A DNA stretch of 64,000 bases from Sphingomonas sp. LY29 (lineage in GTDB: Bacteria > Pseudomonadota > Alphaproteobacteria > Sphingomonadales > Sphingomonadaceae): NCBI RefSeq assembly GCF_035593985.1, contig NZ_CP141587.1, positions 992,001 through 1,056,000 of the forward strand, given 5' to 3'. A program made the position numbers and the translations under genes. The notes beneath the pieces are model-generated. The model was not told the DNA's origin. It ran no database searches and saw nothing but the letters and a program-made list of their open reading frames with translations. Below are positions 1-64,000 of the stretch, one piece after another (position 1 is the first letter of the stretch; every line of letters starts with the position of its first letter).

Positions 1-1
1 G

Positions 2-1021
2 ACCGTGTCGACCAACCTTGGAGCGTGGGTCAACCAGCGAGGACTATTCCGGCGCGAGGCGGCAAAGGACGTTTTCGCTGCGGCAAAGATTCCGTCAGCG
101 CAAAAATGGGCGGCGACAAGGGACGGCCAGCACATCGAACTCGGCATTGCCGAATCCAACCTGTTCCTGATGCTGGCGGCGCTCGGACTGTCGGGCGATT
201 TGTTCGGTGAGCGCCTGGTGCCAATCGGGACGCTCTACGATCCTTTCATCGCGCGCGGCCTCGATAGCCTCAACTACGGTTGCTACCAGGACGCGCGCTT
301 CTTGCTAGTCGCGACGCCGTCGGGCGTTACGCTCGGGCCGGAGGGCGGTGCGCACCAGTCGATCAATCCCCCGCTGATCGCGCTCGGCCAGCCGGGGCTA
401 CGCCATTACGAACCAGCCTACGCCGACGAGCTCGCGGCGATGATGGAGGAGGCATTTCGGCTGATCGACGATCCGGCCGGCGAGTCCACTTATCTCCGCC
501 TGTCGACGCGGTCGATCGCCCAGGTCGAGCGCACCGACGACCGGTGGAAGGCCGACGCGCTGAAGGGCGGGTACTGGCTTCGTGAACCCGGTGAGGGCTC
601 CGAGGCCGCGATCGTCGCGATGGGCGCGATCATGCCCGAGGCGCTGGCGGCGTGGGGGGAACTCAGCGCCGATCTTCCCGGTCTCGGCTTGCTCAGCATC
701 ACATCGCCCGATTTGCTCCACCGCGGCTGGACCGCTGCGCAGGCGGCGCGCTGGAATGGCGAGCATCGGCCGAGCCATGTCGAGACGTTGCTGTCGGCGC
801 TGGCGCCCGGTGCCGGCCTCGTCACGCTATGCGATGCCGCACCGGCCTCGCTGTCGTGGCTGGGCGGCGTGATCGGCCAGCGCGTGGCGCCGCTCGGCGT
901 CGAGAAATTCGGGCAGACGGGAAGCCTCGTCGACCTCTACGCCGCCTATCGCCTCGACGGCGACGCGGTGACTCAGGGGATCGCCGAATTGCTGTTGCCC
1001 CGCACGCCCGTCACCGCCTGA
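2..1021 (+). CDS. Transketolase / pyruvate dehydrogenase E1-like protein, C-terminal part (5' end outside window)
   Basis: The frame is open from the first complete codon of the window, so this is the 3' part of a longer gene; the GTG at position 5 is not a credible start. The visible 339 residues look like the pyrimidine-binding and C-terminal domains of a thiamine-diphosphate transketolase-type enzyme. The stretch ELGIAESN resembles the family segment with the glutamate that activates the cofactor, and GPEGGAHQS resembles the active-site loop of homodimeric PDH E1. The substrate cannot be told from this part. The next gene, a MaoC hydratase, starts 11 nt downstream, and a CoA-ester lyase follows, so it probably belongs to a carboxylic-acid catabolic operon. 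The family call is firm; the specific function is not. Confidence 0.75.
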
Positions 1022-1032
1022 AGGAGAGCCGC

Positions 1033-1485
1033 ATGGCCGGACGATATTTCGACGAGTGGCAGGTCGGCGACACGGTCGATCACGCGGTCACGCGCACGGT
1101 CACCGAAACCGATAATGTGCTGGTGTCCGCGCTGACCCACAATCCACAGCCGATGCACCTCGACCACGAAGCCGCGGCCGCGTCCGAATTCGGCAAGCCG
1201 CTGGTCAATTCGATCTACACCTTCGGCCTGATGGTCGGCGTATCGGTCGCGGACACGACACTGGGTACGCTGGTCGCCAACCTTGGGTACGACAAGCTGG
1301 TCTTCCCCGCTCCCGTGTTCGTCGGGGATACCCTGCGATCGAGCAGCGAATGCACCGGCGTCCGCGAGTCCAAGTCTCGGCCCAACGCCGGGATCGTGAC
1401 GTGGCAGCACCGCAGCTTCAACCAGCGCGGCGAACTGGTGTGCGAATGCAGCCGCTCGGCGCTGCTACTGAAGAAGCCCGCATGA
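1033..1485 (+). CDS. MaoC family (hot-dog fold) enoyl-CoA hydratase-like protein
   Basis: This 150-residue protein has the size of a single hot-dog MaoC domain. The start ATG follows a strong AAGGAGA ribosome site at 1021-1027; the frame extends upstream but that part overlaps the previous gene and has no family similarity. The segment [10 protein letters not shown] sits where hydratase-2 enzymes carry GDxNPIH. The usual catalytic Asp position appears to be Asn here, a variant I associate with MaoC proteins encoded beside CitE-type lyases (mesaconyl/methylfumaryl-CoA hydratase-like group). Its stop overlaps the start of the lyase gene by 4 nt (ATGA), implying translational coupling. It would add water to an unsaturated acyl-CoA; the exact substrate is an inference. 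Confidence 0.85.
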
Positions 1486-2321
1486 CCGCGCATCCCGATC
1501 CGCGCAGTTGGCTGTTCGTCCCTGCCGACAGCGAGAAGAAGATCGAAAAGGCGATTGCCAGCGAAGCCGATGCGATCATCTTCGACCTGGAAGACAGCGT
1601 CGCGATCGACCGCAAGCCGGCGGCTCGCGCCATTCTGAAAGCGCTGTCGGCGCGCGAAGGCGGGCCGCGCTGGTGGGTGCGGATCAATCCGCTGCGGACC
1701 GATCACCACAAAAAGGATCTGGAGGTATTTGCCTCCGCCGACTTCGAAGGCGTCGTGCTGCCCAAGGCGGAAAGCGGGGCCGACGTGGCCGAACTGGCGC
1801 ACCGCACGGGGCATTTGCCCGTCCACGCGATCGTCACCGAAACCGCTGCTAGCCTGTTCGGGCTGTTCAGCTACCGCGATTGCAAGGCGCCGCTCGCCGC
1901 GATGAGCTGGGGCGCGGAAGACCTTTCCGCCGCGCTCGGCGCGAGCGCCAAGACCGACGCCGACGGAGGTCTGTCCTTCACCTATCGGATGGCGCGCTCC
2001 CTCTGCCTCGCGGGCGCGGTCGCGGCAGGCGTGCAGCCGATCGACGGGGTCTTCGCCGATTTCCGCGACGAGGAAGGATTGCTGGCCGAAGCCCGCGCCG
2101 CCGCGCGCGAAGGATTTACCGGCAAGCTTGCGATCCACCCGGCGCAGGTCGGGCCGATCAACGCCGCCTTCACGCCGACCGATGAGGAACTGGCGCATGC
2201 GATGGCGATCATCGACGCCTTTTCGGCGCAACCCGACGCCGGGGTCCTGTCGGTGGGTGGAAAGATGGTCGATCGACCCCATCTAGTGCAGGCCGAGCGG
2301 GTGATCGCCCGCCGCCGCTGA
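1482..2321 (+). CDS. HpcH/HpaI aldolase / CitE-type CoA-ester lyase
   Basis: The 279-residue protein matches short CitE-like lyases of the TIM-barrel HpcH/HpaI superfamily. Visible motifs are FVPADSEKK near the N terminus, DLEDSV (metal-binding acidic pair), [25 protein letters not shown] and [10 protein letters not shown]. Relatives cleave malyl-CoA, citramalyl-CoA or beta-methylmalyl-CoA with Mg2+. The ATG overlaps the MaoC stop by 4 nt, so hydratase and lyase are likely consecutive steps: hydration of an unsaturated dicarboxyl-CoA and then retro-aldol cleavage. The length rules out the longer canonical malate-synthase-like forms. Substrate specificity is inferred only from this context. 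Confidence 0.85.
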
Positions 2322-2342
2322 CATTCGAAAAGGGAGAACGAC

Positions 2343-3392
2343 ATGCCGACCCAAGCCAAGGGATGGGGCACCGATGCCGCCGACCAGCCATTGAAGCCGA
2401 TGGAGTTCGAGCGCCGCGATCTTCGACCCGACGATGTCGCGATCCAGATCAGCCACGCGGGCATCTGCCACAGCGACCTCCACACCTGTCGCAACGATTG
2501 GGGCGGCACGCGCTACCCGGTCATTCCGGGCCACGAAATCGTCGGAACGGTCACCGAAGTCGGCGCCGACGTCACCACGCACAAGGTCGGCGATACCGTC
2601 GCGGTCGGGTGCATGGTCGACAGCTGCATGAAGTGCGACCAGTGTCTCGAGGGCTGGGAAATCTTCTGCCGCGAAGGCTGCGTCCAGACTTACAACAGCC
2701 CCGATCGCCACGACAAGACGATCAGCAAGGGCGGCTACACCGACCACATCGTCGTCCGCGATCACTTCGTCTGCAAGGTGCCCGAGGGCATGGACGTCGC
2801 GCGCGTCGCGCCGCTGCTCTGCGCCGGCATCACCACCTACTCGCCGCTGCGCCAATATGGCGTCGGCAAGGGCACCAAGGTCGCGGTGATCGGCCTCGGC
2901 GGGCTTGGCCATATGGGGGTCAAGCTGGCCGCCGCGATGGGCGCGCACGTCACGATGATCACCACGACCCCAGAAAAGGGCGAGGATGCGCGCAAGCTTG
3001 GCGCGCATGACGTGATCGTGTCGACCGACAAGGAAGCGATGAAGGCCGCAGCGACGCGCTTCGACTTCATCCTCAACACCATTCCGGTCAGCCATGAGAT
3101 CGACCCGTATCTGCAGTTGCTCGGCCGATCGGGCCGAATGGTGATCGTCGGCGCGCTAACGCCGATGCCGGGCTTTACCGGCATGAACCTGATCTTCTGG
3201 AACCGCGCGGTCGGCGGATCGGCGATCGGCGGCATTCCCGAAACGCAGGAAATGCTCGATTTCTGCGCCGAGCATGACATCTATCCCGAATGCGAAACGA
3301 TCCGCATGGATGAGGTCAACGAAGCCTACGAACGCCTGTTGAAGAACGACGTTCGCTATCGCTTCGTGATCGACATGGCGCACGGCCTCTGA
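2343..3392 (+). CDS. Zinc-dependent NAD(P) alcohol dehydrogenase (cinnamyl-alcohol dehydrogenase type)
   Basis: This 349-residue medium-chain dehydrogenase has the catalytic-zinc signature (GICHSD, then GHEIVG) and the structural-zinc cysteine lobe CMKCDQCLEGWEIFC. Its dinucleotide-binding motif is GLGGLGHMG. These place it with the YahK/CAD-like aldehyde reductases, which are usually NADPH-linked and act on varied aldehydes in the cytoplasm. It starts 21 nt after the lyase gene behind a GGGAGA site, so it is probably co-transcribed. Its stop overlaps the next start by one base (TGATG). The physiological aldehyde is unknown. Confidence 0.88.
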   Translation: MPTQAKGWGTDAADQPLKPMEFERRDLRPDDVAIQISHAGICHSDLHTCRNDWGGTRYPVIPGHEIVGTVTEVGADVTTHKVGDTVAVGCMVDSCMKCDQCLEGWEIFCREGCVQTYNSPDRHDKTISKGGYTDHIVVRDHFVCKVPEGMDVARVAPLLCAGITTYSPLRQYGVGKGTKVAVIGLGGLGHMGVKLAAAMGAHVTMITTTPEKGEDARKLGAHDVIVSTDKEAMKAAATRFDFILNTIPVSHEIDPYLQLLGRSGRMVIVGALTPMPGFTGMNLIFWNRAVGGSAIGGIPETQEMLDFCAEHDIYPECETIRMDEVNEAYERLLKNDVRYRFVIDMAHGL

Positions 3393-3892
3393 TGCGCTTC
3401 GGCGTTCTTGGCTTTGCGTTGGCGGTGGCGGCGTGCAGCGCCGCCCCGCCGGACGAGGCGCGTGCGCAAGGAGCGGCCTTTGATCCGGTCGCCTTTTTCA
3501 CGGGGCGGAGCCAAGGACGCGGAACGCTTGAACAGGTAATGAAGAAGGAGCGCTCGGTCGCGGTCGAGAGCGTGGGCATGCCCGGCAAGGACGGCGTGCT
3601 GACGCTCGACCAGACAGTGAGCATCGCCGGTGACCCCCCCAAGAAGCGCAGTTGGCGGCTGCGGTCGATCGGTGGCGGACGCTATGCCGGGGCGCTGACC
3701 GATGCGACCGGTCCGGTAACCGCCGAAACCGTCGGGCGCACGATGCGCATCCGCTACCCGATGAAGGGCGGCCTGAAGGTCGAGCAATGGCTCATACCGC
3801 TTCCGGGGGGCCGCGCCGTCGACAATCGAATGACGATCACCAAGTGGGGCATGAAGGTCGCGACACTGCGCGAGCGCATCGAGAAGCGCTGA
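3392..3892 (+). CDS. DUF3833-like lipoprotein or secreted protein
   Basis: The 166-residue product begins with a short hydrophobic stretch ending in a VAACS lipobox-like segment, so it is probably an envelope lipoprotein. The segment FDPVAFFTGRSQGRGTLEQ and the Gly-rich beta-strand pattern that follows agree with the DUF3833 family, whose function is not known. It overlaps the dehydrogenase stop by one base and is likely translated by re-initiation. No catalytic motif is visible. Confidence 0.7.
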   Translation: MRFGVLGFALAVAACSAAPPDEARAQGAAFDPVAFFTGRSQGRGTLEQVMKKERSVAVESVGMPGKDGVLTLDQTVSIAGDPPKKRSWRLRSIGGGRYAGALTDATGPVTAETVGRTMRIRYPMKGGLKVEQWLIPLPGGRAVDNRMTITKWGMKVATLRERIEKR

Positions 3893-3957
3893 CCCCTCTT
3901 TGCGCGCCCCTCCCCGCCCGCTAGGCTGAAAAGAAAAGCGTTCGGGGGAATGATCAA

Positions 3958-5592
3958 ATGTCGGAGCAGGCCAAATCGTGGTCGATGGCGCGCGTCGTCA
4001 CCGCATCGTCCGCAGGGACCGCGTTCGAATGGTATGACTTCTTCATCTTCGGATCGCTGACCCCGGTCATCGCCAAGGTCTTTCTCGCCGGGCTCGACCC
4101 GACCTCGGCGCTGATCGCGGCGCTGGCGCTGTTCGCGGTCGGCTTCGCCTTCCGGCCGCTCGGCGCGATCATCTTCGGCGCAATGGGCGACCGCGTCGGG
4201 CGCAAGGCGACCTTCCTCGCCACCGTCAGCCTGATGGGCGGCGCGACCTTCGCGATCGGCCTGCTGCCAACCTATGCGCAGGCGGGCATCATCGCGCCGA
4301 TCCTGCTGATCATCCTGCGGATCTGTCAGGGCACCGCGCTTGGCGGCGAATATGGCGGTGCCGCGATCTACGTCGCCGAACACGCCGACGACGACAAACG
4401 CGGTTCGGCGACGGGCTGGATCCAGTCATCGGCGTCGATCGGCCTGCTCGCCGCGCTGTTCGTCATCGTCGTCACTCGCACGCTGGTAGGCGCGGAGGCG
4501 TTCGACGCATGGGGATGGCGCATCCCGTTCCTCCTCTCGGCGATCCTGCTCGCCATCTCGGTATGGATGCGGCTGAAGCTCTCGGAAAGCCCGGCCTTCG
4601 CCAAGCTGCGCGATGAAGGCGCGGTGTCGAAGACCCCGCTTCGCGAAGCGTTCGCACGCCGCGACAGCCTCCGCCAAGTACTGATCGCCTTCTTCGCCAT
4701 CATGTGCGCGCAAGGCGCGGTCTGGTATTTCGCCTTCTTCTACATCCAGGTCTTCCTCGAAAAGTCGCTCGGAATGCCCGCGGCGACCAAGGACATGTTG
4801 CTGATCGCAATGACGCTGGTGTCGGCGCCGCTCTACGTCATGTTCGGCGCGCTCAGCGATCGGATCGGGCGAAAGCCGGTCATGCTCGGCGGCATGCTGC
4901 TCGCGCTCGCGCTTTACTTCCCGGGCTCGCATCTGATCGCGTCGTCGGTGAACCCGGCGCTGGTCGAGGCGCAGGGCAGCAGCCCTGTGACCGTCGTAAC
5001 CGATACCGCGACCTGCGCGGTCCAGTTCGATCCCACCGGCACGCGCCGCTTCGACAGCGCCTGCGATATCGCCAAGAGCCTGCTGGTGGCGCGCGGCATC
5101 TCGTACGAGACCGCACCCTCCGCCGACGGCAGCACGCGGATCGCGGTGGGCCGCGGCGGACTGGACGTGGCCGACGGGGCCGCGCTCGACAATGCTGGCT
5201 TGAAGTCGCTCAAGACCGCCACCGATGCGCGCCTGAAGGAACAGCTTGTCGCCGCCGGCTATCCCGCCTCGGCCGATCCGGGCGCGACCAACTATCCGGT
5301 ACTACTGGCGGTGCTGTTCCTGTTCGTCGTCGCCGCGACCGCGCTTTACGGGCCGCAGGCGGCGGCGCTGGTCGAGATGTTTCCGACCCGCGTTCGCTAC
5401 ACCGCGATGAGCCTGCCCTATCATATCGGCACCGGCTGGGTCGGCGGCTTCCTGCCCGTGACGGGCTTCGCGATCGTTGCGATCACGGGCGATATTTACG
5501 CGGGGCTTTGGTATCCGGTCGTCTTCACTGCCATTTCGATCGCGGCGTCGCTGTTGTTCTGGAAGGAAAAGCGCGGCCAGCCGCTCGTTTGA
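3958..5592 (+). CDS. MFS transporter, metabolite:H+ symporter (MHS) type, with a large periplasmic insert
   Basis: This 544-residue membrane protein carries the MHS signatures TAFEWYDFFIFG at TM1, GDRVGRK in the TM2-3 loop, RICQGTALGGEYGG in TM4 and the second repeat SDRIGRK. Relatives carry shikimate, proline/betaine, alpha-ketoglutarate or other carboxylates with protons. Family members are usually about 420-450 residues. The excess is one insert of roughly 115 residues (about 328-445) between predicted TM9 and TM10, which should face the periplasm and holds two Cys that could form a disulfide. The start follows a GGGGGAA site. A flanking operon is not obvious: 65 nt separate it from the gene before. 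Confidence 0.88.
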   Translation: MSEQAKSWSMARVVTASSAGTAFEWYDFFIFGSLTPVIAKVFLAGLDPTSALIAALALFAVGFAFRPLGAIIFGAMGDRVGRKATFLATVSLMGGATFAIGLLPTYAQAGIIAPILLIILRICQGTALGGEYGGAAIYVAEHADDDKRGSATGWIQSSASIGLLAALFVIVVTRTLVGAEAFDAWGWRIPFLLSAILLAISVWMRLKLSESPAFAKLRDEGAVSKTPLREAFARRDSLRQVLIAFFAIMCAQGAVWYFAFFYIQVFLEKSLGMPAATKDMLLIAMTLVSAPLYVMFGALSDRIGRKPVMLGGMLLALALYFPGSHLIASSVNPALVEAQGSSPVTVVTDTATCAVQFDPTGTRRFDSACDIAKSLLVARGISYETAPSADGSTRIAVGRGGLDVADGAALDNAGLKSLKTATDARLKEQLVAAGYPASADPGATNYPVLLAVLFLFVVAATALYGPQAAALVEMFPTRVRYTAMSLPYHIGTGWVGGFLPVTGFAIVAITGDIYAGLWYPVVFTAISIAASLLFWKEKRGQPLV

Positions 5593-5675
5593 GGCGGCGT
5601 GGCTTTGGAGTCACAGGCGGGCACTTTGATTAGTCCAGCGTAAAGGTTAATGCAGCCGAGGTTCAGCCAAGCCGT

Positions 5676-5681
5676 TATAAC
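5676..5681 (+). promoter_or_regulatory. Possible -10 element for the L,D-transpeptidase gene
   Basis: TATAAC in an otherwise GC-rich stretch is the best -10 candidate in the 117-nt gap before the L,D-transpeptidase gene. No good -35 is seen 16-18 nt upstream. If it is used, transcription would begin near 5688. That would exclude the ATG at 5650 as the start codon and favour the GTG at 5710. Confidence 0.35.
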
Positions 5682-5709
5682 AAGCCTGCGAATTAATCGG
5701 GGAAACGTC

Positions 5710-7017
5710 GTGATCTCAGCGTCCATCAGAATGTCTCTTATCGCCGTCGCGCTGGCTTCGTCGCCTGCGATCGCCAAGAAGAAGCCGGCCCCGCCGCCGC
5801 CGCCGGCCGCCCCGATCGCCTACACCCCGATCGACCGTTTCTATGCCGCGCGCCAGAATGCGCCACTGTGGGGCAACAATGTCGAGGCGCAGGCCGCGCT
5901 GGTGCAAGTCCTTCGCGAGGCTCCGCTCGACGGCTTCACCCGCGGACCCGCGCTTGCCGCTCAGATCGAGGCGGCGCGCGCCAACCCGGCCACCGCCAAG
6001 GCCGCCGACAAGATGATGTCGCAGGCGCTGATCGACTATGTCCGCTCGCTCTACACGCCCATCCCCGGGATGACCTATGGCGACAATTGGGTAAAGGCCA
6101 CGCCGCCGAGCGGTGAATCGGTGCTTGCCGCCGCTGCTCGCGCGCCGTCGCTTGCGGCGCACGTTCGCACGGTGATGAACCTCAACCCGGTCTATGGGCA
6201 GCTTCGCGCCGCCGCGGTCGAGGAAGCCAAGCTTCCCGGTGGAGGACAGTCGTCGCGCCTCGCGCTCAACATGACCCGCGTCCGGTTCAAGCCGCCGTCG
6301 AACCGCTTCGTCATGGTCGACGTGCCCTCGGCGCGCCTGTGGATGTACGAGAACGGCGTGCCGGTGGATTCGATGAAGGTCGTGGTCGGCGAGAACAAGA
6401 CTTCGCCCGACATGCGCACCCCGATGATTGCCAGTGTCATGTATTACACCATCTACAACCCCTACTGGCACATGCCCGACCATCTGGTCCCGAACATGGC
6501 GAAGGCCGCGCTTGCCATCGGCGGTGCGAAGGCGCTGGCCGGCAACAAGTATGAGGTCGTCGATGCCTGGTCGGCCAACCCGACCATCCTCGACGCCAAC
6601 AAGGTCGACTGGAAGGGCGTCCTTGCCGGCACCACTACGGTCAAGCTTCGTCAGAAGCCGACCGGTGCCAATTCGATGGGCAAGATGAAATTCCCGTTCG
6701 AGAACGGGCTGGGCATCTACCTGCACGATACGCCCAAGAAGGAATATTTCAAGCTCGACAACCGTGCTAAGAGTAACGGCTGCATCCGGCTTGAGCGCGC
6801 GCAGGACTTCGGCACGTGGATGATGCGCCGTCCGGCCAACCCGGACGCGACCACGGCGGAACTGACTGTTCCGTTCCCGCAGGGCGTGCCGGTCTACGTC
6901 ACCTATCTGACGGCGCTGCCCGAGGACGGGAAGATCGCCTATCACAAGGATATTTACGGCTACGACAGCGCCGCAATGGGCGCTGCGGCAACCGCTACGG
7001 CCGTCGTCGGTCAGTAA
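5710..7017 (+). CDS. L,D-transpeptidase (YkuD domain) murein enzyme, exported
   Basis: With the GTG at 5710 the product is 435 residues. It begins with a normal signal peptide of about 22 residues ending SSPAIA, followed by a Pro/Lys-rich linker. The YkuD domain spans roughly residues 199-370. Its catalytic His (about 339, in YLHDTP) and Cys (about 358, in SNGCIRL) are intact. It should cross-link or attach peptidoglycan stem peptides through meso-DAP in the periplasm. An ATG at 5650 is in frame but gives an over-long N region and lies before the likely promoter. GGGGAAA precedes the GTG. The 3' end overlaps the converging amylase gene by 7 nt. Confidence 0.85.
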   Translation: MISASIRMSLIAVALASSPAIAKKKPAPPPPPAAPIAYTPIDRFYAARQNAPLWGNNVEAQAALVQVLREAPLDGFTRGPALAAQIEAARANPATAKAADKMMSQALIDYVRSLYTPIPGMTYGDNWVKATPPSGESVLAAAARAPSLAAHVRTVMNLNPVYGQLRAAAVEEAKLPGGGQSSRLALNMTRVRFKPPSNRFVMVDVPSARLWMYENGVPVDSMKVVVGENKTSPDMRTPMIASVMYYTIYNPYWHMPDHLVPNMAKAALAIGGAKALAGNKYEVVDAWSANPTILDANKVDWKGVLAGTTTVKLRQKPTGANSMGKMKFPFENGLGIYLHDTPKKEYFKLDNRAKSNGCIRLERAQDFGTWMMRRPANPDATTAELTVPFPQGVPVYVTYLTALPEDGKIAYHKDIYGYDSAAMGAAATATAVVGQ

Positions 7018-8381
7018 CGGCGGGTAAACACCCGGGTCGACCAGGGGGCTAGCGTTACGCTGGCCCCCTTTTCGATTCTGGCGACCCCGCCGCCTTTTTC
7101 GGTCCACTGGCCGGGGTGCGGCACCTCTTCCAGCGTCACCGTCTTCGGCTGGTCGCTGTAATTCTGCGCGACGAACACCGCGTCGCCGTCCTTGGCGCGG
7201 ACAAAGCTGAACACGCGCTGCGAATCCGTGCTCTTCACGTGCACCATCCGTGCACCCCACGGCGCATTGTCGAGCGCGGGATGCGCCTTGCGGAACGCAA
7301 TCCAGTCGCGGATCAACGCGCCATTGGGATGGACCTTCCACACGATCGGATCGCGTTCGAAGAACTTCAGTCTTTTGTCGTTGCCGGCCTCCTGACCATT
7401 ATAGACCAGCGGAATTCCTTCGGACGTGAACAGCAGCGCGAAGGCGTTGGGAAGCGCCTTGCCGAACCGTTCAAATTCGGTCCCCGCCCAGGCATTCTCG
7501 TCATGGTTGGAGGTGAAGATCATGCGCTGCGCGCCGGTCGGCCACGCGCTCTCATTCTCTGAATAATAGCCGTAGAGCGCGCCGGTATCGGCCTCGCCCT
7601 TGGCGATCTTCATCACCGCCTCCGCCCAGGCCCAGCCGTAACTGGAATCGAACGAGGTCATGTGGAGGTCGCGATGATTGAATTCGCCGAGCATCCACAC
7701 CGGCTTGATCGCATTGAGGTCGCGGCGGACATCGGTCCAGAAGTCGGGCGGGACATATCCCGCGACGTCGGCGCGAAAGCCATCGACCCCCGCTTCGCGG
7801 ACCCAAAATGCCATGCTTGTCGCCATGTAGCGGCGCAGCGGCTCCTTCGAATAATCAAAGTCGACAATGTCCGACCAGTCCCACCACGGGGTCGACCGAT
7901 TGGCGCCCTTCCAGTCTGTTTCGTACCAGTCGGGATGCTGCTTCTTCAGCGGATTGTCCCACGCCGAGTGATTGGCGACCCAGTCGAGCACGACGTGCAT
8001 CCCCTGCGTGTGCGCCGCGGCGGTGAAGGCCTTCAGATCGGCCATCGTCCCGAGCGCCGGGTTGACCGCGCGATAGTCGCGGACGCTGTAGGGGCTACCC
8101 AGCGTTCCCTTTCGGTTTTCGACCCCGATCGGATGGATCGGCATCAGCCACAGGATATCGACACCCATCTTCTTGAGCCGCGGGATTTCGCGCGTCGCTG
8201 CCTTGAGTGTGCCGTCCTTGGTGAATTGCCGGGTGTTGACCTGATAGATGATCGCCTTTCGCGACCAGACCGGATGCGACACGCCCTCGAAGCTTTCGGG
8301 GGCGTAGGGGCTCGCCGGCGCCTGCGCGGCGACAGGGACGGCGGTTAGCAGCAGCGCGGCGGCGAACGCGGCGCGGATCAT
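7011..8381 (-). CDS. Secreted alpha-amylase family (GH13) protein
   Basis: The 456-residue product starts with a signal peptide (MIRAAFAAALLL to VAAQ). The ATG overlaps the eda stop by 4 nt; the open frame continues upstream only inside eda. All GH13 conserved regions are present: DWVANH, GFRADVAGY with the nucleophile Asp, GEF with the acid Glu, and SNHDEN. A short C-terminal beta domain ends the protein. It should hydrolyse alpha-1,4-glucans in the periplasm or outside. It is the last gene of the maltodextrin/Entner-Doudoroff unit, which is an unusual place for a secreted amylase. Its stop lies 7 nt inside the converging L,D-transpeptidase gene. Confidence 0.9.
   Translation of the reverse strand: MIRAAFAAALLLTAVPVAAQAPASPYAPESFEGVSHPVWSRKAIIYQVNTRQFTKDGTLKAATREIPRLKKMGVDILWLMPIHPIGVENRKGTLGSPYSVRDYRAVNPALGTMADLKAFTAAAHTQGMHVVLDWVANHSAWDNPLKKQHPDWYETDWKGANRSTPWWDWSDIVDFDYSKEPLRRYMATSMAFWVREAGVDGFRADVAGYVPPDFWTDVRRDLNAIKPVWMLGEFNHRDLHMTSFDSSYGWAWAEAVMKIAKGEADTGALYGYYSENESAWPTGAQRMIFTSNHDENAWAGTEFERFGKALPNAFALLFTSEGIPLVYNGQEAGNDKRLKFFERDPIVWKVHPNGALIRDWIAFRKAHPALDNAPWGARMVHVKSTDSQRVFSFVRAKDGDAVFVAQNYSDQPKTVTLEEVPHPGQWTEKGGGVARIEKGASVTLAPWSTRVFTRRY
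7043..7072 (+). terminator. Rho-independent terminator of the L,D-transpeptidase gene, inside the converging amylase gene
   Basis: A 12-bp stem with one G-U pair (7043-7054 with 7058-7069), a three-base loop and a run of four T form a compact intrinsic terminator on the + strand, 26 nt after the TAA stop. The same bases encode the last residues of the amylase on the - strand. There the hairpin lacks a 3' T tract, so it should act in one direction only. Confidence 0.75.
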
Positions 8382-8989
8382 CGGCCAAGCTCCGACGCCT
8401 GGGCCGCGCGTGCCGCGATCGCGGACAGGTCGGTTTCGCCCGCCTTGTAAATCCAGCTTCCGCCGACACACAGCACAGCGGGATCGGCCAGCCACGTTGG
8501 CGCGCTCTGCGCGGTGATGCCGCCGGTCGGGCAGAAGCGAATGTCGCCGAATGGGCCGGTCAGCGCTTTCAGTGCGGCCAGGCCGCCGGCAGCTTCCGCC
8601 GGAAAGAATTTGAACCGGTCCAGCCCCATGTCACGCCCCCTCATGATATCGCCCGCGTTCGCGACGCCAGGCAGGAACGGGACGCCGGAAGCGATCGCCG
8701 CGCTCCCCAGTCGTTCGGTCAGCCCAGGCGACACGATGAACTCGGCCCCGGCGGAAATCGCCTCGCCCAAATGCTTCTCGTCGAGCACAGTACCCGCCCC
8801 GACGATCGCCCCATCGACGGTGCGCATCTGCTCGATCGACCGGAGTGCTTGCGGAGTCCGAAGCGTGATCTCGAGCACCGGCAGGCCATGATCGACGAGC
8901 GTCTGTGCCAGCGCGACCGGATCGACCGAATCATCGAGCACGAGCACGGGAATGACCGGCGCCCGGCGCATGATGTCGTCGATCGTCAT
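8378..8989 (-). CDS. eda: 2-dehydro-3-deoxy-6-phosphogluconate (KDPG) aldolase
   Basis: The 203-residue protein has the size and motifs of class I KDPG aldolase: PVLVLDD near the N terminus, LPVLEITLRTP with the catalytic Glu, VGAGTVL, FIVSPGL, RFKFFPAE with the Schiff-base Lys, and FCPTGGI. It cleaves KDPG to pyruvate and glyceraldehyde-3-phosphate, the final step of the Entner-Doudoroff route. It overlaps glk upstream and the amylase downstream by 4 nt each (ATGA), so it is translated as part of a tight operon. Confidence 0.96.
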   Translation of the reverse strand: MTIDDIMRRAPVIPVLVLDDSVDPVALAQTLVDHGLPVLEITLRTPQALRSIEQMRTVDGAIVGAGTVLDEKHLGEAISAGAEFIVSPGLTERLGSAAIASGVPFLPGVANAGDIMRGRDMGLDRFKFFPAEAAGGLAALKALTGPFGDIRFCPTGGITAQSAPTWLADPAVLCVGGSWIYKAGETDLSAIAARAAQASELGR

Positions 8990-9957
8990 GGATGGTCTTT
9001 CGCGAACGCGGCCGCGGCTCCGTACAGGCCGGGCTGAGGATGGGTGATCAGCTTGACCGGGATCGCTTCCATGCGGCGTTCGAAACGGCCTTTGGCGATG
9101 AAGCGGTCGGCAAAGCCCGACGAGGCGAAGCGGTCCTTGAGGCGATAGCCAAGCCCGCCCGCGATCACGACGGCGTTGGCACCGTGCGCGAGCGCGGCGT
9201 CACCCGCCACCGCGCCGAGCGACAGAAAGAAGCGGTCGAGCGCAGCGGCCGCGAGCGGGTCCGCACCTTCCAGCGCGGCCGCCCACAGTGCCTTGTCGTC
9301 GGGATGCTGGACGGCCTTTTCCTCGATCGACGCGAGCGCGTTGTAGATGTTGACGAGGCCAGAGCCGCAGACGACGCGTTCGACCGATACGCGCCGGAAA
9401 CCGCGACGAAGATAGGCGAGGATCTTGTCCTCCAGCGTGTCGAGCGGGGCAAAGTCGACGTGGCCGCCTTCGGTCTCGATGACGTGATAGCCGCCGGCCG
9501 CTTTCAACAGTTGCGCGACGCCGAGTCCCGTCCCGGGTCCGACGATGCTGGTGATGCCCGCGGTCGGCAACGGGCCTTCCGGGCCGCAGAGGTGACTGAA
9601 ATGATCATCGTCGAACTGAGCAACGGCGTGGGCGATCGCCCCGAAGTCGTTGACAATGACATAGTTGTCGACGCCGAGTTTCTCGCGCATCAGCGCGGGG
9701 CGGATGACCCACGGATTGTTGGTCAGCTTGAGGACGTCGCCGCCGACCGGGCCGGCAAAGGCCATGCCGATTGCCGAGGGCACCTTGCCGCCGACTTGCG
9801 AGACGAATTCCTGCCACGCAGTCTGAAAGCTGGCGTGTTCGCTAGTCTTCAGCGTTATCGGTTCGCCCAGCGCGGCGACGCGGCCGCCCTCGATCGTCGC
9901 CAAGGCGAAGCGGGCGTGGGTTCCGCCGATATCGGCGACGGCAATCTCGCGGCTCAT
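8986..9957 (-). CDS. glk: Glucokinase (bacterial Glk family)
   Basis: The start at 9957 overlaps the edd stop by 4 nt and gives a 323-residue product; the longer open frame upstream lies within edd. The phosphate-binding motif ADIGGTHARFAL and the second ATP-domain motif VGPGTGLGVA identify the non-ROK glucokinase family. It phosphorylates the glucose released by the encoded glucosidases and feeds zwf at the head of the same cluster. A separate ROK-type kinase is encoded at 26.8-27.7 kb, so two sugar kinases serve the region. Confidence 0.95.
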   Translation of the reverse strand: MSREIAVADIGGTHARFALATIEGGRVAALGEPITLKTSEHASFQTAWQEFVSQVGGKVPSAIGMAFAGPVGGDVLKLTNNPWVIRPALMREKLGVDNYVIVNDFGAIAHAVAQFDDDHFSHLCGPEGPLPTAGITSIVGPGTGLGVAQLLKAAGGYHVIETEGGHVDFAPLDTLEDKILAYLRRGFRRVSVERVVCGSGLVNIYNALASIEEKAVQHPDDKALWAAALEGADPLAAAALDRFFLSLGAVAGDAALAHGANAVVIAGGLGYRLKDRFASSGFADRFIAKGRFERRMEAIPVKLITHPQPGLYGAAAAFAKDHP

Positions 9958-11777
9958 GACAGCGCATCCATCGAAGCAAGCATCGCCGACGCACCGGCCT
10001 CGGCCTCGTCGGCGCCGTGACGCATGAAGGCGAACAGTTCGCGGCCCGTGCCGACGGGCGGCGGTGGCAGCGCGGCGGGCTCGCGGGTCGACAGGTCGAC
10101 GCCCACGGCCTCGAGCGTTCCGGTGGGCGCACAGACTCGGACGATGTCGCCGTCGCGAAGCTGCGATAGCGGTCCGCCGCCGAGGGCCTCGGGGCAACAA
10201 TGGATCGCCGCCGGCACCTTGCCGCTTGCACCCGACATGCGACCGTCGGTGACCAGCGCAACGCGGAAACCCTTGTCCTGAAGGACGCCGAGCGGTGGAG
10301 TCAGCTTGTGCAGTTCGGGCATGCCGTTGGCGCGCGGGCCCTGGAAGCGGACCACGACCACAACGTCGCGCTCGAGTTCGCCAGCCTTGAAGGCGGCCAG
10401 CACTTCGTTCTGGTCGGCGAAGATCCGCGCGGGCGCCTCGATCGTCCAGCGCTCGGGCGCGACCGCACTCGTCTTGACGATCGCTCGGCCGAGATTGCCG
10501 GTCAGCAATCGCATTCCGCCGTCGGCGAGGAAGGGATTGGCGACGTCGCGAAGCATCTCCGGATTGCGGGTCGCTTCGACCGGCTTCCAGTCGATACGGT
10601 CCTCGGCCAGGTCGGGCATCGTCGCGAAAGCTGCGAAGTCGTCGGCACCCGCGGCAAGGATGTCGCCGTGGAGCAGGCCCGCCTCCAGCAGCGTGCGTGT
10701 CACGAACGCCATGCCGCCGGCTTGGTGGAAGTCATTCACGTCGCCCGATCCGTTCGGATAGACGCGCGCGATCAGGGGCACCGCGGCGGACATTTCGTCG
10801 AGGTCCTGCCAGTCGATGCGGATGCCTGCCGCGCGGGCGATGGCTGGAATATGAATGGCGTGATTGGTCGATCCGCCGGTGGCGAGCAGTCCGACCGCTG
10901 CATTGACGATCGCACGCTCGTCGACGACCTGGCCCAACGGCCGGGTCTTGGTCTTGGCGAGATCGGCGAGGCGATGGACCGCCAGCCGCGTCAGCGCCTG
11001 GCGAAGCGGCGTGCCCGGATTGACGAAGGCGGCGCCGGGAATGTGAAGTCCCATCAGCTCCATCATCATCTGGTTCGAATTGGCGGTGCCGTAGAAGGTG
11101 CAGGTGCCGGCACCGTGGTAGGACGCGGCCTCGGCGGCGAGCAGTTCCTCCTTGGTCGCCTTGCCTTCAGCGAAGAGCTGGCGGACCCGCTGCTTCTCTT
11201 TGTTGGCGAGCCCCGATGGCATTGGCCCGGCCGGGATCAGCAGCGCCGGTAGATGACCAAACCGCAGCGCGCCCATCAATAGGCCCGGGACGATCTTGTC
11301 GCAGATGCCAAGCATCGCGACGCCTTCGAACATGCCGTGGCTGAGCGCGATCGCGGTCGACAGCGCGATGACGTCGCGGCTGAACAGCGACAGGTCCATC
11401 CCTGGCTGTCCCTGCGTGACCCCATCGCACATGGCGGGCGTTCCGCCCGCGACCTGGGCCGTCGCGCCGACTTCGCGCGCGAAGATTTTCATCTGCTCCG
11501 GGTAGCGGCCGTAGGGCTGATGCGCCGAGAGCATGTCGTTATAAGCGGTGACGATGCCGATGTTCGGGCCGCGAAGCCCGCGGATCGCGTCCTTGTCCTC
11601 GCCCGCCGCCGCGAAGCCGTGCGCGAAATTCCCGCACGACAGTCGCGGCCGGTCGATCCCGCGCTCGCCTTCCTCGCGCATCAGCGAAAGGTAGCGCGTC
11701 CGCGATGGCTTCGACCGTTCAATGATCCGGTCGGTGATCGCGGCGATCCGCGGGTCGAGGCGCGGGACAGCGGTCAT
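9954..11777 (-). CDS. edd: 6-phosphogluconate dehydratase
   Basis: At 607 residues this matches the IlvD/Edd family. Segments [31 protein letters not shown] and [18 protein letters not shown] hold the cysteines expected to bind the iron-sulfur cluster; GRMSGASGK is near the C terminus. It converts 6-phosphogluconate to KDPG. The preference for Edd over dihydroxyacid dehydratase rests on the length, the HQPYGRYPE segment and the operon partners pgl, glk and eda. It overlaps both neighbours by 4 nt. Confidence 0.96.
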
Positions 11778-12475
11778 GGATACCAGTGAATGTCGATCGG
11801 CTGTTCGGCCTCCGCCAGCACGCGGCCGATCGGCAGCTTCGAGGAATGACCGTCGGCGATCGCCTGCTCAAGCAGGTCGCGCTTGTCCTGGCCGCTGACG
11901 GTGATCAGGATGGTGCGCGCCGACAGGATCGCGGCGCGGGTCAGCGTCACGCGCGCAACCGGCGCTTCCGCCGGCATCGGATCGGGCATCACGCCGACGG
12001 CCCGGCGCGCCTTGGGAGCGTTGAGCGCATCGTCGAGGTCGGGCCCTGCGAAAATCGACGCGGTGTGCCCGTCCTTGCCCATGCCCAGCCAGACGAGATC
12101 GGGCGGCCACGGCAGGTCCTGCAGGCGAGCGTCGGCGGAGTTCCCGGCCAGCTTGTAATCGGCGATGTCGGCGGTGATCGGCACCACGCGCGCACCGCTG
12201 GGCAGGAACGCCTTGGCGAGCGCGCGAACATTGCTCAGCTCATTGTCCATGGGGACGAGGCGCTCGTCGCCCGGAATGATCGTCACGCGCTTCCACGGCA
12301 GGTCGGCGGCGGCGAGGCGCGAGTAGACCGGCAACGGGGTCTTTCCACCCGGCAGCGCGAGCAGCGCCGAATTGCGCGCGTCGATCGCGCTTTCGACGAT
12401 GAAGCCGATATCGCCGGCGACCGCGTCGGCCATCTCCTCGGCACTGTCATAGTCCCACCATTCGGCCTCAATCAT
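11774..12475 (-). CDS. pgl: 6-phosphogluconolactonase
   Basis: The 233-residue protein shows the glucosamine-6-phosphate isomerase-like fold motifs LPGGKTP, PGDERLVP and the lactonase signature LGMGKDGHTASIF. It opens 6-phosphogluconolactone to 6-phosphogluconate between zwf and edd. I chose the ATG at 12475, which has GGAG nine bases upstream, over the in-frame ATG at 12490, which has no ribosome site. Either start overlaps the zwf coding end; with 12475 the overlap is 8 nt. The stop overlaps edd by 4 nt. Confidence 0.94.
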   Translation of the reverse strand: MIEAEWWDYDSAEEMADAVAGDIGFIVESAIDARNSALLALPGGKTPLPVYSRLAAADLPWKRVTIIPGDERLVPMDNELSNVRALAKAFLPSGARVVPITADIADYKLAGNSADARLQDLPWPPDLVWLGMGKDGHTASIFAGPDLDDALNAPKARRAVGVMPDPMPAEAPVARVTLTRAAILSARTILITVSGQDKRDLLEQAIADGHSSKLPIGRVLAEAEQPIDIHWYP

Positions 12476-13925
12476 GCCATTCAACTCCATTTTTCTTGGT
12501 CAGGGCGAGCGCGGACTTGGGTCCCCAGCTGCCCGATTCATATTCTTGCGGCGTCGCGCCGGTCGCGGCCCAGGCGGCGCGGACCCCGTCGATCCACTGC
12601 CACTGCGCCTCAACCTCGTCGCGTCGTACGAACAAGGTGGGGTCGCCGTCGATCAAGTCCAGCAACAATCGTTCGTAGGCGATGCGGCGGCGATGATCGG
12701 CAAAGGCGTTGGCCATGCCGACATCCAGCGGCACTTCCCGCAAGCGGATGCCGTCGCGGTCGAGCCCCGGGGTCTTGGCCATCACCAACAGGCGGATATT
12801 TTCCTCGGGCTGGATTGAGATCAGCAGCTTGTTGGCCTTGGTATGCGCTCCGCGCTTGGCGAAAATCGAATGGGGGACACATCTGAACTGGATGAAGATC
12901 TCGGTCCGGCGGGTCGGCATGCGCTTGCCCGTGCGCAGGTAGAAAGGCACCCCCGCCCAGCGCCAATTGTCGACATGCGCCTTGAGCGCGACGTAGGTTT
13001 CGGTCGTCGATGGCTGGCCGAGTTCGTCGAGGTAACCGCGCACCGGCGACCCATCGACCTTGCCCGCACCATATTGCCCGGTGACGACATGATCGGCGAC
13101 GTCGTCGGCAGTGATCGGACGCAGCGAGCGAAGCACCTTGACCTTCTCATCGCGGACCGAGGTCGCGTCAAAGTCGGCGGGCGGCTCCATCGCCACCAGC
13201 GCGAGCAGCTGGAGCATGTGGTTCTGCACCATGTCGCGAAGCGCACCGGCGCCATCGTAATAGCCGGCACGTCCTTCCAGCCCGACAGTCTCCGCGACGC
13301 TGATCTGGACATGGTCGATGTGCGCCGAGTTCCACAGCGGCTCGAACGCCGAATTGGCGAAGCGCAGCGCCAGCAGGTTCTGGACCGTCTCCTTGCCGAG
13401 GTAATGGTCGATGCGGAACGTCCGCTCCTCTGGGAATGCGGCGACGACGGCGTCGTTGATCTCGCGGCTGGACGCGAGATCAGTGCCGAGCGGCTTTTCG
13501 AGCGCGAGACGGACGCGCTCGCCGGTCAGGCCGGCGGAGGCAAGCCCGTCGATCGTCGCCTTGAACAGCGAGGGTGCGGTCGACAGGAAGATGGCGAGGC
13601 CCTTCGTCGGATCGACCCGCTCGGCCAGTCGGGCAAAGCCCTCGATCTTGGTCGCATCGAGCGTGACGTAGGACAATCGCGATGCGAACGCCCGGGCCAC
13701 CTTCTCGTCGAAGAAATCCTTCGGGACGTGCTCGGCCAGCGCCTCGAGCGCCGAGGCGCGGAATTGCTCGTCGTCCAACTCGCTTCGCGCGGTGCCGACG
13801 ATCGTCAGCCCCTCAGGCAGCAGTCCGTCGGCATGAAGGCCGTAGAGCGACGGCAGCAGCATCCGGTGCGACAGGTCGCCGGTCGCACCGAACAGCAGCA
13901 GCGTGGAGACTTTATCGGCGGCCAT
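12468..13925 (-). CDS. zwf: Glucose-6-phosphate 1-dehydrogenase
   Basis: The 485-residue product carries the coenzyme-binding motif GATGDLSHRMLLPSLY and the active-site signature RIDHYLGKETVQN. It oxidises glucose-6-phosphate to the lactone and opens the Entner-Doudoroff block zwf-pgl-edd-glk-eda. The ATG follows a GGGAGA site. A 68-nt gap separates it from the GH97 gene upstream. I see no intrinsic terminator or strong promoter there, so read-through from the maltodextrin genes is likely. Confidence 0.96.
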   Translation of the reverse strand: MAADKVSTLLLFGATGDLSHRMLLPSLYGLHADGLLPEGLTIVGTARSELDDEQFRASALEALAEHVPKDFFDEKVARAFASRLSYVTLDATKIEGFARLAERVDPTKGLAIFLSTAPSLFKATIDGLASAGLTGERVRLALEKPLGTDLASSREINDAVVAAFPEERTFRIDHYLGKETVQNLLALRFANSAFEPLWNSAHIDHVQISVAETVGLEGRAGYYDGAGALRDMVQNHMLQLLALVAMEPPADFDATSVRDEKVKVLRSLRPITADDVADHVVTGQYGAGKVDGSPVRGYLDELGQPSTTETYVALKAHVDNWRWAGVPFYLRTGKRMPTRRTEIFIQFRCVPHSIFAKRGAHTKANKLLISIQPEENIRLLVMAKTPGLDRDGIRLREVPLDVGMANAFADHRRRIAYERLLLDLIDGDPTLFVRRDEVEAQWQWIDGVRAAWAATGATPQEYESGSWGPKSALALTKKNGVEWHD

Positions 13926-13993
13926 GACGTCTCCCTAGCCCTTACCGGCCCGACTTGCGAAGCCTGTCTTGCGCAGCCGTGCGATGACCGGCC

Positions 13994-16027
13994 TTAGCGC
14001 CGCGACGGCGCGGCGAGGCGAACCGCGAAGCCGCCCCCCGGCGCCATCGCGATCGACAAGGCGTCGCCACGGCGGACCTGGCGCTGTTCGACGACCATGT
14101 CCTTGCCCTTGGCGCCTGCCTCGGCGGTCGGCCCGTCTCGATAGATGGTCGCAGTGTAGCGCTTGCCGGCCGGCAGGAAGTCGAGCTTCACGATAGCGCC
14201 GCGTGCTGCCTCGTCGGTGACGCCGCCGACATACCAGTCGTCGCTGCCACGATCCTTGCGCGCGACGACGACATGATCGCCGATCGCGCCCGACACGACG
14301 CGGGTTTCGTCCCAATCGACCGGCACCTGCTTGATGAACTGGAACGCGACCGGCGCGGCCTCGTAATTCTCCTGCAGGTCGGCCGCCATCTGCACTGGCG
14401 AATAGACGACGACGTAAAGCGCAAGCTGACGAGCCAGGGTCGACAGGATGTCGGTGTTACCACGCCCCTTCAGGCTGACGATGCCCGGCGTATAGTCCAT
14501 CGGTCCTGCCATCAGGCGGGTGAAGAACAATTCGGTGTCGTAGCGCGGCGGGTTCTTGGGCTCGCCCCACGCGTTATATTCCATGCCCCGCTGGCCTTCG
14601 CGACTGACCCAGTTGGGATAGGTGCGGCGAAGCCCGCTGTCCTTGATCGGCTCATGCGCGTTGACCGCGATGCGGCGCTTGGCGGCTTCGGTCACAACCT
14701 TCAGGTGGTGGCGGGCCATTACCTGGCCTTCGTGCCATTCGAAGCGGATGCGGCCGTCGGGGCCCTTCGCCTGCACGCCGCCCGCGTCGGAGACATAGCC
14801 CGTCTTCACCGCGTCGATGCCGAGGCTGCGATAGTAGTCGAAGCCCGCTTCCATCTGGCTTTCGTAATGGGCGATGTTGGCCGAAGTTTCGTGGTGCCCG
14901 ATCAGGTGGACGCCCTTCGACCTCGCGTAAGCGGCGATGCGCGGCATGTCGAAATCGGGATAGGGCTTGGTGAAGCTGAATTCCTGCCCGTTCGCGAACC
15001 AGTCGCCGTCCCAGCCGACGTTCCAGCCTTCGACCAGCATTCCGGGGATGCCGTTGGCTGAGGCGAAGTCGATAAGCTTGAGCGCGTTGGCGGTAGTCGC
15101 GCCATGCTTCGGGCCCGATGCCCAGCTCTGCGTTTCGAGGTGCATGCCCCACCAGATGCCGACGTACTTTCGGGGGGTGACCCAGCTGACGTCGCCAAGC
15201 TTGTTCGGTTCGTTGAGGTTCATCACCATGTTGCGCGCGGCGTATAGCGAGGGCGCATCGGGAGCGATGGTGACCATCCGCCACGGGGTAGTGAAGGCGC
15301 CAGTGCGGCTGACCTTTGCACCGGTCGACGACGGCGTCAGCACGGCCTTGAGCAACGTGCCTTCGGCGCGCGCGACGTTCATACCCGAATAGTCGACCAG
15401 CGCGGCCTCGTGGAGCGACACGTGCGTTCCGTCGGCGAGCACCATCGTCAGCGGCGTCTGCGCGGTGCCGATGCCGCTGACCTGCGTGGCGTTGTAAAGA
15501 TATTCCTCGCGGTTGCTTTCAAACGCGGGCGCCCACCACGCGCGGCCGTCGCTCGCCATGCGGAACTGGGTCAGTTCCTCGGCGATGTTTGTGGTGCGGT
15601 TCGCGGGCACGCCGTCGAACCGGTAGCGGAAGCCGATGCCGTCGTCATAGGCACGGAATTCAAGTGCGATCGACCGCTTCAGGCCGGTCTTCTCGCGCAT
15701 CGACACCGTCATCGCCTCATAGTGGTCGCGGACGGTTCGGTCCTCGCCCCACGGCGTGCGCCAGCGCTCGTCATGGTCACGGCGATCGGTGCGGACGACT
15801 TCGAAATTGCGGAGCATCTGCGGCTGGTCGGTGAACAGGAAGCCGAGCTGGCTGTCGGCCACGACCGGCTTGCCGCGACGGTCGATGCGATACTGCATCC
15901 GGCCTTCGCCGTTCAGCGTCATCGTCACCTTGAGCACGCGGCCTGGCGAGTCCAGCGTGACGGTCTGCGCGGCGGCGGGGAGCGCCACCAGCATCAGGGC
16001 GAGTGCGGCGAGCAGTCGTTTCAACAT
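13994..16027 (-). CDS. Glycoside hydrolase family 97 alpha-glucosidase (SusB-like), secreted
   Basis: The 677-residue product begins with a signal peptide (MLKRLLAALALMLVAL to AAAQ). The ATG overlaps the upstream glucosidase stop by 7 nt. GH97 features are visible: the WWGMHLE segment, VEGWNVGWDGDW, and the region NAHEPIKDSG ... REGQRGMEYNAW, which holds catalytic glutamates of the inverting SusB type. It would release glucose from malto-oligosaccharides in the periplasm. Its place between the GH13 glucosidase and zwf ties polymer breakdown to glucose oxidation. Confidence 0.93.
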   Translation of the reverse strand: MLKRLLAALALMLVALPAAAQTVTLDSPGRVLKVTMTLNGEGRMQYRIDRRGKPVVADSQLGFLFTDQPQMLRNFEVVRTDRRDHDERWRTPWGEDRTVRDHYEAMTVSMREKTGLKRSIALEFRAYDDGIGFRYRFDGVPANRTTNIAEELTQFRMASDGRAWWAPAFESNREEYLYNATQVSGIGTAQTPLTMVLADGTHVSLHEAALVDYSGMNVARAEGTLLKAVLTPSSTGAKVSRTGAFTTPWRMVTIAPDAPSLYAARNMVMNLNEPNKLGDVSWVTPRKYVGIWWGMHLETQSWASGPKHGATTANALKLIDFASANGIPGMLVEGWNVGWDGDWFANGQEFSFTKPYPDFDMPRIAAYARSKGVHLIGHHETSANIAHYESQMEAGFDYYRSLGIDAVKTGYVSDAGGVQAKGPDGRIRFEWHEGQVMARHHLKVVTEAAKRRIAVNAHEPIKDSGLRRTYPNWVSREGQRGMEYNAWGEPKNPPRYDTELFFTRLMAGPMDYTPGIVSLKGRGNTDILSTLARQLALYVVVYSPVQMAADLQENYEAAPVAFQFIKQVPVDWDETRVVSGAIGDHVVVARKDRGSDDWYVGGVTDEAARGAIVKLDFLPAGKRYTATIYRDGPTAEAGAKGKDMVVEQRQVRRGDALSIAMAPGGGFAVRLAAPSRR

Positions 16028-17643
16028 TTGACGATGTATCCTGAAGCTGGAGGCAGAGTGGAGGACGAAGGATCGGCACCGCCGGTGGCGATTAGTGGCG
16101 TTCCACCGGGTGCGGGAAAGTCGGACGCGGAACCGCCGAGGTTGACGACGCACAGCAAGCGATCGCCATCGAGCGTTCGTTCGAAGGCGACGATCCCCGA
16201 TCCGGCGCTCTCGCGAACGGCAATCGCCCCTTCGCGAAGCGCGGCCTGGTCCTTGCGAAGCGCGACAAGCTTACGCGTCCAGGCGAGGATGGAATTGGCA
16301 TCCGCCTCCTGCGTGGCGACGTTGAGCGGGCGATGCTCGGCGGCGAGCGGAAGCCAGGGCTTGTCGCTACCGAAACCGCCGTCCCTTGCATCGCTCCACG
16401 GCATCGGCGTGCGCGCGCCGTCGCGGCCGAGCGTCTGCGGCCAGTTGGCGACTGCTTCGGGGTCCTGAAGCGCTTCGAACGGAACGTCGGCCTGTGGCAA
16501 GCCGAGTTCTTCGCCCTGGTAGAGGATCACGTTTCCGCGAAGCGCCATCAGCAGCATCAGGGCGGCGCGGACATGTGCGTCGCGGTGATCGGCATCCCAC
16601 CAGCGCGACGCGAAACGCGGCGCGTCGTGATTGGAAAAGGCCCAGCTCGGCCACCCCTCGCCTTCGCTTCCCGGCCACTGCGCGATTGCGTTGCGGACGA
16701 CATCGGGCGTCAGTTGCTCGGCGTAAAGGTAGTCGAAGCCGTAGGCGCTGTTGAGACGCGCCGGCCCGTGCGTGAAATCCTTCATCTCGCGCGCCGCCTG
16801 CTCGCCCCCCACCTCGGCCATGGTGAAGCGCGCGTCGTAGCGGTCGGTCAGATCGCGGATGCGCTCGACGAAGCGCGGAAGGTCGGCGTGGCTCTGATTA
16901 TGGAAATGATGCTGCAGGTCGAACGGTCGCGTTCGCTTGGCCGGGTTCGCGACCGGCGGATTGTCGGTCAGCGCCGGATCATGCATCGCGAAGTTGAGCG
17001 CGTCGAGGCGGAAGCCATCGACCCCGCGGTCGAGCCAGAAGCGGGCCACGTCGAGCAGCGCATCCTGCACCTCCACATTGTGGACGTTGAGCTGCGGCTG
17101 CTCCTTCAGGAAGCTGTGGTGGTAATATTGCTCGCGACGCGCGTCCCACGTCCACGACGGTCCGCCGAATACCGACTGCCAATTGTTGGGCGGCGATCCG
17201 TCCGCTTTCGGGTCGGCCCAAACATACCAGTCTGCCCTGGGATTATCGCGCGACGAGCGGCTTTCCACGAACCACGGGTGAAGGTCGCTGCTGTGCGAAT
17301 AGACCTGGTCGATCAGGATCTTCAGCCCAAACCCGTGCGCGCGAGCGACGAGCTCGTCGAAATCGGCGAGCGTTCCGAAGATCGGGTCGACGTCGCGATA
17401 ATCGGCGACGTCGTAACCGAAATCCTTCATCGGCGAGGTGAAGAAGGGCGACACCCACACCGCGTCGCAGCCGAGATTGGCGATGTGATCGAGATGCGCG
17501 GTGACGCCGCGAAGATCGCCGATGCCGTCGCCGTTGGTGTCGGCAAAGCTGCGCGGATACACCTGGTAGATGACCGCGCCCTTCCACCACGGAGAACGGG
17601 CAGTAGCGGCGACATCACGCAACAAGGTCGAACTGCTGCTCAT
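16021..17643 (-). CDS. Alpha-glucosidase, GH13 (oligo-1,6-glucosidase-like)
   Basis: The 540-residue protein lacks an evident signal peptide and is probably cytoplasmic. GH13 regions are complete: DQVYSHSSD, GFRLDALNF with the nucleophile Asp, MAEVGG with the acid Glu, and FSNHDAPR. The opening segment WWKGAVIYQVYPRSF and the segment NGDGIGDLRG are typical of alpha-glucosidases of the GH13_23/31 kind. The ATG overlaps the previous amylase stop by 4 nt. It should finish hydrolysis of maltose or short dextrins imported by the nearby GPH transporter. Confidence 0.93.
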   Translation of the reverse strand: MSSSSTLLRDVAATARSPWWKGAVIYQVYPRSFADTNGDGIGDLRGVTAHLDHIANLGCDAVWVSPFFTSPMKDFGYDVADYRDVDPIFGTLADFDELVARAHGFGLKILIDQVYSHSSDLHPWFVESRSSRDNPRADWYVWADPKADGSPPNNWQSVFGGPSWTWDARREQYYHHSFLKEQPQLNVHNVEVQDALLDVARFWLDRGVDGFRLDALNFAMHDPALTDNPPVANPAKRTRPFDLQHHFHNQSHADLPRFVERIRDLTDRYDARFTMAEVGGEQAAREMKDFTHGPARLNSAYGFDYLYAEQLTPDVVRNAIAQWPGSEGEGWPSWAFSNHDAPRFASRWWDADHRDAHVRAALMLLMALRGNVILYQGEELGLPQADVPFEALQDPEAVANWPQTLGRDGARTPMPWSDARDGGFGSDKPWLPLAAEHRPLNVATQEADANSILAWTRKLVALRKDQAALREGAIAVRESAGSGIVAFERTLDGDRLLCVVNLGGSASDFPAPGGTPLIATGGADPSSSTLPPASGYIVKC

Positions 17644-19481
17644 CGCGCGGCGCACACCGCATAGCCGAGCGCGGGCAGCGTGATGCCGAGCACACCCGGA
17701 GCAGACGCGTTCGTCGCACACTGGCCCGCCAAGGCCGAGAATTGCGTGCTGCCGACCTCGACGCGCACATTCTGAGTCAGTGTCTCGGTCGAAGTGTTGA
17801 ACACGAGCAGCACTTCCTTGCCCGTGGTCGGATCGAAGCGCGACACCGCGAACAGGCCGGGCCCGTCGCCGGCGTGGCGGAGCAATTGGCGACCGCGCGT
17901 CAATGCGGGGGTCGAAGTGCGCAGTCGCGAAAGCACGCCGATGGTCCGATAGAGAGGATGCGCGGTGTCGAAGTTGGCGGTCGCGGTGGTCGCCGCGGTG
18001 CCGATCAGCTTGTTGTCATTGTAGACCGCGACCTTGCTGGGGAACATGTCCTCGCGCGAATCCTGGTCGCCGCCGTCGCCGGCAAAGCCTTGTTCGTCGC
18101 CGCTGTAGATCGTCGGCACCCCGCGCAACGTGAGCAGCATGGCATGCGCGAGGATCGAGCGGTTGAGCTGCTCCTCGTCGGTCGCCTGCGGGAAGCCCGT
18201 GCGGATCGCGTGGCCGACGCGGCCCATGTCGTGGTTGCCAAGGAAGGTCGGCAGCCGACGCGCGGTCTCGTCGCCGCCCTTGTAGAGCGGATCGACGTGG
18301 AACAGGCCGGCCAACGTGCTGGTCGGCGCCTTGCCCGCGACCACCGCCTTCACCGCGGCGGCGAAGGCGAAATCGAGTGTGGTCGGAAGTCCGTCGCGAA
18401 CGGTGTGGATCGCGGTGAACGCCGGGTCGACGGCGTCGGTGTAGACTTCTCCGAAGATGTGGAAATTCGGAATGCCGCGCGCCTTTGCCCGCGCGATCAT
18501 CGCCGGCGCGAAGGCTTGCCAGAATTCGGGGTTCACATGGCGCGCGGTGTCGATGCGGAAGCCGTCGATGCCGTAGCGGTCGATCCACTCGCCATAGATG
18601 TCGATCATCCCCTGAACGACGCGCGGATGCTCGGTGAACAGATCGTCGAGTCCGACGAAATCGCCCATCGTCGAGCTTTCGTTGCGGAACAGCGTGTCGC
18701 CGCGATTGTGATAGTAGATCGGATTGTTGAGCCATGACGGCTTCTTCACCGACCGTTCGGCCGACGGGACGCGGACGGTGTAGGCCCAGTTGGGATCGGT
18801 CAGCCGCGCGAAATTATCCGTGGTTCGCACGCGGTCGCCAGCGAAACCCGGATTGATCGCGGCGCCCTTCGGCCCGCCTTTGCGCTGATAGGGATAGTCG
18901 GCGATCGAGCGATAGGCGCATTCGCCCGTTCCCGCGCATTCGGCGAGCTGGATCACGTCGGCAGTGTGATTGGTGATGATGTCCATGAAGACCTTCATCC
19001 CGCGCGCATGCGCTGCATCGACCAGCGCCTTGAAATCGGCGTTGGTGCCAAGGTGCGGATCGACCGAGGTGAAATCGGTGATCCAGTAGCCGTGGTAACC
19101 CGCGCTCTCCTTGCCCTTCGCGCCCTGCACCGGCTTGTTCTTGAAGATCGGCGCGACCCAGACCGCGGTCACACCCATGCCCTGGATATAGTCGAGGCGC
19201 TTGGTCAGCCCCTTAAGGTCGCCGCCGTGGAAAAAGCCCTTGGCGGTGGGATCGAAGCCATGTGCAAGCCGATCGCCGCGAAGCCCGCCGCGGTCGTTGG
19301 CGGTGTCGCCGTTCTCGAACCGATCGGGCAGCAGGAAGTAGATCACCTCGTCTTCGGGCAAGCGAGCGCGGACCGAGTCCGCCGGCGACTGCGCGCGGGC
19401 CTGACCGACCAAAGCACCGGCCACCAGGGCGCCGAGCGCGATGCCGAGAGCCGTTCGAGCGCCGCAAAGCTTCATTGCCAT
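17640..19481 (-). CDS. Secreted alpha-amylase (GH13)
   Basis: This GH13 enzyme of about 613 residues has a signal peptide (MKLCGARTALGIALG to QARAQ). Conserved regions are DIITNHTADV, GFRIDTARHVN, FGEVY and FLGNHDMGR; the catalytic Asp and Glu are intact. I chose the start at 19481, next to an AAGGAAAAGG site. The ATG at 19475 is equally possible, and the in-frame ATG at 19499 would give a 4-nt overlap with the halogenase-like gene but has no ribosome site. It probably cuts starch or long dextrins at the surface or in the periplasm, before the GH97 and GH13 glucosidases act. Confidence 0.92.
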   Translation of the reverse strand: MAMKLCGARTALGIALGALVAGALVGQARAQSPADSVRARLPEDEVIYFLLPDRFENGDTANDRGGLRGDRLAHGFDPTAKGFFHGGDLKGLTKRLDYIQGMGVTAVWVAPIFKNKPVQGAKGKESAGYHGYWITDFTSVDPHLGTNADFKALVDAAHARGMKVFMDIITNHTADVIQLAECAGTGECAYRSIADYPYQRKGGPKGAAINPGFAGDRVRTTDNFARLTDPNWAYTVRVPSAERSVKKPSWLNNPIYYHNRGDTLFRNESSTMGDFVGLDDLFTEHPRVVQGMIDIYGEWIDRYGIDGFRIDTARHVNPEFWQAFAPAMIARAKARGIPNFHIFGEVYTDAVDPAFTAIHTVRDGLPTTLDFAFAAAVKAVVAGKAPTSTLAGLFHVDPLYKGGDETARRLPTFLGNHDMGRVGHAIRTGFPQATDEEQLNRSILAHAMLLTLRGVPTIYSGDEQGFAGDGGDQDSREDMFPSKVAVYNDNKLIGTAATTATANFDTAHPLYRTIGVLSRLRTSTPALTRGRQLLRHAGDGPGLFAVSRFDPTTGKEVLLVFNTSTETLTQNVRVEVGSTQFSALAGQCATNASAPGVLGITLPALGYAVCAAR

Positions 19482-19495
19482 TCCTTTTCCTTGGG

Positions 19496-21082
19496 TCATG
19501 CCGCGATGCCGGCGGCGGCCGAGTGTCGCGCGATGAAGTCGGCGTGGCTCGGCATTTGCGCGACTTCGCGCTCGATCAGCTTTTCCCAGATCGACATGTA
19601 ATCGCCCAGTTCGCGCTCCCCGATCGTGTCGGCCAACGGATGATGCGCGGTCGGCACGATCCCCTGCCCGACCAGTACCTGCAGCCAGCCGACCTCGGTG
19701 AAGAGTTCATCATGCTCGCGCGCGATCGTGCCGTTCGCGCGGAACAGCGCAATGCGATGCGCCAGCGCCTCGGGAATTTCCATGTTCGCGCAGTGGCGCC
19801 AGAAGGCCGACGTCTCGGGCACCGTCGCCTTGTAATGCAGGACAAGGAAATCGCGGATCGTGCGATATTCGAAATCGGTCTGGCGGTTATACTCTTCCGG
19901 CACCGAGGGATCGAACGACCCCCGCGGAAGCATCTTGATCAGGCGCGACAGTCCGCTCTGGATCATGTGGATGCTGGTCGATTCCAGCGGCTCCATGAAG
20001 CCGCTCGACAGCCCGAGCGCGACGACATTGCGATTCCACGCCTTGCGCCGTTTTCCGGTGACGAACCGCAATGGCCGTGGATCGGCTTGCGGTGCTCCGT
20101 CGAGATTGGCGAGCAGCGTTTCCGCCGCCTCGTCGTCCGAGATGAACTCGCTGCAATAGACATAGCCGTTGCCGATGCGGTGCTGCAGCGGGATGCGCCA
20201 CTGCCACCCCGCCTTGCGCGCGGTCGATCGCGTGTAGGGCGTGAAGCCGCCGCCGCTGTCGCAGGGGACGGCCATCGCGCGGTTGCACGGCAGCCACTGC
20301 GACCAATCCTCGTAGCCGGTCTGGAGCGCTTGCTCGATCAACAGTCCGCGGAAGCCCGAGCTATCGACGAACAAGTCTGCGGCGACCTTGCGATCGCCTT
20401 CGAGCGTGACCGCGGACACTCGCCCCGTCTCTCCGTCGAGCGAGACGTCGACGACCTTGCCCTCGATGCGCTCGACGCCCTGCGCCTCCGCGCGTGCGCG
20501 CAGGAAGCGGGCGTAGAGGCCGGCGTCGAAGTGGAAGGCGTAGGGCATTGCCGGCAGTTGCGTCGACGTACGCGGATCGGCGCGTTGCATCTTAAGCGCG
20601 CGCGCGGCGACTTCGTTGAGGCTGTAGCGGTCGAGTGGCCCGGCCAGGCCAAGCGCCTGAGCCCGGTGCCAATAATGCTGGAAGGGGACGATGCCGACCC
20701 CGCGTCCGACTTCACCGAACGCGTGCATGTAGCGCGAGCCCGGACCCGACCAGTCGACGAATTCGATGCCCAGCTTGTAGGTGCCCTGCGTGGCACGCAG
20801 GAACTCGTCCTCGTCGATGCCAAGCGCCTGGTTGAACAGGCGAATCTGCGGGATGGTCGCTTCGCCGACGCCGACGGTCCCGATTTCCTCGGACTCGATC
20901 AGGCGGACGCGATAACCGGCGGGAATGAATTGCGACAGGATGGCCGCCGCCATCCAGCCGGCGGTACCGCCGCCGACGATCAGGATATCGGTATGGGGTT
21001 CCTGCTTGCTCAACGCACGTCCGTTCGATGGTGCCGCTTCAAGCCCCGTCGCCATGACAGGCGGCGAAGCGGCGGGAGGCAT
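19496..21082 (-). CDS. Flavin-dependent tryptophan-halogenase family protein in a maltodextrin operon
   Basis: The 528-residue protein has an FAD-binding GGGTAGW motif near residue 37, the halogenase hallmark WxWxIP (W293, W295), a Lys at 103 (TYKLGIEF) aligned with the catalytic lysine, and the EPLEST segment around E364-E367. The active-site residues known from PrnA/RebH therefore seem preserved. Yet it sits between the TonB receptor and an amylase. Halogenase-like genes also occur in TonB-receptor carbohydrate loci of Caulobacter and Xanthomonas, where as far as I know their role is unclear. No flavin reductase gene is nearby. The ATG lies at the edge of a hairpin loop that also pairs its ribosome site (see 21071-21101). 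Confidence 0.9.
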   Translation of the reverse strand: MPPAASPPVMATGLEAAPSNGRALSKQEPHTDILIVGGGTAGWMAAAILSQFIPAGYRVRLIESEEIGTVGVGEATIPQIRLFNQALGIDEDEFLRATQGTYKLGIEFVDWSGPGSRYMHAFGEVGRGVGIVPFQHYWHRAQALGLAGPLDRYSLNEVAARALKMQRADPRTSTQLPAMPYAFHFDAGLYARFLRARAEAQGVERIEGKVVDVSLDGETGRVSAVTLEGDRKVAADLFVDSSGFRGLLIEQALQTGYEDWSQWLPCNRAMAVPCDSGGGFTPYTRSTARKAGWQWRIPLQHRIGNGYVYCSEFISDDEAAETLLANLDGAPQADPRPLRFVTGKRRKAWNRNVVALGLSSGFMEPLESTSIHMIQSGLSRLIKMLPRGSFDPSVPEEYNRQTDFEYRTIRDFLVLHYKATVPETSAFWRHCANMEIPEALAHRIALFRANGTIAREHDELFTEVGWLQVLVGQGIVPTAHHPLADTIGERELGDYMSIWEKLIEREVAQMPSHADFIARHSAAAGIAA

Positions 21083-21101
21083 GCCGGTGCAGCCTCCCGC
21101 C
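21071..21101 (-). promoter_or_regulatory. Intercistronic hairpin masking the ribosome site of the halogenase-like gene
   Basis: A perfect 10-bp inverted repeat (21071-21080 with 21092-21101, loop 11 nt) begins 8 nt after the receptor stop codon. On the transcript its 5' arm contains the GGGAGG ribosome site and the loop and 3' arm contain the start codon of the next gene. There is no T tract, so it is not a terminator. It should lower translation of the halogenase-like gene and may stabilise the receptor mRNA. Confidence 0.6.
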
Positions 21102-21109
21102 CGGATCGA

Positions 21110-23944
21110 TCAGAACTTGTACGAAAGCGACAGGTAATAGTCGCGACCGTAGCGCTGATAATCGATCACGCGATCGGTATCGTTGTTCTCGTAGGTCACG
21201 AACGGGCGATTGGTGATGTTCTTCGCCTGACCGATGATCGACAAACCCTCGAGCGCGCCGGTCTTGAACTCATAGCCAAGCTGCGCGTCTAGAATGCCCT
21301 CGGCCTTGGCCGTGCGGAACGTCGGGCTGGCGGACAGACCGGCGACTTCGCCGATGAACTTCGACCGGTAGCGATAGCTCACCCGCGCCTGGAAGCCGTA
21401 CTTTTCATAATAGACTTCGGCATTGCCGACATACTTCGACAGGCCCGGGATCTGGATCGTTCCCGGCTGGCTGGCGTACTGCACCTTGCTCTTCACCCGC
21501 GCGATCGAGCCGAACACGCCGAAGCCGTCGAGCGCCGGGGTGATGTTTGCGAACGGCAGCGACAGGCTGAGTTCCTGACCGAAGATCTTGCCCTTGCCGT
21601 CGTTGGCCGGACCCGAGACGAGGCCGTCGGTGGTGTTCAGCTGCGCCTGAACCGCCGCCGGCAACGTCGCCGCCACCGCCGAGAAGTCGGCGAGGAAGCT
21701 GCGGTTGGGATCGACATAGTCGGTCAGCTTCTTGTGATAGCCCGACAGCGCGATGTAGCCGCCCTGGCGGAAGTAATGTTCGAGGCTGAGGTCGAGGTTG
21801 CGCGACTTGTAGGGACGAAGCTGCGCATTGCCGCCGTAAGCCGTGAAATAGGGCTGGTTGGCGGGATCGGATGTACCGATGTTGACCGGGTTCGTGCTGA
21901 ACACGCGAGTCACGCGCTCCTGATCCATGCGCGGACGCATGATCGTCTTGGACGCGCCCATCTTCACGAAAGTTGACGGCATCACTTCGAACGACAGCGC
22001 GGCGCTGGGCAGGAAGTGGTTGTACTTGTCGCCGTCCTTGACCTCGGCATAGGTCACCAGCGTTCCCGTCTGGTTGGCGACGAAGCCTTCCGACGACTGG
22101 TTGGTGTGGACATATTGCGCCCCGACCGAACCACGCAGCGGCACCGAGCCGAGCAGCGTGTCGATGTTGACGAGCGCGTACAGCGTCGAAACCTTTTCGG
22201 TCACGTTATAGTCGCGCGCCAGGCTGTCCGGGCGATTGTCGAACGCGACGTCGTAGGCATTGTTGTAGAGGTACAGCGGATCGAGCGCGATCATGCCCGG
22301 AACGCCGAGGTAATCGAGCGGAACGGTACCGACGATCGCCGCGTCGGGGATCGGCGCCGACAGCGCGGTGCCGCTCGACACGGTGCACGACGGATTGGGA
22401 TCCTTCGGGCAGAGGAAGGCGCTGGTGTAGAGAGCATCCTTCGAGCGACGCGAGTAGACCGCGCCGACTTCCCAGCGATTGAGGAACCCGCCGCCGAGTT
22501 CGCCGTCGAGGCTGGCGCGAAGTGCGCGAAGCTCGTCCTCGAATTTGGGCTGGTTGAGGAAGCCCGACTGAACGACCGCTTCGGTGCCGTTGTAGCCCCA
22601 TCCGCGCGGATCGGTCAGACGCAGGTTCGCCGGGTTCGCATAGTCGAGCGTCGGCACGATATCGAAGGTGCCATTGCCGTTCTGCGAGATGTTGATCGTG
22701 TCCCGCGCGCCCGACAGATTGTACCCGGTGCCCGAGTAATTCTCGAGCAGGAAGTCCGAACGAGTGGCCATCGAATAGCTGGCGTCGACGGTCAGGTTGA
22801 TCGTGTCGGTCAGGCCCTGGACGTGGTTGGCGCCGATCGAGAAGTTGTGCGCCTTGCGACGGTTATAGTCGTTACGAACAACGCCGACGATGCCGCCGAC
22901 GTTGGCGTCGGTGACGAAGCCGTCGGTCGCTTCATAGCTGTTGACGACCGGCCCGCTGCTCCAGTCGGGAGCGATCGGGAATTCGATGCCGCGCAGAAAC
23001 TGGGTCTGCTTGAACTTCGAATAAAGGATGTCGAGCGTGGTGTGCGAGGTGTCGCTCGGCTTCACTTCGATCGTCGCGACGACGCCGGTGCGGCGAAGCG
23101 CGGTCGAGTCGACGAACGGCTTTGCACCGCCGAGCAGCAGGTTGCCGCCGGCCGAACTGGAGTTAGGGAAGCCCCATGCATTGTAGCGCTCGATCTGGGT
23201 CGGCTGCAGCATCGACGACACGCCGATCGCGATGCCGACGGTGTCGTTGGCGAATTGGTCGACATAGGTCGCCGACCCGCGATAGCCGACGCGCTTGCCT
23301 TCGGGGTTGAGCTTGTCGTTCGAGTTGAGCTGGCCGCGCAGGTTGAGCGCGACGACCGGCTTCGACGTGTCGAGCGGGCGAAGCATGCGAAGATCGACAG
23401 TGCCCGAAATGCCTGCTGGGACGAGCGCTGCGTTGGCCGACTTGTTGACGACCACGCTCTTGAAGAACTCGGCCGGATACTGATCATACTCGACGCCGCG
23501 GTTGTCGCCGACGGTGACCTGCTCACGACCGTTAAGGAGCGTCATGCCGAAGTCGGGGCCGAGGCCGCGCACCGAGAGGCGCTGGTCGCGGCCGTCGAGA
23601 CGCTGCGCGGTCACACCGGGGAGGCGCGCCAGCGAGTCTGCGATCGACACGTCGGGAAGCTTGCCGATGTCCTCGGCCGAGATCACTTCGACGATCGTCG
23701 CCTGGTTGCGCTTGATGCGGGCGCTGTTCTGGAGCGAGGCGCGGATGCCGGTGACGACGACGTCCTGGCTGGCGGTTTCGACTGCGGGCGGGACTTCGGT
23801 TGTCGCGGCGCCAGCTTCGGCGGTGTTCGCCGGGGTCTGCGCCGCGTCCTGTGCGAAGGCGGGCGATGCCACGGTCAGCGCAAGGCCGAGCGCGATGCTG
23901 CTGGTGGTGCTCGCGTAAAGCGAACGCGCGAAACGGTTCGTCAT
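21110..23944 (-). CDS. TonB-dependent receptor for maltodextrins (MalA-like)
   Basis: The 944-residue protein has a signal peptide of about 32 residues, a plug domain (SAEDIGKLPDVSIADSLARLPGV and following) and a long beta-barrel ending in the aromatic C terminus LSLSYKF. The start at 23944 follows GGGGAGG/CAGGGA. The length, the plug wording and the adjacent amylase, glucosidase and halogenase-like genes match maltose/maltodextrin receptors such as Caulobacter MalA. It should bring oligosaccharides across the outer membrane using TonB energy. It is the first gene of the long (-) unit and faces a divergent LacI-type regulator. Confidence 0.92.
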   Translation of the reverse strand: MTNRFARSLYASTTSSIALGLALTVASPAFAQDAAQTPANTAEAGAATTEVPPAVETASQDVVVTGIRASLQNSARIKRNQATIVEVISAEDIGKLPDVSIADSLARLPGVTAQRLDGRDQRLSVRGLGPDFGMTLLNGREQVTVGDNRGVEYDQYPAEFFKSVVVNKSANAALVPAGISGTVDLRMLRPLDTSKPVVALNLRGQLNSNDKLNPEGKRVGYRGSATYVDQFANDTVGIAIGVSSMLQPTQIERYNAWGFPNSSSAGGNLLLGGAKPFVDSTALRRTGVVATIEVKPSDTSHTTLDILYSKFKQTQFLRGIEFPIAPDWSSGPVVNSYEATDGFVTDANVGGIVGVVRNDYNRRKAHNFSIGANHVQGLTDTINLTVDASYSMATRSDFLLENYSGTGYNLSGARDTINISQNGNGTFDIVPTLDYANPANLRLTDPRGWGYNGTEAVVQSGFLNQPKFEDELRALRASLDGELGGGFLNRWEVGAVYSRRSKDALYTSAFLCPKDPNPSCTVSSGTALSAPIPDAAIVGTVPLDYLGVPGMIALDPLYLYNNAYDVAFDNRPDSLARDYNVTEKVSTLYALVNIDTLLGSVPLRGSVGAQYVHTNQSSEGFVANQTGTLVTYAEVKDGDKYNHFLPSAALSFEVMPSTFVKMGASKTIMRPRMDQERVTRVFSTNPVNIGTSDPANQPYFTAYGGNAQLRPYKSRNLDLSLEHYFRQGGYIALSGYHKKLTDYVDPNRSFLADFSAVAATLPAAVQAQLNTTDGLVSGPANDGKGKIFGQELSLSLPFANITPALDGFGVFGSIARVKSKVQYASQPGTIQIPGLSKYVGNAEVYYEKYGFQARVSYRYRSKFIGEVAGLSASPTFRTAKAEGILDAQLGYEFKTGALEGLSIIGQAKNITNRPFVTYENNDTDRVIDYQRYGRDYYLSLSYKF

Positions 23945-24034
23945 TGTCCCTGATTCCTCCCCTGTGATGCCGGTTTTGAAACGCCGGTCATCAGGCCGAT
24001 CGGCGGACCCCCCGCCATTACGAATTGATGACTG

Positions 24035-24064
24035 GTGATACGCCGGACACATTCGCGTTGTCAG
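24035..24064 (-). promoter_or_regulatory. Candidate promoter of the receptor-led operon
   Basis: On the - strand CTGACA (24064-24059) and TATCAC (24040-24035) are separated by 18 nt, giving a plausible housekeeping promoter with a start near 24028, about 85 nt before the receptor ATG. The assignment rests on pattern only. Confidence 0.4.
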
Positions 24065-24086
24065 CGGGGCGGCGGGCCGATACATA
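24058..24086 (+). promoter_or_regulatory. Candidate promoter of the LacI-type regulator gene
   Basis: TTGTCA (24058-24063) and TACATA (24081-24086) lie 17 nt apart on the + strand, divergent from and overlapping the receptor promoter. The -10 hexamer lies inside the palindromic operator at 24081-24094, which would allow autorepression. Confidence 0.4.
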
Positions 24087-24094
24087 CGTATTCA
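24081..24094. promoter_or_regulatory. LacI-family operator at the divergent promoter
   Basis: TACATACGTATTCA is a 14-bp imperfect palindrome with the central CG typical of LacI-family operators. It matches the sharper palindrome at 25183-25196 in 11 of 14 positions. Both sites flank the regulator gene, one at the receptor/regulator promoter and one before the transporter, so they are the likely targets of the encoded regulator. Confidence 0.6.
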
Positions 24095-24159
24095 CCTGTA
24101 ATGCGACGATGTTCGCCACGGTGGCGTGGCTCAAACGCAACGGACGTGAAGCCGCCCGA

Positions 24160-25179
24160 ATGAACCAGCGCCGCCCCACTTCATTCGACATCGCCGCGCT
24201 TGCCGGGGTGTCGCAACCGACCGTCAGCCGCGCCTTGTCGGGCAACCCCAGCGTCAGCGACGAAACCCGCGCCAAGGTGCTCGCGGCGGCCAAGGAGCTC
24301 AACTACACCGTCGACAAGAACGCGTCGGGACTTCGGCGCCAGCAATCGCGGACGATCGCACTGCTGTTCTTCGAAGATCCCACGCCCGACGACACGCTGA
24401 TCAACCCTTTCTATCTGTCGATGGTCGGCTCGCTGACCCGCGCCTGCGCCAAGGCGGGCTACGACCTGCTGATCAGTTTCCAGCAGCTGTCGAGCGACTG
24501 GCACGTCGATTACGAGGACAGCCGCAAGGCCGATGGGATCATCCTGCTCGGCTATGGCGACTACCTCGAAGCGATGCCGCGGCTCGAGCAGCTGGTCGGT
24601 CAGCGCACGCACTTCGTTCGATGGGGCGCCGCGCGCGCCGGTCAGATCGGGACGACCGTCGGGTCGGACAATGAGCAGGGCGGATATCTTGCCGGTCGCC
24701 ATTTGGTCGACCAGGGGCGTAAACGCATTGCCTTCCTCGGCAATGCGACGCCGGCCGAGCCGGAGTATCTCGAACGCTGGACCGGCTTCGCGCGCGCGCT
24801 GGCCGAACGTGGCATCGACAGCGGCGACGCCCTCAAACGCTCCGCCGAGGCAAGCGAGGAAAGCGGCCGGAGGGCGGTCGAACAGATGCTCGCCGACGGT
24901 CTTCATTTCGACGCCATCTTCGCGATCAACGACCTGGCCGCGATCGGTGCGATGCGCGCGCTTCATGAAGCGGGCAAGCGCATCCCGGAGGACGTCGCCA
25001 TCGTCGGCTTCGACGATCTTGCCGCCGCTCGCCTTTCCGAACCCGCGCTGACGACGGTCGCGCAGGACACGCGCCGTGCGGGCGAAGCGCTGATCGAAAC
25101 GCTGGTCGCCAAGATCGAGGAGCGAGCGCCCGACAGTGTCACGCTTCCAGTCACACTGGTCGTCCGCCAGTCGAGCTAG
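24160..25179 (+). CDS. LacI family transcriptional regulator (maltodextrin regulon)
   Basis: The 339-residue protein starts with the LacI helix-turn-helix ([21 protein letters not shown]) and hinge, then a periplasmic-binding-protein-like effector domain ending in [22 protein letters not shown] chose the ATG at 24160 because the DNA-binding domain begins there; the open frame runs back into the promoter region. It should repress the divergent receptor operon and the downstream transporter when no maltodextrin is present. The two palindromes at 24081 and 25183 are its probable operators. The inducer is inferred from context. Confidence 0.92.
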
Positions 25180-25182
25180 GGC

Positions 25183-25196
25183 TGCATACGAATGCA
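25183..25196. promoter_or_regulatory. LacI-family operator upstream of the sugar transporter
   Basis: TGCATACGAATGCA has perfect 5-bp arms around ACGA with a central CG. It lies just after the regulator stop codon and 90 nt before the transporter ATG. It agrees in 11 of 14 positions with the site at 24081-24094. Confidence 0.65.
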
Positions 25197-25285
25197 ACGG
25201 GTGGCCAACTTGTGCATCGCCCGGTGACCTGCCAGCGTCCGCAACAATCACCCGGGCGGTAAGACCTGGGATGCGGGAGGGTGTC

Positions 25286-26800
25286 ATGTCAGTATCAGAA
25301 AAGCCGCGGCAATCGCTGGCCGGATTGTGGAACATTTCGTTCGGCTTCTTCGGAATCCAGATCGGGTTCGCGCTCCAGAATTCGAACATGAGCCGCATCT
25401 TCCAGACGCTCGGCTCCAGCCTCGACGACCTTCCCGCGCTATGGGTTGCCGCCCCGCTCACCGGCCTGCTGGTGCAGCCGATCATCGGCTTCATGAGCGA
25501 CCGCACCTGGCTTGGCCGCCTCGGCCGTCGCCGCCCCTATTTCCTTCTCGGTGCGATCCTCGCCGCGCTGTCGCTGCTGCTGATGCCGATGGCCGAAGTG
25601 CTGTTGTTCGCCGCGATTCTGCTGTGGACGCTCGACGCCAGCCTCAACATTTCGATGGAGCCATTCCGCGCCTTCGTCGGCGACATGCTGCGCAAGGACC
25701 AGCATACGATGGGCTATGCGGTGCAGACCGCCTTCATCGGCGCGGGCGCGGTGGTCGGGTCGATCTTCCCCTATCTCCTCGACCATCTCGGCGTCGCCAA
25801 CGAGGCCGCAGCAGGGGTCATTCCCGACACCGTTCGCTACAGCTTCTGGTTCGGTGGGGTCGCGCTGTTCCTTGCGGTCGCATGGACCGTCGTGACCACC
25901 CGCGAATACAGCCCCGATGAGATGCGGGGGTACGGAGAAGAGGTCGAGGAAGGCGTCTCGCCAAGCCTCCGCGCCCTCGCCGCACGCGGCTTCGGATCGA
26001 GCGCGGCGTGGATCGTCGCCGGCGCCGCCGTCGCGCTCGCGGTCGCACCGCTTGGACTTGAAAAGGAAGTCTATTTGCTCGGCGGGCTGCTGATCGCCTA
26101 CGGGCTTGCCTCCGCGATCGGGATCGCGATGGCGCGCGACGGACGCGACGCCAACATGCTGTCGAGCATCGTCGGCGATTTCTCGGGAATGCCGCCGATC
26201 ATGAAGACGCTGGCGCTCGTCCAGTTTTTCAGCTGGTCGGCGCTGTTCATCATGTGGATCAACACCACGCCGGTGGTCGCGCAATATTTCTACGGATCGG
26301 CCGACGCCGACAGCGCCGCTTATCAGGAAGCGGGCAATTGGGTCGGGGTCCTGTTCGCGGTCTACAACGGTGTCGCAGCAATTGCCGCGCTGACGCTGCT
26401 GCCGTTCCTCGCCAAGCGCATCGGCAAGGCCAAGACCCATGTCATCGGCCTGCTGTGCGGCGCGCTCGGCTATGCCAGTTTCTTCCTATTCACCGACCCG
26501 CAGCATCTGCTGATTGCCGAGATCGGGGTCGGCATTGCTTGGGCGTCGATCCTGGCGATGCCCTACGCGATCCTGGCGTCGAACCTGCCGCAGGCGAAAC
26601 TTGGCATCTACATGGGCCTGTTCAACATCTTCGTCGTCGTGCCGCAGCTTCTGGTGGCGACGGTGATGGGGTCGATCATGAAGGCCTTCTTCCCCAACCA
26701 GCCGCTCTACACGATGGCCTTCGCGGCCGCGACTCTGGTGCTCGCGGCGATCGCGATGCTGCGTGTGCGCGAGGAAGCGGAGCCGGTCGCGGCGGCATGA
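25286..26800 (+). CDS. GPH/MFS-type maltose or glucoside transporter (MalY-like)
   Basis: The 504-residue protein has about 12 hydrophobic segments. The N-terminal half carries [20 protein letters not shown] and the loop [15 protein letters not shown], typical of sucrose/maltose transporters of the GPH or SUT-like group. Its start has GGGAGG five bases upstream (25275-25280). It would take maltose or short dextrins from the periplasm to the cytoplasm by proton symport, as I recall for Caulobacter MalY. A LacI-type operator lies in the gap before it. The next gene, a sugar kinase, overlaps it by 4 nt. Confidence 0.9.
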
Positions 26801-27678
26801 TCGGCGCGATCGAAGCCGGCGGGACCAAATTCGTCGTCGCCCTTGCCGCGCCTGACGGCTCGGTGATCGAGCGCGCGCGGATCGCCACGACCACCCCCGA
26901 CGGGACGTTCGCCGCGGTCCGCAGCTTCTTCGACCGCGCAAGCGCCGAACATGGCGCGTTGACGTCGATCGGAATCGCGAGCTTCGGCCCGATCGAGCTG
27001 TCTCCCGCGTCGGCGGACTATGGAACGATCACCAGTACGCCGAAGCCCGGCTGGACCGGGGCGAGCTTCGTCACCGCGCTGCGCGATTATGGCGTCCCGC
27101 TGACCATCGCCACCGACGTCGAGGGCGCCGCGCTCGCGGAGGCGACGCTTGGCGCCGGGCGAGGCCTGGAAACGGTCGCCTACACTACCGTCGGCACGGG
27201 CATCGGCTCTGCGATCGTCCGAAACGGCCAACCCGTGCGCGGATTCACGCACATGGAAAGCGGCCACACCCAGCCGCCGCACGATCGGTCGCGCGACCCC
27301 TATTCGGGGCTGTGCCCTTACCATGGCGACTGCTTGGAAGGTCTGGCCAGCGGACCCGCCATCGCCGCGCGCTGGGGTAATCCCCTTAGTGAAGTCGGCG
27401 ACCCCGCGGCGATCGACCTGATCGCATCCTACTTGTCCCACCTCGCCGCCACGTTGATCCTGCTTCACGCACCCGACCGACTGATTTTCGGCGGCGGGGT
27501 GATGGACACGCCCGGACTGATCGAGGCGATGCGCGTCCACACGCAGGAACGCGTCGCCGGCTACGTCGCCCACCCGCGTCTCGACGACGGACTGAAGGAT
27601 TATATCGCCGCACCTGGCCTTGGCAGCGACAGCGGGCTGACCGGCGCGATCCTGCTTGGGCGCGGCGCCCTGTCCTAA
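26797..27678 (+). CDS. ROK family sugar kinase (fructokinase/glucokinase-like)
   Basis: The 293-residue protein has the ROK phosphate motif AIEAGGTKFVVAL, the segment VGTGIGSAIV and the zinc-binding region GHTQPPH ... CPYHGDCLEG (one His and Cys residues), which is typical of bacterial fructokinases of this family. It is translationally coupled to the transporter (ATGA), so it likely phosphorylates a hexose derived from the imported sugar. Which hexose cannot be read from the sequence. Its stop overlaps the converging TonB-family gene by 4 nt. Confidence 0.88.
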   Translation: MIGAIEAGGTKFVVALAAPDGSVIERARIATTTPDGTFAAVRSFFDRASAEHGALTSIGIASFGPIELSPASADYGTITSTPKPGWTGASFVTALRDYGVPLTIATDVEGAALAEATLGAGRGLETVAYTTVGTGIGSAIVRNGQPVRGFTHMESGHTQPPHDRSRDPYSGLCPYHGDCLEGLASGPAIAARWGNPLSEVGDPAAIDLIASYLSHLAATLILLHAPDRLIFGGGVMDTPGLIEAMRVHTQERVAGYVAHPRLDDGLKDYIAAPGLGSDSGLTGAILLGRGALS

Positions 27679-28448
27679 CGGCCGACGTCGGCCTGGATGT
27701 AGCCGTACCAGCTGACGTAGGGGCGACCATTCTCGTCGACCGCGGGGCGGAAGCGGACTTTCTGTTCGACCAGGCGGCACGTTTCACGATCGATGACCGG
27801 ATCGCCGATCGACCGATTGACCTTGCAGTCGGTCCCTCGCCCATCGAGCTGCACGCGGACGGCGACGAAAACCCGTCCGCCGCGTGGCCAGTTGCGGCTG
27901 ATCGACGGGGGAAAGTCGCGGCTGCTCAAGGTAGTCGACTGGATGACGGTCGGACGAGATCCGCCGCCGCCTCCCCCGCCCCCGCCGCCGGACCCGGGGC
28001 CGCCCGACCCCGAGCCGGTGCCGGTTCCAATTCCGCCCGCGCCGGTGCCCGGTCCCGGGACAGGTGCCGCGCCCTGCGTCGACTGGGCACCGTCGCTAGG
28101 CGTTTCGGTTACCGCGATCGGCGGAGGGATCGGAAGGACGATTGCCGGCTTTGGCGCCACGACGGGGGTTGCACGGCTGACGATATTGGGCGGCGCGGCG
28201 GCTCCTTCGTCCGGTTCGGGCTTCGCCGGTTCGGGACGGGGCGCCTGCTCGATCGTCGGCGGCGGAGGTGGGGGTGGCGGCGGTGGCGCGGGATCGATCA
28301 CGTCGAACACGTCGATCACCTCCGCCGGCAATTGATCGCGAACCGTCCCCGACAGGTTCACCAGCGCGAAGCCGAGCGCGACGTGCACACCAACAACGGC
28401 GGTAAGAGTGCCGACCCGGTCGCGGGCAGTGGGCTGGGGACGATACAT
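27675..28448 (-). CDS. TonB-family energy transducer
   Basis: The 257-residue protein has one N-terminal membrane anchor (about residues 12-32), a Pro-rich periplasmic spacer with a run of about ten Pro, a Gly/Ser-rich linker with a run of ten Gly, and a C-terminal TonB domain ending RFRPAVDENGRPYVSWYGY. Two Cys in the TonB domain could form a disulfide. It should energise TonB-dependent receptors, of which three are in this window. No exbB or exbD is adjacent. It lies 49 nt after manA and may be the last gene of the trp unit. Confidence 0.85.
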   Translation of the reverse strand: MYRPQPTARDRVGTLTAVVGVHVALGFALVNLSGTVRDQLPAEVIDVFDVIDPAPPPPPPPPPPTIEQAPRPEPAKPEPDEGAAAPPNIVSRATPVVAPKPAIVLPIPPPIAVTETPSDGAQSTQGAAPVPGPGTGAGGIGTGTGSGSGGPGSGGGGGGGGGGSRPTVIQSTTLSSRDFPPSISRNWPRGGRVFVAVRVQLDGRGTDCKVNRSIGDPVIDRETCRLVEQKVRFRPAVDENGRPYVSWYGYIQADVGR

Positions 28449-28497
28449 CAGGCGATGAACGCCGCGCGGGGGGCGCGGGTTTCGTTACGGCGTCGCG

Positions 28498-29289
28498 TCA
28501 GCGGTTTCGGGCGATCAGCGCCACCGCGTCGGGCCCGGCCTCGATCCGCTGCTCATCCTGCAGATAGAGGCACGACCCCACGGCGACTTCGGCCCCGTCG
28601 GCATGAACCGTTCCTCCCATCGGCACGAGCCAACTTCCACGAGTCGCCAATTTGCCGATCGCCTCACCGCGCGCGTTCCACAGGTCGAACAATGGCCCGT
28701 CAACCAATTGCTGCTCGTCCGCGTCGGGATTGATCCGGCCCGAACGGGCGTCCCCGTAAGGCGCTGGCTTCGAAACGGTCACGCCGTCGTCGAGATGAAG
28801 CTCACGCGGGCGGCCATAGTCGTAGAGCCGGTAGGTGATGTCGGCGTTCTGCTGCACCTCGACCAGCGAAATGCCCGCGCCGATCGCGTGCACGGTGCCC
28901 GCGGGGATGTAGAAATAGTCACCCGGCCGAACCGGCTTCCAGTCCATCAAATCTTCAATCGACCCATCGAGCGACGCCTGGCGAAGCTCGTCTCCGCTCA
29001 TCGAGCGAATCGTGCCGATGCCGAGCCGAGCGTCGGGTTCCGCCGCGGCGATCACCCAGCATTCTTCCTTGCCCGACGCCAATCCACGCTCGCGCGCCTG
29101 ATCGTCGTTGGGGTGGACCTGGATCGACAGCCGTTCCGAGGTGAACAGCCATTTGACGAGAAGCGGCAGTGGCTCGCCCGGCTGGTCGAACCAGATTTCC
29201 CCGATCCGCCGTCCTTCGGCATCGGCGAAGCCGGAGGGAAGGCGAGTCACGCCCCAAGGTTTCTCGACGGACTTGGTTTCAAGGATCAT
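28498..29289 (-). CDS. Class I mannose-6-phosphate isomerase-like protein
   Basis: The 263-residue cupin enzyme has the zinc-binding QVHPND and, further on, the active-site segment PAGTVHAIGAGISLVEVQQ. It is shorter than the enteric ManA (about 390 residues) and matches the short class I type. It interconverts mannose-6-phosphate and fructose-6-phosphate. It begins 30 nt after trpA with no terminator between, so co-transcription with the trp genes is likely although the pathways are unrelated. Confidence 0.88.
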   Translation of the reverse strand: MILETKSVEKPWGVTRLPSGFADAEGRRIGEIWFDQPGEPLPLLVKWLFTSERLSIQVHPNDDQARERGLASGKEECWVIAAAEPDARLGIGTIRSMSGDELRQASLDGSIEDLMDWKPVRPGDYFYIPAGTVHAIGAGISLVEVQQNADITYRLYDYGRPRELHLDDGVTVSKPAPYGDARSGRINPDADEQQLVDGPLFDLWNARGEAIGKLATRGSWLVPMGGTVHADGAEVAVGSCLYLQDEQRIEAGPDAVALIARNR

Positions 29290-29319
29290 GCGGCACCCGA
29301 CATTGAAGGAATACCCCTC

Positions 29320-30123
29320 CTAACGCCGGGCGGCCCCAGTGGTGCCGCGCTTCAGCGTCGCAACGAATTGGGCGATCTCTTCGGGAGGACGCCCCTCCCC
29401 GACCAGTTTGACGATGGCCGATCCCGAAATCGCCCCCGCCGCGCCCGCTTCGATCGCCTGACGGACGTGCTCCGGGCTGGCAATCCCGAAGCCCAGGACC
29501 GGAGGCGGCGCGCCAGCGCTGGCGAGCCCCGAAAACAGCGCATCGTGGTCGAGCGCAAGTTGCTGGTCGGCGCCGGTGACGCCCGCGCGGGCGACACAAT
29601 AGGTGTAACCCGACGACAGCGACGCAATCCGTTCCAGGACTTCCCTCGGCGTGTTGGGCGCGGCGATCATGACGAGGTCGAGGCCAGCTGCCCGCGCTGC
29701 CTTGGCATAGGGTGCCGCCTCGATGCTCGGCACGTCGGCGACCAGCAGGCTGTCGACGCCAGCCTCGACCAGTTCCTCGCAGAACCGATCGATGCCGCGC
29801 GCCGACACAATGTTGGCGTAGGTCAGCACTCCGACCGGAACGTCGGCATGCCGTGCCCGGAAATCGCCAAGCATGCGCAGGCAGTCGGCGGTGCGAACCC
29901 CCGCCGCCAGCGCGCGCTGCGCGGCAGCCTGGATGACCGGCCCGTCGGCCACGGGATCGCTGAACGGGATTCCGAACTCGACCATGTCGGCGCCGCCTTC
30001 GACGAGCGCGTCGAGATAAGCCCCACCTTCGTTCGGCCCGGGATCGCCGAGCATCAGGAAGGCACCGAGCGCACCATCGCCGGCCTTCGCGCAGCGGTCG
30101 AACATCGCGGCGTAGCGGCTCAC
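29320..30123 (-). CDS. trpA: Tryptophan synthase alpha chain
   Basis: The 267-residue TIM-barrel protein has [16 protein letters not shown] with the catalytic Glu, VADVP with the second acidic residue, and the phosphate-loop region GFGI ... GAISGSAIV. It cleaves indole-3-glycerol phosphate to indole. The start is a GTG at 30123 that overlaps the trpB stop by 4 nt (GTGA); a longer open frame exists but runs inside trpB. It forms the alpha2beta2 complex with the neighbouring trpB product. Confidence 0.96.
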
Positions 30124-31292
30124 AGCTTGCCTCCCACGAGGCGCTGAGCCTGGGCCACGTCCTTGTCGCCACGGCCAGACAGGTTGACCAGAAGGATCGG
30201 ATCGTCGTCGCGCTCTTCGGCAAGCTTGAGCGCATGCGCCAGTGCGTGGCAGCTTTCGAAGGCGCCAACGATCCCCTCGCCCCGCGCCAGCGCGACGAAG
30301 GCGCCGAGCGCTTCGTCGTCGGTCGCGCCGACATAGTCCGCGCGGCCGATGTCCTTTAAATGCGCATGCTCGGGTCCGACCGCGGGATAGTCGAGCCCCG
30401 CCGATACCGACCAGGTGTCGTCCACCTGTCCGTCCTCGTCCTGAAGCAACAGCGTCTCGGCGCCGTGCAGGATACCCGGCCGACCGCGGAGAATGGTCGC
30501 GCCATGCTCTCGCCCGGACAAGCCCTTGCCCGCAGCCTCGACCCCGATGATCTGCACCTCGGCATCGTCGACGAAGTCGGCAAAAAGCCCGATCGCGTTC
30601 GACCCGCCGCCCACGCAGGCGATGACGGCATCGGGCAAGCGTCCCTCGATCTCCAAGATCTGCTCGCGGGCTTCCTTGCCGATGACGCGCTGATATTCGC
30701 GCACCATCAGCGGGAATGGATGCGGGCCGGCGACCGTGCCGAGCAGGTAATGCGTGTCGGCGAAGCTCGCGGTCCACTCGCGCAGCGCCTCGTTAACCGC
30801 ATCCTTGAGCGTGCGCCCGCCGCCCGTCACCGGGATGACGGCCGCGCCCATCAATTCCATCCGGAAGACGTTGAGCTGCTGCCGCTCGACATCGTCGGCG
30901 CCCATGAAGATCCGCGTTTCCAGCCCGAACAACGCTCCGGCAAGTGCAGTGGCGACACCGTGCTGGCCTGCGCCCGTTTCCGCGATCAGCTTGGTCTTGC
31001 CCATGCGCTTGGCGAGCAAGCCCTGCGCGAGCACCTGATTGGTCTTGTGCGCGCCGCCGTGGAGAAGGTCCTCGCGCTTCAGATAGATCCGCGCGCCCTT
31101 CCCGATATTGCGGCAGCGCGTGAGCGGCGTCGGCCGACCCGCATAGGTCGACAGCAGGCCCGAAAGCTCCGCCTGAAAGTCGGGATCGTCCTGCGCGTCG
31201 AGAAACGCCGCCTCAAGCTGCTCGAGCGCGGGAACGAGGATTTCGGGGACGTAGGCACCGCCATAGCGTCCGAACCGGCCATCCATTCTCAT
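30120..31292 (-). CDS. trpB: Tryptophan synthase beta chain
   Basis: The 390-residue PLP enzyme has HKTNQVLAQ with the PLP lysine, [12 protein letters not shown], and GGGSNAIG for the phosphate. It joins indole and serine to tryptophan. The ATG at 31292 overlaps the trpCF stop by 4 nt; an ATG two codons later is an alternative. It lies between the fused trpCF and trpA. Confidence 0.97.
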
Positions 31293-32662
31293 GCGTCACC
31301 CCTGCTCTTCGGTCGTAGCGCCGCAAACAGTGCGCGCACTTTTCCTTCGTTCTTGACGCCCGGCGACGCCTCGACCCCTGAACCCACGTCGAGCCCGAAA
31401 GCCCCAAGTCGGTCGGCATCGGCAATATTTTCCGGGCCGAGCCCCCCCGCGATGAAAGCGGTGCTCAGCTCGTCACGACCTTCGACCAGCGACCAGTTAA
31501 ACACTTCGCCAAGACCGCCGCTGGCGCCGCCGCGCTGGCGATCGAACAGGGTCCGATCGACGCCACTGCGGGCTGCGGGAACGTCGGCGTCGACGCCGGA
31601 CACGCCCCAGATTTCGACGTGATCGGGAAGCCGGCGCCGCAAGTCGGCGATCGCCTCTTCGCTCTCGCTGCCGTGAAGCTGCACGGCGACGAGCTTGAGC
31701 TTCGTGGCCACGTCCGCGACCTCGCCGGGATCGGCATCGCGAAAGACGCCGACCGGCTTCAGCCCTGCGTCGGTCGCGGCGGCGGCCAGAGGCGCGGCCT
31801 CGGAAGGCGTGACCGCTCGCGGCGTTCCGGGCACAAAGATCATGCCGACATGGGTCGCTCCCGCGGCAGCGGCGCTCCGGACATCGTCGGCGCGGGTCAT
31901 GCCGCACAGCTTGACCGTTCCGTGCACCAGCGCTCTCGCCGCCTGGGCGATGTCTGGCGAGGCCATCAGCGAGGAACCGACCAGGAAGGCGTCGGCGAAA
32001 GGCGCGAGCCGCTTGACGTCGGCGCGGCTTCCAACACCGGATTCGCTGATCACCAGCACGTCGGCGGGGACCAGCGGCGCAAGGCGCTCGGTCACCGCGA
32101 GGTCCGTCCTGAGCGTCTTGAGATCGCGATTGTTGATGCCGACGATCGTCGCGCCAAGAGCCAGGGCGCGCGAAAGCTCTTCCTCGTCATGGACCTCGAC
32201 AATGACATCCATCGACCGCGCCGCGGCGCGGTCCATCACCGCCTTGGCGATCTCGTCCTCCAGCACCGACATCATGACCAGCACGACGTCGGCGCCGGCG
32301 GCCCGCGCCTCATCGACCTGCGCCGGGTCGACGATGAAGTCCTTCGCGAGGATCGGGCCGTCGAACCGCTCGCGAGCGAACCTGAGATCGTCGAGCGATC
32401 CGCCAAAGTCCGGGCCGTCGATCAGGACGCTGAGCGCGTCCGCTACCGGCGCATAGGCCGCCACCGCCTGCTCGACGGTCAGCGCGCTGCGATGCCCCGA
32501 TGGCGACGCTCGCTTTACTTCCATGATGAACCGCACGCCCGGCCGCGACAGCGCGGCGCGGAGCGACCGCGTCGTCGGCTCGGCGGCGATGGTCCGCCCG
32601 CCGAGCCGCTCGACCACCTCTTCCTTCTTTCGCGCGACGATCCGCGCGAGCACATCAGCCAC
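31289..32662 (-). CDS. trpCF: Fused indole-3-glycerol-phosphate synthase / phosphoribosylanthranilate isomerase
   Basis: One continuous frame encodes 457 residues. Residues 1-246 are Trp[12 protein letters not shown] with catalytic Glu48 and Lys50, LAKDFIVD with Lys107, and [12 protein letters not shown]. Residues 249-457 are Trp[11 protein letters not shown] with catalytic Cys253, [16 protein letters not shown] and GLDVGSGVE with the general-acid Asp. The order is that of the enteric TrpC(F) fusion. The start is a GTG at 32662 with GGAGG six bases upstream, overlapping the trpD stop by 8 nt; the ATG at 32683 lies within the trpD end and has no ribosome site. A fusion is unexpected in an alphaproteobacterium, where trpC and trpF are normally separate. 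Confidence 0.95.
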
Positions 32663-33731
32663 GGCTTGCCTCCACATAGGCATCGAGAACGGCGCCCGCG
32701 CGACCCGACAGAAGGGCGTCGCGGGCGATGTCCGCCCCGTCCTTCAGTTCGTAGGCGATCCCGGCAGTCATCAGCAGCGCGGCGGCGTTGAGGATGACGA
32801 TGTCGTTCTCCGCCTTCGCGCCCTGACCGTTGAGCAGCGTCCGGAACCGCGCCGCATTCTCCTCGACATCGCCGCCGGTCACGACCTTCAACGCCGCGCG
32901 CTCGATGCCGGCGTCCTCGGGCGTGATCTCCATTTCCTGCATCCGTCCGGCCGAAAGGCGGATCGCGCGCGTCTCGGCATGAAGCGCGACCTCGTCGAGT
33001 CCCGACCCATGCACGACCAGCGCTTCCTCGACCCCCATCGCGTCGAGCGTCGTCGCGATCCGGCGAAGCATCTTGGGGTCAGCGACGCCGAGCAATTGCA
33101 CCGGCGGGCGGGCCGGATTGATGCATGGTCCGAGCAGATTCATCACCGTCCGCACTGATAGTTGCCGGCGAACCGGCGCGGCGTGCTTCATGCCGGGATG
33201 GTAGGCAGGTGCGAACAGGAAGCAGAAGGCGGTGTCATCGAGCAGTCGACGCGCGTCCGCCGCCGGCATGTCGAGGCGAGCGCCGAGCGCTTCCAGCACG
33301 TCCGCCGAACCGCAGCGGCTGCTGACCGAGCGATTGCCGTGCTTGGCGACGGGCAGCCCGCTTGCCGCCGCGACGAATGCCGCCGCAGTCGACACGTTGA
33401 TCGATCCCGACCCGTCGCCGCCGGTCCCGCAACAGTCGGCAAACAGATAGTCGGGCCGATCGAACGGCTCCGCCGCACTCGACAGCGCACGCGCCGCGCC
33501 GATCATTTCCTCGGCGGTTTCGCCCTTCATCCGCAGCGCGATCAGCATCCCGGCAATTTCGGCAGGCTCGAGCCGGCCAAGGACAAGCCGCTCGAACAGG
33601 TGCGCCGCGTCCTCGATCGGCAAATCCTCTCCGCTGAGCAGCTTGGGCAGCGGATTGGGGACCGGCCCATGGTCCTCGGGCGGATGCGACGGACCGAGGA
33701 GGGCGTCGACGGAAATCGGAAGCGTGGACAT
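32655..33731 (-). CDS. trpD: Anthranilate phosphoribosyltransferase
   Basis: The 358-residue protein carries the PRPP-binding CGTGGDGSGSINVST, the KHGNRSVSSRCGSADVLEALG region and VRTVMNLLGP(C)INPA. It couples anthranilate with PRPP. The ATG at 33731 has AAGGA seven bases upstream; the in-frame extension upstream runs through the attenuator hairpin and is not coding. It is the first structural gene behind the trp leader. trpE and trpG are not in the window. Confidence 0.95.
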   Translation of the reverse strand: MSTLPISVDALLGPSHPPEDHGPVPNPLPKLLSGEDLPIEDAAHLFERLVLGRLEPAEIAGMLIALRMKGETAEEMIGAARALSSAAEPFDRPDYLFADCCGTGGDGSGSINVSTAAAFVAAASGLPVAKHGNRSVSSRCGSADVLEALGARLDMPAADARRLLDDTAFCFLFAPAYHPGMKHAAPVRRQLSVRTVMNLLGPCINPARPPVQLLGVADPKMLRRIATTLDAMGVEEALVVHGSGLDEVALHAETRAIRLSAGRMQEMEITPEDAGIERAALKVVTGGDVEENAARFRTLLNGQGAKAENDIVILNAAALLMTAGIAYELKDGADIARDALLSGRAGAVLDAYVEASRG

Positions 33732-33765
33732 GATAATTCCTTGGGCATTGGGGGCAGCGGACACG

Positions 33766-33790
33766 AAAAAGCCCGCCGGATGGGCGGGCT
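33766..33790 (-). terminator. trp attenuator terminator
   Basis: AGCCCGCC and GGCGGGCT form a perfect 8-bp GC-rich stem around a 5-nt loop, followed at once by five T. It lies between the leader-peptide stop (33820) and the trpD ribosome site, 35 nt before the trpD ATG. Confidence 0.85.
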
Positions 33791-33833
33791 CGTCGGGTCG
33801 GTCGGTTATCGGGTGAGGATTACCAGCCGCGCC
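33783..33833 (-). promoter_or_regulatory. trp antiterminator pairing (leader segment with terminator 5' arm)
   Basis: The segment GGCGCGGCT (33833-33825), which codes for the last residues of the leader peptide, is complementary to the terminator 5' arm AGCCCGCC (33790-33783) over eight pairs if one C is bulged. A ribosome stalled at the tandem Trp codons (33867-33862) would leave this segment free to pair and prevent the terminator. A ribosome reaching the stop would cover it. Confidence 0.6.
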
Positions 33834-33912
33834 ATCGCGCCGCGCCAAGGAGGGGCGCGCGCCACCAACGGCCAGCGGTGCTGGTCAGCGTCGGAAGGGA
33901 GGGCGTCGTCAT
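33820..33912 (-). CDS. trpL: trp operon leader peptide (30 residues, four Trp)
   Basis: The short frame encodes a 30-residue peptide whose second half reads GRWWRAPLLGAARWRGW and then stops. It has four Trp codons (33867-33862 tandem, one at 33840-33830, and the last codon before TAA). It sits between a TTGACA promoter and a terminator hairpin ahead of trpD. This is the layout of a transcription attenuator that senses charged tRNA-Trp. The frame is open further upstream (to 34020). I place the start at 33912 because the promoter spacing puts the transcript 5' end at or next to this ATG, which would make it leaderless as I recall for trpL of Sinorhizobium. The start is the least certain part. 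Confidence 0.8.
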   Translation of the reverse strand: MTTPSLPTLTSTAGRWWRAPLLGAARWRGW

Positions 33913-33919
33913 GGCCGGG

Positions 33920-33948
33920 CTTGTCGCTTGCCGCATGGTTGCTGTCAA
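33920..33948 (-). promoter_or_regulatory. Candidate trp operon promoter
   Basis: A perfect TTGACA (33948-33943) is followed after 17 nt by the weak -10 GACAAG (33925-33920). The expected start lies around 33913-33912, on the ATG of the leader peptide. The -35 match is strong and the -10 is poor. Confidence 0.5.
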
Positions 33949-34041
33949 CCGGCGTTCGAATGGTTGGTTCCGGCCCATTGAACCGGTAAGAAGAGAAGGT
34001 GCGTAGGGAGGGTTGTTCACAATGAGTCGGCGGGACCGGCC

Positions 34042-35307
34042 ATGACCGTGGCGCGGTCGATCGCGTGGCGTCTCGCCACCGACCCCATCGTCATGATCGC
34101 GATCGGCCTGACTGGCGCTGCTGCCGTCGCCAGCAGCGGAGCGGCCGAAATCCCCACGCCAGCGATCGTGGCCGCGAAGCCGACCGTTGCTCCCATGCCC
34201 GCCAAGCCTATCGCCAAGGTCTCGCGGGATCAGGCGCCCGCAGGAACGGCAATCGAAATGTCGTTCGCGGTCGAAGCCGGGCGTTCGCTCGCCGAGCAGA
34301 TCGCGGCCAGCGGCGCTGCGAACAATGACTCCGATCGTGCCGCGTCACTGGTCGGCCCGTCGCTTCCCGACGGTTCGAACCTGACGCTCTGGCTGGGTGA
34401 GAAGGGAACTGACGGGACCCGGCCAATCCTCAAGCTCCTCGCCAAGCCATCGTTCGACCGCGCGGTCGTCATCGTCCCGGTGAACGGCGCGCTGCAGGCC
34501 ACACATCACTCCACGACCGTCGATGCCACGCCGAAACGCTTCAGCGGGTTGGTCGGTGATGGCCTCTACTGGTCGCTCCGGAAGGCAGGCGTGTCGGCCG
34601 GATCGGCGCAGGAATATCTTGGCGCGATCGCGGGCAGGGTCGACCTTACCACCGTGCGTCGGAATGATCGCTTCGACCTGATCGCCGACCAGCGCCGAAG
34701 CGCGACCGGCGAAACCCGCGCTGGGCCGTTGCTCTATGTCGCGCTCCTAAGGCCGGGCAACCAACCGATCGAACTGGTGCGATGGACGGTGCAGGGCCGC
34801 GACAGCTGGCTCGATCCCGACCAGAGCGACGCGGCCGAAGAGCAGCTCTCGCTTCCGTCGGGCACGATCAGTTCACGCTTCGGCTACCGCTTCCACCCTG
34901 TCCTCCACCGCAGCCGTCTACATCGCGGGGTCGACGTCCGCGCCTCCTACGGCACCGCCGTCTATGCGGCCGGCGACGGTCGCGTGGCGGCCGCCGGATG
35001 GGCGGGCGGCTATGGCAATCAGGTGCGGCTTGCGCACGACGACGCCATGACCACCAGCTACTCGCACCTCAGCCGGATCGTCGCCGAACCAGGAGCCTCG
35101 GTTCGCAAGGGACAATTGATCGGCTTCGTCGGCTCGACCGGCCTGTCGACCGGCCCCCACCTCCATTTCGAGGTCATGGAGCGCGGTCGCGCGGTCGATC
35201 CCCTCGGCGGCGCCTTGTCGGCACGGCGCACCATCGATCCGTCCGATCGCGCCGCCCTGCCGGTGCGACTGAAGCAACTTATGGAAATCCACCCCGCCAA
35301 AGGCTGA
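34042..35307 (+). CDS. M23 family zinc metallopeptidase (LytM domain), membrane-anchored or exported
   Basis: The 421-residue product has an N-terminal hydrophobic segment (about residues 13-30), a variable central region (LysM-like or OapA-like part not resolved) and a C-terminal M23 domain from about residue 285. Zinc-binding motifs HRGVDVRA (HxxxD) and HLHFE (HxH) are intact, so it should be an active peptidoglycan endopeptidase in the periplasm. It is divergent from the trp operon. Its last 29 nt overlap the 3' end of the converging prepilin peptidase gene. Confidence 0.9.
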   Translation: MTVARSIAWRLATDPIVMIAIGLTGAAAVASSGAAEIPTPAIVAAKPTVAPMPAKPIAKVSRDQAPAGTAIEMSFAVEAGRSLAEQIAASGAANNDSDRAASLVGPSLPDGSNLTLWLGEKGTDGTRPILKLLAKPSFDRAVVIVPVNGALQATHHSTTVDATPKRFSGLVGDGLYWSLRKAGVSAGSAQEYLGAIAGRVDLTTVRRNDRFDLIADQRRSATGETRAGPLLYVALLRPGNQPIELVRWTVQGRDSWLDPDQSDAAEEQLSLPSGTISSRFGYRFHPVLHRSRLHRGVDVRASYGTAVYAAGDGRVAAAGWAGGYGNQVRLAHDDAMTTSYSHLSRIVAEPGASVRKGQLIGFVGSTGLSTGPHLHFEVMERGRAVDPLGGALSARRTIDPSDRAALPVRLKQLMEIHPAKG

Positions 35308-36019
35308 CCGCCGAAATCCCGATGGCGGCGATGGCGAGGAAGGTGCCCAGCGGAAGTTGGTCGTGCGCCCGATGGCGACGGACGATGGCGATGCCGAGGC
35401 CCAGCAGCGCCGCGGCCAGAAGGACAAAGGGCAGGTTCATCCATCCTACCCACGCGCCGATCGCCCCGAATAATTTGGGATCGCCGCCACCCATTCCCTG
35501 CCGGTTGCGGACGCGCCGATACGCCAACGCGATGGCGGCGAGGCTGAGGAACCCGACCACGGCGCCAATCCCCCGGTCGATCAGCGGAATGTTCAAGGCG
35601 ACACCGCCCAGCGCAATCCCGCTGACCGCGAGCAATGCCGTCAGACGATCAGGCAACCAGTGATGGCGCCAGTCGAGCACAGCAAGCGCAAGCAATTGCC
35701 ACCACAACAGCGCGACCGCCGCCCCTGCAAGGTTTGGCGCAAGCGCAAGCGCTCCACCGCCGAGCACTGCGGCGGCAATTTCCACCCGCAAGTGAACCGG
35801 GTCGATCGGAGCGGAACAGGTGCGACAGCGCCCCCGTTGAATCGCGAACGACAGGACCGGGATCAGGTCCAGCGCACCAAGCACTCGGCCGCAACCGTCG
35901 CACCGCGACCGCCCGCCGACAACCGACAATTCCTTGGGCCAGCGCAGGCACAGGGTCGCGAGAAAGCTGCCGACGATCGCTCCTGCCACCGCACCGAGCA
36001 GCGGCGCGAGCAGTGTCAC
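35279..36019 (-). CDS. gspO: Type II secretion prepilin peptidase
   Basis: The 246-residue membrane protein has the GspO/PilD cytoplasmic zinc cluster (CDGCG ... CRTC) and both catalytic aspartates: LDWRHHWLPD and the GGGDPKLFG motif. It cleaves and methylates the pseudopilins encoded upstream. The start is a GTG at 36019 overlapping the gspN stop by 4 nt; the longer frame runs within gspN. It is the last gene of the gsp operon and overlaps the M23 gene tail to tail by 29 nt. Confidence 0.92.
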   Translation of the reverse strand: MTLLAPLLGAVAGAIVGSFLATLCLRWPKELSVVGGRSRCDGCGRVLGALDLIPVLSFAIQRGRCRTCSAPIDPVHLRVEIAAAVLGGGALALAPNLAGAAVALLWWQLLALAVLDWRHHWLPDRLTALLAVSGIALGGVALNIPLIDRGIGAVVGFLSLAAIALAYRRVRNRQGMGGGDPKLFGAIGAWVGWMNLPFVLLAAALLGLGIAIVRRHRAHDQLPLGTFLAIAAIGISAVSLWRGGFP

Positions 36020-36747
36020 AGCTGTCCGTCGACCGACAGGGTCAGGCCGTTGGCAGTGGGGCGAAATCCGAACAGCTGAAGCGCGACCTGCGCATCGGGC
36101 GCGGCGCCGCGAACGCTCATCCATCCGCGATATCCGCCATCGGCAGTCATGTAGAATTCGACACGTTCGGCGCCCGATCCGCCAACCATGGTCACGCGCG
36201 CGCGGCGCCCGTCGCAGGTCAGCGTTCCGCGAAGACCCGACGCCAGGTTGATCCCCGCGACCGGGATGGTGATGACCGGCACCACGCTTCCGCTAGCCTC
36301 AACGCAAGTATCGTCCCGGAACAGCAGGGTGACGTCGGTCAGGTCGAGCGCGGTCAGCGGGATCGGGGCGAACATCTCGCCGACCGCGACGCGTCCGGTC
36401 GCCCCGACGATGCCGCGCCGCGATCCGGCCAGAAGGCGTCCGTCGAGCGGCCCTTCGAGCCCGTCGAGGCGGCGGAACTTCATGCTGGCGGACCCGGTCA
36501 GCAAGGGCAGTGGATCGAGCGCGACGTCGAACGATCCCAGCGGCCGATCGCCGAGGTGCAAATCGCCCAGCCTTCCGCCCCATATCGTCCCGGCAACCTG
36601 CCGGGCGGTGAAGCCCATCTTTTCAACATCGGTCAGCCCGAGCGCGAGCCGGAGCGGCATGAGCGCCAGCAGCGCGAGCAAACCCACGCCAGCCAGCCAC
36701 AGATACCAGCGCCAGCCGATGCGCTTGACGATCACGAGCCGGGTCAC
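36016..36747 (-). CDS. gspN: Type II secretion system protein N
   Basis: The 243-residue protein has one N-terminal membrane segment (about residues 15-37) and a periplasmic domain rich in beta strands, with VAGTIWGGRLGDLHLGD and LPLLTGSASM typical of GspN. GspN is an accessory inner-membrane component that is missing from some T2SS loci. The start is a GTG overlapping the gspM stop by 4 nt. It is identified mainly by order and by this pattern. Confidence 0.85.
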   Translation of the reverse strand: MTRLVIVKRIGWRWYLWLAGVGLLALLALMPLRLALGLTDVEKMGFTARQVAGTIWGGRLGDLHLGDRPLGSFDVALDPLPLLTGSASMKFRRLDGLEGPLDGRLLAGSRRGIVGATGRVAVGEMFAPIPLTALDLTDVTLLFRDDTCVEASGSVVPVITIPVAGINLASGLRGTLTCDGRRARVTMVGGSGAERVEFYMTADGGYRGWMSVRGAAPDAQVALQLFGFRPTANGLTLSVDGQL

Positions 36748-37217
36748 CGCCCCCTCCCCACGCGCGCGCTGAGCGAAACGTTGCCGTCGCCGGTCGGGGC
36801 AATTCGGACGTCGTCGAGCGTCAGCCCGTCGCGCTCGAGGCCGGCGAGCCAGCCGGTGACCGCAGTCGCCTTCGCGCTTGCGACGCTGATCTGGACTTGC
36901 CCGGCGCCCGCCGCGCTGTTGCTCGCGAGGGTCAGTCCGGCGCGGGCCGCCCGTTCGGCGACCACCAGCGTGATGTCACCACCCGGAACGGCGGCGCCCG
37001 CTCGCGGTGCGTTTCCGGCCTCTGCCAGCGCTCGAACCCGACCGTTGCGATCCACCGCGGCCAAGTGCCGCTCGAGCGCGCTGTCGTAAGCGCGGTTGAG
37101 GGGGACGATGACCAGCAGCCACAGGAACAAGGGCAGCGCGATGATCAGCATCGCCGCCAGCAGGCGCTGCTCGCGCAGCGAGCGCGCGGCATACCATTCG
37201 GTCACTCGGACGATCAT
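36744..37217 (-). CDS. gspM: Type II secretion system protein M
   Basis: The 157-residue protein has the GspM plan: a short cytoplasmic start, one membrane segment (about residues 20-38) followed by the VPLNRAYDSALERHLAA helix, and a small ferredoxin-like periplasmic domain. It stabilises GspL in the inner-membrane platform. It overlaps gspL and gspN by 4 nt each. Sequence conservation is low in this family, so the call leans on order and topology. Confidence 0.85.
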   Translation of the reverse strand: MIVRVTEWYAARSLREQRLLAAMLIIALPLFLWLLVIVPLNRAYDSALERHLAAVDRNGRVRALAEAGNAPRAGAAVPGGDITLVVAERAARAGLTLASNSAAGAGQVQISVASAKATAVTGWLAGLERDGLTLDDVRIAPTGDGNVSLSARVGRGR

Positions 37218-38335
37218 GCCTGGCTCCGGATCGTGATGTCGACGGTCGAGCGGCCATCCGCCGCTTGGCGCGGGACGGCGGTGACGACATAGCCGTCGCG
37301 TTGCAGCGCAATCAGGACGCGATTGATTTCGTCCACCGTCGGCGCAGCCAGCGTCACCGAAATCGTCCCGTCGCCGCGATAGGCGAAGGCGGTCGAGCTG
37401 ATTCCCTGTTCGGCCTGCAATTGCTGGAACAGCGCGGCCATCCCCGGCGACAGGCCACCGCTCGCGCCCGGCCCCAGCGACTGCGCCATGTCGGCAGCGG
37501 CGCTCTCGATCGTCGGCTCGCGTCCGACGATCCGCGAAGCGATCGCCAATGTCTCGCGGTCGAGCCGGTCGGTCTTACGCTCCAGCCGGACGATGCTGAC
37601 GATCGCCCACAGCAACAGGACGATCGGAATGATTGCGGCGAGCAGCGCCAATTCGCGAAGCCGTGCGCGGTCGACAACCAGCCGCCGCCGCTTGGCGAAA
37701 CGCCCGGTGCGAAGGTCGATCAGCGGCGCTTCCGCCGCCGCGGCCAGCAGCAGGTCGACGTCATCAGCCGCGATCCGCTCGACTTCGTCTCCACCGACCA
37801 AGGCCTCGGCCAGTGCGGGATCGAACGGCATCACCAACCCTTCGCGACCGATCAGCGTCTCGCCGCCGATCACGGCCTCCACCCAACGATCGGTTCGCGG
37901 AATGACCGTCGCGGCAGGAACGATCATGTCGGGATCGACGCCGAGCGCCTGTGCCCAGTCGATCCATTCGACCATCACGCCATTGTCGACGAGTGCGGTG
38001 ACGACGCTTCGTTCGTTCGCCGGATCGATCGTGCTGACCGCATGAAGCGTGGACGCGTCGCCGAGGCTCGCTTCGATCGCGCCGACCCGCGCGATCGCCG
38101 CCGCCTGCTTCGGAGAAGCCGCTTTGCCTGCGTCACCGAACGCGAGCCTGACTGCGCTTGCCGGGGCCAACGCCACTCGGCGGATCGGTCGGCCGTCGGC
38201 GTCGACCATGGCGGCGGTCCAGCCAGCGTCGCTGCCGCGCTCGATCACGCGACCGTCGGCGATCCGCCACCAATGGGTTTCGGGATGCTCGGCGAGCGGC
38301 GCTTCGGGCAGCGCGAACAACAGGGCGTCGACCAT
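37214..38335 (-). CDS. gspL: Type II secretion system protein L
   Basis: The 373-residue protein has an actin-like cytoplasmic domain (first about 225 residues), one membrane segment (LLAAIIPIVLLLWAIVSIV) and a periplasmic domain ending in TVDITIRSQA. GspL recruits the GspE ATPase to the membrane. It begins 3 nt after the gspK stop and overlaps gspM by 4 nt. Confidence 0.88.
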   Translation of the reverse strand: MVDALLFALPEAPLAEHPETHWWRIADGRVIERGSDAGWTAAMVDADGRPIRRVALAPASAVRLAFGDAGKAASPKQAAAIARVGAIEASLGDASTLHAVSTIDPANERSVVTALVDNGVMVEWIDWAQALGVDPDMIVPAATVIPRTDRWVEAVIGGETLIGREGLVMPFDPALAEALVGGDEVERIAADDVDLLLAAAAEAPLIDLRTGRFAKRRRLVVDRARLRELALLAAIIPIVLLLWAIVSIVRLERKTDRLDRETLAIASRIVGREPTIESAAADMAQSLGPGASGGLSPGMAALFQQLQAEQGISSTAFAYRGDGTISVTLAAPTVDEINRVLIALQRDGYVVTAVPRQAADGRSTVDITIRSQA

Positions 38336-38338
38336 CGC

Positions 38339-39322
38339 CTAGCTTGCCTCACCCCATTGCCGCGCGACGATCCGCGCCGGCTTTTCCCGCGCGTCGATCA
38401 GCGCGCTTTCCCTTACGTCGACATTGCCCGCGCGGACAATGGCCTCCATCGCGAAGAAGTCGGTTTTCAGGCGAACCTGCTGGCTCGCTTCGGGCGCGAC
38501 CGGGAGGCCCTCAAGCGCGGGCGACTTCCAGAAGTCGATCACCGCCTCATATCCATCGGCAGGGCGCGACGCGATCACCGTCCGTGCGCGACTGAGGTCG
38601 AGGACGTCGGGTACCAGCATCGACAGCAGCGGCGCCTGCTCCGGCAACAGCGTGTTGATGTTGATCGGCGACATGTCGGTCGTCGGCAGCGCGCAGATCC
38701 ACGGGCGCAGCAACTGATAGTCGCGCGGCGTGACGCCCGCGACCGCGCGAAGCTCGCTGGGGTCCGCCATCAACTGGTTGGCGGGCAGCCCCGCGGCGCT
38801 TCCCGAATAGGCACTGTCCTCGCCGCCGAGGCGAAGCGGCGTCCCGTCGCTGTCGATATAGTCGGCGGTCATGTCGGCGATCTTTTCGGCCTCCCCCGAC
38901 TGCACGCCGAGCACCCGCATCAGCGCGGCGAACTGGCGCGCGCCGCGTTCGCGCGCCACCAGCAGGCCGCCGCCTCGCTCCTCGACCAGGCTGTTTAGGT
39001 TGAAGCAATTGCCCCCGTCCGCGACCTTGGCGCGGGCCACCGATCCGTCAGGCAGGGTGACGGTCCGCTCGACCCCCATCCAGTTTCCGGCCGTCGTGGT
39101 GCGCGTGCCGTCGGCCGCAATCAGAGCCTCGATCCGCGCCATTGTCAGCGCTTCGGCGGTGCCAAGCCACGCACGCGACTGCGCCACCGCGGCGACGTTG
39201 CCGGCCAGCCGCGTGGCGATGCCGACGCGGTCGAGTACGGTGGCCGCGATTGTCGCGATGACCGCGACGAGCAAAAGGACGGTCAGCAAGGCGGTGCCTT
39301 CCTCGCCGGGGCGCGGAGTCAT
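38339..39322 (-). CDS. gspK: Type II secretion minor pseudopilin K
   Basis: The 327-residue protein starts with a prepilin signal in which GEEG precedes TALLTVLLLVAVIATIAAT. The position-5 Glu found in other pseudopilins is absent, as is usual for GspK. The large globular domain fits the tip pseudopilin, including the ADYIDSDGTP segment for calcium/loop binding. The ATG overlaps the gspJ stop by 4 nt; the longer frame upstream lies in gspJ. Confidence 0.9.
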   Translation of the reverse strand: MTPRPGEEGTALLTVLLLVAVIATIAATVLDRVGIATRLAGNVAAVAQSRAWLGTAEALTMARIEALIAADGTRTTTAGNWMGVERTVTLPDGSVARAKVADGGNCFNLNSLVEERGGGLLVARERGARQFAALMRVLGVQSGEAEKIADMTADYIDSDGTPLRLGGEDSAYSGSAAGLPANQLMADPSELRAVAGVTPRDYQLLRPWICALPTTDMSPININTLLPEQAPLLSMLVPDVLDLSRARTVIASRPADGYEAVIDFWKSPALEGLPVAPEASQQVRLKTDFFAMEAIVRAGNVDVRESALIDAREKPARIVARQWGEAS

Positions 39323-39945
39323 GCGGCATTTCCCGGCGGAGGCGTCGCGAGCCCGGATTCTGGAGTCAGCTTCTTTCGAACGTCGGGAAGCGCGAATACC
39401 ATCGTCACCGCGGGCGCGCCTTTCGGCGTCAGCACCAGTTCGACGGCGGCGGGAAGCGGGCGCTCGGGCGTCGAGGCATAGCTTCCAGACCAATTGCCGT
39501 CGGCCGATCGATAGCGAAAGGCCGCCGTCGCATCCTTCGCCATAAGCGCGGGTGCTGCCTCCTCGCCCCGATCGAGGCCGCGGTGACCGATCCGCGCCAA
39601 TCCGCCGCCTTCGACACGCCACTGGACCCGTTGCAGCGACGAGCGCGCCTCGTCGTCGATGTTCTGCCAGCCCGAGCGAACGAACTGCATTTGGTTGGCA
39701 TCGCCAACGAAAGGCGGCCGAACCGCACTGCCGTCGCGCGTCGATCGATCGACCGCCTGTGCAAGGTCTCCGGTCAGCAAGGCGTGAAGGCGCCCCGTAT
39801 CGCTGACGTCGGCAAGGCGCGCCTCGACGGCGGTCTGGGTGTCGACGCTGCTGCGCAGGATCATCACGCCGGCTGCCGCAAGGATCGCGAAGATCACCAG
39901 CGCGACCATCATCTCGACCAGAGTGAAGCCTTCCTCGCGCTGCAT
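39319..39945 (-). CDS. gspJ: Type II secretion minor pseudopilin J
   Basis: The 208-residue product has the type IV prepilin N terminus MQREEGFTLVEMMVALVIF with the Gly cleavage site and Glu at position 5. The following domain includes the WQNIDDEARSSLQRVQW segment typical of GspJ. It overlaps the gspI stop by one base (TGATG) and gspK by 4 nt. It belongs to the I-J-K tip complex. Confidence 0.9.
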   Translation of the reverse strand: MQREEGFTLVEMMVALVIFAILAAAGVMILRSSVDTQTAVEARLADVSDTGRLHALLTGDLAQAVDRSTRDGSAVRPPFVGDANQMQFVRSGWQNIDDEARSSLQRVQWRVEGGGLARIGHRGLDRGEEAAPALMAKDATAAFRYRSADGNWSGSYASTPERPLPAAVELVLTPKGAPAVTMVFALPDVRKKLTPESGLATPPPGNAA

Positions 39946-40313
39946 CAGGCGACCCGCTTGACCATCGTCAGCGCCGCGCGCCCCCGTCCGCCTTGCTCGA
40001 TCGCCAGCAGGTCGATCCGGACCAGCCGCTGGTCGGCGGTCGGCGTGACGGTACGAGTCACGACAAAGGCTCTCCCCGCATTGGTCACCGGCCGCGTCGT
40101 CGCGCCCCGAACGATCGGGCCGACGTCGGTCTGCGCCAGCGCCGCTTCGTTCTGGACGACAAGGTCGGCGACCAGCCGCGCGTCGAGATCGGCGGTCGTC
40201 GCCACCGCGAACCCGTCGAGCCGAAGCAAAGCCAGCGCCGCGATCGCGAACACCGACAGCGCGACCAGCATCTCGATCAGCGTAAATCCGGATTCCGACG
40301 AAGCGCGGCGCAT
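39945..40313 (-). CDS. gspI: Type II secretion minor pseudopilin I
   Basis: The 122-residue protein has the prepilin motif SESGFTLIEMLVALSVFAIA with Gly/Phe cleavage and Glu5. The length fits GspI. It shares single bases with both gspH and gspJ at TGATG junctions. Confidence 0.9.
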   Translation of the reverse strand: MRRASSESGFTLIEMLVALSVFAIAALALLRLDGFAVATTADLDARLVADLVVQNEAALAQTDVGPIVRGATTRPVTNAGRAFVVTRTVTPTADQRLVRIDLLAIEQGGRGRAALTMVKRVA

Positions 40314-40753
40314 CAGTCGACCCGGATGTCGCCGTTGGCAGCGACCGCGACATTGGCGACCCGATCGTCGTTCGTCAGTCGCACCGTGACGGGCGCGTCG
40401 GGAAGGCCGAGCGCGTCAAAACGAACGCGTGCACGCCCGCTCGTCTCGCCCGCCGTCACCCGAATGCCCTTGTCCCAATTGGCGCCCTCGAACGGCTTAT
40501 CGGTCAGCGGTTGCCAGCGCCCGCCGCGATACTTCTCGAAGCCGTATCCGGTGGCGCTGATCCACGCGCTGACGGGCGAGCCGGTAACCACCGCCTCGTC
40601 GCGCGCGGCGCCGAGCCGCGCGGCGTATCGCGTCGCCGCTTCGCTCGCACCGCCGCCGACCTGTCCCGCGGTGAGGACGACCGCGCCGGCGAGCAGGCCC
40701 ATCACGAGGAGGACCACCATTAGCTCGACCAGCGTGAAGCCGTCCTCGCGCAT
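40313..40753 (-). CDS. gspH: Type II secretion minor pseudopilin H
   Basis: The 146-residue protein begins MREDGFTLVELMVVLLVMG, a standard prepilin signal. The globular part with the ARDEAVVTGSPVS segment is typical of GspH/FimT. Its ATG directly follows the gspG stop with no gap, and its stop overlaps gspI by one base. Confidence 0.9.
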   Translation of the reverse strand: MREDGFTLVELMVVLLVMGLLAGAVVLTAGQVGGGASEAATRYAARLGAARDEAVVTGSPVSAWISATGYGFEKYRGGRWQPLTDKPFEGANWDKGIRVTAGETSGRARVRFDALGLPDAPVTVRLTNDDRVANVAVAANGDIRVD

Positions 40754-41224
40754 TCAGCCCTTCGCAGGCTCGGACCTGATGTCGGCATTCTCGTCCGACC
40801 CGCCGGGCGCCCCGTCGGCGCCGAAGGACACGATGTCAAACGGTCCCGACTTGCCCGGCACCGTCAGTTGGTACGGGCGACCCCACGGATCCTGCGGCAC
40901 ATTCTTGATGTAGCCGCCGGGACGGTAGCGGCCCGATTGCGCCAGCGAGGGCGGCGGCGTGACGAGGGCATTCAAGCCATCGCTGCCCGACGGATAGGTG
41001 AGGTTGTCGAGGCGATACATCTCCATCGCCTGTTCCAGCGTGGCGATGTCGGCGCGCGCCTTGGTTTCCATCGCGCGGTCTTGGCTCGGCAGGACGTTGA
41101 TCATCACGACAGTCGCGAGCAGGCCGATGATGACGATGACCACCATCAGTTCGACGAGGGTAAAACCGTCCTCTTCGTCGCGTTGCGGACGATTGGCGAA
41201 GCGGTTGAGCAAAGTACGCAGCAT
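40754..41224 (-). CDS. gspG: Type II secretion major pseudopilin G
   Basis: The 156-residue product carries DGFTLVELMVVIVIIGLLA after an unusually long basic/acidic leader (about 19 residues). The C-terminal YRLDNLTYPSGSDGLNALV and DPWGRPYQ segments are hallmarks of the major pseudopilin. It builds the endopilus rod after cleavage by GspO. It is directly abutted by gspF upstream and gspH downstream. Confidence 0.94.
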   Translation of the reverse strand: MLRTLLNRFANRPQRDEEDGFTLVELMVVIVIIGLLATVVMINVLPSQDRAMETKARADIATLEQAMEMYRLDNLTYPSGSDGLNALVTPPPSLAQSGRYRPGGYIKNVPQDPWGRPYQLTVPGKSGPFDIVSFGADGAPGGSDENADIRSEPAKG

Positions 41225-42454
41225 TTAGCCTCCGATCAGCGATTGAAGCTGCAGGATGGGAAGAAGGATGGCGAGCACGATCGTCGCGACGACCACGCCC
41301 ATCACGACGATGATCGCGGGCTCTAGCATCGACAAGGCGGTCGCGGTGAACTGGTCGAACTCACGCTCGAGATAGTCGGCCGCCTGCGCAAGCATGGCGT
41401 CGAGCCGCCCGGCGCTCTCGCCGCTGGCGGCAAGATACACGAGCAGTGGCGGGAACACCCCTGCCCGCGCCAGTGCACCCGAAATGCTACCCCCGCCGCG
41501 GATCGAAGCGACGATTTCGTCCGTCGCGCGGCGCAGGGCGCGGTTGGAAATGGTGCCGGCGGTGAGACGCAAGCCTTCGACCGCTGGAAGACGGCTTTCC
41601 AGCATCGTAGACAGCGTCCGCGCCATCCGCGCGGCATGAAGGTCGCGGATCAGGCGGCCTAGCAACGGCATTCGCAGCAGGCCGCGATCGAACGCCAGCC
41701 GGAAGTCTTCGTCGCGAAGCGCGCGCCACAGGATGACCGTGCTGAGCGCCAGCGCCAGCAGGATCGCCCACCAGTAAGCAGCAAGGAAGGCGCTGATCCC
41801 GATGATCACCCGGGTCAGCAGCGGCAGTTGCTGGCCGACGTCCTGGAACTGTTCGACCACGCGCGGGACGACCGCGATCATCAGCGCGGCGACGACGCCG
41901 ATCGCGACGATCGTCAGCACTATCGGATAGGCCAGCGCCGACAATATCTTACCGCGCATCTCGGCCTGCCGTTCGAGCAACGCCGACAGCCGTTCGAGCA
42001 ATTCGGGCAGCGAGCCCGAGCTTTCGCCCGCCGACACCATCGCACGATAGAGCGGCGAGAAGCTTTTCGGCTCGCGCGCCATCGCGTCGGCCAGGCGGCG
42101 GCCTTCGACGACGCCGTCGGCAACCGAGGTCACGATCTGGCGGACATGCGGCTGCTCGCTCTGGCGCGAAATGGTCCGAAGCGCTTCCTCGAGCGGGCTG
42201 ACCTGGCTGATCGTCGCCAGTTGCCGCGTGAACAGCGTCAATTGCTTCGCCGAAAGGCGATTGCGATGAAAGGCGATCGGCGTGTCGAGCGACAGCTTGC
42301 CGGGGGTCGCCCCGCTGACGTGCGGCTCGACCCGGACAACGTGAAATCGCTTGGCCTCGAGGTTGGCGCGGGCGGCGGCGTCGTTGGCAGCCTTCAGCCG
42401 GCCGCGTCGCTCGCGGCCTTCCGGGTCGACCGCGAAATAGGCGTACTCAGGCAT
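41225..42454 (-). CDS. gspF: Type II secretion inner-membrane platform protein F
   Basis: The 409-residue protein has two duplicated cytoplasmic helical domains (SPLEEALRTIS ... and LPAVEGLRLT ...) and three membrane segments, the last near the C terminus (AIIVVMGVVVATIVLAILLPI). This matches GspF/PilC. It overlaps gspE by 8 nt. Confidence 0.94.
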   Translation of the reverse strand: MPEYAYFAVDPEGRERRGRLKAANDAAARANLEAKRFHVVRVEPHVSGATPGKLSLDTPIAFHRNRLSAKQLTLFTRQLATISQVSPLEEALRTISRQSEQPHVRQIVTSVADGVVEGRRLADAMAREPKSFSPLYRAMVSAGESSGSLPELLERLSALLERQAEMRGKILSALAYPIVLTIVAIGVVAALMIAVVPRVVEQFQDVGQQLPLLTRVIIGISAFLAAYWWAILLALALSTVILWRALRDEDFRLAFDRGLLRMPLLGRLIRDLHAARMARTLSTMLESRLPAVEGLRLTAGTISNRALRRATDEIVASIRGGGSISGALARAGVFPPLLVYLAASGESAGRLDAMLAQAADYLEREFDQFTATALSMLEPAIIVVMGVVVATIVLAILLPILQLQSLIGG

Positions 42455-44051
42455 CGACCGCCGAATCCTCGCGGCGCGAAATCCGGATCGCTTCGTCGGG
42501 TGTGGTCACGCCTTGCATCACAAGCTCCCGCGCGGCGGCGGTCAGGTTGGGCGCGCGGGCGAAGGCATGGTCGGCAATCGCTGCCTCGTCCGCGCCCTCG
42601 TTGATCATTCGGCGCACCGCCCCGTCGATCCGCACCGCCTCGAACACGCCGATGCGGCCCTTGAAGCCGCTCTGCCCGCACTGCTCGCAGCCGTTCGGGC
42701 GATAGAGAACGACGTCGTCACCGAAACCGAGCAACGCGCCGACGCCCTCGTCCTTCGCGACCTGCTGCTTGCACGCGTCGCACAAGCGCCGGACCAATCG
42801 CTGTGCGATGACCGCGCGGATGGTCGAGGCGAGCAGGAACGGTTCGACCTTCATGTCGCGCATGCGGGTGATCGCACCGACCGCGTCATTGGTGTGGACA
42901 GTGGACAGGACGAGGTGCCCCGTCAGCGCCGCCTGAACCGCAATGTCGGCGGTCTCGCGGTCTCGGATTTCGCCTACCATGACCACGTCGGGATCCTGGC
43001 GGAGAATAGCGCGCAAGCCCGCGGCGAAGCTCATTCCCACCTTCGAATTGACCTGCGTCTGGCCGACGCCGTCGACCGCATATTCGACCGGATCCTCGAC
43101 GGTAAGGATGTTGCGGCTGCCGTCGTTGAGTTGCTGCAGGCAGGCGTAGAGAGTGGTCGTCTTGCCCGATCCGGTCGGGCCGGTGACGAGGATGATCCCG
43201 TTCGGCTCGGCTAGTGCGTCGCGGAGCACCGCCTCCGACGCGCCGTCGATGCCGAGCGCGTCGAGCGTCAATCCGGCGGCGTCCTTGTCGAGAATACGCA
43301 GCACCACCCGTTCGCCTGCGCGGCTTGGGAGCGTCGACACGCGGACGTCGAGCATCTTGCCGCCAAGCGTCAGGCCGATGCGCCCGTCCTGCGGAACGCG
43401 CCGCTCGGCGATGTCGAGGCGCGCCATCACCTTGATCCGGCTGACCACGACCGGCGCGACGTGCGCGGGCATGCGCAGCGATTCCTTCAGCACCCCGTCG
43501 ACGCGCATCCGCACCAGCAGCCCGGACTCGTATGGCTCGACGTGGATGTCGCTGACCCCGCGACGGATCGCCTCGGCGATGATGCCGTTGATCAGCCGGA
43601 TCGCAGGGGCGTCGTCGGCGCTATCGAGCAGATCCTCGGCGGTCGGGATTCCGCTGGCGAGCGCATTCAGTTCGTCGTCGCCGCCGATTGCGCCGGCGAG
43701 GCCCGCCGCGCTCTGGTCGATCGCGTAGCGCGCCTGGAGATAGCGATCGAACGCCTGTCCATCGACGCGTTCCAGTTCGAACGGCCGGCGCAGGTGGCGG
43801 CGTACTTCGATTAGCGCCGCGGGATCGGCGCCTTCGCGAAGCGCGACGGTGACCCCGTCGTCCTCGCGCGGGACCAGCACCACGCCGTTGGCGCGCGCGA
43901 AGGCGTAGGGAATGTCGATGATCGCGGTGAACGGGATCACCTCGCGCTCGATGCGCTCGGCCTCGACCGCATCGACGGTGACGAGCTCTTCGCGAACGAT
44001 GGCGGGTTCGTCCGCGCGGGTCTCGATCTCGATTCCGCGCCTGATGCTCAT
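42447..44051 (-). CDS. gspE: Type II secretion ATPase E
   Basis: The 534-residue ATPase has Walker A GPTGSGKTTT, an Asp-box region (VEDPVEYA), a Walker-B-like VMVGEIRDRETADIAVQAALTGH, and the zinc tetracysteine LCDAC ... GCEQCG. N-terminal domains for GspL binding precede it. It powers pseudopilus assembly from the cytoplasm. It overlaps gspD by 4 nt and gspF by 8 nt. Confidence 0.95.
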   Translation of the reverse strand: MSIRRGIEIETRADEPAIVREELVTVDAVEAERIEREVIPFTAIIDIPYAFARANGVVLVPREDDGVTVALREGADPAALIEVRRHLRRPFELERVDGQAFDRYLQARYAIDQSAAGLAGAIGGDDELNALASGIPTAEDLLDSADDAPAIRLINGIIAEAIRRGVSDIHVEPYESGLLVRMRVDGVLKESLRMPAHVAPVVVSRIKVMARLDIAERRVPQDGRIGLTLGGKMLDVRVSTLPSRAGERVVLRILDKDAAGLTLDALGIDGASEAVLRDALAEPNGIILVTGPTGSGKTTTLYACLQQLNDGSRNILTVEDPVEYAVDGVGQTQVNSKVGMSFAAGLRAILRQDPDVVMVGEIRDRETADIAVQAALTGHLVLSTVHTNDAVGAITRMRDMKVEPFLLASTIRAVIAQRLVRRLCDACKQQVAKDEGVGALLGFGDDVVLYRPNGCEQCGQSGFKGRIGVFEAVRIDGAVRRMINEGADEAAIADHAFARAPNLTAAARELVMQGVTTPDEAIRISRREDSAVDA

Positions 44052-46171
44052 GGCGTCGGCTGCGGTGCCGGCAAGGGTTGCGGCGGATAGGCGACGTCGC
44101 CCGGGATCGCCGTCGCCGGGACCGGCGGAACCCCGCCCATATAGTCGCGGATCAGGCTGTCGAGGCTCGGCTCGACGTCGGGATTGCGACGGATCTGCTC
44201 ATTGCGGATGTAGCCATAGCGCTGCGCCGTCACCTCGCGCGCTTCCTCGCGCGTGCGGATTAGTGTCGGGCGAATGAAGACCATCAGGTTGGTCTTGGCC
44301 TTGCTCCGCGAGCGCGACTTGAACAGTTCGCCGAGCACCGGAATGTCGCCGAGCAGCGGAATCTTCTCGATCGTCCGCCGCTCATTCTCGTCGAGCAGCC
44401 CGCCGATCGCGAGCACATCACCGTCGTCGACGGTCAGCACCGTCTTGAACTCGCGCTTGTTGATGATGAGGTCGTTTGAGCGCGCCGACACCGGGCCCGC
44501 CACGCTCGACACTTCCTGCCGGATGAACATCTTGATCGACCCGGACGAATTAACCTGCGGCTTCACGTCGAGCTGGATGCCGACATTTTGACGCTGCACG
44601 GTGCGGAAGGCGTTGTCGAAATTGGTCGACAATTGCTCACCGGTGGTAACCGGCACTTCCTGCCCGACCAGCAATTTCGCTTCCTGATTGTCGAGCGTCA
44701 TGATCGACGGCGCCGACAGCAGGTTCGACGACGTGTCGGATTTCACCGCGTTGACGATCGCACCGAACAGCGTGTTCTTGGCGATGTTCACGACGCCCCC
44801 GCCGAAGCCGCCGGTCGCGCCGAGGATCGACTGCACCGCGGCGTCGGTGACGCCCTGGCCAAGCGGACTGTCGGTGGTGGTGATGATCGTGCCGTCGTCG
44901 CTGGTCGTCTGCTGCCGGCCCAGCCGGTAGTTCGCCACCGCGCCCGCGATCGGAAAGATATTGGGCTGCGCGTTCGAATAGTTGGTCGCAAGGAACGGCG
45001 CATTCTTGCCCGCGAGCAGGAACTGTACGCCGAGCCGCTTGGCGGCCTCGTCGCCAATCTCGACGATGATCGCCTCGACCAGCACCTGTTCGCGCCGCGT
45101 GTCGAGTTGCCGGATCACCTCGCCCAACTGGCGCTGCGCATTGGCGTTGGCGGCGACGATGATCGCATTGGTGCCGGTGTAGCGAGTGACCACTGCCGGG
45201 CCGCTGCGAATGATTCCCGTACCCGACGATTGCGGGGTCGCCGCCGGGGTCGCGGCGGGGCGCGGTTCGGACGGTCCGGCGCCGGTTCCTTCGCCTTGCT
45301 GTTGGCGGATGAACTGGGGGGCTTCGCTCGCCTGCGTCACCGGCTGGCCGACCAGTTGCTGCAGGACAGGCAGCAGTTGCTCGGCGTCGGCATGCTCAAG
45401 CCAATAGACCTTGATCTCGGTCCCGCCCGCGGCGCGCGCGTCGAGGTCGCGTGCGATCGCGGCGAAGCGCTCGACGGTGGCGCTATCGCCCCGCAGGACG
45501 ACCGCATTGCTGCTGTCGATCGAACTGACGGTGACCCCACGCTGTCCCTCGCCGCCGCCCGCGGCAAGTGCGGACAACGATGTCGCAATTTCGCGCGGGC
45601 CGACGTTGCGCAGATAGACGATGCGGCTGCTGTCGGTGTCGGCATTGCGATCGATGCGCTGGATCAATTGGCGGATCTTGGCGACGTTATCGGCGAAGTC
45701 GGCGACGACCAGGCTGTTGGCATTGCGGTTGGCGGTGATCGAACCTTGCGGGCTGACCAGCGGGCGCAGCGTTTCGATCGCGCCGGGCGCATCGATCGAG
45801 CGAAGGCGGAAGATTTCGGTGACGAACTGGTTGCGGCTGGCGGCACGCGAGCCGACCCGCGACGGCTGGCTGGCGGCACCGTCGACCGGCTGAATCCGAT
45901 AGCCATTGCGGATCGGCACCGCGACCAGCCCGTTCGCGCGAAGGGTCGACAGGAAGATTTCGAAATATTCGGAACGACTCATCGACCGACCGGACACGAC
46001 CGACACCTTCTGATTGACGCGGCCATCGACGACGATCGTCAGGCCGGTGACCCGCGCCGCGTCCTGCGCGAAGGCGCGCACGTCGGCGTCGCGCATGTTG
46101 ACCGTATACTGGGCCGCGACCGGTGCCGCGATCATCAGCGACAAGGCGACCAGAGAAGAACCTAATTTCAT
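44048..46171 (-). CDS. gspD: Type II secretion secretin D
   Basis: The 707-residue protein has a signal peptide (MKLGSSLVALSLMIAAP ...), then the N0 domain (VNMRDADVRAFAQDAARVTG), repeated N1-N3 domains (e.g. SLVVADFADNV, NAIIVAANANAQRQLGEVIRQLD) and the secretin core (VPVTTGEQ and following). The C-terminal Pro-rich tail could bind a pilotin or the wall. It forms the outer-membrane channel. It overlaps gspC and gspE by 4 nt. Confidence 0.95.
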   Translation of the reverse strand: MKLGSSLVALSLMIAAPVAAQYTVNMRDADVRAFAQDAARVTGLTIVVDGRVNQKVSVVSGRSMSRSEYFEIFLSTLRANGLVAVPIRNGYRIQPVDGAASQPSRVGSRAASRNQFVTEIFRLRSIDAPGAIETLRPLVSPQGSITANRNANSLVVADFADNVAKIRQLIQRIDRNADTDSSRIVYLRNVGPREIATSLSALAAGGGEGQRGVTVSSIDSSNAVVLRGDSATVERFAAIARDLDARAAGGTEIKVYWLEHADAEQLLPVLQQLVGQPVTQASEAPQFIRQQQGEGTGAGPSEPRPAATPAATPQSSGTGIIRSGPAVVTRYTGTNAIIVAANANAQRQLGEVIRQLDTRREQVLVEAIIVEIGDEAAKRLGVQFLLAGKNAPFLATNYSNAQPNIFPIAGAVANYRLGRQQTTSDDGTIITTTDSPLGQGVTDAAVQSILGATGGFGGGVVNIAKNTLFGAIVNAVKSDTSSNLLSAPSIMTLDNQEAKLLVGQEVPVTTGEQLSTNFDNAFRTVQRQNVGIQLDVKPQVNSSGSIKMFIRQEVSSVAGPVSARSNDLIINKREFKTVLTVDDGDVLAIGGLLDENERRTIEKIPLLGDIPVLGELFKSRSRSKAKTNLMVFIRPTLIRTREEAREVTAQRYGYIRNEQIRRNPDVEPSLDSLIRDYMGGVPPVPATAIPGDVAYPPQPLPAPQPTP

Positions 46172-47010
46172 GAACCGCCTGCGACGTTGAGGGCGATCGG
46201 CACGGTTTCGGAACCGCGTTCGACCGTCAAGAGGAGCCGCGCCCCGGGCGCGATGCTGGTCTGGAGTTGGGCGACATCCGCCGACGAGTTGATCCGCGCG
46301 CCGTTGACCGCGACGATGACGTCACCGGGCCTGAAGCCAGAGGCGGCGAACGACGCCGCGTCGGCGCCGGCAAGCACGGAAATGCCGCTGATCCGACCGC
46401 CTTGCGCACGCGGCGCGAAGTTGAACGCCTCTCGCATCGCCCCTACCGACAGGCTGCCTGCGCCCTCGGCCAGCGACGCGGCCGGCGTGGTCGACGACGG
46501 AGCGGCTGGGGCCGACGCGACCATCTCGCTCGCCTTGTCCTGGTCGAGGAACAGCCGCTGCTGCTGCCCGCCGCCGCGATCGAGGACGACATAATCGAAA
46601 TGCACGGCGACCAGCTTCACGCCCGGAGCTACGTCCTGCCCGACTGAAAAGCTTTCCTGCGCTCCGTCGGGCGTCCCGATAATGGCGGCGCCGCCGCCCA
46701 GCCCTTCACCGCGAATACCGAACAGCTTCACGTCGATCGCTGCGGCCGCGGCGCCGACCGGTCCCGCCCCACCTCGAAAGAAGGGGTCGACCACCGCCAG
46801 CACTGCCTGCTGGACCGCGGGAGCCAGGGTCCGCGCGCGAGGCGCCTTCCATTCGCCAAGAGGCCCGACGGGACTGACCACCGCCCAGAACAGTTGCGCG
46901 ATCGCGACGGCGATCCCGGCAAGCAGCAACGCCTTCGCCCACCGATAGACGTCGGTCGGCATCCATCGCCTGTAGGACGACCAGCGTTCGATGACGGCAG
47001 TTCGAATCAA
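46168..47010 (-). CDS. gspC: Type II secretion system protein C
   Basis: The protein has one membrane segment (WAKALLLAGIAVAIAQLFWAVV), a periplasmic HR domain (KLFGIRGEG ... AIIG ... FSVGQDVAPGVKLVAVHFDYVVLDRGG) and a C-terminal PDZ domain (GFRPGDVIVAVNGARI). It links the platform to the secretin. The start is uncertain. The in-frame ATG at 47052 overlaps a PHO-box-like repeat and has no ribosome site. TTG at 47010 lies ten bases after GGGGAGGGAGGG, and an ATG at 46962 is a third option. It heads the gsp operon. Confidence 0.88.
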   Translation of the reverse strand: MIRTAVIERWSSYRRWMPTDVYRWAKALLLAGIAVAIAQLFWAVVSPVGPLGEWKAPRARTLAPAVQQAVLAVVDPFFRGGAGPVGAAAAAIDVKLFGIRGEGLGGGAAIIGTPDGAQESFSVGQDVAPGVKLVAVHFDYVVLDRGGGQQQRLFLDQDKASEMVASAPAAPSSTTPAASLAEGAGSLSVGAMREAFNFAPRAQGGRISGISVLAGADAASFAASGFRPGDVIVAVNGARINSSADVAQLQTSIAPGARLLLTVERGSETVPIALNVAGGS

Positions 47011-47061
47011 GGCGGTGACGCCCTCCCTCCCCTGGGCTTGGGCGCAAGGCATGTAAGTTGA

Positions 47062-47079
47062 GTGACTCGATTATGACGG
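47062..47079 (-). promoter_or_regulatory. PHO-box-like direct repeat upstream of gspC
   Basis: On the - strand CCGTCAT-AATC-GAGTCAC matches the PhoB consensus arrangement (7 + 4 + 7; CTGTCAT then CTGTCAC) in 11 of 14 repeat positions. A further 11-bp-spaced unit, CTTACAT, follows. Binding by PhoB or the nearby winged-helix regulator is an inference. Confidence 0.45.
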
Positions 47080-47089
47080 CTTCACGACG

Positions 47090-47122
47090 GATTGGAAGAG
47101 GCTGAATCGCCTCTTTCCAATC
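47090..47122. repeat. Intergenic hairpin between the TonB receptor and gspC
   Basis: A 13-bp inverted repeat with one bulged T and a six-base loop (47103-47108) lies 17 nt after the receptor stop. No T tract follows on either strand. It may be a weak or Rho-assisted terminator, or an RNA-stability element at the 3' end of the receptor mRNA. Confidence 0.5.
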
Positions 47123-47139
47123 GCTTGCCGTCCAGATCG

Positions 47140-49911
47140 TTACAGTTTGAGCGTCGCCGATAGCGAAAAGGCGCGGCCGACGTCATATTGCTGGATGATC
47201 AGCCGGCTGTCGTTGAGCGTCTGCACTTCCTCATAATCGGTGCCGAGCAGGTTACGGCCTTCCAGCTTGAACTCGATCGACTTGCCATAAATCGGGATCG
47301 CCTCGCGAAGCACGACGTCGAGCTGGACGCCCGGCTTCTCGATGAAATCAGGGGTCAAGTTGGGCCCGCGGTTGGTCGCGCGCTTGCTGGCATAGGTCAG
47401 CAGCAGCGACTGTTGCGACAGCCGCTCGGTGTTCTCCAGACCGAGTTGCAGGTTGAGGAGGTGCCTCGACTGTCCCGTCAGGCGCAGCTTGCGCGATGTA
47501 TCGAAAACCAGGTTCGCATCGATCGGGTTCGGCTGACTGGTGAAGCTGATCGTCTGGTCGCCGTCCTCAATTTTGATCTCGGAATCGGTGAAGGTGTAGT
47601 TGCTGATCGCGGTGATCCGACGGTCGGCCAGCCACCCACCGATCCCCCAGTTGCGAAACGGGAAATACTTCCGGAACTCGAACTCCGCGCCATAGAGCGT
47701 CGCCTTCGGCGCGTTGGCGAACGACGTGACCAGCGAACTGCCGAGGTTGACCGCGGTGGTTTCGATCGGATTCTTGATGTCCTTGTAGAAGCCCGCGACC
47801 GACAGGATCTGGTCGCGACCGAAATACCATTCGTAGCGCGCGTCGAGGTTGAAGATCTCGCTATCGACCAGGAACTGGTTGCCGAAGAAGGTGCGCTGCG
47901 ATTCGGTGTCGCGATACGGCTGCGGCGCAAGCTCGCGGAACTGCGGGCGAGCGATCGTCTTCGACGCGGCAAGTCGCAGCTGCATGTCGTCCGCGAAATT
48001 CCAGGTCAGCGTGCCGGCCGGCAGGAAGTAATCGGCGCGGATCCGCGACGCTGCGGCTGCCGGCTGGCCGAACAGCACCGCCGGCGTCACCGACTGGTCG
48101 CCGTCTTCGTAGCGAACGCCGAGGTTGAGCGTCACGCCCTTCACCGGTTCGATCTCCGCCATCAGGTAGCCGGCGTTGACCTTGAGCGCGGCGTCGTAAG
48201 CCGCCGAGCCGAGCCCGCCCGTCGTCTCGCGGAGCAGCACGCCATAATTGTAGACGTTGAAGTCGCTCAGCAGGTAATCGATCCGCTGCTGCGCGACCGC
48301 CGCGTTGAGCACGCCGTCGGGGAAATATTCGAAGTCGCGGCGGATCGCCGAGCGCGTGTTGTCGGTGAAGGCATAGCCCGCCGACACGGTCACCGGCACG
48401 GGCTGGTAAAGCCGATAGGCGACGTCGATCCCGCCGTACCAAAGCTTGTCGTCAAGCGTGCTGAACGAGATGTGCGCATTCTGCCCCGGCGAGCGGAGAT
48501 CGTTGACGTAATCGCCGATCACATCGTCGAAGACATAGCTGTAATTGCGCTCGTACGGTGCGTCGCGCTTGGTCTTGGCGTAGCTTCCGCGAAGATCGAT
48601 CGACAGGTCGCCGAAACGGAACTCGCCGGTGACCTGGCTGTCGAACAACTGCCGTTCGTACCAACTCGTCGCGCCAGTGTTGAGCGTGCCGTCGGGCCGC
48701 ACCGCGCTTTGCGAAACCGTGTCGAAGCTGTTGCCGGTCGCGATCCGCGCTTCCTTCAGCGTGTCGCGAATGAAGATGTTGGTGAAGCGCAGTTTGTGAC
48801 GGTCGAGCTGGAAGCTCAGATTGGCCATGCCGTTCACGACCATCCGGTTCTGCGTCGACAGATAGCGAAAGTCGGAGGACGGGCTTAGTCCTTCGTCGGG
48901 ACCGCCGGGCGTGCCGTTGCGCGTACCCGCCTGCTGGACCCCGCCGCGGGTGCGCCAGCTGTTGGAAATCCCCGCGACCGCAATGATGCCCACGTCGACC
49001 GCGCCGAGCGAAAAAGACTCGCCGCCGGCGATGTCGAAGCTGCCGTTGATGGGGATTTCGTTGTTCCGCTGGATCAGCGTGGTCGGCGAGTTGACCAGGC
49101 TGGCGGTCGCCTCCTGCACCTGCGCGACCGAGAAATCAGGTCCGACCACGAGGCGATTGCCGCTACGGATCGCCGATGCGAGCGGCGACGGAAGGTCGCG
49201 CGCGCCATCGTCGAAGCCGGTGAAGTCGCTGTCGCTTCCGAAATAGGTGTAGCCGAGCTGGCCCGTCGTTTCGGTATCGCCGCCGACGCCGAAGCCGATG
49301 TCGAGAAACCCTTCCTTCGGCGCGGTCCGGGTGGTCAGGTTGATGACGCCGCCACCGAATTCACCCGGATAATTGGCCGAAAAGCTCTTCTGGATGACGG
49401 TCGAGGCGATGATCGACGTCGGGAACAGGTCGAGCGGCACGACGCGGCGAAGCGGTTCGGGGCTGGGCAGCGGCGAGCCGTTGAGCAGCGCCAGCGAGTA
49501 GCGCTCGCCAAGCCCGCGCACATAGACGAAGCGGCCACCGACGAGCGAAAGGCCGGTGACGCGCTGCAACGCGCCGGCGATGTCGCCTTCGCCGGTGCGC
49601 GCAATGTCCTCGGCCGACAGAACCGACACCACTTCGGGCGTCGAACGCACCGGATTGGGGATGTTGCGACCACGGACGATCACTTCCTCGACCTCGTCGT
49701 CGGCGCCCGGGCCGCTGATCTCGACCGGGTTCGCGTCCTGCGCGCCGGGCTGCGCCTGGTCCGCGGTTTCCTGCGCAACCTCGGGATCGGCGGGATTGCC
49801 GACGGTAGATGCCGACGGCGACGACGGCGGCGCGGTCTGCGCGAAAGCGGGCGCGGCGACGAGCGCACTGGTCGCAAGGAGGGCGGCGGCGAGCGTCGGA
49901 TGCTTGGTCAT
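47140..49911 (-). CDS. TonB-dependent receptor, substrate unknown
   Basis: The 923-residue protein has a signal peptide (MTKHPTLAAALLATSAL to AFAQ), a Pro/Gln-rich acidic spacer, a plug (EVIVRGRNIPNPVRSTPEVV, then GRFVYVRGLGERYSLALLNG) and a beta-barrel ending LSATLKL. The start at 49911 was chosen for the signal peptide; the longer frame reads into the gap. It lies between a secreted lipoprotein gene and the gsp operon on the same strand. In Caulobacter I recall a similar receptor, lipoprotein and T2SS neighbourhood linked to phosphate starvation, so an organophosphate ligand is possible but unproven. Confidence 0.9.
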   Translation of the reverse strand: MTKHPTLAAALLATSALVAAPAFAQTAPPSSPSASTVGNPADPEVAQETADQAQPGAQDANPVEISGPGADDEVEEVIVRGRNIPNPVRSTPEVVSVLSAEDIARTGEGDIAGALQRVTGLSLVGGRFVYVRGLGERYSLALLNGSPLPSPEPLRRVVPLDLFPTSIIASTVIQKSFSANYPGEFGGGVINLTTRTAPKEGFLDIGFGVGGDTETTGQLGYTYFGSDSDFTGFDDGARDLPSPLASAIRSGNRLVVGPDFSVAQVQEATASLVNSPTTLIQRNNEIPINGSFDIAGGESFSLGAVDVGIIAVAGISNSWRTRGGVQQAGTRNGTPGGPDEGLSPSSDFRYLSTQNRMVVNGMANLSFQLDRHKLRFTNIFIRDTLKEARIATGNSFDTVSQSAVRPDGTLNTGATSWYERQLFDSQVTGEFRFGDLSIDLRGSYAKTKRDAPYERNYSYVFDDVIGDYVNDLRSPGQNAHISFSTLDDKLWYGGIDVAYRLYQPVPVTVSAGYAFTDNTRSAIRRDFEYFPDGVLNAAVAQQRIDYLLSDFNVYNYGVLLRETTGGLGSAAYDAALKVNAGYLMAEIEPVKGVTLNLGVRYEDGDQSVTPAVLFGQPAAAASRIRADYFLPAGTLTWNFADDMQLRLAASKTIARPQFRELAPQPYRDTESQRTFFGNQFLVDSEIFNLDARYEWYFGRDQILSVAGFYKDIKNPIETTAVNLGSSLVTSFANAPKATLYGAEFEFRKYFPFRNWGIGGWLADRRITAISNYTFTDSEIKIEDGDQTISFTSQPNPIDANLVFDTSRKLRLTGQSRHLLNLQLGLENTERLSQQSLLLTYASKRATNRGPNLTPDFIEKPGVQLDVVLREAIPIYGKSIEFKLEGRNLLGTDYEEVQTLNDSRLIIQQYDVGRAFSLSATLKL

Positions 49912-49994
49912 GGGGTTCACCGATCGATGGTCTTTAAGGGGAAGGGAGCGGCGACCGATGCCGCCGCTCCCTCGATCTTCGGTTCGCGCTGGGC

Positions 49995-51527
49995 TCAGCC
50001 TGCGGCCGGGACGGAGAGGCAGCTCGCCTCGTTCGTCGCCGTTCCGCAGGTCCAACCGCGCCACCAATTGTCATTCGCATCGCGCACCGCGCCGATGTAG
50101 TTCACGGTGACGAAGCTGCTCGACAGCGCGGTCGGGCTCGTGAACGGACGGCCGTTTTCGTTCGCGCCGTTGATGAAGGTGCCGGTCAGGGTCGAGGTGC
50201 CATTCGACACATTGTTGGTGCCCGCGTTGAAGATCGCCGCGATCTGCGCGGCGGTCACGTCGGCGTCGTCGAGGAACGGCGTGGCGCAGGCGAAGAACAG
50301 CGAGTTGAAGCGCGGAACGCCCTTCTCGTCGGTGCCGGTCGCCTGGATCGTTTCTGCCGTGTCGACGTCGAGGCACACTGGCGCCGAGACGACGCCGTTG
50401 TAGAGCGCCGCATCCATGCCGCCGCGAAGGTGGATGTACGGCTGCGCCCGGCTCGACACGAAGGTGAAGTTGGACAGCAGGAAATCGGTGCGCGGAACGG
50501 CGTTGACCGGCTTGTCGGTCGAATCGCCTTCGATGAATTTGTCGCCGCCGCCGCTGCGCTGCGTCACGATCGCGAACTGGGTCGCGCCTTTGTAACCTGA
50601 GTCGACGTCAAGCGAGTCGTCGTCGTTTCCGGTCAGCACCAGATACTTCTGGTTCACGCGGCCACCGAACCATTCGATGCCGTCGTCCGAGCTGTTGTGC
50701 ACCTGGACGTTGTTGATGATCGTGCCCGCACCGACGCCGCCCAGCGTAATGCCGTTCAGCTCGTTGTTAGTGTCGACTCGGAAGCCCGGGTAACGGACCT
50801 GAAGGTACGACAGGCGCCCCGAATTGTCGTTGGGCGACGCGCCGCCGTAGATCGACCCGCTGGTGCCCTCGACCGGGGCCTGGCACTGGATCGTCCCGCC
50901 GGTCGCCCCAGCGTCGGCGCAATCGCCGATCGGCGCGCGGCCGAGGACGACGAGACCGCCCCACTCGCCAATCGAATCGGCAGTGCTGGTGCCGACGACG
51001 TTGCCGCGGCTGGTCATGACGACCGGGCGAGTCGCGGTGCCGTCGGCGATCAGCTGCGACCCGCGATTGACGACAAGGAAGTCGGCGCCCGACGCTCCGA
51101 AGACGGTGACCCCCGCGTCGAGTGTCAGGATGCCCGACTGCGCGCCGGCGGCGGGGGCCGACGGATCGGCGCCCTGGTCGTCACCGACCTGCACCTTGCC
51201 CGATAGCGAGTAGATCGTGCCGGCGAGGTTCTGAAGGCGAAGGTTCCCGCGAATCGTGCCCGAAACCTGGCAGACGCGGCGGCTGTCGTTGCCCGCGGTA
51301 CCGACCGCGATCGTGCCGACGTCGGCGGTGCCGGTGGGGCAGCTCGGCGCGGCGGTGCCCGGCGTCGGGGTCGGTGTTCCGGTGCCCGGCGTGGGCGTGG
51401 GGGTCGGCGAGGGAACGACGATGACGCCTTCGCCCGGCGAGGCGACGTCGTCGGCTCCGCCACAGCCCGCAAGTACGACGGCGGCCGCGCCGACCATCAG
51501 ATATTGGGCGATTTTGCTGTTGATCAT
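49995..51527 (-). CDS. Secreted lipoprotein, probable T2SS substrate (ElpS-like by context)
   Basis: The 510-residue protein begins with a lipoprotein signal (MVGAAAVVLAGC), followed by a linker of Pro-Thr repeats and a large Gly/Asn/Asp-rich beta domain with repeated short strands (e.g. GTIINNVQVHNSSDDGIEWFGG), suggestive of a right-handed beta-helix. No catalytic motif is seen. Four or more Cys pairs may form disulfides. It sits 83 nt upstream of the TonB receptor and beyond it the T2SS operon on the same strand. The extracellular lipoprotein ElpS of Caulobacter, made under phosphate starvation and exported by T2SS, is encoded in what I remember as a similar setting; homology is suspected, not shown. 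Confidence 0.75.
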   Translation of the reverse strand: MINSKIAQYLMVGAAAVVLAGCGGADDVASPGEGVIVVPSPTPTPTPGTGTPTPTPGTAAPSCPTGTADVGTIAVGTAGNDSRRVCQVSGTIRGNLRLQNLAGTIYSLSGKVQVGDDQGADPSAPAAGAQSGILTLDAGVTVFGASGADFLVVNRGSQLIADGTATRPVVMTSRGNVVGTSTADSIGEWGGLVVLGRAPIGDCADAGATGGTIQCQAPVEGTSGSIYGGASPNDNSGRLSYLQVRYPGFRVDTNNELNGITLGGVGAGTIINNVQVHNSSDDGIEWFGGRVNQKYLVLTGNDDDSLDVDSGYKGATQFAIVTQRSGGGDKFIEGDSTDKPVNAVPRTDFLLSNFTFVSSRAQPYIHLRGGMDAALYNGVVSAPVCLDVDTAETIQATGTDEKGVPRFNSLFFACATPFLDDADVTAAQIAAIFNAGTNNVSNGTSTLTGTFINGANENGRPFTSPTALSSSFVTVNYIGAVRDANDNWWRGWTCGTATNEASCLSVPAAG

Positions 51528-51622
51528 GAACCTGCACTCCGCTCGCGTAAGAAATCGATGTGACGATCGGCGGCGCGGTATCGACCTGCCCCCAGAGTCG
51601 AGTTGCGAACTAGGGGCCGGGA

Positions 51623-51651
51623 ATGACGGCTTGGTGTGGTGTTGATGACAA
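51623..51651 (-). promoter_or_regulatory. PHO-like half sites upstream of the lipoprotein gene
   Basis: TTGTCAT (51651-51645) and CCGTCAT (51629-51623) each match CTGTCAT in six of seven positions. They are exactly 22 bp apart, two units of the 11-bp PhoB spacing. The unit between them (ACCACAC) is poor. The decamer AAGCCGTCAT here recurs exactly in front of gspC. The site lies just after the stop of the winged-helix regulator gene. Confidence 0.35.
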
Positions 51652-51653
51652 TA

Positions 51654-52010
51654 TCAAGAATCGGGATCGGCGACGAAACGATAGCCCTGACCGCGAACGT
51701 TACGGATCAGGTCGGGACCGCCGACGATGCCGAGCGCGCGGCGAAGTCGGACGATGCCTGCGGTCACCGTTCCTTCGTCGAGGGCCTCGTCTTCCCACAG
51801 GTCACGAAGCAGCCGCTTGCGCGATACGACGGTCGAGGGGCGCTCCATCAAATAGCGCAATAGGCGGCATTGCATCGCGGTGATCGGGACCGAGCTTCCG
51901 GCGCGGCGCACTCGATAGCGGTGCAGGTCCAGCTCCAGGTCGCCGACGCGAACGACCGATTCCTCGCCATGCGCGAAGCGATGTTCGATGCTCGGGGCGG
52001 ACGATCCCAT
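51654..52010 (-). CDS. Free-standing PhoB/OmpR-type winged-helix transcriptional regulator
   Basis: The 118-residue protein consists almost entirely of a Trans_reg_C winged helix (LELDLHRYRVRRAG ... TAMQCRLLRYLMERP ... GTVTAGIVRLRRALG ... IRNVRGQGYRFV). There is no receiver domain and no membrane segment, so it cannot be controlled by standard phosphorylation. GGGAGGG precedes the ATG closely. It is upstream of the lipoprotein gene on the same strand and is the obvious candidate for binding the nearby 11-bp repeats. The regulatory signal is unknown. Confidence 0.85.
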   Translation of the reverse strand: MGSSAPSIEHRFAHGEESVVRVGDLELDLHRYRVRRAGSSVPITAMQCRLLRYLMERPSTVVSRKRLLRDLWEDEALDEGTVTAGIVRLRRALGIVGGPDLIRNVRGQGYRFVADPDS

Positions 52011-52079
52011 CCCTCCCTGATCGCCTGCCTAGTTTGCGGCTTCGGGACGGGAAGGTGACGAAACGGAGAATGAGCGGCG

Positions 52080-52838
52080 CTAAATTCCGGCGTACCAGGC
52101 GTAGTCGCCGACATCCTCCCAATAGCCGCCCTTACCGCCATAGAGATTATCGAGGCTGTCCCTCGCCTCGATCCGCATGACGAATTTGGCGTGCTTGTAG
52201 CCAAGCTGCCGCTCGACCCTGAGCCGCGTCGGTGCGCCGTGGCCGATCGGAAGGCGATGGTCGTTCATCAGCACCGCCATGATCGTTTGCGGGTGGAAGG
52301 CATCGTCAAGGTCGATGCTCTCATAATAGGGCCGACCGCCGCTATCGTCGGCACAGTGGAAGACGATGAAGCGCGCGCGGCTCGACAGGCCCGCGGCGCG
52401 AAGGATCGCTGCAAGCTGCGGACCCTGCCACTTACCGATCGCGCTCCACCCTTCCACGCAATCGTGACGGGTGATCTGCGCGCGTTGCGGCAGGGCCCCC
52501 ATGTCGCGCAGCGACAGGCGCAGCGGCCGCGCGACCAGCCCGTCGACGATCAGCCGCCAATCCTCGAAGTTGTTCGCGGCAAGCGCTGCCCACTCGGGTG
52601 ATGCCGGTCGGCGGTTGCCGTTGGTCCGAAACACCGGCGACATATCGGCGCGACCATATTCGCGGGCGAGGCCGGGCGCGACCATCCGCTGCGCGCGCCG
52701 GTGAAGACCCTCCGCCCCTTTCAGGAGATCGCGGAAGTCGGTGTTGGCATTGAGGCTATCGCACCCCGACAGGATCAGTCCCGAGGCGCCAAGCGCCATG
52801 CCGCCGATCAGGCGTCGACGATCGATCGGCCCATTCAT
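52080..52838 (-). CDS. Molybdopterin-dependent (sulfite-oxidase-fold) oxidoreductase, Tat-exported lipoprotein
   Basis: The 252-residue protein starts with a twin-arginine signal (IDRRRLIGGMALGASGLI) that ends in a lipobox (LSGC), so it is probably a Tat-exported lipoprotein. The SUOX-type Moco domain has HDCVEGWSAIGKWQG, whose Cys would coordinate molybdenum, and later GHGAPTRLRVERQLGYK. It resembles the MsrP/YedY group, but the reaction is not known. It overlaps the cytochrome b gene by 4 nt (ATGA), so the pair forms a periplasmic oxidoreductase with a quinone-linked membrane partner. Confidence 0.85.
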   Translation of the reverse strand: MNGPIDRRRLIGGMALGASGLILSGCDSLNANTDFRDLLKGAEGLHRRAQRMVAPGLAREYGRADMSPVFRTNGNRRPASPEWAALAANNFEDWRLIVDGLVARPLRLSLRDMGALPQRAQITRHDCVEGWSAIGKWQGPQLAAILRAAGLSSRARFIVFHCADDSGGRPYYESIDLDDAFHPQTIMAVLMNDHRLPIGHGAPTRLRVERQLGYKHAKFVMRIEARDSLDNLYGGKGGYWEDVGDYAWYAGI

Positions 52839-53704
52839 TCGATCGGCTCCTTGTCCTTCGGAACGCGGTAGCGGCCGGTCACGATCGAGCGGAGTTCGTT
52901 GAGTGGTCCGGCGAGCAGCACCATCGCAATGTGGACGATGAAGAAGCCGACCAGCAGCACCATGGCGATGAAGTGCAATGACCGCGCCGACTGCCTGCCG
53001 CCGAAAATGTCGAGCAGCCACCCCCACCCCGCGTCCATCGCTGGCGACATGGTCAGGCCGGTCAGGATCAGCAGCGGCAACAGGATGAAGATCACCCCCG
53101 CGTAACTGAGCTTCTGGAGAATATTATAGCGCAGCGCCTTCGCCCCGGTCGGGAAGCGAAGCCGCGCGTGATCCTTGACGTCCTGCCACACATGGCTCGG
53201 CCGGATCTCGTCCCGACCGATGGTGAGGTCGCGCTGGAAGTGCCGGTTGACGAGGCTGACGATCATGAAAGCGGTCAGGCCGATCGCGAACACCCAGGCG
53301 AAGGCGAGATGCCACAGCCGCGCGTCGGCCAGACTGTAGCTGGACGGGATCGTCGCCCAGTGCGGGAAGGCGCGGCGCTGCGTCGCGCCCGCCTCGTCCT
53401 TCCACACCCCGAGCACGCCGGTCGTCGTCACTTCGATCGGACCGCTCTTCAGATAACCGCGATCGCCCTGCGATCCGATCTCCAGCCAAGCATAATCGGC
53501 ATTCGCGCCATACTGACCCCAGTAGAGACGTGGGTGCGCGTTGAAGATCATCAGGCCGCTCATCAGCAGCACGAGCAGCGTGACGGCGTTGACCCAGTGC
53601 CAGACGCGGGTCGCCAGCTTGTGCCGAACGACCAGATCGCCGCCCGTCGGTGCAGCGTCTTCGTCTGGTTCGACCGTCCCGGATCCGTTCATCACCCTCG
53701 CCAT
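52835..53704 (-). CDS. Cytochrome b561/b6-type membrane subunit
   Basis: The 289-residue protein has four or five membrane helices with the heme-ligand pattern typical of di-heme cytochrome b subunits: RHKLATRVWHWVNAVTLL, RLWHLAFAWVFAIG and SLHFIAMVLLVGFFIVHIAM. It would pass electrons between quinone and the Moco protein encoded next. The ATG at 53704 is used; one four codons later is possible. Confidence 0.87.
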   Translation of the reverse strand: MARVMNGSGTVEPDEDAAPTGGDLVVRHKLATRVWHWVNAVTLLVLLMSGLMIFNAHPRLYWGQYGANADYAWLEIGSQGDRGYLKSGPIEVTTTGVLGVWKDEAGATQRRAFPHWATIPSSYSLADARLWHLAFAWVFAIGLTAFMIVSLVNRHFQRDLTIGRDEIRPSHVWQDVKDHARLRFPTGAKALRYNILQKLSYAGVIFILLPLLILTGLTMSPAMDAGWGWLLDIFGGRQSARSLHFIAMVLLVGFFIVHIAMVLLAGPLNELRSIVTGRYRVPKDKEPIE

Positions 53705-53732
53705 CTCATGGAAGATACGGCGCGGGCAATGG

Positions 53733-55571
53733 TCAGGACGCCGGCTGCATCAGCCGATCGACGATCAGGTCGGCGGCTTGCTCGGGCGTCATCGTCATTG
53801 TGTCGATCACGATCTCGGCATCGTCGGGCGCTTCGTAGGGACTGTCGATGCCGGTGAAGTTAGCGAGGTCGCCTGCCCGTGCCTTCGCATAGAGCCCCTT
53901 CACGTCGCGCCGCTCGGCCTCGGCCAGCGGCGTATCGACGAACACTTCGACGAACTCACCGGCCGGAAGCATCGCCCGGACCATCTCGCGTTCGGCGCGG
54001 AACGGGGAGATGAAGGCGCTGATCACGATCAGTCCCGCGTCGGCCATCAGCCGCGCGACCTCGCCGACGCGGCGGATATTCTCGATCCGGTCGGCCTCGG
54101 TGAAGCCCAGATCCTTGTTCAGTCCATGGCGAACGTTGTCGCCGTCGAGCAGGAAGGTGTGCCGCCCTTGTCCGTGCAATTTCTTCTCGACCAGATTGGC
54201 GATCGTCGACTTGCCAGCGCCCGACAGGCCGGTGAACCACAGCACCATCGGTCGCTGCAGCTTGAGCGCCGCATGTGCCTCGCGACTGACCTCAAGCGCC
54301 TGCCAATGGATGTTCTGCGCACGACGAAGCGCAAAATGGATCATTCCCGCCGCGACCGTCGCGTTGGTCAGCTTGTCGATAAGGATGAACCCGCCGAGCG
54401 TACGATTGTCGGCATAGGGTTCGAACACGATCCCGCGATCGGTCGCGATTTCAACCACCCCGATCCCGTTGAGGTCGAGCGTGCGCGCGGCGAGATGCTC
54501 CATCGTGTTGACGTTGACCGCGAACTTGGGCGGCTGGACCGTCGCGGTGACGTTCTGCGTCGCGAGCTTCAGCCAATAGCCGCGCCCAGGGATCAGCGCA
54601 TCCTCGCTCATCCAGACCAGCGACGCCTCGAAGCGGTCGGCGACTTCGGGCGGCGATCCCGCGGCGGCGATGACGCTACCGCGGCTGCAATCGACCTCGT
54701 CGGCCAGCGTCAGCACGATCGATTGCCCTGCCACGGCCTGCGCTAGATCGCCGTCAGCTGTGACGATGCGCTCGACCTTGCTCGTTGTCCCGGCGGGAAG
54801 CACGCGCACTTCGTCCCCCGGCACGATGCGCCCGGCGGCAACCAGCCCCGAGAAGCCGCGAAAGTCGTGACTCGGCCGATTGACCCACTGCACCGGCATC
54901 CGGAATGCCGCGCCGAGGTCGTCGCCATCGACCTCGACGGTTTCGAGATGCTCGATCAGCGCCGGCCCGCGATACCATGGCATCTCGGGCGAAGCGGTCG
55001 TGACATTGTCGCCGCGCAGGGCCGACAGTGGAATTGCGGTGAACTCGTCGATCCCGATGCCGCCCGCGAACTCGCGATAGTCCGCGACGATCTCGTCGAA
55101 CCGGGCCTGCTCGTAACCGACCAGGTCCATCTTGTTCACCGCCAGCACGAAGCGCCGAACCCCGACCAACTGCGCCAAATAGCTATGGCGCCGTGTCTGG
55201 GTCAGCACGCCCTTGCGCGCGTCGATCAGGATGACGGCGAGGTCCGCGCCCGACGCCCCGGTGACCATGTTGCGCGTATATTGTTCGTGCCCGGGGGTAT
55301 CGGCGACGATGAAGCTGCGCGCCTCGGTCGCGAAGTAGCGATAGGCGACATCGATCGTGATGCCCTGCTCGCGCTCGGCGGCCAGACCGTCGACCAGCAG
55401 CGCGAAGTCGATCTCCTGTCCCTGCGTCCCGACCCGGCGACTGTCTGCCTCGAGCGCCGCCAACTGGTCGTCGAGCAATAGCTTTGAATCGTACAGCAGC
55501 CGGCCGATCAGCGTCGACTTGCCGTCGTCCACGCTCCCGCAGGTGATGAAGCGAAGCAGCGTCGCGGCCAT
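53733..55571 (-). CDS. cysNC: Bifunctional sulfate adenylyltransferase subunit 1 / adenylylsulfate kinase
   Basis: The 612-residue fusion has an N-terminal CysN GTPase (P-loop [15 protein letters not shown] near residue 12, [16 protein letters not shown]) and a C-terminal CysC kinase (P-loop GLSGAGKST near residue 445, then [15 protein letters not shown]). CysN drives APS formation with CysD and CysC makes PAPS. The layout is that of NodQ-type proteins. Its ATG overlaps the cysD stop by one base (TAATG). Confidence 0.96.
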
Positions 55572-56482
55572 TAGAAATAGCCCTCCTGCTTCTTCTTCTC
55601 CATCGACGCATCGCCGCCGTCGCGGTCGATCACGCGCCCCTGTCGCTCGGAGGTGGTTGATCGGCGCATCTCGTCGATAATCCCGGCCAGCGTATCGGCC
55701 CTACTCTCGACCGCCCCAGTCAGCGGATAACAACCAAGCGTCCGAAATCGGATCGACCGCATCACCGGCTGCTCGCCGTCGCGCAGCGGGAAGCGGTGGT
55801 CGTCGATCATCAGGATGGTGCCGTCGCGGGCAACCGTCGGGCGCTCAGCGGCGAAATAGAGCGGCACGATCTCGATGCCTTCGCGCTCGATGTACTGCCA
55901 CACGTCGAGCTCGGTCCAGTTGGACAAGGGGAAAACGCGCAGGCTTTCGTTCGGCCCCTTTCGCGCATTGTAGAGGTTCCACAATTCGGGGCGCTGGTTC
56001 TTCGGGTCCCAGCCGTGGCTCGCCGACCGGAACGAGAAAATCCGCTCCTTGGCGCGGCTCTTCTCCTCGTCGCGCCGAGCCCCGCCGAAGGCCGCGTCGA
56101 AGTGGTGCAGGTCGAGCGCCTGCTTCAACCCCTCGGTTTTCCACATGTCGGTATGGAGCGCACCATGGTCGAAAGGATTGATCCCGCGCGCCTCCGCCTC
56201 GGGATTGCGATGGACCAGCAAATCCATTCCCGCCTCGCGCGCGGCGCGGTCGCGAAGCTCGTACATCGCGCGGAATTTCCAGGTCGTGTCGACATGGAGC
56301 AATGGGAATGGCGGCGGCGCCGGGAAGAACGCCTTGCGCGCCAGGTGAAGCATCACCGCGCTGTCCTTGCCGATCGAATAGAGCATCACCGGGCGCTGCG
56401 CCTCGGCGACGACTTCGCGCATGATGTGAATGCTCTCGGCCTCGAGCCGGTCGAGATGGGACAGGGTGCTGGTCGTCGTCAC
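55571..56482 (-). CDS. cysD: Sulfate adenylyltransferase subunit 2
   Basis: The 303-residue protein has the ATP-pyrophosphatase motif [17 protein letters not shown] and the segments [15 protein letters not shown] and [12 protein letters not shown]. It forms APS from sulfate and ATP with CysN. The start is a GTG at 56482 with AAGG upstream. It precedes cysNC on the same strand. cysH and the reductase genes are not in the window. Confidence 0.95.
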
Positions 56483-56576
56483 GCGGGGGCCTTAGCGGAA
56501 AGTCCGCCGCCAGCGCCAGCCGCGCCTTGCTCGCTTCGTGCGCATCGCCCATGTCGCGGGGGAAGGAGATCGCGTG

Positions 56577-57755
56577 ATGGGTGCAGCCTATATCGTCTCG
56601 GCCAAGCGGACCGCCGGTGGTCGCCGCGGTGGCGCGCTCAGGGATTGGCATCCGGCCGACCTGGGTGCGGCTATTCTCGACGAGCTCGTCCGGAACAGCG
56701 AAATCGACGCGGCGGTCATCGAAGACGTCATCGTCGGCTGCGTCAGCCAGGTCGGCGAGCAGAGCTTTCACGTCGGCCGCAACATGGTTCTTGCCTCGTC
56801 GCTTCCCGACAGCGTGCCCGCGGTCACGATCGATCGCCAATGCGGAAGCTCGCAGCAGGCGCTCCACTTCGCGGCGCAGGCGGTGATGAGCGGGACGCAG
56901 GACGTCATCATCGCCGCCGGGGTCGAGCATATGACCCGCGTCCCGATGGGAACCCCCGTCATCCTGCCGATGCAGGCCGGCATCGGGATTGGCCCATGGA
57001 GCCAAGCGATCAAAGACCGCTACGGGGTCGCCGAATTCAGCCAGTTTACCGGCGCCGAAATGATGGCGAAGAAATATGGCTTCGATCGTGAGGCGCTCGA
57101 CGCCTTCGCGCTCGACAGTCACCGCAAGGCGGTCGCCGCGACCGACTCTGGCACCTTCGCCGACGAAATCCTCGTCCTCGACGGAGTCGACAAGCAGGGC
57201 GTCCCGATCCGCCACGCGCATGACGAAGGCATCCGCCGCGATGCCACTGCCGAAGGGCTCGCGGAACTCAAGACGCTCGTCGCGGGCGGCGTCATCACCG
57301 CCGGGAATGCCAGCCAGATCTGCGACGGCGCCTCGGGCGTCTTGATCGCGTCCGAACGCGCGCTTGCCGATCACGGGCTGACCCCGATCGCGCGGATCGA
57401 GAACCTTACCGTGACCGCGGGCGACCCGGTGATCATGCTCGAAGAGCCGATCCCCGCCACTCGCCGTGCGCTCGAACGATCGGGGCGCCGGCTGGACGAG
57501 ATCGACCTGTTCGAGGTCAACGAGGCGTTTGCCTCGGTGCCGCTGGCGTGGCTCCAGGAACTGAAGGCCGACCCCTCGCGCCTCAACGTCCACGGCGGTG
57601 CGATCGCGCTTGGCCACCCGCTCGGCGCCAGCGGCACCAAGCTGATGGCCACGCTCGTCCACGCCCTTCGCGCTCGCGGCGGCCGCTATGGACTACAGAC
57701 GATGTGCGAGGGCGGTGGAATCGCCAACGTCACCATCATCGAGGCGCTGAACTAG
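56577..57755 (+). CDS. Acetyl-CoA C-acyltransferase (thiolase)
   Basis: The 392-residue protein has the thiolase signatures DRQCGSSQQA with the nucleophile Cys, EVNEAFASVP, GGAIALGHPLGASGTK and CEGGGIANV. It is a degradative or biosynthetic thiolase of the FadA/AtoB type; the sequence alone does not decide between them. The ATG at 56577 follows GGAAGGAGA. It is divergent from cysD and converges on the TonB receptor gene with a 4-nt overlap of stops. Confidence 0.93.
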   Translation: MGAAYIVSAKRTAGGRRGGALRDWHPADLGAAILDELVRNSEIDAAVIEDVIVGCVSQVGEQSFHVGRNMVLASSLPDSVPAVTIDRQCGSSQQALHFAAQAVMSGTQDVIIAAGVEHMTRVPMGTPVILPMQAGIGIGPWSQAIKDRYGVAEFSQFTGAEMMAKKYGFDREALDAFALDSHRKAVAATDSGTFADEILVLDGVDKQGVPIRHAHDEGIRRDATAEGLAELKTLVAGGVITAGNASQICDGASGVLIASERALADHGLTPIARIENLTVTAGDPVIMLEEPIPATRRALERSGRRLDEIDLFEVNEAFASVPLAWLQELKADPSRLNVHGGAIALGHPLGASGTKLMATLVHALRARGGRYGLQTMCEGGGIANVTIIEALN

Positions 57756-59854
57756 AAGGTCCCCTTCACCGACAGCTGGAAGATCGGCCCGATCAGCTGG
57801 TCGTGCTTCTGTTCGAATTCGACCGGGCTGACGTCGCGCCGGCCCCCATAGACGATCCGGTCGTAGCGGTGGCGCGCGTTGAGCAGATTTCCCGCCGAGG
57901 CGCGGACGGTCAGTCCGTAGACGTCCTTATGCTCGACGAACACGTCGGCGAACACCGGCCCTTCCCAGCCGCGGGCGATCTCGGTCAGGAAATAGGTTGG
58001 CGTGACATGGCCGTGATTGGCCGACGCACCATAGGCCCACTTCGTCCCCGCCACGTCGTGACGGAACGAGATTTCGGCCCAGCGATCCTGGGTCCCGCTG
58101 ATCGCCCGCCGCTCGCCGGTCAGTGGATCACGCACGCGTGTCCGTTCGAACCCGAAGACCAAGTCGATCTTGGCGCCCTTCAGCCCCAGATTGTCGAACT
58201 GGATGGTGCTGGTCGATTCAAGGCCGAGGCGGGTCGCGCGCGGCAGATTGCCGATCGCCTGCCCTGTCTCGCCGATCGGCACGATATCGATGATGTCGTC
58301 GATGCGGTGGCCGTAGAGCTTCAGCCGGCTTTTCCCCCAGGCCCCGAAATCGCGCCCGACCTCGGTCTCGATCTCCCAGCTCTGCGGCGGAACCAGGTCG
58401 GGATTGCCGGCATTCTCGCGGTCGGAACCAAAGTTCCGCTGCGCAAGGAAGTCGTAGAAGCTGATCTGCCCGACGCGGCGGCGAAGTTTGAAACTGGCAT
58501 CCCATGATTTCGACGGACGCCACGCGAGCGACAGGCTGCCTTTGGGGCGGAAGAACTTGCGTTCGGAATCGGGAATATCCTCGCGCTGGATTCTCGAGAT
58601 TTCGCCGCCGCCGGTCAGTTGGAGGTCGAGCTTGGGCGTCAATGGACGGCTGAAGCTCGCCACGCCTTCGTAACGGGTCTCGGAAACGATTCCGCTGCCC
58701 TCTGGATAGTCGACCGGATCGAACGATCCCGAAGGCGAGAGGATCGACAGCGATCCTTCCTGCTCCAGTCGATTGCTCGCGCGCTCAAGCGACAACTGCC
58801 AATCGTTCTTGCCGCTTTTCCAAGCGTACTCGGCGCGGCCGATCGTCTCGCCGACATGGACGTCACGAAGCAATTCGACCCCGACCGCGGGCGCGCCGCT
58901 GTCGAAGCGGGTGACCTGCCTGGTCCGCGTCGGCTCATGCTCGAATTTGCGCAGGCCGATGAACTTCAGGCGCCCCGGCCCGACCGCGAAATCATAATCG
59001 CCGGTGATGTCGAACACGTAGCCGATCTGCGTCTGCGTCGTCCGCCGCGTGCGATCGTCGCCGTCGGCGCGGATGCGTCGATCGTCGTCCTCGAAGTCGT
59101 ACCAATAGGGTGAATGCGCGACCGTCAGATTGGCGATCGACGATTCGGGCGCGTCGAGTTTGAACTTCGCGGCCATGCGCGGCTGGTCGAAGTCGGAGCT
59201 GATGACCTGCTCGCGCCGCTCGACCTCCGCACCGAAGCGGTCGCTGATGATCGCGGGGCCGCCATAGGCACCGCGGCTCGCGCCATTGTTGATCGACAGC
59301 GTGTAATCGAGCGGCCCGGCGCGATCGGAGAAGCTGACCGAACCGCGCAACAGGTTGGGGTGGGAGTAATGCGGGCGAACGTCGGGCCGCCATTCGAACT
59401 GGCCGCTCGCCTTGGCGGTCGCCTTGACGACCACGTTGGCGACCTGCCCCGACAGGCCGGCGATCCCGAGCTGCGCGGCTTCGACGATTTCGATCCGCTC
59501 GACGTTGGCGGCGCTCATCCGCTGCAATTCGGCGATCGCGCCGCCCGATTTGTCGGCGATCCGCTGCCCGTTGACGAGGACGTTCTCCGACGCCTGGCCG
59601 AGCCCGCGTTCCTGATCCGCGCCGCGGACCGTGAACCCCGGGATCTGGACGAGCATGTCGTAGGCAGATTTCGGCGCGAAGCGCGCGAAGTCGGCGGGGG
59701 TGAAGATGCGCCGGTCGCCTGCCGGGGTCGCCTGCGGAGGCGGCGCGACGGCGGGATCGCTGGTGACCGGGACCGCCTGCGCAAAGGCGCCTGCCGGAAG
59801 GCAGAAGGCGGCGCCGGCGAGCAGCATGGCCGTGTGGTTACGCAACAAGTTCAT
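57752..59854 (-). CDS. TonB-dependent receptor, substrate unknown
   Basis: The 700-residue protein has a signal peptide (MNLLRNHTAMLLAGAAFCL to AFAQ) and a plug with a GADQERGLGQASENVLVNGQ segment and QLGIAGLSGQVANVVVK. The barrel ends in QLSVKGTF. It is smaller than the other two receptors. The 100-nt gap upstream has a 6-bp GC hairpin (59875-59892) and no recognised operator. It overlaps the thiolase stop by 4 nt. Confidence 0.9.
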   Translation of the reverse strand: MNLLRNHTAMLLAGAAFCLPAGAFAQAVPVTSDPAVAPPPQATPAGDRRIFTPADFARFAPKSAYDMLVQIPGFTVRGADQERGLGQASENVLVNGQRIADKSGGAIAELQRMSAANVERIEIVEAAQLGIAGLSGQVANVVVKATAKASGQFEWRPDVRPHYSHPNLLRGSVSFSDRAGPLDYTLSINNGASRGAYGGPAIISDRFGAEVERREQVISSDFDQPRMAAKFKLDAPESSIANLTVAHSPYWYDFEDDDRRIRADGDDRTRRTTQTQIGYVFDITGDYDFAVGPGRLKFIGLRKFEHEPTRTRQVTRFDSGAPAVGVELLRDVHVGETIGRAEYAWKSGKNDWQLSLERASNRLEQEGSLSILSPSGSFDPVDYPEGSGIVSETRYEGVASFSRPLTPKLDLQLTGGGEISRIQREDIPDSERKFFRPKGSLSLAWRPSKSWDASFKLRRRVGQISFYDFLAQRNFGSDRENAGNPDLVPPQSWEIETEVGRDFGAWGKSRLKLYGHRIDDIIDIVPIGETGQAIGNLPRATRLGLESTSTIQFDNLGLKGAKIDLVFGFERTRVRDPLTGERRAISGTQDRWAEISFRHDVAGTKWAYGASANHGHVTPTYFLTEIARGWEGPVFADVFVEHKDVYGLTVRASAGNLLNARHRYDRIVYGGRRDVSPVEFEQKHDQLIGPIFQLSVKGTF

Positions 59855-59954
59855 CGAAAATTCCCCCTAGAGGTGGGCGCTAGCCGGCGCCCGCGGCATG
59901 TGAAGTCGGCTTCGACCAGTGGCCATCGGTGGCCGCCAGTCCGACGAACGGGGG

Positions 59955-60668
59955 TCAGCGCTGCCGGCGCCACGGCTCGCGACCGCCGAAGATGCGGCGA
60001 TGGACGAGTTGCTGCGCCGTCGGTCGTTCGACCCCCTGCTGCCGCAGCGCCGAAACATCGGCGGCGGTCACGTTGAAGATCCTCATCTCGACCAGCTTGT
60101 CGGCGGCGAGGTCGCGGTATCCGATCGCCGCGAAGCTGCGGATATACTCTGGCGTGACCTTGAAGATGCCGAGCGCTACCAGCTGATCGACGGTCGGCCG
60201 CGGCGCCCTGATCGAGACCAGCGTCTCGACCACCTCGCGCTTCACGCCCGACAGGGTCAGCGAGTAGCCCTGATTCAGCGTCGGGCGCGCAATCCCGTTC
60301 GCAGCGAGCAGCGCGTCGAAAGCGGGATTGGCGGCATAGTCGCACTCGCCCTTCCCGCCTGCCCGGCCGACGGTGCCGACACAATCGAGCCGCCCGGCAT
60401 CACGAATGATGGAAAAGCGCGCAGGCACCGGCGCAGCACTCCGAAGCGCCGCAAGATCGAGACCGCGCAGGTCCGACACGGCAAAGCCCTGCCCCCAGCG
60501 ACTGCGATTGCGCCGGTCGAAGCGCGACGCGAAATCGATCTGCACGTTGCCGTCGCGGCTCGCCTTGCTGATCGAGTAGGTCACCGGCGCGGTGCGCGCC
60601 TGGCAGGAAGCGCTGACGACCACGGTGGTCAGCAGGACGGCGGCGAACATGGCGATGGGTCGGGACAT
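59955..60668 (-). CDS. Secreted protein with C-terminal VTPEY-type repeats
   Basis: The 237-residue product has a signal peptide (MSRPIAMFAAVLLTTVVVSA ...) and a region with two Cys (in LDCVG and GECDY). A C-terminal block (about residues 158-227) contains roughly 29-residue helical repeats such as VDQLVALGIFKVTPEYIRSF. The same repeat type makes up the tail of the BlaR1-like protease encoded just upstream on the same strand, 90 nt away. The AAGGAGGATCACC ribosome site is very strong. The function is unknown; an interaction with the protease through the repeats is a reasonable guess. Confidence 0.75.
   Translation of the reverse strand: MSRPIAMFAAVLLTTVVVSASCQARTAPVTYSISKASRDGNVQIDFASRFDRRNRSRWGQGFAVSDLRGLDLAALRSAAPVPARFSIIRDAGRLDCVGTVGRAGGKGECDYAANPAFDALLAANGIARPTLNQGYSLTLSGVKREVVETLVSIRAPRPTVDQLVALGIFKVTPEYIRSFAAIGYRDLAADKLVEMRIFNVTAADVSALRQQGVERPTAQQLVHRRIFGGREPWRRQR
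59988..60197 (-). repeat. VTPEY-type repeat block in the secreted protein gene
   Basis: About two and a half units of a roughly 29-residue repeat (PTVDQLVALGIFKVTPEY ..., ADKLVEMRIFNVTAADV ..., TAQQLVHRRIFG) match the units in the BlaR1-like protein in pattern: an acidic/polar helix with L or I, then (G/R)xFxVT, then a second helix. Confidence 0.65.
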
Positions 60669-60758
60669 GGTGATCCTCCTTCTTGGTCAAATCGATGGGC
60701 AAGGCGCTGCCGGTCGCCCGTGGCCGGGCGTCAGGTCAGGCAGTTTTGGAAGCGGCCC

Positions 60759-62477
60759 TTAGGGCGTCGGCGTCGGGGCCGAGTCCTGGTCGGCCCAGTT
60801 GTGCGGGGCCGGCGGCAGCGGCGGCGTCGGCGCCCTGGGGACCATGCCGAGCATCCTCAGCTTGATCAGTTGTTCCGCCGACAGGGTGCGGTGACCCGCC
60901 GCCTTTACCCGCCGAACGAAGTCGGGAGTGATGCCGAGCGTGCGCAGTTCGCCGAGTTCTTCGAGCGACGCGGCGGCCTGCCCCGCGGCCCGCATTCCGC
61001 GAACATAACCCGGGGTGACCCGAAGCACGGCGGCTTCACCGATCTCGTCGGCACTCGCCGATCCGAAGCCGGCGGCGGCCATCGATCGGACGAACTCGGG
61101 CGTCACGCCCATCGCCTTCATCTCGATCATCTCGTCGGGGTTCAGATTGCGGAAGCGGGGCGAAGCGGCGCGCATCGCCGCGACATATTCAGGCGTGACG
61201 CCCATCACCTTCATCCCGATCGCGGTGTCGACGGGATCGCGCCCGCCAAGCTTGCGGTCGCGGCGACGCTCAATCGACGTGGCGATCTGGCGGCGGAGCG
61301 CTTCTGTATCGACGATCCGCGCATTGGAGACCGCCACTTCGGCAGCATTGCGGGCGATCGCGGTGCTGGTCATCACCGAGCGAGTGACCGTCTCGGCAAT
61401 CGCCGGCTCGACCGCGTCGGCGATTGGCGCGGGCATGGAGGCCATGCCGGGCGCAGTCTCGTCGGCTGGCTCGGCCTCAGGCTGCTGAAACGTCAGTGCC
61501 GCCAGCGGTGCCGACATCACCAGCATCCCGGCGGCGAAGCCCGCGATCCACGAAGGCGCGGCGGTCCCGCGAGCAAGCGTGCCATCGAGCACCCGGCGAA
61601 CCCGGCGCGTCAGCGAACCCTTCGACGGCGCGACGCCATGCGCGCCGAGCAGCAGGCCCTTGCACTCGTGGCGGGCGATCCCGACCAGCAACTGGGCGTA
61701 ATCGGTATCGGCGATGTTGGCGGCAAGCACCGCGTCATCCGCAGCCTCCTCGCGCAACTGGTGCGCTTCGCGAGCGAGCACCCAGGCCAGCGGGTTGAAC
61801 CAGAAGACCGCGGTCGCGACGCGCGCCAGCAGCAGCTTGATCCAGTCCAGCCGGGCGACGTGCGCCAGTTCGTGCGCGATGATCGCCTCCGCCTCGCCCG
61901 TCGCGCCGAGCGCCTCGTCGTTGAGCAGGATCACCGGGCGCATCAGGCCCCAGCTGATCGGCGAGCTGAGTTCGCTCGACGTCAGCAGCGCGGTCCCGTT
62001 CTTGAATCCCATGCGACGCTGCGCATGAGCCAGCGCACCGAGCCAGACCGGATCGACCAGCACCTGGGCGCGAGACTTAAGCGCGACCAGCCGAAGCAGA
62101 GCGAGCAGCGTGACGAGGATCAGGGCGACAGCGGGAATGGCGTAAAGAAAGCTGGTCAAGTCGATCGTCGACGGCGCCTCCCATGGACTGGACGCGGCGA
62201 CCGGTGTTGCGGATTCTTCGACCGGCGCGATCGCGGGTAGGTCGGCCTCGGCAACCGCGACGGGCTCGACCTCGCTCGACGCCATCACCTGCGGCAGGTC
62301 GACGTGAAGCGCTGGAAGCGCGAGACTGGCGAGCGGCAACGCCACCAGCGCGACGAGCCCTAGATGCGCGATCAGCGACCGCTCCGATGCCGAACGGCGG
62401 CGGGTCAGGTATAACAGGCCCAGCGTTACCGCGGCCACCAACAGCGACTTCAGCGCAAGTCCGATCAGCGTTTCCAT
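60759..62477 (-). CDS. M56 family (BlaR1-like) membrane metallopeptidase with tandem repeats
   Basis: The 572-residue protein has N-terminal membrane helices (about residues 1-20, 35-55, 105-130) and a zinc protease domain with HELAHVARLDW (HExxH at 202-206) and REEAADDA (downstream Glu). A last membrane helix lies at about 311-330. The extracytoplasmic tail is not a penicillin-binding domain as in true BlaR1. It has four to five 29-residue repeats (about 413-550). The gene follows a BlaI repressor gene with a one-base gap, so it probably inactivates that repressor on sensing a signal. The ligand is unknown. Confidence 0.9.
   Translation of the reverse strand: METLIGLALKSLLVAAVTLGLLYLTRRRSASERSLIAHLGLVALVALPLASLALPALHVDLPQVMASSEVEPVAVAEADLPAIAPVEESATPVAASSPWEAPSTIDLTSFLYAIPAVALILVTLLALLRLVALKSRAQVLVDPVWLGALAHAQRRMGFKNGTALLTSSELSSPISWGLMRPVILLNDEALGATGEAEAIIAHELAHVARLDWIKLLLARVATAVFWFNPLAWVLAREAHQLREEAADDAVLAANIADTDYAQLLVGIARHECKGLLLGAHGVAPSKGSLTRRVRRVLDGTLARGTAAPSWIAGFAAGMLVMSAPLAALTFQQPEAEPADETAPGMASMPAPIADAVEPAIAETVTRSVMTSTAIARNAAEVAVSNARIVDTEALRRQIATSIERRRDRKLGGRDPVDTAIGMKVMGVTPEYVAAMRAASPRFRNLNPDEMIEMKAMGVTPEFVRSMAAAGFGSASADEIGEAAVLRVTPGYVRGMRAAGQAAASLEELGELRTLGITPDFVRRVKAAGHRTLSAEQLIKLRMLGMVPRAPTPPLPPAPHNWADQDSAPTPTP
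60828..61241 (-). repeat. Tandem 29-residue repeats in the BlaR1-like protein
   Basis: Four full units and a partial fifth follow the pattern (N/S)xxEhxExxxhGVTPEFVRxhxAAG. Examples are NPDEMIEMKAMGVTPEFVRS and SLEELGELRTLGITPDFVRR. The units are close in length (29 residues) but diverged in sequence, so the duplication is not recent. Confidence 0.8.
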
Positions 62478-62478
62478 C

Positions 62479-62862
62479 TTAAGCCCCCTTGGCCTGCCGG
62501 GCGCGGGCGATCATCGCCTCGAGCTCGTCGAGTTCAGTGTCGTCGAGACGGTCGGACATGCCGAGCAGCGCCGTCGCCGCCCCCGTCGCCGACCCGTTGA
62601 AAAAAGTCTTCACCACGGCGTTGAGCGCCGACTTGCGCGCCTGGTTGTCCGACATGGTCGGCGTGAACAGGAAGCCGCGATCCGATTCCTCGCGCCGAAC
62701 GAAGCCCTTGTCCTCGAGCCGTTTCAGCATCGCGCGCACCGCCGACCCGCTCAGCCGGTCGGGCAGCGCATCGCACAAGTCGGTCACAGCCATCGCGCCG
62801 CGCTCGAACAGCAGATCGACGATCTGGCGTTCCCGGGGCGGCAGTCGATTCAACATAGACAT
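62479..62862 (-). CDS. BlaI/MecI family transcriptional repressor
   Basis: The 127-residue winged-helix protein has LPPRERQIVDLLFERGAMAV and SAVRAMLKRLEDKGFV (recognition helix region), followed by the dimerisation helix. A likely protease-cleavage segment lies near the Asn-rich TFFNGSAT stretch. The start at 62862 follows GGAG; a GTG at 62871 and an ATG at 62856 are alternatives. It is coupled to the M56 protease gene and its own promoter region holds two identical palindromes. This is the standard BlaI-BlaR arrangement with autoregulation. Confidence 0.92.
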   Translation of the reverse strand: MSMLNRLPPRERQIVDLLFERGAMAVTDLCDALPDRLSGSAVRAMLKRLEDKGFVRREESDRGFLFTPTMSDNQARKSALNAVVKTFFNGSATGAATALLGMSDRLDDTELDELEAMIARARQAKGA

Positions 62863-62872
62863 ATTCTCCACA

Positions 62873-62884
62873 CTACATTTGTAG
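62873..62884. promoter_or_regulatory. BlaI-type operator 1
   Basis: CTACATTTGTAG is an inverted repeat with the TACA-NN-TGTA core of BlaI/MecI operators. It lies 11 nt upstream of the blaI-like start codon. Confidence 0.8.
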
Positions 62885-62889
62885 CGATG

Positions 62890-62901
62890 CTACATTTGTA
62901 G
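62890..62901. promoter_or_regulatory. BlaI-type operator 2
   Basis: This is a second exact copy of CTACATTTGTAG, 5 nt from the first (17 bp centre to centre). The tandem copies favour cooperative dimer binding over the blaI promoter. xthA begins 93 nt away on the other strand. Confidence 0.8.
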
Positions 62902-62994
62902 CGCGTTCGCAAGCTCGATCTTCCGCCGTTCGTCGAAACGCCGCCGGCGACGAGCGGATGGACCCTCGCGGCGCTGCCGTCGGTTGAGCGAGCG

Positions 62995-63765
62995 ATGCGT
63001 ATCGCCACCTACAACGTGAACGGGATCAACGGCCGCTTGCCGGTGCTGCTCGAATGGCTCGCGGCGACCAAGCCCGACATCGTCAGCCTGCAGGAATTGA
63101 AGGCACCCGACGACGCCTTCCCCGAAAAGGCGATTCGCGACGCGGGCTACCGCGCCATCTGGCACGGCCAATCGCGCTGGAACGGAGTCGCGATCCTGTC
63201 GCGCGGGGGCGAGCCGGTCGAAACGAGGCGCGGCCTGCCCGGCGATCCCGACCCGTCGCAAAGCCGCTACCTCGAGGCGGCGGTCGATGGCCTGCTGGTC
63301 GGCGCGCTCTACCTCCCCAACGGCAATCCCCGCCCCGGCCCGAAGTTCGACTACAAGCTTCGATGGATGGCGGCGTTCGCGAGCCATGCCCAAGGCCTGC
63401 TCGATGCCGGCGTTCCCGCACTGCTGATCGGCGACTATAACGTCATCCCCGAGGACGAGGACGTCTACAAACCCGAGCGATGGCGTGACGACGCGCTGTT
63501 CGCTCCCGACGTGCGCGACGCCTACCGCGACCTCGTTGCGAGCGGCTGGCTCGACGCGTTGAAGCACCTCTACCTCGACGATCCGCCCTACACTTTCTGG
63601 AAATATTGGCGCGGCGCCTTCGAGCGCGACGCGGGAATGCGGATCGACCATCTTCTGCTCAGTCCGACCGTCGCCAAGCGATTGAAGGCCGGAGGCGTCG
63701 ATCGCAGCGCGCGGGCGCTCGAGAAGACCAGCGACCACGCCCCGGCATGGATCGAGCTCTCCTGA
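62995..63765 (+). CDS. xthA: Exodeoxyribonuclease III family AP endonuclease
   Basis: The 256-residue protein begins MRIATYNVNGINGRL and has LQELK (metal-binding Glu), WNGVAILS, GDYNV, RIDHLLLS and SDHAP at the C terminus. These are the catalytic residues of ExoIII. It repairs abasic sites in DNA. It is divergent from blaI, and no strong ribosome site is seen. Confidence 0.94.
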   Translation: MRIATYNVNGINGRLPVLLEWLAATKPDIVSLQELKAPDDAFPEKAIRDAGYRAIWHGQSRWNGVAILSRGGEPVETRRGLPGDPDPSQSRYLEAAVDGLLVGALYLPNGNPRPGPKFDYKLRWMAAFASHAQGLLDAGVPALLIGDYNVIPEDEDVYKPERWRDDALFAPDVRDAYRDLVASGWLDALKHLYLDDPPYTFWKYWRGAFERDAGMRIDHLLLSPTVAKRLKAGGVDRSARALEKTSDHAPAWIELS

Positions 63766-63811
63766 CCGGTCTCCACGCAACTTGGCGCTGCCCGCCCGCG
63801 TTGAGCCGCCG

Positions 63812-64000
63812 ATGACCGACCTCCCCGGCGACCGCCTGATCCTGACCCCCGACGACATCGACCTATCCCGCTCCCCGCTCGCGGCGGACCTCGGCGGTCA
63901 GACCTATGTTCTTGGCGCTTTCAACCCCGGGCTGACCCGCTTGCCCAACGGCAACCTGCTGCTGATGGTCCGCATCGCCGAGGCACTCCACGAGCCCGTC
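63812..64000 (+). CDS. GH130-like glycosidase (3' end outside window)
   Basis: The first 63 residues are visible. The segment FNPGLTRLPNGNLLLMVRIAE matches the start of GH130-type beta-mannoside phosphorylase/glycosidase-related proteins. The ATG at 63812 is 46 nt after xthA. The assignment rests on the N terminus only. Confidence 0.6.
   Translation, partial: MTDLPGDRLILTPDDIDLSRSPLAADLGGQTYVLGAFNPGLTRLPNGNLLLMVRIAEALHEPV

Follow-up and report, generated by a model that had tools for sequence, protein, structure and literature searches.

An apparent genus-wide tryptophan leader-peptide attenuator before the trpD-first operon of Sphingomonas sp. LY29, most likely serving kynurenine or anthranilate salvage

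What does a tryptophan attenuator control when it stands before trpD, in a genome that has no trpE? In Escherichia coli, the trp attenuator is single, is located before trpE and has an untranslated leader, and TrpR is present. A first-pass annotation of DNA from Sphingomonas sp. LY29, made from the letters alone, had proposed a complete attenuator with a four-Trp leader peptide in front of an operon that begins with trpD. The window analyzed here is the whole stretch of 64,000 nucleotides (contig NZ_CP141587.1, positions 992,001 to 1,056,000), and positions are counted from its first letter. The features of the locus are the following:

33948-33943, minus strand: -35 box TTGACA, read from the sequence
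33925-33920, minus strand: weak -10 hexamer GACAAG, 17-nt spacer after TTGACA, read from the sequence
33912-33820, minus strand: leader peptide ORF of 30 codons, MTTPSLPTLTSTAGRWWRAPLLGAARWRGW followed by a stop (ORF translation)
33862-33867, minus strand: tandem Trp codons 16-17, predicted stall site
33820-33846, minus strand: segment 2, antiterminator 5' side with the conserved core GCGCGATGGCGC, overlapping the last leader codons (alignment and folds)
33783-33791, minus strand: segment 3, terminator 5' arm GAGCCCGCC (folds, terminator scan)
33766-33777, minus strand: segment 4, terminator 3' arm GGCGGGCTT and T-run (sequence, terminator scan)
32655-33731, minus strand: trpD, anthranilate phosphoribosyltransferase (TIGR01245, 391 bits)
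31289-32683, minus strand: trpCF fusion (NF006945, 470 bits, over cut-off; best solved relative 1pii)
30120-31292, minus strand: trpB (TIGR00263, 595 bits)
29320-30123, minus strand: trpA (PF00290, 253 bits)

The TTGACA box, the 30-codon frame with four Trp codons (16, 17, 27 and 30) and the GC stem followed by five T residues were all found where the first-pass annotation had placed them. The terminator (GAGCCCGCC-CATCC-GGCGGGCTT at 33791-33769, five-T run at 33770-33766) is the one terminator-like site in the region 32000-35500, and it is not significant alone because shuffles of that region average 1.4 such sites. Rfam, whose families include a trp leader, gave no match to the window at gathering score. 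HMM searches confirmed the order trpD-trpCF-trpB-trpA after the attenuator, and the leader would control genes making the same amino acid. Elsewhere in the window (35279-42454) there is a cluster reminiscent of type II secretion genes, with translations that we take to be a prepilin peptidase and a GspF-N protein.

The leader ATG at 33912 lies seven bases past the GACAAG hexamer, which was absent from the output of a promoter consensus scan. In 44 of the 47 leaders read in the genus, the distance from a TTGAC box to the chosen start codon is 35-39 nt; the 5' end of the RNA is therefore expected no more than about three bases from that codon, which suggests that the leader mRNA is leaderless. 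For the window leader, promoter spacing places the predicted start of the transcript on the A of its start codon (33912) or close by. The RNA 5' end of S. meliloti rnTrpL is reported at the leader ATG, according to the accessible part of PMC7298713.

In the proposed mechanism, RNA polymerase would transcribe the leader, starting at or within a few bases of its ATG, while a ribosome translates it. With ample Trp-tRNA, the ribosome would reach the stop codon and cover segment 2, and the terminator would form before trpD. With scarce Trp-tRNA, it would stall at Trp codons 16-17 and leave segment 2 free to pair with the stop-proximal spacer and the terminator 5' arm, giving read-through into trpD. 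We consider it highly probable that the locus is a Trp-responsive leader-peptide attenuator of trpD-trpCF-trpB-trpA, most likely serving kynurenine/anthranilate salvage. The case for attenuation in cis is strong, and that for salvage is reasoned from gene content.

A contig scan yielded 26 trpD relatives at 62-85% identity, after which identity fell to 48% and below, and nearly all of them were named Sphingomonas or Sphingomicrobium. A WW leader ORF precedes trpD in 21 of the 25 relatives examined, including Sphingomonas rhizophila (L012), S. arenae (L003) and Sphingomicrobium lutaoense (L020), and trpG is found there in the other four. Within the genus of the window, a trpD match was detected in 67 of 71 genomes, and 60 loci were read: 13 contiguous ones, in which trpE-trpG runs into trpD, and 47 others, two of which (G071, G084) have trpG upstream of the leader. 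All 47 non-contiguous loci carry a leader with at least two Trp codons before trpD, a count partly set by the search rule; at least three are present in 45 and a tandem pair in 39. A terminator lies between leader and trpD in 46, the locus without a good one being G056. In the 46 aligned loci, leader and terminator are in register, the core is near-invariant and the promoter box is present in nearly all. Leader and terminator are found at trpD in none of the 13 contiguous loci; chance short ORFs with two Trp codons occur there inside trpG, without a terminator. Since GC-rich DNA such as this readily yields ORFs of that kind by chance, the verdict against chance is based on the shared aligned core, register and terminator, not on two Trp codons alone. 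Seven further trpD loci were assessed by a covariance model alone, which placed a leader at trpD in G062, G067, G072, G074 and G083 and gave no trpD leader match in G090 and G091.

A related leader ending in HRW precedes trpD in g54, the genus with the next closest TrpD (match in two of four sampled genomes), and in Sphingomonas deserti (L025). In other genera, a TrpG-like frame lies directly before trpD and no leader was seen, in all 20 genomes (16 genera) drawn from the top of the match list. An attenuator before a trpD-first operon, which the first-pass annotation had singled out as unfamiliar in this group, is thus unusual in the family as sampled. Covariance model R1, applied to 199 family genomes under strict filters, gave no match above 36.5 bits outside the genus. 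It recovered the g54 trpD leader in G148 weakly (27.7 bits), and none of the ten outside loci read among its many weak matches (L243-L252) resembles a Trp leader before a trp gene, chance ORFs with at least two Trp codons being present in some. WW peptides in G270, G130 and G243 were rejected as leaders, as they lie inside trpG in another frame.

TrpD identity to other genera is 38-47% among the matches listed, g54 apart, and E. coli-type model cut-offs are passed by TrpCF (NF006945) and by one of the three TrpE proteins checked (L087, PRK13564); taken together, these values may point to an origin of the operon in another lineage. The trpD match is in pieces in L166 (G051), L175 (G060) and L154 (G038), with a stop in G060, which reflects decay or sequencing error.

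The first-pass annotation had suggested folding the leader with blocked segments. In co-transcriptional folds of 46 leaders, in which the RNA was folded up to the terminator loop, before the terminator 3' arm exists, segment 3 is sequestered with a mean probability of 0.75 in the stalled state, 0.19 with the ribosome at the stop codon and 0.58 without a ribosome, shuffles of the stall RNA giving 0.57. Sequestration exceeds 0.5 in 45/46 stalled leaders versus 2/46 at the stop codon, a contrast that is partly built in; because the stop state leaves less RNA, the comparison with shuffles is the fair one. By that comparison, 43 of 46 stalled leaders lie above their own shuffle mean and 14 of 46 reach the top 5%. 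The window leader reaches 0.87 when stalled, 0.16 at the stop codon and 0.82 without a ribosome, its shuffles averaging 0.62, with 3% as good. As segment 3 is also sequestered (0.82) in the untranslated RNA, a protective 1:2 hairpin is not evident in the window. In equilibrium folds with blocked segments, the terminator is favoured in any state (means of 0.84 with no block, 0.81 stalled, 0.82 at the stop codon) and drops below 0.5 on stalling in 5/46 leaders. The suggested folding thus produced a switch in its co-transcriptional form and none at equilibrium. The pairing of 33833-33825 (GGCGCGGCT) with the terminator arm (AGCCCGCC), as originally described, is possible via a one-base bulge, but the stalled-ribosome fold of the window leader has a longer, neighbouring helix from 33846 instead.

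Covariation among leaders, which the same annotation had named as a check, did not materialize: the consensus fold of 42 AARW-type leaders, whose alignment has a gappy spacer, consists of a local GCGC-GATG-GCGC hairpin alone, with no antiterminator and no compensatory pair. When leader halves were swapped among the 42 genomes, mean stability was -28.2 for own halves, -26.8 for halves of the same subtype and -23.8 for those of the other subtype. Permutations as good as own halves numbered 0 of 10000 overall and 2279, 2 and 6 of 10000 within subtypes, a result in which kinship remains. Segment 3 sequestration was unchanged by the swaps (0.76 own; 0.77 and 0.76 foreign), and 9 of 42 tails preferred their own half over every other-subtype half. 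The system resembles that of E. coli in its tandem Trp codons, its predicted, mutually exclusive antiterminator and terminator, and the fused TrpCF downstream; unlike there, it is probably leaderless, stands before trpD and has no 1:2 protector evident in the window RNA.

In the genus, a second attenuator is found elsewhere in the pathway. The gene directly before trpE encodes a 3-deoxy-7-phosphoheptulonate synthase, here called aroG (one copy HMM-checked), and a WW or WWW leader precedes it in all 13 contiguous loci. Of the 23 split trpE loci, 20 were read (all but G087, G089 and G091), and 19 of these have the leader. The exception is G083, where no aroG gene was seen before trpE. Contiguous operons have one attenuator and split pathways have two; in the 26 loci read that lack trpE, the attenuator at trpD is retained. 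The trpD leaders of G095 and G051 share 85 of 96 bases with the leader before aroG in G046, a genome placed in one group with them on the tree (79 of 96 for G039); this identity fits a deletion of aroG-trpE-trpG that placed the aroG attenuator on trpD. In G071, a C-terminal remnant of trpE is followed by trpG, the leader and trpD, an arrangement indicating that the leader was already before trpD while trpE decayed.

No trpE is present in the complete genome of the window (a single contig of 2.46 Mb with a completeness rating of 100%); its sole PF00425 (chorismate-binding) protein is a PabB-PabC fusion, and one TrpG/PabA protein scores over cut-off. A genus TrpE query detected TrpE in 36 of 71 genus genomes (at least 387 bits; a single internal TGA interrupts the match in four of them). 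The remaining matches to this query reached at most 152 bits, and the G071 remnant 46 bits. Kynureninase was detected in 33 of 71 (at least 199 bits), 29 of them over cut-off. The kynU of the window's genome (G000:C1:855651-856805; TIGR01814, over cut-off) is located 168 kb from the trp operon, beside dcd and dnaB; the position after dcd and beside dnaB recurs in 8 of 10 kynU loci read, and in G076 kynU is divergent and adjoins the trpD leader of the trp operon. Among 53 good genomes, 27 have trpE only, 20 kynU only, one both and five neither; kynU is thus present in 20 of 25 trpE-less genomes versus 1 of 28 with trpE. The corresponding counts for all 71 genomes are 32, 29, 4 and 6, and the exclusion has a Fisher probability of 8e-9 with kinship ignored. 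A quick TrpD+TrpB tree covering 58 genomes requires a minimum of 10 changes for trpE and of 8 for kynU; the same tree offers six supported independent pairs, two to three in the expected direction and none in the opposite one, an underpowered comparison. Trp 2,3-dioxygenase does not track trpE loss, being present in 67/71 genomes. Arylformamidase was over cut-off in 0/71 genomes, with no match in the window's genome, and a similarity search against plasmids gave no match.

Without trpE, the usual entry from chorismate is closed to the pathway, and its substrate is most likely anthranilate, obtained from kynurenine (kynU being in the genome) or by uptake. The same attenuator might instead govern ordinary biosynthesis, with the PabB-PabC/PabA pair making anthranilate from chorismate. 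Both proteins do remain in the genome, and three of the good genomes with neither trpE nor kynU (G039, G050, G055) keep trpD and leader, the other two (G035, G037) having no trpD. However, the fusion scores as PabB (TIGR00553, 340 bits, over cut-off), TrpE models lying far below their cut-offs, and the distribution of kynU given above speaks for salvage. In addition, five single-contig genomes (G040, G049, G059, G063, G088; 99-100% complete) keep trpD, leader and kynU, and the TrpE query, although it detects PabB too in other genomes, matched nothing in them. We therefore regard such makeshift synthesis as unlikely, though deserving serious consideration, and prefer salvage.

Two other explanations concern the leader itself. 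It might act chiefly in trans, as an sRNA and peptide like S. meliloti rnTrpL/peTrpL, with cis attenuation secondary; the predicted leaderless start is shared with that system, as far as the accessible part of PMC7298713 describes it. Yet the leader tracks trpD, occurring at 47/47 loci without an intact upstream trpE-trpG block and at 0/13 contiguous ones, and a chiefly trans-acting leader is improbable. A chance ORF beside an ordinary constitutive terminator, without regulation, would be in line with a single terminator-like site within shuffle expectation, with the two-Trp short ORFs that arise without a terminator in contiguous loci, and with equilibrium folds that do not switch. This explanation is contradicted by conservation, given 46 aligned homologues with a near-invariant core, and by similar leaders before aroG and before the tauE-2OG pair described below; its probability is close to nil. 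The Trp leader attenuator that the first-pass annotation had read here is by far the best account, its Trp codons (47/47) and stem (terminator 46/47) being conserved in relatives.

The mechanism class is already known; new are the trpD position, the paired attenuators and the probable salvage setting. In searches of openly accessible literature, part of which was available as excerpts, no trpD-first attenuator in Alphaproteobacteria was found. The S. meliloti trpL is similar in being an alphaproteobacterial Trp leader peptide with a terminator; in the accessible part of PMC7298713, it lies before trpE(G), and trpDC forms a second operon under rnTrpL in trans, whereas here a cis attenuator stands before trpD and trpE is absent. 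According to the accessible parts of PMC3937554 and PMC10242142, Chlamydia caviae, C. felis and C. pecorum have a kynU-trpDCFBA salvage route (kynurenine to anthranilate to Trp), and the former paper notes that a Trp leader may precede the C. felis operon, which lacks trpE, and that an attenuator is predicted upstream of C. trachomatis trpBA. The likeness extends to the missing trpE, the retained trpDCFBA and the kynureninase, also present here; in contrast to the chlamydial species, which in these excerpts have trpR and carry kynU and prsA within the operon, trpCF is fused here, kynU is outside the operon and the attenuator is genus-wide. The observations on this genus suggest that Trp attenuation may serve salvage in free-living bacteria, which predicts cross-feeding on kynurenine or anthranilate.

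Trp leaders are also found on other genes. With a threshold of 50 bits, the leader covariance model gave 54 matches in the genus, of which 48 are at trpD (42 of these being the model's own training set), five at a tauE-2OG pair and one at a FadL-type gene. In G027, G034, G060, G064 and G074, the leader precedes a gene for a TauE-family membrane protein, followed by one for a 2OG-Fe(II) oxygenase. The loci with this gene pair, either behind a Trp leader or closing the trp operon, are listed here:

L253, L254, L255, L256, L260; L004:14401-16370: TauE/SafE-family protein and 2OG-Fe(II) oxygenase

All six tauE-2OG genomes, the five just named and G076, are trpE-less and have kynU. The 2OG oxygenase family is a common one (3647 relatives at E up to 1e-20). 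In G034, the tauE-2OG unit and kynU are divergently oriented, and leader and tauE are separated by what is left of a broken trpA (67 residues, 45% identity); in G076, a tauE and 2OG oxygenase pair is found at the end of an intact trp operon. By these two arrangements, the G034 unit resembles a trp operon stripped to leader, tauE and oxygenase.

One genus thus holds an apparent series of attenuator states: on the whole operon, on a split pathway with two, on a pathway minus its first step, and moved onto new genes. A broader scenario, to which we give somewhat less than even confidence, is that this free-living lineage of Alphaproteobacteria lost aroG-trpE-trpG repeatedly and then turned Trp attenuation over from biosynthesis to the service of salvage. 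The salvage regulon under Trp leaders would comprise a kynureninase-fed trpDCFBA, an importer of the TauE family and a 2OG-Fe(II) oxygenase, the last two taking up and converting a Trp-derived compound (kynurenine, anthranilate or an indole), and deletions would have moved the aroG leader onto trpD and the trpD leader onto tauE. The TauE-family membrane protein and the 2OG oxygenase are unstudied candidate members of a Trp salvage route.

Several further leaders were observed. In G046, where trpD lacks a leader of its own, a leader ending in AAARWRGLD and a terminator (L257, G046:C1:2420778-2420872) precede a gene for a FadL/TodX-type outer membrane protein. A Trp-rich leader (QWRWR...AWRWRKG) with a terminator (L258, G080:C6:1287-1358) stands before TonB-dependent receptor-like and amidohydrolase-like genes, named from sequence, and this is possibly another Trp-controlled import unit. 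In the window's genome, two near-identical tandem-Tyr leaders, MTFLIARA[SR]YYR.FTVGSS, each with a terminator-like hairpin (L262, L263; G000:C1:557802-557860 and 932524-932582), precede genes for a biopterin-dependent aromatic amino acid hydroxylase of the phenylalanine hydroxylase type (HMM, one copy). A leader with VYYYPDEV is found before the gene for a similar protein in G045 (L261), and these three look like a Tyr attenuator on the conversion of Phe to Tyr.
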